64,000 bases of DNA, from NCBI GenBank assembly GCA_019843655.1, contig JACDQD010000005.1, forward strand, positions 9,761,575 through 9,825,574. The letters run 5' to 3'. Of this stretch, positions 1-64,000 are shown one piece after another (position 1 is the first letter of the stretch; every line of letters begins with the position of its first letter). This DNA is from Lethocerus indicus (taxonomy: Eukaryota; Arthropoda; Insecta; Hemiptera; Belostomatidae). Below the pieces are notes generated by a model, which was not told the DNA's origin, searched no databases, and was given only the letters and a program-made list of their open reading frames with translations. Made by a program: the position numbers and the translations under genes.

Positions 1-172
1 CACCTTACTTTATTAACCAACAAATCATGTAAGTATAAATAAAGTAGTAAAGTAATTTATGAATCAGAAGTAGAGAACAGTTCCAATGAGTAGAATAATT
101 TCAAACATTTCATCAGAATTAAGTATAAAAGATATGTAATATCTTGGTAAGGAAAATGATACAATATTAGCA

Positions 173-357
173 CTAAAAGTGTAACAGAACTTTATGGTGA
201 GCATAAGTATGATGTTTCAGGCAGTCTTTACGGTGAGTTTTAAAGTGACAATATCCACAGTGATACCTTGGTTCCTTCCCACATTGGAACCTCATATGAT
301 ACTTCAAATTTTTCAAATGTTTGTATACTTTCCCACAGTGGCACTGGTTCATGGTCC
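173..357 (-). CDS. lola-type alternative 3' exon, zinc-finger pair (copy 3 of 3)
   Basis: Read on the minus strand, a TTTCTACAG acceptor at 358-360 opens a frame entered in phase 1 that runs to TAG at 173-175. It encodes about 61 residues: a C2HC-like finger starting QCHCGKVYKHLKNLKYH and ending in FQCGKEPRY, then a C2H2 finger starting HCGYCHFKTH and ending in KHHTYAHH. The CxCGK...ECGK/QCGK-P-x-F/Y-x-C arrangement is the hallmark of the alternative C-terminal exons of insect longitudinals lacking, a BTB-zinc-finger transcription factor. The same phase and domain plan recur at 1390-1601 and 2306-2559. A minus-strand AATAAA lies at 8-13. The shared N-terminal BTB exons are not recognised in this window, so assignment to lola rather than a related BTB locus is inference. 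Confidence 0.85.
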
Positions 358-1389
358 CTGTAGAAATGAATATTTACAAAATCTTATTACTATCAAGCAT
401 TGTGGTAACCTCCAAGTATGTTTGAGATTTGAATTATTAAGTTATAAATCATATTATCAATAAATTTATTAAAATATGTTAGTTCTTGGAAACCTCTTTC
501 TTCTGGGTGTCTGCATTCAGAATGTATTGGCAGCTAGCTTGCTGCAAAGAAGGAGAAAAAATTCAAACGATATTTTTTCTTAAGGTTTACCAAACCAGGG
601 CAAGTTGAGTGCATTTGGTTCAAACAAGATTTAAATCTGTATTACCAATACCTGTACCTTATAGTTACGGGTTCCAATGAAATTGTTTCTAAAAAAACAT
701 GTATACCTGAATTAAAGTGTGTATTTAATAATAACAAATTCAATATAATTAAGGCAATCATGGTGTCATTTGAATATAATTCTTTTATAATAATTTTAAA
801 TTAACATATTTATATTTTATAAATATCAACAATTTTTGTTACAATGAAATGTCAACAATTTAATGTGAACGTAATTATATAAAAATAATGAGCCATCCAT
901 GAAATACAAATTAATTTGTATTAATCATTAATAATGTCTCAGTTTAATTAAACGATTAATGGATTCGAGATTATATACAGTAAGATATACTGTTTTACAT
1001 AATAAAATGCATAAATAAAATTTTAAGACATGAATCTCCTGAAAAATCTGGTATCTGGCTGGTATTCTCACCAAAAATTGTCTGAAATTTTATTTTGGTA
1101 TTATAGTATTAAAATTTATAAATACTCTTTGTAATTTTCAACAATTATTCACATTACTTATTCAAAACTTTCAGTGCAGTAAAAAAGTGAGCAAATTTGC
1201 ATTAATATTTAACTTTTATGCTATAAAACTATGTAACTGAAATTTAAATAGATAAACAACGCATGTTTTAACACTAATTGCTTAGATAGTAAGTGAATAC
1301 TGTGTTAATATGAAAATAAATTATAGAATAATAAATTCAAACAATTTCATACATTCAGAATGTAAATATAAAAAACTGCAAATAGTTTT
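358..1389. other. AT-rich sequence between zinc-finger exons
   Basis: No further zinc-finger exon is visible. A minus-strand AATAAA at about 1087-1092 could serve the neighbouring exon at 1390-1601. A pyrimidine-AG followed by a 19-codon open stretch near 490-545 was seen but has no recognisable product. Confidence 0.5.
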
Positions 1390-1601
1390 TTATTTACAAA
1401 TAGCTGTCTGTTCTGCCTCATTTTCTGCAATATAAACATCAGCATGTCTGGTCCCCATATGACGATTTATATGTGATTTCCAATGGCTTCTGTATGGACA
1501 AAACTGGCAAGTAAATCTTGGTTCTTTTCCACATTCCCATCGAGTATGAGTGTTATAAGTTGTTTCGTGCTTAAAACTCTTACCACATTCACAAACATAC
1601 A
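1390..1601 (-). CDS. lola-type alternative 3' exon, zinc-finger pair (copy 2 of 3)
   Basis: The acceptor CCTTTTCAG lies at 1602-1610 on the minus strand and the exon is entered in phase 1, like its two neighbours. It encodes YVCECGKSFKHETTYNTH, then WECGKEPRFTCQFCPYR and an H...H pair (SHINRHMGTRH), followed by a short acidic tail and TAA. This is a C2HC-type finger plus a C2H2 finger, the usual lola C-terminal pair, which binds DNA and gives each isoform its specificity. The stop codon overlaps an AATAAA hexamer at about 1388-1393, so the 3' UTR could be extremely short unless the downstream signal near 1090 is used. Confidence 0.87.
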
Positions 1602-2305
1602 CTGAAAAGGAAATAATAACAGTTAGCCCACCCTTAAATAACTTATTACAATATAAACAATGTTTTTTATTACATTTTTAACACTTTCTCATAGAACATT
1701 ACTTAATTCAGTTTTCATTAAAAATCTAAAACATTACAAGAATACACTGAGAATATGAAGACTGCATTAAGTGCTTAAATTCTAGGTGCTGAGCTGAATA
1801 GCAAAAATGAATAGAAAAATTACCTTAATGTGATTATATTTGGTAAGGTGGCAATTTCTTTCCTATTCAATTGAGTTAGTAGATGCAAGATATTTGCACT
1901 CCTTCACTTAATACAACAATATTGAAATCAGTCCGTTATTATCAATTGAGAAAGATATTTTGGAAGAAAACAAGTCTCGTCGAAAAATTACATTACTGTC
2001 ACAATCACATTTATTTGTTAGAAAAGTCACAAAATCAAACATTAATGATTAAGTTCTAATTTACTTCCTTCTTTACCTATGTAAATATACTTTTACTTAT
2101 ATTTAAATACTAATGCCAACTTGGGACTATTGTTTATTAAAAATACAATAATTCAGAGTGAATATTTCAATTATTCAATATTTCACATATCTATAATATA
2201 CAATATAATAAACAATAGTGAATTGGAAGATTACTGGCATTTCACATAACTTATTACATTTTATACATAGTTTACTACATATGTTTATACATTGCATTAA
2301 CTGGT
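1602..2305. other. AT-rich intronic sequence
   Basis: Apart from the acceptor of the downstream zinc-finger exon and minus-strand AATAAA-type hexamers (for example near 2130), I see no coding or structured feature. Confidence 0.5.
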
Positions 2306-2559
2306 TCATTGTAAATACATTGTATCATCACTAAAAGGTGGTTTATTGATCCTATACAAATGATGTAATGGGTTATTTTCCATAGTTTGTCTATGAACAT
2401 TTATAATATGACGTCTCATAACATGTTTAACATGACACACATAAGGGCACTGGTTACACTGAAAACTTGGACCTTTCCCACATTCCCAATGTATATGTGT
2501 GCTGTAATGAGTTCTATACTTATATGTCTTGCCACACTTGCATCTGAATCTTCGTTCAT
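2306..2559 (-). CDS. lola-type alternative 3' exon, zinc-finger pair (copy 1 of 3)
   Basis: This exon is too broken by start-codon rules to appear as a simple ORF, but it is clear once splicing is considered. The acceptor AAATTTCAG at 2560-2568 (minus) leads, in phase 1, into DERRFRCKCGKTYKYRTHY, then HWECGKGPSFQCNQCPY and the closing HVMRRHIINVH. A tail of about 27 residues ends at TGA 2306-2308. The first finger is the C2HC type (CxC...H...C) and the second is C2H2. Shared entry phase, orientation and motif order with 1390-1601 and 173-357 show a tandem set of mutually exclusive terminal exons. Confidence 0.86.
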
Positions 2560-12676
<10,117 letters not shown>

Positions 12677-12920
12677 GTAGAAAGAAAACTAAGTTAGATA
12701 TATTTTTTTTCATTTATTTGACCATCTGCTGCTGTGCTCAAGATAAATCAATTCATTAGCACCAGATCAAGATTTGCATTTACCATTTCTACACCAAGTT
12801 CTTTGTTAACAGACAATGTTTTGTTTATGTGTACAAATAATTTACTTTAAAATACATTTTTACATTATTCACACACTCGAATATTCTTTTTATGTAAATT
12901 GAAATTTCCCATTACTAATT

Positions 12921-12926
12921 AATAAA
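12921..12926 (+). terminator. Candidate poly(A) signal of RUVBL2
   Basis: AATAAA 245 bp past the RUVBL2 stop, followed by a T/GT-rich stretch (TTGTTCCTGTTTT) about 25 bp downstream, as expected for 3'-end formation. Confidence 0.6.
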
Positions 12927-14339
12927 ATAGCTAGATCAATTTCTGTACTCTTGTTCCTGTTTTATAACTGTATATATTAAGATTTTCAAATGCAGTAACA
13001 TATAAGTAATTACAGCTACAAATAAAAGATGCATGAATTTATTATTATAATTAAATACAACTTACTACTCTCTGTATTCACTACAAATAGTTTTATTTTC
13101 TTGGAACTACTTTTGTTATGTTGTATTCTAACTATTGAACTTTTGCATGTTCTTGTATCAGTAACAGTTGTATTTAACAGTATATAATTGGTAATTGTTA
13201 GGTGATTACTTAAATTAGAAGTAGGAATTAAAGAGATAGGAGTCCAAATTACATTCAATGCCTGATGCAAGTTGTTCCAGGAGTTATTTATGAATACAAA
13301 TGAATAAAAAACATCTAAAGATAAACAGTAAATAAATATTTGAATAATATTTAAATAATTTATCACTGAACTTTGATTTATTTGTATTTACATTTTTAAA
13401 TAAAAGTTTCCTTTAATAAATATTGAATTAATCGAATGATGACTTATTTTCACTTTTGTTATATCAGACTACCTATCAAGAGTACATTAGTTTACCATTG
13501 GTAGTTTATGGCAGTGAAAAACAAATTCCTATCCTTAATTACCTATAACATAAATTAATTTTCTTCTACTGTATTCCTATTAAATATTTTTGATCAATTT
13601 TGATTTGAAAATTGGTGATTTTTTAACACCTTACAATGAAAAACTCAATACATAAAGATGAACATTGATACATTAAAGTTTAAATTAGTAACTTAGTTAC
13701 ATGTTCTTTTCAATGGGTTACATAACATGAGATAAAATAATGAGAATATGGCAGGCATGTGTGCCTGTTAGTTAATGTTTAATTAACATGAAATTTAATA
13801 AATAACAAGAAATGTTATGTATTATCCTTTGTAACAATGGCTCATATATTATAATTAACATTTACATACTAAAAAAGTAACATTTGTTCATTTTCAAATA
13901 AAATAAAAAATATTCATCTAATTTATGATGGCTATTCATTCCTTAATTTGTTTCAACAGACAAAACAAGTCTTCTTTAGACTCTTATATTCAATATAAGA
14001 CATATACACAAAAAACATGTAATTTGCCCTTTTATCAACCATAGCAACTCGACATAATTTAGTAGAGCTTTGCAGTGTTAAAACACTCATGCAATATCAA
14101 ACTCTGGGGTAGACCAAATTTTCCTTCAATTGCAAATTTAATATATATACATTTTGTGCTTGATATAATTCCTGAAATTAAATAATTACATTCTCATGTC
14201 CCAAAAGTGTCACCATTGGGTGGTCCTTCACCCACAAAACAATACACTCAACCATTATACTAATAACTATAAGTAGTTGATTGTACAAAAATAAGGAAAT
14301 AAAAAAAAAATAATTACATGGAGACAAATTTTGGAATAA
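12927..14339. other. Intergenic AT-rich sequence, convergent gene ends
   Basis: This lies between the 3' ends of RUVBL2 (plus) and the isomerase-like gene (minus). The 116-residue minus-strand open frame at 13016-13366 is low-complexity, begins nowhere special and resembles no family I know. No RNA gene seen. Confidence 0.5.
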
Positions 14340-14345
14340 TTTATT
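14340..14345 (-). terminator. Candidate poly(A) signal of the isomerase-like gene
   Basis: Minus-strand AATAAA about 65 bp beyond the TAA stop of the hydroxypyruvate isomerase-like gene. Confidence 0.6.
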
Positions 14346-14408
14346 CACTCGAACCCCAACCCAGTAACTAAATAAACAACCAAAAATCCTAATTAATTTT
14401 ACTATACT

Positions 14409-15186
14409 TTATTGACATTCATACTGTTTTAACCAGGTGAGTCCCTCTTCTGTAGTTTTAATTGGTTTATATTCCAGCCCTATCCAACCATCATAGCCTA
14501 ATTTATGGAGCAGTTTGAAAATATAGCCGTAATTTATCTCTCCATCTGTGTTTGGCTCATTCCTATTTGGTACCTGAGCTATCTGAATATGACCGACAAG
14601 AGGTAGATATTGTTCAATATTTCGGGACAAGTTTCCCTTTAAAAACTGCAGGTGGAATACAGTCCAGCTGTAATTTCAAGTTTGGACTGGAAATGTCCTT
14701 TATAACTGATAGCGCACGTTCATAATCATTCATATAATAATTCGGAACTGAATACGGATTGATAGGCTCGATGAGTCCTGTAATGTTTTCTCTTTCCAGA
14801 CGTCGGACAGCTTCTCTGAGATTCCTCTCATAGATTTTATGGTTTTCCGTTACCGGCTCTGCAACTCTTCCCGACATAATGTGTATCCTGTCGCAATCTA
14901 ACGCCTTGGCGTACTCAATCGAAAGATTTAGACTTTCGGCAAATTCACTAGTTTTGTCGGGTAGGGCTGCGTACCCCAGATCGGTGCCCTTGTTGTAACT
15001 GTTTATTAGAACCTGTTTCAGTCCCAGTTCATCTTTGATTCTCCTTATGTCCTGAACGGGGTCCGAATAAGGGTTGGCACACTCGACGCCTCTGAACCCC
15101 GATTTGGCGGCCAGAGCGTATCTCTCCACCAGGCTAGATGTTTCTTGAAACATGAAGTTGAGATTCGCGCAAAATCTTAACGGCAT
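14409..15186 (-). CDS. HYI: Hydroxypyruvate isomerase-like protein, single frame break
   Basis: An intronless gene for a TIM-barrel sugar-phosphate isomerase/epimerase of the HYI (Drosophila Gip) family; in bacteria Hyi interconverts hydroxypyruvate and tartronate semialdehyde. I start it at MPLRFCANLNFMFQE (ATG 15184-15186), which matches the family N-terminus; the frame stays open 27 codons further upstream. Landmarks are GFRGVECANPY (about residues 30-40), RIHIMSGRV (100-108), GLIEPIN with the metal-binding Glu near 140, and, in a second frame, GHIQIAQVPNRNEP and the second catalytic Glu in GLEYKP. The two frames join near 14655-14661: after LQLD the first frame runs to a premature stop, while a shift of one base gives the conserved FHLQ and continues to TAA 14409-14411. 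One extra base therefore interrupts an otherwise undamaged gene of about 258 codons. A sequencing or assembly indel is the simplest cause; a young pseudogene is the alternative. Confidence 0.92.
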
Positions 15187-15520
15187 CACGATCCTGTAAC
15201 TAGAACCTTCTATCACATTTATTTCCTCACTTTCAATAAAGCACGCAACAACAGAAACAATCGACAAAATTAATCCTGTTTTTTTCTGATGTATTGAAAG
15301 GTAAACTAACCATCACTAGAGGAGGTTATCATAATGTTTTGATGAAGTTTAACCTTTTTTACTAAACCTAAATTCTGCCGCGACAATGATAGAAAAATAT
15401 CTGAATGAAATCAAATTTAAACAAAGAGAAAATATGCTCTTCTTATTTCTGATATTTTATTATATATGTTTATAATTATTTTATATAATTAATATTACGT
15501 CACTTATTTATTGAAAATCC

Positions 15521-15690
15521 GAACAAAACCGAACAAAACCGAACAAAACCGAACAAAACCAAACAAAACCAAACAAAACCAAACAAAACCAAACAAAACC
15601 AAACAAAACCAAACAAAACCAAACAAAACCAAACAAAACCAAACAAAACCAAACAAAACCAAACAAAACCAAACAAATTCAAACAAATCC
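15521..15690. repeat. 10-bp minisatellite, 17 units (AAACAAAACC)
   Basis: Four GAACAAAACC units, eleven AAACAAAACC units, then AAACAAATTC and AAACAAATCC. The penultimate unit is identical to the unit of the larger array at 16605-17025, so the two arrays are related. The phenylalanine/valine/leucine-rich and threonine/lysine/proline-rich reading frames across it are repeat artefacts. It abuts the dispersed repeat copy starting at 15693. Confidence 0.98.
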
Positions 15691-15692
15691 TG

Positions 15693-15897
15693 GTTTGTAT
15701 ATTTATGTTGTTTAATTCTCCCACTGTCCGGGGGACACTAGCCGAAATATTCCCAAATAACTCATCGCTAATGTTACACTTCCAGAATAACCAAGGAGCT
15801 GAAACGTACACAGTAGCAATCTTTGTAATTTTGTTCTGCGAAGTCGGGAGAGGGGTTTAATATTCATAATTTAAAAATGAATTAGGTGATAGCTTTA
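15693..15897. repeat. Dispersed repeat, copy 1 of 2
   Basis: About 205 bp that recur in the same orientation at 18168-18367 with an estimated 90% identity or more. Shared landmarks include CGAAATATTCCCAAATAACT, AAGGAGCTGAAACGTACACA and GGGAGAGGGGTTTAATATTC. There is no coding potential I trust. Upstream both copies retain a TTTATTGAA stretch, suggesting the 10-bp array at 15521-15690 expanded inside this element. Confidence 0.85.
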
Positions 15898-16420
15898 CTT
15901 ATTTATTAGTAATTATTGATTTTAATAAACCGTGTATTAATTCATGTTATCCATTGCTTCATATTGATGTCGTTCACATTGTCTATCAGTCTACTATCAT
16001 AAATTTACCGCTAGATTTAAAGATAGTCGTTGATTACAAATTATTTGATGTTAAAAATACTAGTTCCACCAAACTTTCAGCGTGCATGCACCTCATGTCC
16101 GGTCAGGTCAAAGGGCATAATAAATAAAAATATTTGCCAATTCGGGTATTTAATTCGTAAAATCTGTACTGCACAGAAAATGTTTGTTTGAGCGCTGCTA
16201 GATATATCGAATAATTCCCTTCAGAAGCCTCATAAGGGTCTTGGGCGGAGTTCAGGTCATTCAGCCTTAATTCAATTGGTATGTGAGCATTGTTAATATT
16301 TTTGTATTATTATATCTGCTGTCAATAAAAGGTATTATTTTTTAAAAACTAAAGATAAACCAGAGGAACTTAACTTATATATTTAGACCTTAACTCCACG
16401 ATACGATGCTAAAGTTCCCC

Positions 16421-16600
16421 TGGAACTACTAGCGCCAGTATCGACACTTCCGTGCAGTGCAGTCCGTTGGTGGCGATTTCTGGAACTACTAGCGCTAGTA
16501 TCGACACTTCTCGTGCAGTGCAGCCCCCTGGTGGTGATTTAGAGAACTACTAGCGCCAGTATCGACACCCCGTGCAGCGCAGCCCCATGGCGGTGATTTC
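16421..16600. repeat. 60-bp minisatellite, three units, with a CTCF-like core
   Basis: Three imperfect units (16421-16480, 16481-16541, 16542-16600), each containing GGAACTACTAGCGCCAGTA, then ATCGACAC and CGTGCAG. In the second unit the minus strand reads CCACCAGGGGGC (about 16523-16534), an exact 12-base match to the core of the vertebrate CTCF consensus; the first and third units are diverged there. Confidence 0.9.
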
Positions 16601-16604
16601 TGAT

Positions 16605-17025
16605 ACAAATTCAAACAAATTCAAACAAATTCAAACAAATTCAAACAAATTCAAACAAATTCAAACAAATTCAAACAAATTCAAACAAATTCAAACAAAT
16701 TCAAACAAATTCAAACAAATTCAAACAAATTCAAACAAATTCAAACAAATTCAAACAAATTCAAACAAATTCAAACAAATTCAAACAAATTCAAACAAAT
16801 TCAAACAAATTCAAACAAATTCAAACAAATTCAAACAAATTCAAACAAATTCAAACAAATTCAAACAAATTCAAACAAATTCAAACAAATTCAAACAAAT
16901 TCAAACAAATTCAAACAAATTCAAACAAATTCAAACAAATTCAAACAAATTCAAACAAATTCAAACAAATTCAAACAAATTCAAACAAATTCAAACAAAT
17001 TCAAACAAATTCAAACAAATTCAAA
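16605..17025. repeat. 10-bp minisatellite, 41 identical units (TCAAACAAAT)
   Basis: From 16611 to 17020 the sequence is 41 perfect copies of TCAAACAAAT, with partial units at both ends. Total identity implies very recent expansion or strong homogenisation. Each unit has an A-run repeating at about one helical turn. The NSNKFKQIQT-type open frame across it is an artefact of a period that lacks stops. Confidence 0.99.
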
Positions 17026-18167
17026 GGTGGAGGAGTCTTGTCCGTATTATATGACCGTGGAAGGTCGTTTCTATTGGGTTTGCGTAAGGCAGGCGCGGGT
17101 AGAATGGGGCTAGTCGCTAGCTGTGGCGACATAGAAATTCGCGGGAAACATTCCAGGAAATCTCCAGAGCGTCAAAACTGGTCGACACCTTTCTATAAGT
17201 TGCCTTCCTATCTCAGGGTCGCCTCAGCCTCGCATCGCTGTGCAACTACTCCGGATGTGGTTAAAACTAATCTAATAAACAACAAATATTGTGTCATTTT
17301 TTCCACGACGTATTGACAGAATATTCAACATACTATTTCAATGCGAGTATAATATACAGTGAAATTGTAAAGAAATAAATCGGTAGCCGCAACAATCGCC
17401 TGAGCTATTAAATCAGCGTCAGGCGTCAATATCAAAAGTGCTCGAACCAGTTTTGTACATTTTAGAATAATATAATATACCTATTTATAAATTATTATTT
17501 GCAACTATGGCTATAAAAGAGTAAGTGGATGTGGTATGTGAGGCACGGAAGTGGTCACGCGCGGCATCTAGTCGCCACCGCAAAGCGTTGGTAAAGTCAT
17601 ACGTTGGTCGATAAATTACAAATCATAAATGTCCAAATTATTGTGCAAATAACGGAATCGAACAAATCGGTCTGTAAACAGACACACACGTGACCGAGAG
17701 ATCGACTGTCGTTCGAGGCCTTGAGGTTGAAAAAATACGGGAAACAAGTTGGATAGATTGTTGTATTTCGAAACAAGAAAATAGTCACAACAGCTAGACT
17801 AATTGGCGCGGATTTGCCGCATATTTCCCAACATTTATTATTCGACTCCGTTTCATCATTCCTGGGAATTGCAGAGTTTCCGCTAGGCTAAATAATACCG
17901 AAAGGAGGCAATTACAGAATTTACGGAAAGATAACGAAATATCATCATCCTTTAATCAAATTTGCCAGCCGCTAAAAATTAGAAAATTCGACTCATTTTT
18001 AATTTAAACAAATATACATTTCCTAACTATCTTCAGGCAATATACACAATCAAACAATTCGAAATATAATTAGAAACCAGACATGATTTATTGAACTTTG
18101 CTCTTGCGGTATTCACTGTTGGAACTTTGTTCGAAAAATTTGTTTTGCTTCCTTAGTTTGTATTCTA
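17026..18167. other. Unassigned sequence between arrays and repeat copy 2
   Basis: Mixed-composition sequence. No domain, RNA gene or transposon end is recognised. Short open frames (for example 17038-17316) have no family likeness. Confidence 0.4.
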
Positions 18168-18367
18168 GTTTGTATATCTGTGTTATTTGATTCTCCCACT
18201 TTCCGGTTAGCCGAAATATTCCCAAATAACTCATCGCTAATGTTACACTTCTAGAATTACCAAGGAGCTGAAACGTACACAGTAGCCATCTTTGTAATTT
18301 TGTTCTGCGAAGGCGGGAGAGGGGTTTAATATTCATAATTTAAAAATTAATTAGGTGATAGCTTTTA
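18168..18367. repeat. Dispersed repeat, copy 2 of 2
   Basis: Second copy of the 200-bp repeat at 15693-15897, collinear and without the adjoining 10-bp array. It ends at the shared AGGTGATAGCTTTTA, after which the flanks diverge. Confidence 0.85.
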
Positions 18368-19207
18368 GCCTCTCCAGGAGGTTCTATGGAAAATTATTAA
18401 AATTGACTTTTCAAGTAAGGATTTTGACTAAAACATTTTGTTTTGATCTATTGTTTGTAATTGTCCGGGTGGTAGTATATCTCAGGGTTTAATATCTATC
18501 TCTCGGCTTGTCGGAAGGACAAACGAATGAACTTATTTTAAGTCCAGTCAAAGTGACATGGCCCGGAAACGTCAGCCCGACTATCGGTCACACGTCTCTT
18601 CGCCAATCGCCCGCTAGTCACTTCGACGGGTTTTCACTTCTGACGTTTCTGAAGCGTAACGCTCCTCTTCAAAAGGGCGCCAACAATCTGAGAACGGTAT
18701 CGACAGTGTCGGACAATAGCGTCCACGGTGCTAAGACACCCGGCAGTGTCCGCGATAAGAGAGCGATAGCAGATAGAGCGGTATTCCGCTCACGACAGGT
18801 ACGGTCTTGCGTTACGCTCGTGTTAAATCGAATTGGACGGTAAGCGGAGATTGCACTGGTCGGACCCAATGTCGGGAGCTGAATGTTATCAGGAGAATTT
18901 TAACATATTTCTATACTTAGCACGTGTAGTTCGGAATGCCTGCTTTTGCGCAACACTCAGAGTAAATTAATGACAAAGTAGTGATTCTCTATTCGCCGCG
19001 TTAACGCAACTTAACAAAAAGAAGATTGGTAATTTCACCACGCAATAATAAAAAAAAAACTATAAAACCCTTAACCCCCTTTTATTTTTTTGTACAATCA
19101 ATTATAGCATAATTATGTGTACAAGTGTTGAGTGTATGTTTCTCGCCTGAATGACTTGATAAAAGAAACCATCTAATGACGGCACTTTGCACGATGCATA
19201 AAATAGT
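18368..19207. other. Unassigned sequence
   Basis: Contains a 111-codon plus-strand open frame (18508-18843) of unrecognised, arginine/serine-rich composition without a convincing start context or homologue. No repeat copy identified. Confidence 0.4.
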
Positions 19208-19669
19208 TTACAGCTTCGGTTCAAGTAGATCTCTAGGCCAGTGGCGTTTAAGCCGACGCGGGGGGGATAATGGATGGGTAGAAGAGGAAAGGGACTGAAC
19301 GAGTGGATTAGGATAAGGAGAAAGGAGGAGTGGAACTTCAGGAACCGGGATTTGGCGACTTCGTCTACTGTCGGTAAGCTTTGAGGTCATGGTGGATTGT
19401 GCGGTTAGGAACATACCGGGGAGAATTAAGGATGGTAAGAAGGACTTTCGACTGGAATCTCTGAATGCGGGCGATGTTGGATTTCTTGGCGGAACCCAAT
19501 AGTTCTATTCCGTAAGTCCATATCGGTTTTAATACGGATTTGTATATTGTCAGTTTGTTGTCTATTGTAAGTTTCGATGTCCTTCTGAAAAGAGGTCTCA
19601 GCAGTCCAAATTTACGATTTAGATCTGTACGATTCAGTCGGGTATGGGGGTTCCACGTGAGTCTTTTGT
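19208..19669 (-). pseudogene. Jockey-type LINE ORF2 C-terminal remnant, frameshifted
   Basis: The minus strand reads LTWNPHTRLNRTDLNRKFGL, then KLTIYKSVLKPIWTYGIELL and SNIARIQRFQSKVLLTILNS, the region after the reverse-transcriptase domain in jockey/X-type non-LTR retrotransposons. A one-base insertion after HHDLK (near 19380) shifts the frame; the rest matches the copy at 52268-52816 (HPNPLVQSLSS... LKRHWPRDLLE). It is 5'-truncated and inactive. Confidence 0.85.
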
Positions 19670-19809
19670 CTATATAGAGTCCCCTTCCCTATAGAGATCT
19701 CTTGATCCCTAATCCCTAATGATCGAAAAAGACAAGAAAACTTCCACGGTAATGTGAGGTGGCAGTGCAGGTTCCTCAAGAAACCGATATACGAAAGGCT
19801 AATAGACGA

Positions 19810-19880
19810 AAAAAGTTACTGAACAACCGAAACCGGTCTGGCAAAGGACCAGACCAGCGAGAAGAGACGGAAGGTCGAGA
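19810..19880 (+). mobile_element. Fragment of the palindromic hammerhead element
   Basis: Carries the right-arm signature CCGAAACCGGTCTGGCAAAG followed by ACCAGACCAGCGAGAAGAGA. The catalytic CTGAAGA and stem II are deleted or collapsed (CTGAACA), so no ribozyme remains. Confidence 0.7.
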
Positions 19881-20485
19881 TAGGTTCTGGAATCTCATAC
19901 CACCGTCATGTTTATCACAAGGACCATTCAGTACCATTCCGTAGGCTGTTACAGGGTGGTATTCGGACTCTGACAAACTTTCTGAATCCGACGGTGACCC
20001 GAGTTGATCAACAATTCTTAATCCTTTGTCATGCGTCACGTAGTGAACATTGATTCAAGCGTTGACATTAACTTCTTCCCAAGAATCTCTCAACGGGATG
20101 ATGCAATTCTTGAAATCTGTTCTGGGTTGCCAGTTTTTTAATCCATTCCAAGAAGTATTTTGCGCTGAATTTCCCCGGCGTAAGTGGACAATTGGAGACC
20201 GTACCAGACGTTGACCGAAAAAGACCGATTCACCGGATTAGTTGATGGATCTGCTTCACCTTTGTTCAGTCAAAAGATTGTCCTGATTAGAATTAACAAA
20301 GTCCGTGAAAAGAAGTATGCCAGTATAAAAAATATCCCTAATGATAATATTTTTTTTGTTATCGGTGCTGTATATTTTTCTAAATTACTTCCAATTGAGG
20401 GCAGTGGAGCGTTAGTTCGCGATAATTGTAATTTTCGCAATGGAAATAAGATTTTTTTTCGTCGTTTCGCCTTTGGGGCACCTTT

Positions 20486-20487
<2 letters not shown>

Positions 20488-20534
<47 letters not shown>
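20488..20534. repeat. (TA)n microsatellite
   Basis: About 23 TA dinucleotides in unassigned sequence. Confidence 0.97.
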
Positions 20535-20537
<3 letters not shown>

Positions 20538-20707
20538 GAAACTATTCCACAAAGTCCTTTTTATTTTCCTCAGCAAGGTATTGTAGAAGGTGTACTGATC
20601 GTAAGAATGGATCTTCTCTACTAAACAGACAGCTGTTTTTCCTACCGCATTGTGGATAAAGAGCTTTTGTTTCGGGAACTCTAAAAAGAAGAATAGTCCT
20701 AGTTTAA

Positions 20708-20935
20708 CAGCCTGTTTTGTGGTCTGCGAAGGGTTGGAATGACGTATATTTTACAGTGGATGTGGTCCACAGTACAAGTGACAGTGACAGTGCGTTGAGG
20801 ATGCCCGAAAGACATCCGAGTGGATGACCAAAAAAGTGATTAACACCGCTATTGAAGATGGCGAGCGGCCGAGCGGTCTGGCAAAGGACCGAACCAGCGA
20901 GAGGAGACGGGAACACACGAAATCAACTAGATCAG
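20708..20935 (+). mobile_element. Palindromic hammerhead element, degenerate copy
   Basis: Begins with the family end GCCTGTTTTGTGGTCTGCGA and GGGTTGGAAT. It continues through GTACAAGTGACAGTGACAGT and a decayed hammerhead at 20848-20882 (TTGAAGA, GAGCGG in place of the canonical CTGAAGA and GAAACCGG), then CGAACCAGCGAGAGGAGACG. The core substitutions should abolish self-cleavage. No clear target-site duplication. Confidence 0.75.
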
Positions 20936-21235
20936 TTCTGTTTATTCCGGTAAACGAGATCGTAATCGTTTTTAGCCTAAAACAAGAACAGCCGTTCTAG
21001 CACGTTCTGACGAAAACGTCGGCAGGAATTACCGAATGTAATGAGTCCAGTTTTTCCCCGGAAACATTTCCAAGGAGACAATGATCGTCTACGAAACGTC
21101 GTAGATCTCTCCGCCGGTGATTCATCCGCTATGCATCCAGTGCCCCGTCGCGTTTCCACGAAAAACAGAATTGAGGAACGACCTGAAGGTAGCGAGAGAA
21201 GAACTGTGGAGAGGGGGCCTTCGACGCCGGCCGCG

Positions 21236-21270
21236 TATATAACCGGCCGGTGGAGCCCCAGGTGACAGTA
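21236..21270 (+). promoter_or_regulatory. TATA plus initiator core promoter of the lipase gene
   Basis: TATATAA at 21236-21242 inside the GC-rich CCGCGTATATAACCGGCCGG, then GACAGTA with its A at 21267. This is a TATA-to-initiator spacing of 31 bp, ideal for a focused arthropod promoter (ACAGT initiator). It places a 115-base 5' UTR ahead of the lipase ATG at 21382, which is why I assign it to that gene. No clear DPE at +28. Confidence 0.7.
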
Positions 21271-21381
21271 TATCGCCAGAAACCCACCAAGTTCTGTTCT
21301 AGTATAACGCAGTAGTGCCAAGGCCGAGTTTGCAGATTTCACCGACTCCGGTTTTCGTCACTGGGATTATAACCGCGCGGG

Positions 21382-24300
21382 ATGGCCGTCAGGAAAATTC
21401 GATTCGGTCAGTGCAGAATTTCAATCCAACGCAGAGTAAAACGAACGTTTCTTTCAGACAATAAGACAAAAATAATAAGAAATTGCGGTAATATATCACA
21501 ATTCAGATCTGGTGTTAATCAGCCAGAAATTCGAACCGACATAATTTCACTCATTTCGTCGGTAATATTTTCCATTTGCCACTTAATTAGGCCACTGTCG
21601 CAGAACTCATCATAAATATGGAAAGAAAATTATGACAAAAACAATACAAATATATGTGTACGTATAATAAATCAGAAAATACTGTTACCTAATAATAATA
21701 TCTTAACATAGAATAATGTGACGTAAAAAACGCACACATCACTGTTGCAGTCTTGTGTCTCCACTCTCGGGTTATACAACTCGATCAGTATGAACAACTA
21801 TAGCTGTACACTTCCTATTGACTATTTCATCATTGGGATATGGAGGGGCAGAAACGAAAAAGTATCGAAACTCAACAAGTGTTGCAACAACGGGCGGAAA
21901 AGGAAAGCTGTTTGTTTTCGGTTTAACGTAGGCAAGGCGTTTAATAATGATTCGGTAGACGCCGTCGATCATTTAAGTTTCGGGTTGTCGCAACGCGGAT
22001 ATTAAGTTTGTTTTATAACCGTTGCTGTGACAACCGTGCAAACGCCTACGCAACCGTCCTCGTTACACGATTTCAGTTCTTTATTCGGTTCGTCCTAAAT
22101 CTTATTGAAATGAACTATGTTTATTGCACAATCATCAATCTTATATGTTATATATGTATAGGTGCAAATCTAAGTACTGTCCTGATATGGTTTTCCTGAA
22201 TTGTTATTTATTCTAGACACTAGAACAAGTCGAGAAGACTGGATACGTGTACTACCTGGTTGCGTTATTAATGGAATGGTACTGACAACGGTTCGGGAAG
22301 CCGAAACCGGTCTGGGAAAAGACCAAATCGACGTTTGTTTAAGAGGGCAAGAATGTTCTGAACTCCTCGCGGACCATTTTAATGTATGATACGACGGTAA
22401 AAATAAAGGAGGCGTCTTAAATTATTCAAAAACATTTATGAGATATTAGCTCAGTGCGATTTTTCCGACATCATCTTAAGGGAAAAGTAATATTGAAAAA
22501 TTCTAGGAATAAATTTTCACGGGTTCGTGAAACATGCCGAACAATATCTTTAAATTAAATCGCGAGTTAGCGTCGGCTGATATTGTTGTAAATTGTCCCT
22601 TATCATAGAGGGGGGGGGGACAATAATTGTACCTTATTCGGTCACCGCATGTCGGCAACGTCGACCTGAAAAAATAGTAGTACCGAAAGTGTGGCAGTCG
22701 CTTAGAGATGGTGACCATTGTTTTAATCGTATTTTCGGGCCGTCATCAGAAATAAGAATTTCCCTACACATGACTGTCAGCGGAACTGGATTTGGTGAGT
22801 CGAAAAAAGAAATTCTATCTCTTGAAAAGATACAAATCCTGTACAAACAGAAACGGTGCAAATTTAGATACGGGGCAATACGTCTAGATGTATGCACAAA
22901 TGTAATAACGAAATATAATCGGTTGTAAGATAAGATAAAATTAACATTGAGTTTACCTAGGTTAACAATTCAACTGGCTCACGTCGTGACAATTCCGCAG
23001 AAGTAGGAGCATTTCTTAATGAAAACGCCAACTAGAGTAGTAAAATAATTAAATGTTATTTTTTCATAATAATAAGACACTATATTTGTTCTTGTATTGT
23101 AGCAGTTTTGTGACTGCAGACGTTCATCTGTTAATCAATGTGAGTTCATATAAAAGCAACATCTGTCGTAAGACTATATTAAAACAATTAACTGATCATA
23201 CCAGTAATCTCGGCTCATAAGTTGTGTCTTCCGGCGGTACGGAGTAATGCGAAGCCTAATTTGGCCAATTTCCTCAGTCTGTGTATTAATTTTCTCCTAT
23301 CGTGAACGCCAACACCAAGATAGCGTAGGACAGGATATTGTCCACCAATATCGGTGACCGCCCTATTAGTATTATGCTTTATTATCGTTGGAATTGCACG
23401 AACATTTATAAAATTGACGGATACGGGTCAACGATCCGCAGGCGTTACTTGAATATATAAATCAGAATGTTATTTATCGACATATATGAAGAACTAAGAT
23501 CATTTTAAATGAACCGTGTTTTGATGTTGGCACTGTAAAATCTCATCTAACTAAAACTGAACTCTACTATACTGTAGATTTCGCGTGTTTCGGCCTCCTC
23601 TCGCTCGTTTGGTCTTTTGCTAGACCGGTTTCGGCTGCTTGCCATCTTCAGTAGCGGTGTTAGTCAATTTTGGCACTGTCCACAGTACAAGTGGACACTG
23701 GCAGTGCAGTGAGGATGCCCGAAAGACATCCAAAGTGACAAAAGTGACTAACACCGCTACTGAAGATGGCGAGCAGCCGAAACCGGTCTAGCAAAAGACC
23801 AAACCAGCGAGAAGAGACAGAAACACGAGAATTCTAGAGTTCTCACAAAGCAGGTATGTAAACTGAACTCTACTATCTTCTGTCTTCACTCCATTATTTT
23901 GCCCTAAGCTAAACCACAGTTGAAAGCATTCATCCGTAAGAAATGGATTCCCGTGGGGAATGGCACTGAATTGTTTATGTTTTCATACGTTCGTACATGA
24001 GTCAAATACTCCCCTCTTGAAAGTGAAAATGGAAAATTGACTAAAAGTGACAAAAAATGACCAAAATTGACTGAAATTAACCCATATTGACTGAAATTGG
24101 ACGAAATTGAGCAAATGCGACCGAGAGTGACCGAAAGTGACCGAAACTAGTTACAGATCAACGAAGTAGGAGTAGGGACTTTATTAAAACTGGTAAACGG
24201 ATAAAGTATAACCCTCTTTCAAATTTCTGGCTCATCTCACTTTCCCCGCCCCTAGTAATTTTACAATTGTTATATGCAATACTAATAATGTATAATATAA

Positions 24301-27300
24301 AAATATAAATAGAAATGTTTTGTTTGTACAATATTAGAACACAGAAAAATAATTCCTCCAACTCTCGTTATTCCACAAATTTAAATTATTATCGTGAGAT
24401 TTGTATTCCTTTATGAAATATATATCTGAACGTCAAAATGCCGGTATATTCATATTGTTTTATGGTATCACAAAACATGACATTGGTCTCACTCACGGAT
24501 CACATAAGTGTAATTAGAATTCTAAGAGGCAATATTAGGAAGTATGTAACAGTAAATATCTCGCCTATTCGTTCGTTGTCACAGCGCTATCCACATTCAG
24601 TGTCAATATGTCAACACATATTGACGTAACGACTGCAGTAACTTCCACGGTACGATACCATTGCGCGTGTCGAATGTGAATTCAACATCGCGAAGGATAG
24701 ATTCAATGAGCAGACGTTTTGCTTTCCCCGTAAATCAATTAATTTTTCCATAATTTCGTCATAACGAAGAAGTGAAGTGGGGATTGTTAACAACGTCCCG
24801 TGGTATTTCGGCCACAGTAAAGTGCTCGTATTACAAAAGCGTATGCAAATCAATAGGAGAAAGAAAAACGGTAGTTTTCTAACTCGCCGTTTCGTTATCG
24901 AGAAATTGTTATTTTACATTTTCTTTCAGGCAAACCTACGGTTTAATTCATGAACATATTTTTGTTCGGCGATAAAGCCTGGGCCTAATTAAAAAAAAGC
25001 TTTCTCGTTTTTGTAAGCGTTTGAAACATTTGAAAACGGCTGGGATCTTAGCACTAATTCGTCGCTATTATGTTATTTGAATAATTACGTTTTGCATTGC
25101 GATATTACACCGAAGCAATTGGAGAAGAGGTGACGTGAAAAACATCCCCACTGTGGCTGCATGTGTCCGTTATCCTCAAAGACATATTTGCATTGTTTTT
25201 TCCGCATTTTTACTGTATGATATAAACGTGCGGTTCAATAAAACCGTTACGCCTTGAACGGCCCAGCTATGCCTTATCTTGACAGTAGAGATTGTTTCTG
25301 TCCTCTCAGTGTGTACACCCGCAGGTTTTAACGAGAGGCCACTTTTACTACACCTTATGGATGAATTCTCCATCTCGTCCAATTTTCGCTCGAAAATTTT
25401 CTTTTCTACCGTATTCATTATACCAACATTACGTGAAACGATTCAAATTTAAAAGTGCAAAACTGGACCGCTTGGTGTGAGTCTTATGGGACCTTCGGTA
25501 ACTTGTGTGGTGTAACACTACAAAGTGGTATTCGAGTGATAAGCGAACTACCGGATTGTCAATGCGTTATCATCATTCGGCTTCGTACACTTGACACCGT
25601 TATCGTTTCTTTGGCCGTTCCTTCGGTTTAAATTTACGAGCCTGTTTCATTTATAGGCCCCCCCCCTTCCGCCGTCCAGAAGGCCCGATAGGGATATAGA
25701 GGAATGACAATGGACACAGGTGGTTGTCTGACAATCGATATTTCGGAAGTACTGAAACTAATTTGTTTCCCGTTCTCCGTATTGCATAACCCAATGTATT
25801 GTTTACACTGTCCAACAACTAATATTTTACCATTAATATATTCCACGTGAATATATTAAAATGCTCCGCTTTACGAGCTATTCTAATACTTTTACATGGC
25901 AGTTTGGTTCAAATTCACAATTGGTTGAAACGTGAGGATATATCCCGGATAAATCCCCGGATTAGGATTTAATAAATTAACATATAATACGAGGAAATCT
26001 ACACGAACTAAAATTATAATTAGATTACGTAGACGGATTTCTCGGGCTAATAGCCGATGCTAACTCTCCTGAACGTAGAAAGTGTCACGGATCTCTAAAC
26101 CGACGGTGGCATATCTTTCTACAGAATATTTTTTTAAAGCACACAGCGTTTAGTTCAGAGACATTAGTTCTGATCTGCGATAGTTCGGTAAGCCGCTTTA
26201 GTGTGTACGACCGCCGTGGTAACGACTATCGAAGTGTAACCACCCCTATTTTCTTCGGTACAGTTCTTCGGTGTCGCTCATCCCGAACACCGAGTGCCGG
26301 TTCCAGTACGGTCGTAGTGCTAATCGGCCGTGTCCGATAACTCGACGGAGGTTTTGCCGTTATCTAAGGGGAATGATTTTTACAGTGGGGCCTTCGAATC
26401 CCATCATGCCGTCTATTTTTTTAGACGTTTCCCCGGTTTTATCCACAGTTTTCCACATTATAACCCTTTAAAGAATAGTTGTCACAGAAATTTTTATTGG
26501 CCTAGTGCCAAAAGTTTCGCGGAAGGGGAAGAGAAAGTGTTTAAGAGTAGGAATTGGAACTATAAATTAGCAAGCATTGGGGGAGCCTTACATAATTAAA
26601 CCCCTTGGCCTACAAGATATCTGCCAATTGCGCGAGCTATAGTAAACAAGAAAGTGGGTCGCAAGCCGTGCTACTAAAGTAACAGATCATCCAGTCTCGT
26701 CAGATACAAATGAAAAAAACAAAATACTGACACAATCAAAGGAAAAATATTCTATGTGGAATAACTCCAATCGCTTGTTCTAATAATAATACGCGGCATC
26801 TTATGCACAAATTCCTCACCACGAGTCAGTCTCGTGGTTATAGGCCAAAGGGTTAATAGCGCTGTTGACCGGATCTCATGTTGTTATTATTATTCATTAC
26901 AATAACCAGTTGTAATATATGATATTTTTGATTTGCAGGTCTGGCGATATTGTGGTCTCTTGTGGCCCTCTCCGAAGTGGAAGCCCAGTTCGGCGTTGGC
27001 CCATTCCGCAATTGTGTAGTACCGCCGAACGTTTGCCCAAATGAGAATATCACGTTCTACCTGTACAACAGGTATGCACCCGTACGAGTGTACAATTAGT
27101 TGCCATTTCATGATTCGGGCGTAAAAAGAGTTGGACTCTTCCTTCCGAAGACGAAGAGAGAATCCTGAGAAACAAGCGATTATATCGTATTGAAATTCCG
27201 TATTACTAACATTCAAGATCACGTAACAATGTAAGGAGAACCTCGGGCAGCAGGGGTCGTGACCCTCTATTCGTCCGAGATTATTTCTGTTTTTATCGCT

Positions 27301-30300
27301 TGTGCAAGTTCCAATTGAAGGGTTAATTATCTTAGATTTCGTGTCTTTCTGCCTCCTCTCGCTGGTTTGGTCTTTTGCTAAACCGGTTTCGGTTGCTCAC
27401 CATCCTCAGCGTTGTTAGTCACTTTGGCACTTTGGATGTATTTTGGGCATCCTCACTGCACTGCCAGTGTCCACTTGTGGTGTCTGTGGGTGGTTGTTGT
27501 TTGTCTTATTTGGGGTCTGGCATTACCAATCCAGCTAGAGGAGACAGAAACACACGATATCTAAGGTATTCCAACCTCTCGAAAACAGGTATTCTAAACT
27601 GGTTAATTATCTCCTTCCTGCACTCCCTTTATCGTGGTCATGAGCTGAAACTCATTCTTACTCACTACTACTTTGTCAGTCCACAAATTGAATCAAGTCC
27701 CGCCTTATATTCCGGGCTTGTATCCGGTTATTTATATATAAACTTATATTTGGAATAGTACTCTCCCAACATTCCATAATTTTACGCCCTTTTAGAGGTA
27801 GGCGGTAACATTTCTCCTGCTCGTTATCCACTTGGCTCCTCCTTGGTGGATTCTCTCTACGACTTGGATTCTCCTGCACTTGGCTGGGAAAAATCCGTTC
27901 TCTTTCGACCGTCTCTCTAGCTCATTGTTTCAGATAATTATTTTTGGTATTACAGAGGTCTGGGCAACTCGCCCTACAGGCTCGTAGCTAACGACCCGTC
28001 CAATCTCAGGGCAGCGCCTTTGGCGGCCAACGCGCCCCTGGTCGTACTCATACACGGATACACCGGCGACAAAGATTATTCTCCCAACATGGAACTGAGA
28101 CCAGGTAATTTACGTATGACCGTAATCAACTGTAGAAAAGGCTATTCGCCTCATGCAACAATAGTAATAATAATCCTTGGACTTAGGGAAGCCAAGTTGC
28201 AAACTGAAACAAAGGTGCTTCATCGGCAGACAGAAATTTTATTAATTCGAAGGCGGAAAATGGCCAGATTGATAAAACATTTTTAAGATCGCTATTTAGC
28301 GAGCACAAAGGACTGCCGACGGACGTCACGTACATGAATGTTTCGCTTATCGGCGCTTCAATGGAAAATCTTTTTTTCACCTTTGTGCACGAGGGAGCTT
28401 TAAATCAAACGCCGACAAATATTAACGAACTGAATTCTGATTGTTCATACGCATTCGTTATTCTTTATTTGCATTTTTTCCTTCAGTTAACTTTTCCTCC
28501 TTTACAATAGATTCAGCAATCCGTCGTACTGAAAAATGCACTGTCGGTTGCGTAACATTCATAGCATTCCTTTCGCACGACTTCGGTTACCCTGAGACAT
28601 AAAATACCGATGCCATTATTGATATATCTCTATTCGCTTGTCCGTTCCATCTAATAATACACCTCCTGACCTGTTTTACCAGTTTCGATTGATGAAGTTG
28701 TTCACGATGGTGAAACCTCTCCGAATAGTGTCCGAAATGTTAAACATTTCGTGGTTGTGAAATATATCACGGTATTTAGTCGTAACAATACTGTTGTTTT
28801 TTAAACGTGCATTTTACAATTCCCCGCCGTTAGCTTTCCTGCGAGCGGGCGATTACAACATCGTGAGCGTGGACTACAGCCCGTTGGCCAGGTCGCCCTG
28901 CTACGTCCAGGCGACGATGAACGTCCAGACGATCGGCAACTGTACGGCGCAGGTGCTCGGCTCGCTGTACTCCGCCCTGGCGTCCCAGCCGGGCGGCCCT
29001 CCCCCGGCGGCGACAAAGCAGAATACCCACGTCATCGGTTTCAGTCTCGGCGCCCACGTCGCCGGCGCTGTCGGCTCCATACTCCGTATGCCCTGGGTCA
29101 CAGGCCAGTTGCTATTCTCTGGTTTTCCCGTCTGTAAATGTAACGCGTCCATCTAATATGGTACCATCACATTAAACGAAAAGTATTAACTTTATTAAAT
29201 ACTGTAGGTTCGCGATGTTTCTGTCTCCTCTCGCCTGTTTGGTCTTTTGCTAGACCGGTTTCGGCTGCTCGCCATCTTCAGTAGCGGTGTTGGTCGCTGT
29301 TAGCACTTTGGGTGTTTTTTGGGCATCCTCACTGCACTGTCACTTTCACATGTACTGTCTAGCAAAGGACCAAACCGGCGAGAGGAGACAGAAACATCAC
29401 GAACCTACAGTATTCCAACCCCTCGCAGACCACAAAACAGGTATATCAACTTTATTAAAGTAAGCCCGGGCTTACGCAAATACGGGATACAAGTATTGGT
29501 CGCGCCCATTAGTATTATATTGCAGTAAATCAAGGCTTAATTATCACTAACTTCCGGTAGGATCGAGGTAATGCCGCGGGAAGAACCTCGGCTACTTGGT
29601 ACACCACCAGTAAAGGGTGGTTACCGGTGATACGGGAACAAATAAGTCGTGATCCCACTTTCAGGTATACAGATGACCCGGAGTTGATCTACTGTTCAGT
29701 CGGAAGCAGACCCGGCAAAAGGGCAAAAACCCTTCCGCCCGATCTGGCTCGGGGTCAACCCCCTGCTGCCCGAGGTTCTTCCCACAGTATTACGTACAAG
29801 ATACAAATAATTTTTATTACTATAAATACAAATATTATACGATACAACAACGGTATAAACAAATTGTGATTAGTGCATGTATTCCGGCCTATTGGCCTTA
29901 CTACATTTATATTCTTAAATATTATAATACATTATACATGAATTTTTTTACAATGTTGTTTTGCTAGTCGGGAAAATACACAATAAAAACCCGAGGACTT
30001 ACACTACACTCACTACATTCACTCGCACAAACACACACATTCGCTCACACACTTTGCACTGCACTTTGCACTTGCCACTTGGGTTCACTACACTGCTCGC
30101 GAAACTCGGTGTCGGTGCACTGATCACTGGGGCACTGGTGACAGTATACGACCGGTCGTATACCGTCGTTAGCACTATGCACTATAGGCACTTTAGCTGG
30201 CACATTCACAGCTTTCACTACACTGTTTCACTTTCACTTTGGTTGGGGGGTCTTCTAGCTCTGCGTGAGGACCCTCCTCCTTGTGGTACATCTTTTGGGT

Positions 30301-31946
30301 GGCCAGTGGGGTCTTTGGGGTAGCTGGGAGGAAGATGCCAGGGGATTTGGGTGGATTTGGAGTTTGTCTCTGTGTTCGGTCGTTATTTTGTCTATTATTT
30401 CGTCCAGTTTAGGTGTCTGGGCCAAGTCGTGTACGTGTTCTGTTCGTGTTCTTGGGGGTACAGTATTACGTGATTCTACCCCAAGTTAATTATCGATAAA
30501 CACTGGAATATATCCGCGGCAGCGAAAGTTATATTCGAGTTGAAATAGGGTAAATGAAATACGGGCCGTTGTTGTGTTACAGGCCTGGACCCGGCCCTGC
30601 CCCTGTTCGACGACTACACGTCGGACAACGCCTCGAGATTGGACGCCAGCGACGCCGATTTCGTGGACGTGATCCACACTAACGCCGGCATCAAGGGCAA
30701 GGTCCTGCCCGTGGGACACGTGGACTTCTACTGCAATTCGGGCTCCTACCAGCCGGGATGCAACGGAAGTCAGTGCCCTCATTTTTATCAGTCTAGGATT
30801 TAAAAAAAAACCAAAAAATTGAAAGAAAAACAAGTTAAGCGTACGTTTGGTCCGATGATATTCGCAGACTTTTTATTTTCATGTACTTCAGCATAAAGAA
30901 TATAAAATAATACCGTCGCTCAACTTAATCGGCATCAAAATTTATTACTAAACATTTTCGGATTTGAGCAAATTCATTTGAAACACTTTGCGGGAAGTGT
31001 ACTAACGTCGTTATCTCATGGCATCATTTCGGAGGCAGGAATATTACGAATCTAACAAAGAAGAGAGTTCTTGTTTCTTCAAAAAATAAGTTTCTTAATT
31101 TCAATATGTGGGTGGCAGAATTGTAATTTATTTCACAGATTAGATTATTGCATTTTTAGTGTCCAAAAGAATAGTGAGATAGAATATTGAGAGAGTGTAG
31201 TTGGTAATAGTATGTTAGGAAAAGAATCAGATATTAATTGCATTAAATAATTATATTATTTTATGATCTTAATTGCGTCAATATTTGAGATGTATGAAAT
31301 TTTTCAATTCAAAGATTCCAGTTGTGACCACGTTCGAGCGGTTGAATATTACGCAGAATCGTTGAACACAAACGTGGGTTTTTACGGCGCCCCCTGCACA
31401 CTGCGCACGTTCCAATTCCTATTCGGTTTTGGCGATATTTGTCACGGGGATTTTCTCAACACTCCTCAATCCGAACTGCGAATAATGGGAGCCTACGTTG
31501 ATCACAGGCAAGTTCCATAATTATTGATTTATTCCACATATTGGAAGCATATATGCTCATAAAGCACTGTTGGTGCATTGTTTCTGTGGGGTGGCGAAAA
31601 CCCGAAACTTAAGCTAAATTTATATATGTTAATCTTTTCTGTTACATGTTTTGTAGCGCTATGAAACAAATTAAAAAATTAAAATGCATTTATAAAACTT
31701 TTAAAAAGTTTTAAAGGCAAGTTCAAGTTATTAGGGGCATTAAAATTAAAATTAATTATTGAAACTGCATTTAAAATTAGTTACATAAACTCAAATGAGC
31801 TGAAATTTTATATACTGTCTCTAATTTTGTACTAAATCTCTGTTCACAGTGCTCGAAAAACTTATCAAGTCCTGACGAATAGGAGTCCGCCGTTCGCCAG
31901 AGGGAAAAATATAATGGCCAGTGCTGGCATTAATATACCTGTTTGA
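21382..31946 (+). CDS. Secreted lipase of the pancreatic-lipase family, seven coding exons
   Basis: Exons are 21382-21406, 26939-27071, 27956-28104, 28834-29103, 30583-30768, 31315-31507 and 31850-31946, joined in phase to 350 aa. The start MAVRKIRF and exon 2 together form a signal peptide (hydrophobic [10 protein letters not shown], likely cleaved after EVEA). Family landmarks are IHGYTGD (residues 85-91, oxyanion region), the nucleophile elbow GFSLG (Ser173), GLDPALPLF (Asp195) and [10 protein letters not shown] (His260), so the Ser-Asp-His triad is complete and the enzyme should hydrolyse acyl esters outside the cell. [19 protein letters not shown] is the usual C-terminus. There is no C-terminal PLAT domain, as in insect neutral lipases and PLA1-like proteins. 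Intron 1 (5.5 kb) and later introns carry several mobile elements. The introns after exons 4 and 6 appear to use GC donors: AG/GCAAGT at 31508 is convincing; AG/GCCAGT at 29104 is inferred because it alone keeps MPWVTG before LDP. Exon 6 start (AAG acceptor at 31312-31314) is the only phase-compatible choice I found. Substrate preference (triacylglycerol or phospholipid) is not readable. Confidence 0.93.
22290..22335 (+). mobile_element. Fragment of the palindromic hammerhead element
   Basis: AAGCCGAAACCGGTCTGGGA followed by AAAGACCAAATCG, the 3' half of the ribozyme and the start of the outer arm. The CTGAAGA half is absent. Lies in lipase intron 1. Confidence 0.6.
23619..23655 (-). ncRNA. 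Type I hammerhead ribozyme motif (left arm)
   Basis: Minus strand, in order: GCTA (stem I), CTGAAGA, T, GGC-AAGCA-GCC (stem II hairpin), GAAA, ending in the palindrome ACCGGT (A from GAAA; stem III), C (cleavage position), TAGC (stem I partner). All invariant core bases are present; the U between A9 and stem II is an extra base. Stem III has no loop, so a dimeric fold is more plausible than a monomeric one. Confidence 0.75.
23756..23792 (+). ncRNA. Type I hammerhead ribozyme motif (right arm)
   Basis: Same architecture on the plus strand: GCTA, CTGAAGA, GGC-GAGCA-GCC, GAAA, ACCGGT, C, TAGC. This copy is in sense orientation within lipase intron 1. Pairing with the complementary left arm 100 bases upstream in the same transcript would compete with ribozyme folding. 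Confidence 0.77.
24032..24150. repeat. Degenerate 10-bp-period repeat, about 12 units
   Basis: The units align every 10 bases: AAAATTGACT, AAAAGTGACA, AAAAATGACC, AAAATTGACT, GAAATTAACC and so on to GAAAGTGACC. A-tracts are in helical phase. The sequence is much more diverged than the arrays at 15.5 and 16.6 kb but has the same period. It lies in lipase intron 1. Confidence 0.9.
27333..27600 (+). mobile_element. Palindromic hammerhead element with 12-bp TSD
   Basis: A 268-bp insertion bounded by exact GGTTAATTATCT repeats at 27321-27332 and 27601-27612, in the lipase intron before exon 3. The left arm holds the minus-strand hammerhead at 27377-27410; the right arm has lost its ribozyme and keeps AGCTAGAGGAGACAGAAACA and the tail AAAACAGGTATTCTAAACT. 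Confidence 0.9.
27377..27410 (-). ncRNA. Hammerhead motif with compensated stem II
   Basis: The core CTGAGGA...GAAA...ACCGGT is intact (the N7 position may be any base). Stem II reads GGT/ACC where other copies have GGC/GCC: both sides changed and pairing was kept. The TA next to CTGA is deleted, so stem I is broken and activity is doubtful. Confidence 0.6.
27497..27955 (+). repeat. Segment duplicated at 47482-47965
   Basis: The right half of the 27333-27600 element together with about 350 bp of lipase intron up to the exon 3 acceptor recurs at 47482-47965. Shared features include the family-unusual AGCTAGAGGAGACAGAAACA, then TTTATCGTGGTCAT, TACTTTGTCAGTCCACAA and TATTCCGG. Because element and unique flank are copied together, this is a duplication rather than two insertions. 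Confidence 0.85.
29200..29447 (+). mobile_element. Palindromic hammerhead element with 12-bp TSD
   Basis: A 248-bp insertion between AACTTTATTAAA at 29188-29199 and at 29448-29459, in the lipase intron after exon 4. The left arm carries an intact minus-strand hammerhead; the right arm is internally deleted just outside its ribozyme (TCTAGCAAAGGACCAAACCG). It ends with CCTCGCAGACCACAAAACAG and GTATATC. Confidence 0.9.
29249..29285 (-). ncRNA. Type I hammerhead ribozyme motif, intact core
   Basis: GCTA, CTGAAGA, GGC-GAGCA-GCC, GAAA, ACCGGT, C, TAGC on the minus strand, identical in every core position to 23756-23792. It is antisense to the lipase transcript. Confidence 0.76.
29796..30459 (-). 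mobile_element. 5'-truncated jockey-like LINE with 12-bp TSD
   Basis: A 664-bp insertion on the minus strand between exact direct repeats ACAGTATTACGT (plus-strand 29784-29795 and 30460-30471). The 5' part (30459 down to the stop at 30255-30257) reads as an ORF2 C-terminus: [34 protein letters not shown]. The HPNPLA motif occurs at the same place in jockey-type elements. A 3' UTR with GTGNA-type repeats and an AT-rich tail (AATAAAAATTATTTGTATC) follows. It sits in the lipase intron between exons 4 and 5 and is too short to be autonomous. Confidence 0.82.
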
Positions 31947-32117
31947 TTCGAACAGTAAACGAAATACATATAATCATTATGGCCGGATAAAACAATTATT
32001 ATATTATATTTTTGGGGCTAGCCCAGTTTTAGTTTAATAATGATAACAAGTTACCAAAAATGTTTTCTAGTCCTCGTAGAGATGTATGAGAAATGAGTGT
32101 ATTTTAAATTAGAAAAT

Positions 32118-32123
32118 AATAAA
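32118..32123 (+). terminator. Candidate poly(A) signal of the lipase gene
   Basis: AATAAA 172 bp after the TGA at 31944-31946, followed by a T-rich stretch. Confidence 0.65.
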
Positions 32124-35100
32124 GATATTTTAATTTATTTACGATTCAAATATTTCTTCGATAATATATATGTATATTCATCAAAACCGAGTCAAAGTGA
32201 AGCAGTTTGATCACTTGGTCACATTTTATATTATATTTGCTAAGTATCGTTGGTGGCAGATGTGGATGTGGGACAAGCTTGAATGTCCGACAAGCTGGAC
32301 GGGGCGAGCGGGATGGGCATCTGCCGGCGGATTATCTTGGCTTTTAGCGACGAAACAAAAGGCCGGGTAAAGGTGCAACAATTTTTATTTTAAAATAAAC
32401 AATTAGAAGGGGGGGGGGAGAAGGGCCGAGCGGCTATTCTGAAAGGGCCTCCCCTAGCCCCTCATCGAAGGGCTTTGTTTCTGGGAATAAAAATGATGGA
32501 CCCTACGAGGCCGATTGTTATTCGGGCGGCGGGCCAAAAAAAAAGAGAACCCGGTAGTGCACTCGGCAGCGGTCAGCCACGCCTACAGATGTGTACCATA
32601 CCTCGGACCACTGTCATACCTCATACCCTTTTCTACCTGCTGGGACCGTCGCCGTTGGACTGTTTTTGTCATCCACAATCCTCAATGAACAGTCCATATG
32701 CTTCCGGCATTTTCTACCCCCCCGAGTATTTGTCCACATCACTTATGCTTGGGCGAACTTATACATTAGATCGTTAAATTTGTTTAATCCAAGTTTCATT
32801 AAGTCCCACTCTTATATCCAACGTGCGAAAGTATATAAATGAAAGAAGAACTTCGCAACTGTTTAGAAAAAATAGTTTCTTAAACACATTTTGGGTGCGG
32901 GTATGGGGATTCCGTGTTAGTCTATTTGTCTACGGACGGTAATTTTTTCAATAATTTCAGGCGATGTTTTATAAGATTGGCCGAATGAATGAATGAAACC
33001 GACAGGCGGTTTTTGTTTGTTACAAGTCTTGTTCATTGAGTCTAAGTCGGTTCATCAAGTTGGGCAAGGGGTTACGGCCGGTTGTACGGCTTACTGGGGC
33101 TTAACTTCCGCGAGCCCGGTCTACTACCAACTGTCCCCCGGACGGAACATTGTTCTAGAGGGTAGGGGGGACGACAGGAAGGGGAAACAATTTTTATTTC
33201 CTGAAACAATAGGAGGGAGTGCCGGGGAGGGACCCTCGCCCCTTCGCGTCCCCCTAACCCGATGACACTTTCCTTCGGAACGAGGCAACTATAGCGATTC
33301 ATTTTTTGTGACCTTCGGCGTCCATTATGCTCTGCGTCGAATAATAATAATTATAATACTGGAGGGCGAAATCGTAACGCGAGTAAATCGGAGGACACTT
33401 TTCCTCCTTCGTTTATAACAGATATCTGATCTGGCCGGCACATGACTTTTTTTTTTATTCAGGACCCCACGGTTATTGTTCCCCCTGTTCATTTGAATGC
33501 GCTAACGAACTCACTGGGAGACTAACTGAAACTAAAGTAGGCATAGTTCAAGGTATTTGAGGCTGTTTGGAAAAACATTTCCTGATGTTCCTAAGCGTTG
33601 AATGACGTTTTATACGAATGACAGAACCACCTTACAACAACTCACCTTGTAATTTCTTCCCTCCGAATTCTCTTAGAAGATAATTTTTACCGACATTTTC
33701 ATGAACGAATAATATGTATCGAGAAAGTTCAATAAATGAAAGGAATGAAAATAGAATTAGGGTGCCTAGCCACTGCATTTATAAGGTTCGCGTAGAATTG
33801 TATTTGTTTAGCCCGCGTAAATGTGTCGGTGCAAAAAAATGCCGACAAGTGGTTTTGTAAATGGGGACAGGAAATGCACAATGAACTTACCATTCGGGCG
33901 GCCGCAAAATTGAATTATCGCTCGACAATAGACCGGGGCCTGCTTTTGGCAGCGATTAAAAGTCTTAATCGTCGACACTTTCTGGCCGATTAATTGAATC
34001 GTTTCGATTTAATAAAATGGGGCGCGAATCCGAATTACTGTAATTAACATTAGCGGAGTGAAGGGGGAGAGGGTTTGATGGGGCGGGCCCCGTTCTGGTT
34101 CTCACGGAAGGGCACCTACGTAAAGGGTCGTGGACCTAAGGGCTCATTGTTTCAGTTTTTGCCGACGCCGCTCCTGCGCCTACCTGTCGTTTCGGGGGCC
34201 CCTTTTGTTTCTGGGCCCCGGGGCCCTGCCGGATTAATTAACGGCTGGAAAACCGGTTGTCGCCGGCCCTTCCAGCGATGGGAAAGCGCGACCCCGGCCC
34301 TTTATGAAATCATTTTCGTCGGGGGGAATGCCCGAACCGGGTCCAAAAAAAATTAAACCATCGTCAACAGCTGGTAACATCCTTCCGCGCGACAATAGCC
34401 CAGGGCCGGCCCACGCTTTGTTTCACTTCGGTTAACTATTCCCCGATATTTCCTGTCCCTAAGGGAAGCGGATTAACGTTGGGACGAATAAATTTATAGC
34501 CTATCATAATATTTAGAACTATAATTGTACGGATATTTACCCTTTTTGACAACATATGACACTTAAATAAGTAAATATTTCCTTGCATTTCATTTTTAAT
34601 TTTAGTATTTTTGAGATCTCCAAATCTCACATACGTGATGCAGATCTCTTGAGAAGCTCCGATTTCAATCATATTCCTGTAAGTTTATACGATTATTTTT
34701 TTTAATATAATTTTTTTAAATGGAAGCGAATTTCAAACACGGAAGATCTGTTCCCTTATCGACGCAAAAGGTAAAATTACAAAGAGCGGTAGGTCAGAAC
34801 TGACCCATCGACAATGGATACGGTTCTACACAGAAAAAACAAAATATCCTCGTTCGGACCTAATATATAGCCGGGTGTTGGAATATATATTGAAGTATAA
34901 TAGGCAAATATCGAAAACTTATTACCGAGCAAGTGTGAGGAAAATGAAAGGAAAACTGATATTCTCAACCGTCTAAAAAGCGATAAAAGGAGGTTTACAC
35001 GTCTGTATCTTTTATATTCTACATTGTACTTTCACGGGGACACCGGGGGTCCGGGCGGTATTATTCGGAAACGTCTGTAGAAACTGTACCGTTTCTTCGA

Positions 35101-35845
35101 CCCCACAGCGAATTCCCAGGAAGCGTTCGACATTTCATTGTCGATCGGTACACAGTTGGTACATGTCCTGGCGGAGCTTTTGTTTTAGTATTGTTTCATG
35201 TGAGGGGGTCGTAACAATTGAGGAGAGATGCGCCATCCCCTAGAGCCGGGGCCACAAAGAGTCCGCGGTGGGACGCGGTTTTAATTACCGCCGCCGTTGA
35301 ACTAGCCCCCCCTCCCCACCAACCCTTCATTGTTTCAATCCGTCTCCGCCCTTTTATTATTGTAATCATTTTTTACAATTATTGTTTTTTTTCTCTCTCT
35401 CTCTCTCCTTCCTCCCTATCTCTACCCACCCACCCCCCACCACACCGGTTACAGGGCCGAGACCTGCAGAACCAGTTGCTGAAACAATGAGCGGTCGCCC
35501 CGGGGGTGAGGGTTGCTTGAGGGGGCATAGCCCTTTTGTTTTTCACCGGTACCCGGGTACTTCCCTGTCAGGGACTCCAGTCTATCGCCTCCAGTCGGTC
35601 ACCCAGTAACGCAGCTCTGTCCCCAGGTAACATGTCTCTTATTTTACGCTTCCTTATCGCACAGATCACATATAAAATCGCGGACCTAAATTCTTAAGAA
35701 CCCGATGACAGGCTCCACGTTTGACAGTCACGTTTGACGTTTCGACACCTACCGATACAATCGTCCTTTAACATTCTATAAACTTTTATATTATATATAA
35801 AAATTCGAAATGTATATTTCCAATATAATGAATTTGATAAACCAT
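32124..35845. other. Gene-free interval with GC-rich patches
   Basis: No gene recognised. It contains a 10-G run near 32408, GC-rich patches (34.07-34.35 kb and others), CT-repeat tracts near 35392-35410 and several ATTGTT-type motifs (see findings). Reading frames here are short and lack family features. A jockey relic lies at 32888-32935. Confidence 0.45.
32888..32935 (-). pseudogene. Tiny jockey-type LINE relic
   Basis: About 45 bases match the nucleotide sequence of the jockey remnant at 19640-19670 (TAGACAAA, AGACT, GGAA, CCCCATACCCG) with stops in frame. Only a scrap survives. Confidence 0.5.
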
Positions 35846-35847
35846 TA

Positions 35848-36030
35848 GGGGGACCGGAAAGTAATGTCATTTTTCTTTAACAAAGTTTTATTTTTAATCA
35901 ATGATCTAATCGCCCTCGTTTTCACTCTAATCTTATGAAATGCCTTAGTTACAACTTTGAAGCGCACAATCAGCTGACAAATAACAAACGGATATTGACA
36001 TGCGCAGAAACGACATCACTTTCAGGCCCC
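35848..36030. mobile_element. Mariner-type MITE (183 bp) with TA target site
   Basis: The left end GGGGGACCGGAAAGTAATGT and right end ACATCACTTTCAGGCCCC form imperfect terminal inverted repeats of about 28 bp, flanked by TA at 35846-35847 and 36031-36032. The GGAAAGTAATGTC-type terminus is typical of mariner elements. No transposase frame remains, so it is a non-autonomous deletion derivative. Confidence 0.78.
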
Positions 36031-36032
36031 TA

Positions 36033-38905
36033 AAATTTATTGAATTGATAACCGGTATTTCATTTTAATTGTATTTAGATATTCGTCGACATATTCTCAA
36101 AATATATGATGCGGGCTATAATTAATTTTCAATTCGGAAATTAAAATAAACCTCGTCTCAGCCGAATGGTGAATAAAGAGAATTTGAAGAGCGTTTTCTT
36201 TTAAAAATAATAAATATAACTCCGCTTTAATTTTGAGTACAACCCAACTTAGGGGGTGGTCGGAGGGGGGGGGGGTTGAAGCGTTAAGTTGTCATTAGCC
36301 ACCGGAATTATGAATAATGCGCAGTTTGAAAGTAATTTATTCTTTTCTTATTACTTGCCTAAATCAAAGTAAACTTTTAAATCAGAGTTGCAATCCAAAG
36401 AATTAATACTCTTGAAGACTCAAAGTTGTCCAAGTAATATGTTAAAATACTATCCCTGCCGGTTTAAAAATGTGTCTATTCGTTTTCTAGGACATCGCTA
36501 ACATTATTTTCTTTGGTGTTAACACAACTTATCCACTTACCGGTGCTATTCCTATTGCAGTATTAATATCCTTTCCATATAAAATATAACATAGATTTAT
36601 TCTTATTTGTGTTGGGCCTAAAAGAATACTATAAACCGTTATATCGAGCAGTACATCACGGGGATAAACTCGATACCGTTTAAAGAATTGCCAGAGTATA
36701 AGAAATAATTTTTAAATTATGACATAATCAAATATTAGGAACCGTGCAATTTCTATTCTTGTTGTATAATGATGTCATATTAACCCACCAGCTTTCAATG
36801 ATTTTGGGATTCTTTGAACCAAGTTAACTCGTGATTCATTAAAAAGTAATTAAAATGTTCAATGCTGTACACATTTTAGGGTCTTCTTTAAATATTTTTC
36901 AAAATAATAGAAAATTGCTAAAATTTGCTAAAACTTGCTAAAATTTTACAACAAGGCATACACACTAAGGTTGAAATTCGAGTCCGATAATTTTATTAAT
37001 TACAATCTAATTATGCACGTTTTGAAATAATAATATGTTCCTGTATATAGATGAATATCTCGTCTTTTTTAATATGAAATTTCGAAACTGCACTGATTTA
37101 CAGTTCAGTTCCTTTCTGATGAAGCCATTGAATAGTCGGTATTCATACGCAATTACTGGCAATTTTCTGTCGTCCGTTAGTTTCCGTATATTATGGCGAC
37201 TCTACTAGAAAATAATAGGTCTAAACCTATTTTATACCCCTAGGGGTAGCGGGTGGGGGCGTTCAATTGAAGGGTAGTTTGCCGAGGGGATTGGCCGAGA
37301 GCAGCCCCAACGCCGCCCCCACCCAACCACTCCATTACAAAATGGCCACGGACGCTTCACACACCAAAAGCCGACTGAATTTTCAAAATTTTAATCGAAC
37401 AGCAATAGAACCATTTTTTTTCTGAGCCTATTATTACGAGAAAATCTCAGGCGAACGAGAAATTCATCCGGACACCGAAAACGTCCCCGACTCATTGATC
37501 AGTGCGCCATTTTTATGACGATATTTACAGCGTAATCATGCTACGCTTAATCATGATTTTAGAAAAGGATTAACATTATTGAATCCTCACTAAAAATATA
37601 AATTTCGTGTTCATAACGAAAATTGTCAATTGGCCGATTTTTTAAAATGCTACTGACGAAGTCGAGAAATTGAAATCGGTAGGAATAAGTGATGATATAA
37701 TTGAACGATCTTGAGGAATCCGAAATCCATTCGCAACAGTTCCTACCGGGCTTTATTAGCACTATTTTGGTACAGCAAATAAATTAATTTCTAAATATTT
37801 TGGTAAAAATTTGAAAGCCTAATTGGTCGTAACCGGGTTAAAACCATTCTAACTGTAAATAGAAGACATATACGGGAATTTTCAATCCGTAATTAGTAGG
37901 TAAATCACATTTTCAGTTAAATAAGTGGCTTTCTAGAATGTTTTACCATTTCTTGTAAAAAAATATAATTGTATTACTGATTTTGAAACTAGGCTATATT
38001 TCAGTATTATTTGTGTGGCAAGTATATTCCTCTCATATCTGAATTTAAACACTTATTGGCCGGCTCTTAATTTCAATCATGTTATGTACTAAGTATTTCA
38101 AAATACCCCAAAAATAATTTCATTCTGAGTTGAAATGAAATATCACTCGATATAACTTGAAATAAAAGAGGAACGACGAACAACATAAATTTTCTTCAAA
38201 ATCATAAAAAATTCTAGTAAATTATTCATTCACTCACTAAAATATATTATGATTCATAAAATAAATCCTATCCTTGGATATTATATTTTGAAATAAATAA
38301 GAAAATAGTTTTAAATTATAACTAAAATGACTTCTCTCCGTTTTAATTCCACTAATTAAAATAACCTACGATTTGTGCATGTGATAAATTTTATTGTATA
38401 AAAATATTGCAATTCTATATGATATAAAGTAATGTGTAATTATTTATCTTCTTTTTCTGTGCCTCGTTTTACTGGAAATATCGCCCGAAAATATTATCTA
38501 CCAACAACATATAAAAAATAATTGTATCAGGTTATTCAGTGAAATTAAAATATTTGTAGCACCCATTGCTTTTAGAGTTTTGTGATTTGGTTTTAATTCG
38601 GAATTAAATTTCATGTTCCGGAATCTAAATGGCATGACAATTTCGCAGGGAAACGTAAAAATACAAAAAAGAAAATTATAAACCTTTCAGGGATAAATAA
38701 AATTAATTTTAGTGAATAAGGCTTTTGTGTTGCGGAAAATTCTGATAAAACACGTCGGGGAATATTCATAGAAATTAATAGTATAGTGAATGTCGGCCTC
38801 CAAAAATTAACCTCGAGAATTGTTAAATATTTAATTAGATAGACCGGTTGCAACTTTTCGCTATCAAATTTCCTCTAAGCAATCTATTTTTGTATGTTTT
38901 TTTTA
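36033..38905. other. Gene-free, AT-rich interval
   Basis: Contains a G12-type run near 36262. Nothing coding, structured or repeated elsewhere in the window was recognised. Confidence 0.45.
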
Positions 38906-38917
38906 TTAAATTTGTAC

Positions 38918-39064
38918 TTTTTTTAGGTTTCGTACGTTTCTGTTTCCTCTCGCTGGTTTGGTCTTTTGCTATTTTGGTCTTTTGACCAAACCAGCGAGAG
39001 GAGACAGGAACACACAGGAAACCTACGGTATTCCAAATCCCTCGCATACCACAAAACAGGTATT
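38918..39064 (+). mobile_element. Short palindromic element without ribozyme, 12-bp TSD
   Basis: A 147-bp copy whose arms meet directly: TCTCGCTGGTTTGGTCTTTT, a few bases, then GACCAAACCAGCGAGAGGAG. The hammerheads and centre are deleted, leaving a near-perfect hairpin. It is flanked by TTAAATTTGTAC (38906-38917) and TTAAACTTGTAC (39065-39076), one mismatch. The family tail CACAAAACAGGTATT is present. Confidence 0.85.
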
Positions 39065-39076
39065 TTAAACTTGTAC

Positions 39077-39941
39077 GTTATTGTTTATAATGCAGGAACA
39101 CCCGAACCAATTTGTCCGTATACTCTTTAAGGCGTAGCATCTCTTGGAATACAGTTTTAGTTATTATTAGACTGTGAGTCATGCGCCGGTGGTGGTTAGG
39201 GGCATGAAGCCCTGAGTAATATTAGTGTTGAAGGCCCGGAGTTGGGGGTGGGGTCTTTTGAATTTCCCTTTTTAAATAATTTCTCTCCATTTTCTTTTCC
39301 CCCGGCGTTAATTAGAGATTCACTATTGGACGGCCGGGAAGAAAAAGGCGGCGGCCACCCCCAGCATCCACCCCCGGGGTTCAAAGGGAATGTAATTCGG
39401 CCCTGAAAAGGGAGCAGAAGGAGAGAGAGAGTCATACAGAGGGAGAGGAAGAAATAGAGAGGGAAGGAGTAAGGAGGCGGACGGGGGGATGAAGGATTTA
39501 GCTTGGAAAAAGGGCAAGATCCCTTAGTCTTTAAATCATGTCCCATTTAAAATTTACACTCGCTCCCTCCCAGCTTAGCCACGATTTCCCATCTGTCAAT
39601 CCTAACTTTGTGCTTAGATGATGTCAGACGGTCACTTACTTAACAATTCACTTTAAAAATAATAAATACGATAACTTTATAACTACGGCTCTATCTAATA
39701 ATATGATTTATTCATAATCGAGTGACAAGCATACAATACATGCATGAATGAAATAACGTAATTTATAGGAATATTTTCTGCTTATTTTTTAATTAAACTG
39801 CATTACCCCTTTAGCGCGATTGGCATCTTCTGGCCAGTTATGAACTTTTATGAAATTTAATGATTCTAAATTATTTTAATTATTTGAGAAAAAACCTTTT
39901 ATATTTAAGCCAATAATACATGAATTTATGATGTAATATAT
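39077..39941. other. Unassigned sequence with purine-rich stretch
   Basis: A GA-rich stretch at about 39418-39480 reads as proline/serine-rich frames on the minus strand; no gene recognised. Confidence 0.4.
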
Positions 39942-39953
39942 AAATATATGTAT

Positions 39954-40259
39954 TTTAATATACCTGTTTTGTGGTCTGCGAGGAGTTGGAATACCGTAGA
40001 TTTCGTGTGTTTCTGTCTCCTCTCTCTGGTTTGGTCTTTTGCTTGCCCGGTTTCGGCCACTCGCCGAAAGCCGTCTGCTGTGAAACCGTTAGGTAGCAAA
40101 AGACCAACAACACTACAAGTGACAGTGACAGTGCAGTGAGGATGCCCGAACAACGTTCAAAGCGCCGAAAGTGACTAACACCGCTACCGATGATGGCGAG
40201 CAACCGGAACCGGTCTAGCAAAAGAACAAACCAGCGAGATGAGACACACAAAATCTATG
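39954..40259 (-). mobile_element. Palindromic hammerhead element, reverse orientation, 12-bp TSD
   Basis: A 306-bp copy bounded by AAATATATGTAT (39942-39953 and 40260-40271). The full family end is on the left (ACCTGTTTTGTGGTCTGCGA), so it is inverted relative to the copies at 23.6, 27.3 and 29.2 kb. The right arm keeps a degenerate ribozyme at 40183-40219. Confidence 0.88.
40183..40219 (+). ncRNA. Degenerate hammerhead motif
   Basis: GCTA and TAGC (stem I) and ACCGGT persist, but the core reads CCGATGA and GGAA instead of CTGANGA and GAAA. Activity is not expected. Confidence 0.5.
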
Positions 40260-40639
40260 AAATATATGTATATTTTTAAAGCCCTTCTTATTTCAGCAAT
40301 GTCTGATAGCAGGAACTGTTTTTGTTTGGAGTGTCCGGTTTGTTTGTATGTTGTACCTACCTACCTACATACCCACCTAGCTACTTACCTAGTCCCCTAG
40401 TCATGGTGCCAGGTTGACCAGTCCCTGTGCGGCGTGTGCCGGTCACGTGGCTGGACAAAGGAGGCCCTCCAGTTGACCGGTGGGGGTCGAACAATTGACC
40501 CGCTGACCACACAGCAGTGACCCCACTTAACACCCAGGGGTCAAACTTAATATAAACAGTGCACCCCCATCATAGTTATCGTCCTCTTCCCTAGCTTGTC
40601 GGACCCATTTCTTATTTTTTTCTTAAATTAATTATTATA

Positions 40640-40830
40640 GACTCGTTTTGTGGTCTGCGAGGGGTTGGAATACCGTAGATTTCGTGTGCTCCTGTCTCCT
40701 CTCGCCGGTTTGGTCCTTTGCTAGACCGGTTCGCCATCTTCAGTAGCGGTGTCAGTCACTTTTGTCACTTTGGACGTTTTTGGGCGTCCCCACCGCACTG
40801 TCACTGTCACTTGTACTGCCACAGTGCAAG
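40640..40830 (-). mobile_element. Single-arm copy of the hammerhead element
   Basis: Starts with CGTTTTGTGGTCTGCGAGGG and runs through the arm to GCACTGTCACTGTCACTTGT. A deletion joins ACCGGT directly to CGCCATCTTCAG (about 40720-40746), removing half of the ribozyme. No inverted partner arm or TSD was found. Confidence 0.8.
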
Positions 40831-43390
40831 CCCATCTGGTCTAATAAAATCCAGTGATGTGGGTCTCACCGTAGTGAAGGCGGAAAGACGTGCGTGTGGG
40901 GAGTTGGCTCCAGCAACAGAACGTTCGGAAGGGGTTAATCGAAATAGGAATGAGCCTGAAAGTGATGCAGGATAACGTTGTTGGGTCGCAAAAAAAATTT
41001 TGGTGCCCAGCCACTGTCAGAAAACAATTATTATTTCCTTCGTTCTAGGCCAAAATTCAAAATTATGTCTTGTATTTTGACCGGCAAAACCTTGATCGCG
41101 AGTTATCGGTAACGCGGGTATATTTTTATGTTAGCTTAAAATTAAGACCTACCAACTAAATTTTAAAGTTTTTCCCTTCTTTGAATTAGTCCCAATTAAA
41201 TGTATTAAACTTTGAAAATTAAACTTTAATATTTGGAAAATAGCTGTTTGGTTCGGGACGTGTGCCGGTCTCCCGGTCTAGAAGAAACATTTAATTCATT
41301 GCCGTAACTGATTATCTTTTATAGTTATATATATTATTTACTGTCTTTGATTGTGTTGAAATATTTATTCTCATCGAATCGTCTAATTCCATAGTTTTCT
41401 CAACCTAGTGATCTTATGCACAGTGATTGGATGAATCTATTAAATGAAAGTAATATGGAGAATAGGTCCACGCGTCGGGAGTTTTCTCATGCTTATTGTC
41501 GTGCCATATTTTGTCCTCAAAAATGACGATCTAACTAATAGGTGATGTTACAGTTCTATTAGCCGGTCCTAAAATATAATTTTTTAACTTCATCTCTTCA
41601 ATAGGGTCCCGTGGTTCGCTATAGAAAATTGACGTACATCCGAATAAAACCAATACTTCAAATTACGGAAAACTCGTTCGCTCATCCCGCGTCGAATTAG
41701 CAACCAAAAGTGCAATCGAGAGGGGAAACTAATAAAAAATTCTTTTATTACGGGAGTGAAACCAGGTCCAGCTGAAAATATAACGCGGCTTTGACATTAT
41801 TCACTTTTCGAATTCGGAACGAGGGGAACGGCCGCTATTAAAAAACTCATCAAACTCGGCTAATAAACCTTGTTTTCTTTTTGCCTCGACTCGTTCCGTC
41901 CTGTCGCGACAGCGAACCACTTTTATCAATTTTAGGCCCCCGTTTTTCGGTATATTTGCGCCGTAAGGGCCACCCTTTGGCAGAGCGAAATTAACTTTTG
42001 AACCCGCCAATATTCTCCAGTGAAATATATAATGGGGTATACAAACACTGCGGGCTGTTGAAAAGAGGTATAAACTTTGGAAAGTATTATCGCGGTCTGC
42101 TCTCTAAAACTTAACAAAAATACTCATAATTATCCTTCCTAACTTACTTCACTAACTTAATCTTACTTACTAACGAACACTTAAATCCAAGCAATAGTAT
42201 CCCTGTTATAGCTTTCCTATCCTGGTTCGTTTTCTGAACGGTCCACCGTTGTTCAAACGTTGTTCATTCGGTGATACTTATAACCTAATATCTATAACCG
42301 TCTAAGTCAATAACCTTCCTTAACCATCGTTTAAGGAAAACATTTTCATCCAGGTTGTATTCAAATAAAGAACGAGTAATCAGAATTGAAACCAGTGAAA
42401 GCTACTCGACAGTTGGTAAATCACAACATTTAGTGAATTAATAAAAATGGGCGAACAAATTACAAACAAACTTTGTCTGTGCTCTGTTCACTTGAGTTAA
42501 CGCAGTTATGACAATGTTAATACTCCACTTGGACTTGATTGAAGTTTTCCTTCAGTTAAGTGTTTTGCAATGTCGTACTTCTATATATTACATGTGGGCG
42601 TCTCATATCCAGTATCGAGACCGGTGGCATTATACGCTTTAGATTAGAAGCGAAGGTTTTGTTGTGATTTTTCCTTCAATTTATCGTCTTGATTTTAATT
42701 AAAATTATACTTCATTCACCCATCATTGGCTTCCTAAGCGGGTACTTTCTTTTTTGGAGACGGACGATTTAACAAAGTTTCTAAAGGTTAAGTTAAATTT
42801 GATCGGTCCAGGGGTTTCTAATGAAGGCAGCCGATTGATACCTTTTCGGTGAGGCGAATACGCCCTTTGCGGTGGAGGGCTCATTTTTTTATTCGGAGGA
42901 AATCGAGCGGGGGCTTTCCGACAATTAAACGAGCGTTTCAAGACAGACGGTCGGCCGGTTGAATTCTGCGGTACCGCATTTTATTTTTTAATTGGACATC
43001 TCCCCCGGCTCCCCATTCAGTCCGGCGGTAACGAGGCATCTTCTTTAGAAGCCGCTCTATCCACTCGAAGAAAAACGACCGGGACGGGCGTCCATTTTTT
43101 GACGTCGACGGAGAAATATTGAACCGAACGGTCCTTTCGATAGAAAGCTTTTGGTTTCTTTCCAGGGCCCCCCCCCCGCCTCTTAACTCCCCGGGAGATA
43201 ATGAAGGCTTCAAGTGTACTGGAGGAAGGGAGACCTGAGGGCGGGGGCGGGAGCTTCATTACGTCCTCGGCATTTAAATTCATTAAGGGTCCGCCTCTCA
43301 CCCCCATCTTCATAAAAGAGACAGCCTTATCCCCTCCTTTTATATCCCTTTCATTTTCTCTCTATCCACCTCTTTCACTAGCTTCTCTCA

Positions 43391-43391
<1 letters not shown>
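40831..43391. other. Gene-free interval
   Basis: Mostly unassigned. A run of C near 43168 and short low-complexity stretches. Open frames at 41801-42117 and 42723-43313 show no family motifs and are judged fortuitous. Confidence 0.4.

Positions 43392-43442
<51 letters not shown>
43392..43442. repeat. (TA)n microsatellite
   Basis: About 25 TA dinucleotides. Confidence 0.97.
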
Positions 43443-43446
<4 letters not shown>

Positions 43447-43786
43447 ACCAGATATATACATACATATATCATAGTCCGGAGTTATCCTCAATTATAAATT
43501 GAAACTCACTGTCTCCAGCATGCTTGTTGGATTTATATATTGTGGAAAATATACGCAGATATTTAGGTATTGACGAACGTTGGCCCTACCTAGACTAGAC
43601 CGATTCAGCAATAGTAGTTTCTCTGTAATTTGTAGGACACTTACTTCATGACCGCTCTGGACAGTGCGTAGGTGTTCTTACTATATTATACTATACCGTG
43701 ATAAAATGTTTAATAGCAAATGCGTCGGTAATAATGTTTACCGGAAGTAGCAGGTTATACGGAGTGATTTGATTTATTATGAAATT

Positions 43787-43911
43787 AATAATTTATTATT
43801 ACTATTGTTTCAATTTATATTATAACTATTTCCATTATTATTCACCTAAGCCAGATTGAACGTATTTCCGCATTATGGTGCCTATTCAGTTATAATTTGT
43901 ACGGGTCGGTT
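43787..43911. repeat. 125-bp direct repeat flanking a hammerhead element (left)
   Basis: About 90% identical to 44296-44420 and in the same orientation; shared landmarks TATTCACCTAAGCCA, TTGAACGTATTTCCGCATTA and TATAATTTGTACGGGTC. The two copies directly abut the two ends of the element between them. Confidence 0.9.
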
Positions 43912-44295
43912 TAAAATACCTGTTTTGTGGTCTGCGTGGAGTTGGAATACCGTAGATTTCGTGTGTTTCTGTCTTCTCTCGCCGGTCTGGTCTTTTGCTA
44001 GACGACCGGTTTCGGCGGTAGCGGTGTTAGTCACTTTTGGTACTTTGGATGTTTTCGGGCATCCTCACTGTACTGTCACTGTCGCTTGTACTGTGTTGTT
44101 TGTTTTTCGTGTGTACATATGTGTCTTGTTATGTGTTTTTGGGGGGTGTTGTTCGGTCTTTGTCGGATTATCGGTCAAATATATATTTGATCACACAACT
44201 ATTAGGTTTCGAGTTCCAAATATATGACAGGAAACCTAGAGTTAGAAACACACGAAATCTACGGTATTCCAACCCCTCTAGACCAGGTATTCTAA
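43912..44295 (-). mobile_element. Longest palindromic element copy (384 bp), ribozyme deleted
   Basis: Left end TACCTGTTTTGTGGTCTGCG; the right end, ATCTACGGTATTCCAACCCC then GACCAGGTATTCTAAA, is nearly complete too. The centre (44095-44215, with TTTTTGGGGGGTGTTGTTCG and AATATATATTTGATCACACA) is the fullest in the window and matches the centre of the copy at 51.3 kb. In the hammerhead region GACCGGTTTCGGC joins straight to GGTAGCGGTG, so the CTGAAGA strand is lost. Confidence 0.85.
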
Positions 44296-44420
44296 AATAA
44301 TTTATTATTACTATTACTTCAATCAATATTATAAGTATTTCCTTTATTATTCACCTAAGCCATATTGAACGTATTTCCGCATTAAGGTGCCTATTCTGTT
44401 ATAATTTGTACGGGTCAGTT
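44296..44420. repeat. 125-bp direct repeat flanking a hammerhead element (right)
   Basis: Partner of 43787-43911. Far longer than the 12-17 bp target duplications of the other copies. Confidence 0.9.
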
Positions 44421-47400
44421 CTTCATGAATTGGAACGTCACCGGATAACTCACAGGGCACAATCTATTCTCTCTTTTGCTAAACCCTTATCGTTCTTCCG
44501 CTTCGTCCACTTTCTATCTCTGTCGCTCTCTCCCGCCTTCCCCGGTACGCGCTCACTCTCTCTCTCCCTCCCTCTCTCTCTCTCTCGCCGTGTCAATAGA
44601 GGCTCCCTCCCTCTTCCCCAGCCTTCCACCCCTTTTCTCTTTCGGGGTAAAACTCCGCCATTTTTCATTCCCCTCCCACTTCCGCCCCTTTAATTATTTA
44701 CTCCCCCTCCCGTTGCCCACCCCGGCCGCCGCCGCCGCCGCCGCCGCTAGGCCCCCGGGGTGGAGAGCGGAGGACTTGATTAAAAATCCATCAAACCTCC
44801 CGGAGCTCTGGCCCTGCTCGTCCTTGGACGAGGTGACTAATAAGCCCCAATCGGTGTTTACTTTGTTCCAGTCACGTTGTCTCTCGGTCCGTCCCGGAAT
44901 ATTAACAATTAACAACTTTAGGGGACAGAAATCAGCAGTCCAAAATCGTACGCTGCTTGTTTGCCCGACTAGGCAGAATTTTCTCAATTTGTGAAATAAA
45001 CCTTTCGATTTTTCGTCCTCCGCGTCTTAACAGTCGGATGGCGCAAGAGTAATAATCAATTTTTACGATATCCAAAATAGAAGCTTCGTATAAGCAACGC
45101 TACAGCGGGGGCGCTAAATGTGTATCACGTTTTCCAGTCACTTTTCCATACACTTTCCACGTTAGTTCACCCCCTCTGACACAATAACATAACAAAAGTC
45201 TTTATTTGTTAAAGCTCTATACGTATACATAAAAAATCACTAACGAAATAATACTCAGTGATTTCATATATGCTGTATTACCGATAGATACTGAATTGAG
45301 TGCCTAATAGTAGTATGAGTAACTAACGTAAGCTGTGCATATATTTCACGCGTAACTGAAGTGCTATTTACACCGTAATCAGGTCTACGTTCTGTCGATA
45401 ATGTAGTCCATAAGATGCGCTAGATAATATAGGAGAACTACTGATCCACCGTGGTATATCCAATATATTTTTTCCCAGATTTCCCGACCCGAGATGTATG
45501 AGTCGCTGCAGCCCGCCGGTTGCAATCTTCCGTGGGGTCCCGTTCCAATCCCCCGGCTGGTTTCAGCTTCCGCAATCATCTTTCTATTTCCTTTTCAATT
45601 TTTCCGTTTAATAATTTTCAGATTTCTCTTTTTTTCTTTTCACTTTTTTTAATCAGAGTCCCGTAAATTCGTCAGTCGCCCCAGGCAAGCGGGCCCGGGC
45701 TCCCCTCCGATCCGTCCAATCATCACCGGCACCGCAGTGTCTCGTTCGTATTTTCAGTTGTTCGAAAATTTCCCAAAGTCCATGAAAATTATTCCATGAA
45801 AAGCCGACAGTTGGAAATTTCGATTGACCGAAATGTAAAGAATAAGCCGCCGAGCATCTATATCCCAACGGTGCATTAGAGTGAAGCTGAAATTAATCCA
45901 AAATTTGAAAAAATGCTACCTCATTTATTAATAAAACTAACAATTTCTGAAAGACCTATTATTGGAGTTCGCTTGTCGGCTTACAATATTTCTATAAAAT
46001 ACAAACAAGTTCCAAATGTCTATAACTTTACCACCTCGTCTAGACAACCTTGTCTAATGACAGCAATTTGTCATTTCTACACTTAAACGTTCATGGCCTG
46101 TTTGTATTTTATTTTCGCTGTCCAATTTATTTTTTTTTCCGAATCAGTTCATCTACCAAAAAACGAGCAATAACCGGCGTGGCAATGAAGTTGTGAGAGA
46201 GGGCCTTGAGGACTCATTAAGCTTTCAAGAACGGGGTGGGAGCGCCGACTAAGGGGAGGAGGAAGAAAGAAAGTTCATAGGGCAAACTTTGCATTAACTC
46301 TTATACCCCCGGGGCGGGCAATGCTGATTAATTTTATTAGAAAATCGTTAACAACTCTTTTGTCAGTTTGTTGAATATTAAGGGGCCGCCTGGTTGGTTT
46401 TCTGTTCTACGCGAATAATCAAATTTAATAATTAAAAATTGCGTTATTTTTTTAGTTTTTTTAAATTTCTATAGCCTTAAATATTGAACCACTATCTTGC
46501 AGAATTCAAATTGAAGTTGAAATGAAATGTTGTATAACGCGAATGGCATTAGTTGTTTCATAGTTTTTCCTTGTTTCTACTTGGATCTCTATCTGAAATC
46601 TTAAACAGTACATAGAAAAATTAATTTAATTGAAGATTGCTGATTAGGATACAAATTATTAATTAAAGAAACAATTTCTGAATAATTTCCTTGCGATGTA
46701 CTGTCATACGCCAGTTCATACTTGGAATAATTGCGGACTGCACTTATTATTAAATGAACTTTACGAATTTCGCGCCGGGCCCGCGTTTTCCGAATTGTTT
46801 ATTTTGGGTTTTGGCCGAACCCCCTCAATTTCGCCCCGGGGTGGAATTAAAACACTGACTCTTTTTTAGCCCGGGGGTGCGTTATTGAAGGATCCATCAC
46901 ATTTATTGGGTTCCGACCCCTCTCTCTTAAGGAAATATAAAATGGCCGCACCCTCCCTAAATAAAACACTGGTGGGGGCGAATGTAGTTTGGCAAGCGTT
47001 TCTTTATCCGGCAATATCGTTGAAAATTCCTCCATAAAACCATCCTCCGAACTTCAGTCCTGTAACGACCGAATATTGTAAAGGAGAAGCAGTTCTCCCA
47101 TTCATTTTTTAATGTATCCCCTTTACAATCAAATATTCTACTGAAGATTTCCGTAGAAGCCTCCAGCCTAAGAAATAGGCCGTATAGCTATGAACTCCTA
47201 CTTAATCATGAGCTAGATTGGTTTCGCTAACGTCACTAACTGTTGCAATACATTTAGAGTCATCTATATATTTATCCAGATATATTTTCCATCACGACAA
47301 TAATTAAAACACAATTTGTATTGTTATATGTTACCCATAAAGGACGGGATCTGAATAGATAAAAGTAAACTATTTTCTGTCGCCATTGCAACCGCATTGG

Positions 47401-47481
47401 ATACCGTAAACAGACGTATTCACCCTAGAATGCAAATAAACTTGTCAAATGTGTGTCTTGTTATTGTGTTTTTGGGAGTTT
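44421..47481. other. Gene-free interval, CT-rich and (CCG)n sequence
   Basis: Contains CT tracts (44558-44585) and about eight CCG units at 44726-44748, giving an alanine run in a 172-codon frame with no domain I recognise. The remainder is unassigned. Confidence 0.4.
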
Positions 47482-47965
47482 TTCTTTGTCTTATTTGGGT
47501 TCGGGGAGGAGCCGAATCCGGTCTAGCATAATACCAAACTAGCTAGAGGAGACAGAAACACACGATTTCTACGGTGTTTTAGTAGCCCGGTGTTTTAGTA
47601 ACCCTTCGGAGACCACAAAACAGGTATTCTAAACTGGGTAAGTATCTCTTTCCTGCATTCCCTTTATCGTGGTCATAAGCTGAAACTCATTCTTACTCAC
47701 TACTACTTTGTCAGTCCACAACTTGAATCAAGTCTCGCCTTATATTCCGGACTTGTATCCGGTTATTTATATATAAGCTTATATTTAGGATAGTACTCTC
47801 TCAACATTCCATAATGTTACGCCCTTTTAGACATAGGCGGCAACATTTCTCCTGCTCGTTATTTATTAGCGGGGCACTTGGCTCGGAAAAATAGCCCGTC
47901 GATAAATTCGGACCCAATTTTCATTCTGTTACTAACTTCATTGTCCAATTATTTTTATATTTTAG
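47482..47965 (+). repeat. Duplicate of lipase-intron segment 27497-27955
   Basis: Carries the right half of a hammerhead element (GAGCCGAATCCGGTCTAGCA, ribozyme core decayed) and intron-derived sequence ending in AATTATTTTTATATTTTAG, matching the region just before lipase exon 3. No lipase exon follows, so no second lipase gene is indicated here. Confidence 0.82.
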
Positions 47966-50170
47966 CTGTTAAAGATGTAATATATTACCAATGTATTTAT
48001 GTATGGGGGTTTATTGTCATAAATGAAGGTGGCCTGAAGCCCTCGGGGGCGAGATATTAAAAAAGATTCAATTAGGGGCTGCTCTTAAATTGGTCACCCC
48101 CTTCAACCCCCTCGTCAGAGCCGACGTGCACACTTATCCGGCTCCAATCGAAAATCAAGCCCTCCCTTATTTTACACCCCGTCGGCCATCACCAATTATC
48201 GGGGTTGCTGGAAACCAAGGAGGGAAAAAACCGATGTAAGAAACGTCCGCGCGAATAATTTTTAATTTTTCGATCCCCCCACCTTCCTCTCCGTCGGTCT
48301 AACGACCGCTAAATTTACCCCCTTTCAGCCCCCACTTTTTCCACATCGCCGCCCGCCGGGAAATTGAAATTTCACAGTCCTCGATTTAAAAAATTACACT
48401 GATTTATTAATTGAACCTCTTTTTCATTCCTTTAAATTCCTATTGCTCGTTCTGTATTTTAATCAACGGCCTAGATCCCAGTAGCCTGCCTGACAATTCC
48501 ATTATAAATGTTTGAATCTCGAAGGTTTTAATTCACCAAAAGTTATGTTCAGGTCTCTCGGCAAAGAACGTTTACTCGACGGTATTTATCCTATATTTGT
48601 GTACCGGAGAAATTAATATTACAAGGCGGACGGGAAACACACAAAAATTAAAAACAATAATGGGAATCAGGCGAAAAATCTTCTCCTGTACGGCCTAATC
48701 ACTGACGTCAATTAAGATTTAGTGAAACGCGATTTTAAAGAGCGCAAATAGATTCTCGAAAGTAGGGCATTTAAGAAAATAGAAATTATTCGGCCGGAGC
48801 ATTTACGCGAGCTTTTTCTCGATAAAGACGGGCGGAGGTCGACCGGGGAAAATTATCAGGCGTACTGGGATTCCAGGAAAACGAGTAATATAATTTTAAT
48901 AAAAAAGTTGGCGCCGGATCAGAGAAGAATCAAAGTAAATAAAAGAAAAAGAAATAAAAATCGTGACCATTTGAGCACTCGACCAGAAAAGAAATAATAA
49001 CAAGCGAATGGAGGCCGACATTTAATTTTACTATGAAATTCCTTTCTCTCGATTGATGCGAGATCTTTCTGTCGAAGTATTAATTGATATTAGCATTAGC
49101 TTTTGTGTAATCTAACGTCTACCCGACTATACTGGCAAGGGAGACGGTTAGGATTAAGTTTAAGATTAAGTTAAATAAGCAATTTAAATTATTAAGCAAT
49201 TAATTTATTAATCTCGAAATTGTAACGATCATTTTTATTGAGCGGAGAAACGGTATCATCTGGCAAAACACCGAGCGCCTTCCGTTTGCCGGTTATACTA
49301 GCCCACGATACACCGAGCGCCATCCGTCCGCCGGTTATACTATGTCCCCCAATGCACCGACTTAGTTTCCCCCTTTTTTTATAATTTTATTTATTTTCCT
49401 GGTATTTTTCCTGGACATTTACTTTTCAGATGTCCGTAGGGGACGTTCTTGGGACGTCGGGAGTAATCGAATATCATCCATTTACTTCCGTTTATTGGTA
49501 TATGGGTACCGAAGTTTGCAGGGGTCTGCAAGAAATCCGGGCAAAGAGGGAGTACGCGAGCAGTAATATTTTCCGCACCGTTTCAACCGAGATTGGGGGC
49601 GGGATCCTGTCGTCTATTAATTGACGTATAATTGGATAATTCGTCTCGAACTTGAAAACGTTGCATATTCAGCTCAATTTGCAATCTGAAAGGCAAATAG
49701 GCGGAGGCTTCGCTCTCTTCAGTCGCAACCCCTAACAAGCGAAAATGAATTCTTTCAACCGCTCCCAACCTCCTCCCACCCCCCAACCGCTCCTCCCTTC
49801 TTTCCTTTCTTTTATATTTTCCCCATCCACCGAGACTGCATTAGGAATGCATTAACAATTATCCCCTTCCTTGACCCCTCTTTTTTACTAACGAGCGAAT
49901 CGATAGTTTGGGGAGGCGCAATCAGCTCAAGAAGTCGAGAGCGGATTACAAAATTTCAACGCTGAATCCGCAATTAAGGAAGTCCCGGAGAGGACCCAGT
50001 TTTTTTATTAACGAACCGAGAGGACTCGGTAATACATTTTCCGAAAGGAGATAGTTGGAAGTTTGATAGTTGGAAACGTTCGTCTCTCCGATAAAATTCT
50101 TTTTGGATGGGCCCAAGTTTCCGTGACCAGAACTCGAATGTCGCCCACTGGTTTCCGGCGCGGATAAAAG
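47966..50170. other. Gene-free interval
   Basis: Unassigned apart from a 42-bp tandem duplication at 49268-49351. An ATG frame after a pyrimidine-AG at 49430 was considered as an exon and not accepted. Confidence 0.4.
49268..49351. repeat. 42-bp tandem duplication
   Basis: Two adjacent units (49268-49309, 49310-49351) sharing ACACCGAGCGCC, TCCG and GCCGGTTATACTA with a few substitutions. Confidence 0.85.
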
Positions 50171-51212
50171 TTTTCCTGTTGATCGAAAATTTATTGATAA
50201 AAATTTACTTTCAGTAATCTAGTTAATCGGTGCAGGTGCACTCAAGGAACGATTTTTGTGAAACTAGCGCCCCCCAGAGTGTGGTGCGGAAATGTACATA
50301 ACTAAAGTTCGTTGGGCGCACTTGCACCGATAAACTAGCGTCCCCTGAGGGTGGTGCGGAAATGTACTTAACTAAAGTTCGTTGAGTGCACAAGCACCGC
50401 GCACGCGATAAACTAGCGCCCCACTGAGGGTGGTGCGAATGCACTTAACTAAAGTTCGTTGGGTCCACTTGCACCGATAAACTAGCGCCCCTGAGGGTGG
50501 TGCGGAAATGTATAACTAAAGTTCGTTGGGTCCACTTTGCACCGATAAACTAGCGCCCCCTGAGGGTGGTGCGGAAATGTACTTAACTAAAGTTCGTTGG
50601 GTGCACTTGCACCGATAAACTAGCGCCCCCTGAGGGTGGTGCGGAAATGTACTTAACTAAAGTTCGTTGGGTGCACTTTGACCGATAAACTAGCGCCCCC
50701 TGAGGGTGGTGCGGAAATGTACTTAACTAAAGTTCGTTGGGTGCACTTTTGACGATAAACTAGCGCCCCTGAGGGTGGTGCGGAAATGTACTTAACTAAA
50801 GTTCGTTGGGTGCACTTTTGACGATAAACTAGCGCCCCTGAGGGTGGTGCGGAAATGTACTTAACTAAAGTTCGTTGGGTGCACTTTGACCGATAAACTA
50901 GCGCCCCCTGAGGGTGGTGCGGAAATGTACTTAACTAAAGTTCGTTGGGTGCACTTTGACCGATAAACTAGCGCCCCCTGAGGGTGGTGCGGAAATGTAC
51001 TTAACTAAAGTTCGTTGGGTACCGATAAACTAGCGCCCCCTGAGGGTGGTGCGGAAATGTACTTAACTAAAGTTCGTTGGGTACCGATAAACTAGCGCCC
51101 CCTGAGGGTGGTGCGGAAATGTACTTAACTAAAGTTCGTTGGATGCACTTGCACTACTAAGCGCATTACTAAGAATAAACTTTTGTCAATAAATTTTGGA
51201 TCAACAGGAAGA
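50171..51212. mobile_element. TIR element enclosing a 13-unit tandem array
   Basis: The ends are inverted repeats: left 50171-50218 (TTTTCCTGTTGATCGAAAAT... TCAGTAAT) and right 51165-51212 (ATTACTAAGAATAAACTTTT... AACAGGAAGA), about 85% complementary over 48 bp, with weaker complementarity continuing inward to about 50248. Between them lies the array. There is no transposase, and the TSD is unclear. The layout resembles foldback or tandem-repeat-bearing MITEs; the superfamily cannot be assigned. Confidence 0.8.
50240..51145. repeat. 13-unit satellite (62-78 bp) with CTCF-like motif per unit
   Basis: Thirteen AACTAGCG landmarks recur between 50264 and 51089, each followed by GAGGGTGGTGCGG and CTTAACTAAAGTTCGTTGGG or close variants. 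Units 1-4 are diverged; units 5-13 are nearly identical except for TGCACTT length changes. On the minus strand most units read CAGGGGGCGCTA (some with one G fewer), the 3' half of the CTCF consensus. Confidence 0.93.
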
Positions 51213-51416
51213 CAATTTTGGATCCTAAATATACAATACCAGATAGGTTTCGTGTCATATATTTGAAACCATGTATTGAACTATACAGAACCTAATAGTT
51301 GTGACCAGTTGTGTGATCAAATATACATTTGAACGCTATTTCGACAAAGACTTAAGACGATTAAAAAAATCCCTCCCAACCCAAATAACACAAACAACAT
51401 CCCCCAAAAACATAAG

Positions 51417-51421
<5 letters not shown>

Positions 51422-51459
<38 letters not shown>
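51422..51459. repeat. (TA)n microsatellite inside a hammerhead element
   Basis: About 19 TA units followed by CACACACACA. Confidence 0.95.
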
Positions 51460-51469
<10 letters not shown>

Positions 51470-51558
51470 ACAAACAGACAACCACCACAGTACAAATGGC
51501 AGTGACAGTGCAATGAGGATACTCAAAAAACATCCAAAGTGCCAAAGTGACTAACACC

Positions 51559-51595
51559 GCTACTGAAGATGGTGAGCGGCCGAAACCGGTCTACC
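51559..51595 (+). ncRNA. Hammerhead motif, core intact, stem I mutated
   Basis: GCTA, CTGAAGA, GGT-GAGCG-GCC (one G-U pair), GAAA, ACCGGT, C, then TACC instead of TAGC. Catalytic residues are complete; stem I is weakened. Confidence 0.65.
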
Positions 51596-52267
51596 AAAGG
51601 ACCAAACCGGCGAGAGGACACAGAAACACGAAATCTACGGTATTGGGAAACACTGCTTTGTGGTGATTCCAGGAAAACATTTTCCTCTTAAATCGTATTA
51701 TTTCGTACTAAATAAAATTCTCCGAATATCCCAGCAGCACCGAGTATTAATAATTATAATTAAATACTTTCGTACAGCATTTATTAACATCTTAATTCTT
51801 ACAGGACATTTTTCAGAATATATTTCGCCTTATATTTTAATAAAGGGCAAAATCTATTCTCCCTTTTGGGAATATTGACATTAAATTATGAGAGTGCGAA
51901 TTCTTTAATACTTTTTCCAGTCTGGCCCTGTTTCCAAATTGCGCCAACCCGGAGAAACAAAGGCTTAAAAGGAGTAGTAATTCAATTTCTGAGAAGGCCC
52001 CCGGATATATTATTACTTTGCCCTTCCGGTTGGTTTGACTCGGATTAAATTTCGTTTCTTTGAGATTCACCCCCAGAGGAGAGGCGGACCAGATTGTTTC
52101 TGTAAATATTGTTATGTATTCCAAAATAAAATAAAACGGAATCCGAATAACGGAGAGACTGCTCTACGTTCAATCAACAATTTTCGTGCTTGGTTAACGT
52201 TTGTTGTCGGAGGTTTTTTTTAAATAATTAAATCTATGTAAATTTCGCTCAAAAATATATCCAGTGT

Positions 52268-52816
52268 TGAAATATCACGTCGAATCCTCATACCCGACTC
52301 AAAGGAATCGACTTAAACCGAAAATTTGGACTTTTAAGACCATTACTAAAACGGTCGTCAAAATTGGCCTCAAATAAAAAACTGACAATATACAAAGCGA
52401 TACTTAAACCGACATGGACATACGGTATGGAGCTATGGGGTTCCACTGAGACATCCAACATCGCTCGCATCCAGATATTTCAGTCGAAAGTCCTTCTTAC
52501 CATCCTTAATGCTCCCCGGTATGTTTCTGACCACACAATCCATCATGACCTCAAAATACCGACAGTCGACGAAGTCACAAAATCCCGGTTCTTGAAGTTC
52601 CACTCCCGCCTTTCTCCTCATCCTAATCCACTCGTTCAGTCCCTTTCCTCTCTTATCCATCCATTATCCCCCCCGCGTCACCTTAAACGCCGCTGGCCTA
52701 GAGATCTTCTTAGCCCTTGGACTATTAGTTCTTGTGCCAAAAGTACCATCTTTGGGTGGTTCCTTTTATCACGAAATACATGTGAAAAAAAATACATACA
52801 GCATTTGTACTTATAA
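52268..52816 (+). pseudogene. Jockey-type LINE ORF2 C-terminal fragment, open frame
   Basis: An open frame from about 52280 to the stop at 52814-52816 reads SNPHTRLKGIDLNRKFGLLR, KKLTIYKAILKPTWTYGMEL, SNIARIQIFQSKVLLTILNA, then HPNPLVQSLSSLIHPLSPPR and RRWPRDLL. This is the post-RT tail of a jockey-clade ORF2, the same family as 19208-19669 but without the frameshift. The reverse-transcriptase and endonuclease domains are absent, so it is a 5'-truncated copy. Confidence 0.88.
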
Positions 52817-55800
52817 CATTCAATGTTGATTTTACAAAGTAAAAAAGTTTAGAAAAAAAGTATCGAAACAAGTTTGGATAAAAACTTTGTTGGACACGAA
52901 GTATTCGCGTTTAGAGGTAAAACATGTATGTAAATGAAACTATTCATACAAAAAAAGTAGTTTTTTAGATTATTTTTAAATTCACGTTCTGAACCTAAGT
53001 TTGTATGTATGTATTCATGTGTATGGAGAGGGATAAAAAGGAAATAAATAGGAACCGGTCCTATTGTTAGTGGACCTAGCTATCGGGTTGAATGCTTCAT
53101 TGGGGCGGTTATTGTACATTGGACGACCATTCACGACGACGTTTACGGAAAATAAAGACACGGGGGTGAGAAAAAAACAAACTAAATGTCCCTTTTTCCC
53201 TCCGCGGCACGCTTACCATTATGAGACCCTATTGAAAGAAAGCTGCCCTGTAGGGCAACCGGTTCTGATTTTCTAAAACCCCTCCTCCCCCCCTTCACCA
53301 TATATAATGCCCACAGCTCTTGTCCAGGTTTCGAAGTGGGAAAAAGAAAAAAACCAGACCCGGGGCGGGGGCCGGTGAATGCCTCATCATCGGCCTCTTG
53401 TTCCACTGAAAAAAAAACACTAATCTGCCTACACGTTGTACGTCACGGGTGCATTTACGAGCCGCCTCTATGCTCGCATCTTTCAGAATTTAAAATAATT
53501 GAGGAATGGCAGGACCGGAATACCGCGTATTTTTCAACATGGGGCGGATATCTATAGAACAGAGTGTCATAGAACTCTAAACAGTCATCCTGTGTTTCCC
53601 AAAGATCCCAATATTATTCAAATTAAAGAGGAATACAATTAAAATATATTTCTTCAGTTGGAACCTGAGATGTTATGTACCGAAATTTTTCGATTCGATA
53701 AATTCTGTACAACATATGGTCCATCAGGTTTACCAACTAAAAGGTATCATTCGGTTGGATAGAACAGAGCCTTCAACTGAAAATAATTTAACACTTCATA
53801 ATGGTTTTCGTTCGGATAATTTTTCGAATATATTTGAGAATATTTAATTATGGGAATCGTGGAATTGGAAATTATCTGAGCTACTGTTAAGCGAGGTTCG
53901 ACAGTTCGATCATCACATCGGTCCGCCCCTGCGTGAAGTCTCTCCCCCCTCTTCCCTCTCGGCCTAAGACGAGGGGTTGGGACAGGAAAAAATTAATAAT
54001 TTTCTACTCGCTAAAAGCCGCTAGCTGGGGCGGGCACCATAATTTGCACCTCCCTTTAAGAAAACGAGGCTTTAATCTCGGGCGTACTCGGATTTTCAAA
54101 TAGAGTCGTTATATGGGGAGTAGAGATTTTTTTTCTAAAAAAAAAACCCCGGATGTCGGAGGGAGGAGGCGAAGAGGGAAAAAAATCCTGATAGAGGACA
54201 ACCCCGTTTCCCCGTCCTACGATCTTACAAATTACTTTTTCGACTAAACCCCCCCCCGGCGCCGCCCCCGCGTTACAATCATGCAGACTAATAAGAAAGC
54301 ACGAGGGGTAGGGGCAGGTCCGCGGCCGGGGAACTAAAGACATGGAAAATTACTGATGTTTAATATGCCACCCCCGGGCGCAGGGGTGGGTTGACAGGGG
54401 CGGCGTGGGCGTCGCCATGACGACCGCCGAGATGGCCGCCCCTATCAAAAATGGCAGCCACTACACCACCATCCCCCACCCCCACCTTCCCCTAACACCC
54501 AACAATGTCCTGCCCCAACTGGAACTGCCTAAATCTATGTACTTGCTATATCAAAAGTTATTTCTATTATCCTGCTAACACTAATATTTCAGACAATAAG
54601 CTGAAGCCTGTCGTGGAAACCTTAAACAATTTTTTATTCAGTATTTTTCCTATCGGATAAGTAACGAACTAATGACAAATTTGAGAAGAATATTTTAGGA
54701 ACATATAACAATATTTATGACAATTTCAAATAATGTGATATAATTTTTCCGACCATCTGTTTCCACTCAGCCATCTGGACTCAAGGTGGAGTCATTTCTG
54801 CTTGTCCCCATCCTCATTGGCGTTAGTAAAATACTGAGGTAATCATAGTCTAAAATGATATAGACGTAAAGTAACTATTTCATTAAATTACATTATAAGT
54901 AACGATTTCATTAAACTATACATCCCCAGCACACCTAGTAGGATATCTATTCGGTGTTTTGCGATTTTATATCCCATGGCGACCCTAAGGCATCTAATAC
55001 ACTACCATATTACCTTGTTGGCACAGTCCTTTAGGTTTAAAACGCGCTGGCGCTTTATCTTTGAACGCTCATTGGTCTCGTAAAACATTAAAAAGTAGGC
55101 TGTTACACAACTCGTAGATCATAAATATAATCTCTAACGCAATACCAAACGAAGGGGCGAAACGCAGAATATAAGCGGAATGCTTAAAATTGTCAATCAA
55201 TCAAACCCTGGATCGCTTCGAACCAAAAGCGAAATACTGGTTTCCGTTTCACGATTTATTTCTTAAATATCGAAATGGATCGGGGCGCATTAAGCCCTTA
55301 ATTAACCGAGAAGAAATCCTCCATCAATAGACCTTTTCTGTCCTACCCGAAATCGACGAGTGGGAAAAGCGAACGAGAATTAAAGGAGAAAGTAATTGGA
55401 GTTATCGGAGGATAAAAGAAGGATGATGATGAGGAGGAGATAAAGAAAGGGGGGAGGGAGATATTGTTTAAAAAAATACACCGATTAACTTTTAATTTGC
55501 TCGCATTCGGAAAACTGGCAAGCAAAGCACTCGATCCGGGGCCCCAGCGATGCCTCTACTCTCTCACTCTCTCCCTCCCTCCCTCCCTCTCTCGTGTGTC
55601 AAAGACTAATTGGCTTTAATCCCGTTCCTTAATTCCTTTAAAGGAGTTCAGTCCGTTGAGGCCCTTGTCCGCCGTTTTAGGCCGCCGGGAATACAAGTTG
55701 AATTACCGATCTCAACCTACCCCCGAAAATTAATAAACGCAATATTGAAAAAAAATGATGTAAAATAAATTAGGGTCCCCGGTTTAGGGCTTTGAGTAGT

Positions 55801-58475
55801 GAACTCCTTTACTGCTCCAAGGGAGCCCTTAATCAAAATATTGAAAATGTGGTTTAAAACTCACAATAGTTGACGCGACTTCTTAGATCAACCGTTTCCT
55901 CGTCGCGGATGACGACTTGCTATAGTTTATTATTCACTCAATAAATATCTTATTATTATTATACTCATTATGATAATGCCAGCAGTATGAGTAATTCTTT
56001 AATCATCCTCTACCGAATAATACAGTAGTAAAGTAATATTTCATTGTAACTCGTATTATTACAGTTATTTCGTTACATCCAGATTGTGTTTTTATTTTAA
56101 TCCAGAAAATATATTCCTTTCCAGATTGATATTACCACTTTAAAATATATATAAATTATCGCATGGGAAATGAAGTTGTAAACAAGGGTACGACCTGTAG
56201 GGGAGAGGTACCTAAATGATACGTGACTTACGTATCCTCAATCTGTAATTTAGTTTCATCCAAAGTTTATCTTCTTTGGCCGCATATTTAACTTAGTTAA
56301 ATTATTTTACCGTTACCATTATTGTAAACCGTCGTGTGTTCATGTATTATATATGCATATATTCTGCTCCCAATTATGCGTCACTTATACGTTTTCTAAG
56401 AAGGGTACCTACAAAGGGGACCACGGGGACAATAGGTCCAAAAGGGCCCCTTCCAAAAGGGTGGGAGTTTTGTGACTCAAGTCTAGCTATCAAATGTCCT
56501 TAAAGCTCCTCTAAAAAAAATACTTTTTTAAAAAAAATACTATCTCTCGCTTTTTTCAGCTGAGAGTATACTGTAATTCTAAATTAAAACTGTATGAAAC
56601 AGCTCCTCAATTCGCTCGACCGTTTTCTGCTTCTCTTAAATTGGTCATTCTATTAGATTAAATGGGCGTGCGAGACATTGTGAAATAACTTCGTTTAAAC
56701 TGTCATGACACGAAAAATGAACCTTATTTCTGTCTTCATTTCTCTGTTGCAGGCCTGTGAAGGAGTCGTGGAAAACTCAAGAAAATAATAATAATAACAT
56801 AAATTTTATTCTTGCGGTAATCCTTCTTACCCATAAATATTTATTATTGCTAATTTAAAGTCTACGGTGATTCGAATTTGGACGCAGAAAACTCATCATA
56901 TTCACAACTGTTCACTTTATGCAAACTATTAAGGCGGAGCCTGTCCTCATTTTATCGTGACAAACGCCCTAGGCCAGGGTCAGTGAACAACGGGGGCGCA
57001 AGAAATACCTGGGGAGGACTTAGTTTTTAGTTTAAGCCATTTAGAGGTGAGATGTGTTAACTGCGACGGCTTGGAATATCACTTATTACTCGGGTGATCT
57101 TGGTCGACCCCGTCGTTATTCGTTTCTGGGCTAGAGGTTCACAGCATCGCACGCTAGAGTGCGTAAGCGCAGATTACTGCTTAACAGAATAATTTTGATG
57201 TAAACGTTTCCCTGATCAGTTTTATGGCCACTGGGTATTGGTTTAATTTTATTTTTCACGTGCCGCACGTTCCATTCCCGTCCTCTTATAATAATTTCTC
57301 GTATATAGCGGTGTGACTCCCATCTTATTGTGACACTAATTCTGATAGTAGGTCCGCCTTGCAGCAGGCTGCAATAACGACCATTTATCTAACGTTATTT
57401 TTCAATTATGTAATAGTATATAATATGTAACGAATATTACAATGCGTGAACAGTGACGAATAAACCAACGTCAGGAACGAGCCCACTATGAAGATGCCCA
57501 AATTAATTCAGAATTTAAATATAAAGAACCGGCAGTATGGAGGGAAAAAACGTTAGCGAATGCCGCCCAGAACTGAGTATGAAATAAAAACAAAATGAAC
57601 TATCGTTTTATTAAAAATAAAGTCCTTGTTCCATTTATTCCCTCGCCAGTTGTAGTTACGAATTATCAGCAGTTTGTTACAGTCGGTATTTTATTATTAT
57701 TTGAAGCCACATTTACATAATTGGTGTACCTAATTTAAACCTTCTTAGGACTTTATGAATTATCGGTAGTGTGCAATTAGTGTTCGACGTTTTAGGAATT
57801 CACTGTCTTAATAATTATTAATGCGAGCAATTATCGTGGTCTTCGCATTAAATTTATAATTGCCGCGGCCGTTTTTGTTACCGTCTAAAAATAGGACTAT
57901 TATCCTTATCCTGGCCAAGTAAATATAGCGTAGGTTAACTTCGTCCCGGATTGATCGTTGACTTGATATAAAGTAGGTGGGGTAGGGCATGCCCTCTAAG
58001 TCCCCTTTAAACCCCTCGGTCTTCTCCGGCCAAACATAAATAATTAATAAAAGATATAAAAGTAAAAAAACGTATGTACAAACCAACTTTACATTTGTAC
58101 AAAACGCATGAAGGAAAACTAAAGATTAATTGGATTTACTTCTTCTTTCTGGGTAACAGAAACTAATTTCCTTGGAATAACAAATAATATAATTATATAT
58201 AACATTATTATTATTATGTTTATTATATATTAATATTCATAAATATAGCACTTAGAACAGATTGACGATTGGTTAAACGATTTTGAATTATTTAAGAATA
58301 TTTTTCCGATTTTGATCCTGCGATTCTAAAAAAAAGGGTATATTTCTCAATTATTTAACTGTATGACTCATCCATGCCGTAAGCGATAACTTATAAATTT
58401 AAAAATTTTAAGGGACCGACTTTACCGACATCAGGATTGAACATTACGAAAGGCGGCTGATAGTTCAGACAGTCG
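52817..58475. other. Gene-free interval
   Basis: GC-rich patches near 54.25 and 54.37-54.50 kb (the latter with repeated ATGGC/GCCAT motifs), a short CT-rich tract at 55560-55592, and otherwise unassigned sequence. A GGGGGCGCAAGAAAT stretch near 56990 recalls hAT ends but lacks a partner. Confidence 0.4.
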
Positions 58476-58489
58476 CCAATAGATGGCGC
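58476..58489 (+). promoter_or_regulatory. Single CTCF-like site
   Basis: CCAATAGATGGCGC agrees with the 14-base CTCF core (CCASYAGRKGGCRS) at 13 positions. Sequence match only; no other support. Confidence 0.35.
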
Positions 58490-61400
58490 AGTAATGTCGA
58501 ATTGAAATGTTAGTTCGTTCTCTCACGAACATTTCCGTATTTTTTAATTGAATTTGTCACATAAATAGAGTTAATGAAAAAAATTATACATACAAATTAA
58601 AAACAGTATCCAAGTTGATAAACTATTTACATTTATTGTATGAGAAAATAAAATGTTTTCAGAAACGAGAATTTTTATTAATGCTTTCAAGCAACATCAA
58701 TTACTTTAGCCATTATTTACTGCTCCTCACAGGTGAGGTAAATTAATTTACAGTATGTAATTTGTCTATAAAATGTGCTGAATCTTTTTCACAAAAATAT
58801 TTCTACGTAAGAATTTTGGGAATGAATTGGCACAATCTATCTAACATTGTATTTTAAAATTGGACTGAAAATTATTTCATCTGCAGTAAAAATAAAATTA
58901 TCTTAAAAGATTTTAAAATTATATTAATTTGAAACTAATATTACTATTAGACTAATATACTATTAAATTTATTGAAGAATTTTAAATGAACTACATAATT
59001 TATTAAATGTTTAAAATATTAAATTAAATATATTTCATTTGAAGTTGTGGGTTTTAATAAAGCTTGTCTAACCAAATATTATAACTCAAATTTAATAGTG
59101 ACTACTACTATCAAAGGGAAAAGAAACATAACTATTTTTTTAAAATTTGCCTTTATTTGTTAGCAATACAAGTTAGCATAAGTATTGCACACTTAATTGA
59201 AAACCAGATCTGCAGGCTGCAGATTGCTGAGTGGTAATGACCTGAAACAAACATAGTTAATTATATTTTGTCCAAATTGGTTTATGAACAAATAAATAAA
59301 CAATGCACACATTAAAAGTTATATTAAATTATAAAACCGAAAGTGCTACAGATTTTGATATGCTGTAACTACAAATTCAGGATTTAGACATATTCATACT
59401 TAATTTAAACGCTGGAACAAAAAATGAGAACGTTGGTAGTTCGGCACGTTAGCTCATAGAGTGCGTTTGTGCCTACTCTCGGGTGACTTCGGGACTTGTG
59501 TTCTGTAGAACTTATTAAAATATAGTTACACAACGTTTTGTCAGTTTGATGAAACATTTAAAACATTCTTTTACGGTTTCAATACATACTGAAATTGAAT
59601 AATAACCTTTATTACGATTATGTGTCAATATTGTGACAAAATAAGTGTCAGGTCGGGGCTTATTTTGATGCGAGAAAATTTAGTGCAGTTTCGATGTCTC
59701 TCTTATTGAATAATAATTGAATAATGTTTTATAAATAACACAAATATAGATACTGTATTTATATAATATTATAAAGCATATTCTTACTTCCAGAAACCGA
59801 TCGTTTAAAGGTTGTAAATCACTGTATTGTTCCGAGGTCTTGCAGAACATTAAAACTAAGCAATTCGACATCCTCCGCTATTTTCAATTCCGAGAGTTCC
59901 GAATAGAAATTCTATTTGGCTTCAAATATCCAAATTAGGCGAGCAATTCCGCCGCCGGCTGATTGTTTTAAGTTTCACCGGGCAAACATCGGACGGTACT
60001 TAATTTGGGGCGACCCCCGACAAACCCCTCTTTATTTTTAAATTCTAATTTCGAGCCACCGAAAATTGGCCCATGTTTGCCCCACTGCTATTGGTTTTTC
60101 AAACGTCGTTCCGCCGCGGCGCGACAGACGGTTTAATTCGAACCAATTTCTGGAAACGCTCCGCACTGATATTTCCTACGAAAATATTTAGCGACGTTAA
60201 CTCGCCGAACAAGGACTGGCAAATTAACGCGTTCTACAATAGTTAATCAAATACGGCAGGGAAAGTTCCACACTGTAATTGCATTGTATTAATATGACCT
60301 GATTTTTCTCCGAAAAGCCTCCAAAAGTACAGGCGATTTTCTCTACTCTTGGGCTTAGGTCGACTTCTCGCCAGCGTCGGTAGCGTTTCCGCCATGGACA
60401 CTGTCAACGAAATATCGCTTTACAGTGATAAAATTGTACAGGTACATTCGCATATTTTGTGTAGTGTAGTTTAGCATTCTGTTCGGCGTGCCAGTCACGC
60501 TTATGATCCCGATATATCTCATAAGTTTCTCTTCTAGACCGGACGTCTGAAGACGACAGAAAGTCCAAGAAGAAAGTATTTTAAGCACGTTCAAGGCCTC
60601 AGATGTGTTACTGCCTTAGTGCTCGTATTCAGTATTACACATTGCTGTATAATGCCGGCCGGGGCTTTCACTTTTCCGCTAATGGACGAAGAGTATTATT
60701 CTCATTAGACAGTAATTGGAGCCCAACTAATTCTAAGAGTAGACGATTAGGACAGACGACTGACATTTATTTTTTTGGCCCATTCTCTTGTCCGGGTGGA
60801 ATATTTCGAAACAGGTTCTTCAAACTTGTATTCTGAACTAATTTGCTCTTCTTCACATTCTTCTTCGCCCCTGTCCAATTTCTCCATATCCCTGTCCAAT
60901 TTCCAAACGTCACGTGGACTCCCTTTGTCTTATTCTGGGTTTCTGACCGTGCACGCTTCGTCGTCTTCGGAAATTGGCGACATACCGTCAGGACCCTGGT
61001 TTCTTCTATTAGGCATTGAGGAGACGAAACCCCCGTTGCCGTCCCGGCCCCCGCCACCGCCGGCTAGGGGGTCGAACACCCTCTTTCTATTCACCGGGGC
61101 CGATATGAAAATCGATTGCGGGACCTTTTTCCACGGGGTGGAGCCGGGGACCTACTCCTCAACGCCCTCCCCCTTCCAAGCACTACACCTCCCACCCATC
61201 CTCACCCCTCATCCTCGTCATCCCCACGGCCGATCCGATATTGAATTACTCGGGGAAGGTGGAAAATAAAATTCGGGACGGAGGATATGAAACGTTATTG
61301 GATTGGAGAAGGTGAAGGCCGCGCGGGGGTGGCGGGGGGCCACCGAAATTGCCTCTTACTCGGAGAAGAGATTTGTTGGGATTTCTGAACCTCCGACCCC

Positions 61401-61599
61401 CGGTAGGTAAAACCTTCGGGAAAGGAAATAAACGAATTCCCGCATACATCTCAGGTAATATCGGAGCTCGCCACTCCCGATTTTATGTGTTTTTTTCTGA
61501 ATATCGGGCAGATCAACAACGTTTGAGTGCCCTTCTTCTACGGTTCGGGAAGTAACATTTTCTGAGGCCTCAATTGTTCATATCGTACGGCCCGTAAAA
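58490..61599. other. Gene-free interval
   Basis: AT-rich to about 59.8 kb, more GC-rich after. A 164-codon frame at 60775-61269 is serine/proline-rich and unrecognised. Confidence 0.4.
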
Positions 61600-61612
61600 T
61601 AATAAAAATTCG

Positions 61613-61733
61613 TTTAGACTACCTGCTTTGTGGTCTGCGAGGGGTTGGAATACCGTAGATTTCGTGTGTTTCTGTCTCCTCTAGCTGGTTTGGTCTTTTG
61701 CTAGCAAAAGACAGAAACACATGAAATCTACGG
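61613..61733 (-). mobile_element. Short palindromic element, 13-bp TSD, ribozyme deleted
   Basis: A 121-bp copy bounded by exact TAATAAAAATTCG repeats (61600-61612, 61734-61746). Left: CTACCTGCTTTGTGGTCTGC through TTTGGTCTTTTGCTAG; right: GCAAAAGACAGAAACACATG then AAATCTACGG. The arms fold directly on each other. Confidence 0.9.
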
Positions 61734-61747
61734 TAATAAAAATTCGA

Positions 61748-61751
<4 letters not shown>

Positions 61752-61806
<55 letters not shown>
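61752..61806. repeat. (TA)n microsatellite
   Basis: About 27 TA units, five bases beyond the right target-site duplication of the element at 61613-61733. Confidence 0.96.
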
Positions 61807-61811
<5 letters not shown>

Positions 61812-64000
61812 GGAATATTTCCTTGAATAATATTTCCTGGCAGAACATCAAATTGAACATTAACAAATAGTTCATGTATACTGTGAGAACAAAGCATGAT
61901 TGTGGAGCATGTCATACATAAGATGTGGCTTTTAAGGACAGTATTTTTAATAAATATTGCCGCCAATAGAAATTGTCAATATGTGCGGTGGTGGGACATA
62001 ACCCGCACATAACCCGAAATATGCTCAGAAATCATCCCTTAAGGCTACGAATTTCATTCCCCCCCGCCCTAATCTGGACATCTGAATTCCTATCTGACTT
62101 TTTTCCTTCTTCAGAAGTCAGAAACGCCATTGCATTTAACTTGTCACTCCTTCAGGAGGAATAAAGACGACGGTGAAAAAAGGAGAACAGGGTTAGTTGA
62201 CGTCCGGACGTCTCAAAACAAATAAATTAGCCCGCGAAACGACGTCGCGAAGACTGGATTAAGCTTTGAAATATAAATATTCGCTCGTCTTTTCGCTGCG
62301 CGTCTGTCAGGAATAAATACACTTCAATTTTTTACCGTTCTCATCTTTCCTTGTATTTTCGAATATACCGAAATAATATTTTCAGCCGTGAACGGTGTCG
62401 CTGTCTCCTCTCCGGGCGATCGGTATAATTGAAATTGAATTTTCCCATTTTCGCCTCTCATTTCAGTCTGAAAGCCTAACTATGCCGCGTCATAATGAAA
62501 CCTGTCGGGTCCGTTCTTTTCCGCTCGGTGTTTTAAAATTTGAAATATTAAAAAAAAAACAAAAGAAAAAACACAAAAAATGAATGTACAATGGACAGTT
62601 GACCGAAGTGACGCCGGGGACGAATAATTCATTTCGAATCCTTTTCTCAATAATGGGACATTTATTTGGCCGGCTTATAGTGCCAGAAATGTTTAAAAGT
62701 GGGATATAATTTTTGTGAATACAATTAATTGTTACGTAATAATTGATTTACAGTACAGTCAGTACAAATTAGCGCGAGTGGCTGAGATTTGCTCGAGCCG
62801 GTCCATCAGCGTGTACAGTGGCTGCCCTTCAGGCGATCGTAACAACGCAGACATCAATGACAACCCTAAACGAACTGACATGACGTCTAAACGTCAATTA
62901 GTTTAACTGATATAAGCCTCTTGAGGTTTCTGGATATGCCCCACGACAAGAGTCTGCTTTCGAATCGATGCTGTTGATTCAACTGCGATTTTAAACTCTT
63001 TTAAAATTCAAATTTCCAATCGGCGAAAACCTGGGTTGAATGGATTTCAACCTAGTAATCGATACTCAACACTTGTTCGAGTGCTGATTCATTAAAAACT
63101 TTGATAAAAAAAGGCCGCTCAACATTGCTGCATAGTTTTGGGAATTGATCGTTCGGAACGATATCGGATCAAAGATTTAACGTCTGTAAAATTATAGCGA
63201 CAGTGCTGTCAGGACGCTTCGGCAGCATACCTGGGTGCGTACCACTGTAATTTGCTGTTGCAACTGACGGCGCGAAGCCGATACCTGTCTGGCGTGAAAC
63301 CAAATCAATGAGTGGATATCACAAGACCGGCTAGATAGTGTCAATAATTAATAATTCTTATAAACAGTAATATTGGTATTAATCAGATAATTAGCTTGGT
63401 TAATATATTGGTAGATCTCCACAACTCAACGAAAATTCTGTCTCCCCCCCCCTTCGAGTCGAAACAATTTGGTACAGAAATTTTCTTCAATATTGATTGC
63501 GAAGAAAATAAACGTTTCTAGGATTTCTCTAACTTTACCCATTCCGAAAAGGTGCAACATACACCATTTCTTAGTTAATTAAATACGATATCTCAGTCTT
63601 ATGAGGTTGTACGACCGGAGCGAATGTACTGGCTGGGGCTTTAGCCGGAACTTAGGGGTTAATGTGTTACAGATATATGAGGTTGAGTTGTTGATATGCA
63701 AATAAATACTGGTATGATTATTATTATTATTAGTATTATTAGAGGTTTTTCTAGGTTCAGTCGTTGCCGACGACAAAGTCCTGTCGCTTTGCGCTCCTAA
63801 TTAGCGTCCTCTCTCTCTCTCTCTCTATCTCCCTCTTTCTCCCTCTCTCTTTCTCTTCTAGTCGACGTTTCATGAATTCTAAATTATTCAATTCCCGAAT
63901 AATTATTTATAAAAGCCACGGCCACATAGCATAAAGACGCCAAATGTCCGTTCGTTAACCGACGCCACCTGCACGAACCAACTCAATTTGGCCCATCCCC
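61807..64000. other. Gene-free interval to the window end
   Basis: Unassigned; includes an impure CT tract at 63809-63859 and an ATT/TTA-rich run near 63718-63738. No gene, RNA or transposon end recognised. Confidence 0.4.

Follow-up and report, generated by a model that had tools for sequence, protein, structure and literature searches.

The palindromic unit and its relatives

The window, by which we mean the whole analysed stretch of 64,000 nucleotides from Lethocerus indicus (contig JACDQD010000005.1, positions 9,761,575 to 9,825,574), contains at 23571 to 23859 a unit of 289 bp with two inverted arms of 107 nt each (23571-23677 and 23734-23840), which are 91% complementary, in line with a preliminary description of the unit as one large inverted repeat. 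The exact 17-bp target duplication reported in the same description is likewise present, and since left and right flanks taken from different copies (1722 pairs) share at most 12 bp, a duplication of this length is far beyond chance. The gap of 56 nt between the arms is, judged by its sequence, the 5' part of a longer right arm and not a separate loop, and the profile match to the right arm indeed spans 23673-23861. The arms of the family have two alternative outer ends, here called S1 and S2, which lie 40 nt apart, this being the length of the tail. The features of the focal unit are as follows.

23554-23570: left copy of the target site duplication, 17 bp, AAACTGAACTCTACTAT
23571-23677, minus strand: left arm, the putative tail-less cDNA arm, with its outer end at S1 (reverse complement ...CTACAGT) and its inner end at about 23677
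23619-23655, minus strand: hammerhead motif, predicted cut between 23623 and 23622, core letters intact by direct reading
23682-23859, plus strand: right arm, the putative longer cDNA arm, with its outer end at S2
23756-23792, plus strand: hammerhead motif, predicted cut between 23788 and 23789, core letters read directly
23766-23837, plus strand: start of the element's reading frame, 23 codons followed by a stop in the focal copy
23841-23859, plus strand: remnant of the tail (S1 to S2, 40 nt in full), tail positions 18-40 matched
23860-23876: right copy of the target site duplication, an exact 17-bp direct repeat of 23554-23570

The focal tail is thus partly lost, and the right arm starts at 23682 with ACAGTACAAG, which is a frequent inner end across the family. 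A 23-nt piece of the arm has 10 matches in the window at up to 3 mismatches, two of them being the focal arms, where none is expected, and the arm as such recurs about 12 times in the window, with 13 places, the focal one included, at E below 1e-5. The other members are listed below.

20701-20927: palindromic copy with very unequal arms, the left one tailed and 51 nt long, the right one tail-less and 168 nt long; flanking repeat of 5 bp, not a clear target duplication
27333-27600: palindromic copy, 12-bp target duplication GGTTAATTATCT
29200-29447: palindromic copy flanked by the 12-bp target duplication AACTTTATTAAA; its tailed arm starts near the predicted ribozyme cut
38924-39071: palindromic copy with short arms, the tail-less one ending at TAGC, the predicted ribozyme cut; 6-bp repeat only
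39954-40259: palindromic copy, 12-bp target duplication AAATATATGTAT
61613-61733: short palindromic copy, 13-bp target duplication TAATAAAAATTCG, arms joined at the predicted ribozyme cut sequence TTTTGCTAGCAAAA
19735-19900, plus strand: single arm
22297-22332, plus strand: short arm fragment
40634-40828, minus strand: single tailed arm
43910-44298: arm reaching far upstream and a second, tailed inverted piece, 113 nt apart, perhaps an exception with S2 at both ends, or two events
47504-47635, plus strand: single tailed arm
51308-51644, plus strand: arm with the longest upstream part, adjoining a satellite of 62-70 bp

Comparison of the focal unit with the genome gave 4692 first-look candidates, the best 40 of which were scored, and nine insertions with E below 1e-5 were found in 20 stretches of 10 kb taken at round coordinates. 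The family probably has thousands of copies in the genome, and extrapolation by simple arithmetic to a genome size of 427 Mb gives about 20,000. At the locus L069, three copies follow one another in direct tandem at a spacing of about 182 bp. Elsewhere in the window, a gene on the minus strand at 14614-15312 has insect hydroxypyruvate isomerases as its closest relatives among the named matches, at no more than 57% identity.

The hammerhead motif and the start of a reading frame

The plus-strand motif consists of stem I GCTA/TAGC, the core elements CTGAAGA and GAA, stem II GGC/GCC and stem III ACCGGT, with a predicted cleavage site at GGTC^TAGC. Stem III is a palindrome without a loop, just as had been described. 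The claim that each strand carries a full type I consensus holds for the core letters but is slightly too strong for the consensus as a whole, since an unpaired U (T in the DNA) lies between stem II and the core adenosine that we take to be A9 in the core numbering, and since stem III is loopless. Neither did covariance models lend support: at Rfam gathering thresholds there was no match, and at E up to 10 the window gave 43 matches, none of them a hammerhead and all of them under their own gathering scores. The majority were microRNA models placed on inverted or low-complexity DNA, the rest being a few snoRNA and other models. When a 431-bp stretch was searched alone, RAGATH-1-hammerhead on the plus arm reached 15.1 bits (E 7.7), where 56.3 bits are required. 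The lack of a covariance-model match had been named in the preliminary description as grounds for refutation, and on this count the outcome speaks against it. Because the Rfam thresholds are not reached we prefer the term hammerhead motif. Folding of the 47-nt motifs was likewise no better than that of shuffled sequences (z -1.2 and -1.0). The core is intact in 88 of the 145 arms that span the motif, and the mean substitution across copies is 0.059 in the core, 0.084 in the remaining motif and 0.067 downstream. The lower value in the core is, as far as the sequences tell, a matter of copies decaying from a source with an intact core, and it is no proof of selection.

The core A9 and the two letters following it form an ATG inside the hammerhead. 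In a composite of copies typed by hand, the frame from this ATG is open for 38 codons up to S2, and the distances from the ATG are 23 nt to the ribozyme cut, 76 nt to S1 and 116 nt to S2. Four genomic places match the 38-codon peptide at 100% and without a stop. Searching the genome with the peptide gave 30,931 first-look candidates, the best 150 of which were scored and have open frames of 43-179 aa, and no PLE protein gene was found among these best 150.

The anatomy agrees point by point with the terminus of a Penelope-like element (PLE), in that the hammerhead lies over the start of the ORF, there are two outer ends, the inverted pairs have one tail, and the duplicated targets are AT-rich. 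PLEs had indeed been named earlier as a context for such hammerheads, and the naming was apt, the anatomy of the terminus being that of a PLE pLTR; a retroposon insertion, also proposed at the outset, is likewise borne out by the combination of a target duplication with a retrotransposon terminus. The passages on PLEs in PMC6155905 and PMC7761336 describe minimal type I hammerheads in their pLTRs. The hammerheads of PLEs and Terminons are furthermore, according to the same passages, of type I with a reduced stem III and thought to be active as dimers, which is also the type seen here, whereas the motif of Lethocerus, a predicted one, differs by occurring in inverted pairs and by the extra unpaired U before stem II.

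A close point of comparison is the Poseidon element PAc of Anolis carolinensis, where the ORF begins at stem II and C3 and G8 precede the start codon (PMC11167929). In both cases the hammerhead lies over the start codon, the cut follows the ATG by 23 nt in Lethocerus and by 26 nt in PAc, the presumed internal start lies at 116 nt as compared with a reverse transcription start 111-118 nt into the ORF of PAc, and the targets are AT-rich, while the tail of 40 nt compares with the optional PLE tail of 30-40 bp, which reaches from one start site to another (PMC11167929). By analogy with PAc, S1 and S2 are presumed to be start sites of reverse transcription. PAc differs in being a vertebrate element whose protein is known, and in showing no difference between strands in the start site (PMC11167929), whereas the palindromes of Lethocerus mostly have one S1 and one S2. 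We take the palindromes to be head-to-head pairs of the PLE end that bears the predicted ribozyme, a form of which the focal unit is but a single example.

Outer ends, inner ends and sister arms

The outer ends are fixed and usually only one of them has a tail. This was scored in 42 palindromes (7 from the window, 6 from the random stretches and 29 from genome matches to the focal unit or their flanks), a set from which the window copy 43910-44298, with both ends at S2, and a second pair of L002 at 2357-2500 were left out; L001, L004 and L030 were dropped as copies of other loci. With a tail score threshold of 17, set at the 99th percentile of 71 shuffled stretches, 36 palindromes have one tail, five have two and one has none; in four of the five with two tails the weaker end scores 17-22, at or just above the threshold, and only the fifth, L042, looks truly double. 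A target duplication of at least 9 bp is found in 21 of the 42, as against 18 of the 1722 cross-locus flank pairs, and is absent in the other half. Of the 21 palindromes with such a duplication, the score assigns a single tail to 19; at the weaker end of the remaining two (39952 and L043), S1 lies directly against the duplication. The duplications of at least 9 bp vary in length from 9 to 17 bp, and 21 target duplications, compiled by hand, are 81-82% AT, the window being 63% AT.

For a second sample, similarity to two 92-nt pieces of tail and body was the sole criterion, and it comprises 66 loci, that is 70 minus four duplicates (L056, L059, L060 and L107). Places that had already been sampled (window 39952, L008, L029/L030 and L086) were not added again, and recognised haplotig twins were skipped. 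An inverted partner arm is present in 50 of these tail-selected loci, with its outer end at S1 in 41, at S2 in one and unclassifiable in eight; in the other 16 a partner was not seen within the stretch examined. When only tail-selected loci with a duplication of at least 9 bp are counted, the partner ends at S1 in 23 of 24. Exceptions to the rule of one S1 and one S2 are found in L074 (with a 12-bp duplication), L042, L088 and perhaps window 43910-44298, all S2/S2, and in L044, which is S1/S1; L088-L090 were used only in the inspection of loci that gave these exceptions and the tandem of L069.

The inner ends, by contrast with the fixed outer ones, are variable and staggered. Among 36 unit-selected or window loci, a list compiled by hand from which L021 (twice), L025, the second pair of L027, L042 and L044 were omitted because an end was decayed or was neither S1 nor S2, the arm that extends deeper toward the centre is the tail-less one in 22 and the tailed one in 14; the window copy 20701-20927, with its tailed arm of 51 nt and tail-less arm of 168 nt, is an extreme example. 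The corresponding numbers for 32 tail-selected loci outside the spacer lineage described below are 16 and 11, with five equal. Since an arm copied from its sister would sit inside its template, the tailed arm, which is longer outward, would in that case always be the longer one inward too. In no fewer loci, however, it is the tail-less arm that goes deeper, so that copying of one arm from its sister was not the general rule. The stagger therefore points to two reverse transcription events in general, one for each start site, although the focal copy by itself is compatible with fold-back since its tailed arm is the longer one. It should be mentioned that most unit-selected loci were chosen by likeness to the focal palindrome, so that their inner ends are biased toward it, and that the tail-selected set under-samples arms that end short of the ribozyme cut. 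The inner junctions, 39 of which were compared by eye, differ between loci and often contain filler, those of L040 and L041 being similar and not equal, and the palindromes therefore look like separate events; the focal junction was, by eye, absent among the 38 others.

Sister arms share sequence variants. In the tail-selected set (n = 37) they differ by 0.0895 as compared with 0.0986 for shuffled partners, a small effect, with one of 5000 shuffles as low. In the other loci the difference is 0.081 against 0.102 when decayed loci are left out (n = 34) and 0.0945 against 0.118 when they are kept (n = 37), with none of 5000 shuffles as low in either case. The clearest of six variable sites, +44, has 63 TT, 4 CT and 7 CC combinations between sister arms, and the weakest, +1, has 57 AA, 11 AG and 2 GG, some sites thus being weakly concordant. 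From this sharing it follows that the templates were probably one RNA, or RNAs of one source.

A minority of palindromes stands apart. In 12 of the 66 tail-selected loci the arms are separated by a common spacer of about 100 nt, and eight of the 12 have the same left junction, GTTGT joined to AGTGTATTCAG, if single substitutions are allowed. The side that bears the tail varies, five loci having it on one flank and seven on the opposite one, and five of the 12 have target duplications of their own of 10-14 bp. By its sequences this lineage seems to be a palindrome that was re-mobilised as a unit. The spacer has no match anywhere in the window, and hence none in the focal copy.

Outside the spacer lineage, inner ends accumulate at the predicted cut. 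Positions -4 to +1 from the cut hold 13 of 86 ends as against 3.2 expected, the expectation being derived from 19 ends in the 36 positions -40 to -5 (Poisson P 3e-5, the range having been picked post hoc). An exact peak at position 0 was not obtained, the ends being scattered over -7 to +1. The cluster is suggestive of cleaved RNA having been used as a template, but microhomology may explain part of it, and the self-complementary ACCGGT and CTAG may alternatively attract joins. In PAc, none of the RNA reads was found to end where the hammerhead would cut (PMC11167929). A further cluster lies at ACAGTACAAG, where positions -107 to -105 from the cut hold 20 of 107 ends in the whole tail-selected set, and positions -108 to -104 hold 9 of 86 when the spacer lineage is left out; this may perhaps be the 5' end of the RNA. 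Nine ends at -129 reflect the limit of the probe.

Probable two-sided priming and other explanations

We consider the unit to be a pLTR-only insertion of a PLE, formed from two cDNAs for which the two strands of a single staggered cut served as primers, S1 being the start of one cDNA and S2 that of the other, and we put the probability of this whole explanation, two-sided priming included, at roughly 0.7. The element's protein, supplied from elsewhere, would cut both strands of an AT-rich target in a staggered manner, and each free 3' end would prime its own minus-strand cDNA within the start of the coding sequence, the first starting 76 nt past the ATG, at S1, and the second 116 nt past it, at S2. 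Both cDNAs, templated by RNA of a common source, would be extended in the direction of its 5' end and stop independently, their ends would be joined head to head, often with a short filler, and the filled-in stagger would become the target duplication. A hammerhead would then be found on both strands because both arms copy the same sense RNA. The protein, the priming from two sides, the joining and a working ribozyme are what we infer in this scheme, and the notion of two-sided priming is in agreement with the finding that purified PAc protein cuts and extends both target strands in vitro (PMC11167929). The rule of one S1 and one S2 requires an additional asymmetry, since free choice would give S1/S1 or S2/S2 in about half of the cases. 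An asymmetric dimer acting on one RNA would account for the rule; in PAc no difference between top and bottom strand is seen in vitro, and hence no such asymmetry there (PMC11167929).

Self-priming or fold-back, in which one arm would be copied from the other by way of antisense RNA or by a snap-back of the first cDNA, has been proposed for palindromes at head-to-head pLTR junctions in the part of PMC3846280 that treats them (Arkhipova and colleagues 2013), and would fit the short inverted filler seen by eye at some junctions, for example in L034 and L048, as well as the nested arms that allow it at 25 of 68 loci (14 of 36 and 11 of 32). Since the tail-less arm has upstream sequence missing from the tailed arm at 22 of 36 and 16 of 32 loci, and the tailed arm holds a tail absent from its sister, neither arm can have been the template for the whole of the other, and fold-back is contradicted as a general route, although it could act at single loci, the focal one included; we regard it as unlikely. 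We think about as little of the possibility that the palindrome itself is the mobile entity, a hairpin-forming non-autonomous element with a hammerhead on the transcript of either strand, much as the preliminary description had it. The 12 of 66 loci that share a spacer, eight of them with the same left junction and with the tail on either side, and the 10-14 bp duplications of five of these loci, agree well with movement of the whole, so that for a minority lineage the idea has merit, but it does not extend to the focal locus, which is without the shared spacer and has a junction unmatched by eye among 38 others, and the outer ends coincide with the presumed start sites of reverse transcription. 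The simplest view of the focal palindrome is that it came about through the way in which one insertion was made, and not as an entity moving in palindromic form.

An animal non-LTR retrozyme, that is a small retroelement with a circular RNA and a type I hammerhead, would likewise be small and non-autonomous, and the many copies, the type I motif and the direct tandem of L069, with three copies at about 182 bp, may bring it to mind. Metazoan retrozymes are described in PMC7229834 as having circular RNAs and canonical hammerheads and as lying in direct tandem, whereas Lethocerus has mostly inverted pairs, with an inverted partner in 50 of the 66 tail-selected loci, a minimal hammerhead and ends that fit PLE start sites, and such an origin is therefore very improbable. 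We give still less credence to a fold-back DNA transposon or MITE: inverted repeats and a target duplication would be expected of one, but the duplications, counting those of at least 9 bp, range over 9-17 bp instead of having a fixed length, the arms end unequally, one with a 40-nt tail, their inner ends vary, and they carry the start of a coding frame. Equally far-fetched is a chance encounter of two independent single-arm insertions. Single arms do occur, and the duplications are AT-rich like PLE targets, but one duplication encloses both arms in 21 of 42 palindromes, only one arm as a rule is tailed, and sister arms share variants. At loci with target duplications chance pairing is in fact contradicted.

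Two-sided priming of a PLE end thus remains our preferred explanation, and inverted PLE pLTRs with hammerheads are a kind of structure already known. The palindrome had been held not to be a standard form, which cannot be maintained, since head-to-head pLTRs are described in parts of PMC3846280 and mentioned also in PMC8969392. In the account of Penelope in the rotifer Adineta vaga given in PMC3846280, two pLTRs are inverted head to head, one of them with an optional tail of 31 bp, the target duplications are 8-10 bp, and the pLTR includes the first codons of the ORF, all of which resembles the arrangement in Lethocerus. As far as that account goes, the pairs of Adineta vaga adjoin an ORF of about 840 codons and are present at low copy number, whereas in Lethocerus the pLTR pair occurs by itself, at many places, and no PLE gene was seen, and self-priming is favoured for Adineta vaga where the staggered arms of Lethocerus favour priming from two sides. 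The PAc paper does not link extension of both strands to inverted pLTRs (PMC11167929), and a literature search that ran without the key original papers on PLE hammerheads and structure found no such link between inverted pLTRs and two-sided priming. The pLTR-only form at high copy number, together with its record of insertion, is apparently new, at least to us.

More tentatively, and with clearly less conviction than we have in the reading of the unit itself, it may be suggested that all normal Penelope-type integration proceeds by asymmetric priming from two sides, at S1 and S2, that self-cleaved RNA is among the templates, and that cDNA ends at the cut site would be footprints of the ribozyme in vivo. 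The route of PLE insertion, the frequency of head-to-head ends and the role of the hammerhead are given as open questions in the part of PMC3846280 concerned with them. The many two-arm insertions of Lethocerus have outer ends, inner ends and duplications that can be read as a record of the reaction, the rule that an S1 end is paired with an S2 end newly restricts how the integration complex can work, and the gathering of inner ends at the cut, should it hold up once all copies are catalogued, would speak for cleavage in vivo.

Repeats and gene pieces in the window

Besides the element arms, the window holds two exon-like pieces and several tandem repeats:

14614-15312, minus strand, exon-like piece of a hydroxypyruvate isomerase (PF01261)
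15522-15687, 10-bp tandem array, AACAAAACCA x 17
16605-17025, 10-bp tandem array, ACAAATTCAA x 42
24033-24146, degenerate 10-bp repeat, AAAATTGACT / AAAGTGACCG
28761-29156, plus strand, exon-like piece of a lipase (PF00151)
50261-51154, satellite of 62-70 bp

The repeats of the two arrays are perfect or near-perfect, and the degenerate repeat, which lies about 170 bp downstream of the 289-bp palindromic unit, is similar to the AAAAGTGACTAAC stretch of the arm. The satellite is found a short way upstream of the arm at 51308, and the same satellite is also close to an arm at six loci outside the window (L020, L053, L081, L085, L093 and L108), while at L025 it lies about 3.4 kb away from one. Since it occurs near arms at several loci, the satellite therefore seems to be part of longer versions of the element.

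Paired matches in the assembly

Matches on contigs C99, C100, C123, C133 and C144 of the genome are paired with equal-score matches on other contigs, which suggests that haplotigs have been retained in the assembly; in three of these pairs the two members have a 150-nt stretch that is identical.

Tandem and palindromic arrangements of the arm

One locus carries the arm as a direct tandem, a layout that is retrozyme-like:

L069:19-516, three copies spaced about 182 bp apart, each running from the hammerhead to S2, one of the two alternative outer arm ends

One spacer of about 100 nt is common to the palindromes at L051, L061, L062, L068, L071, L072, L075, L076, L080, L109, L110 and L111. Within this lineage 8 loci have the left junction in common, the tail between S1 and S2 can be borne by either side, and the flanks are unlike between loci. 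The lineage is apparently a mobile palindrome.
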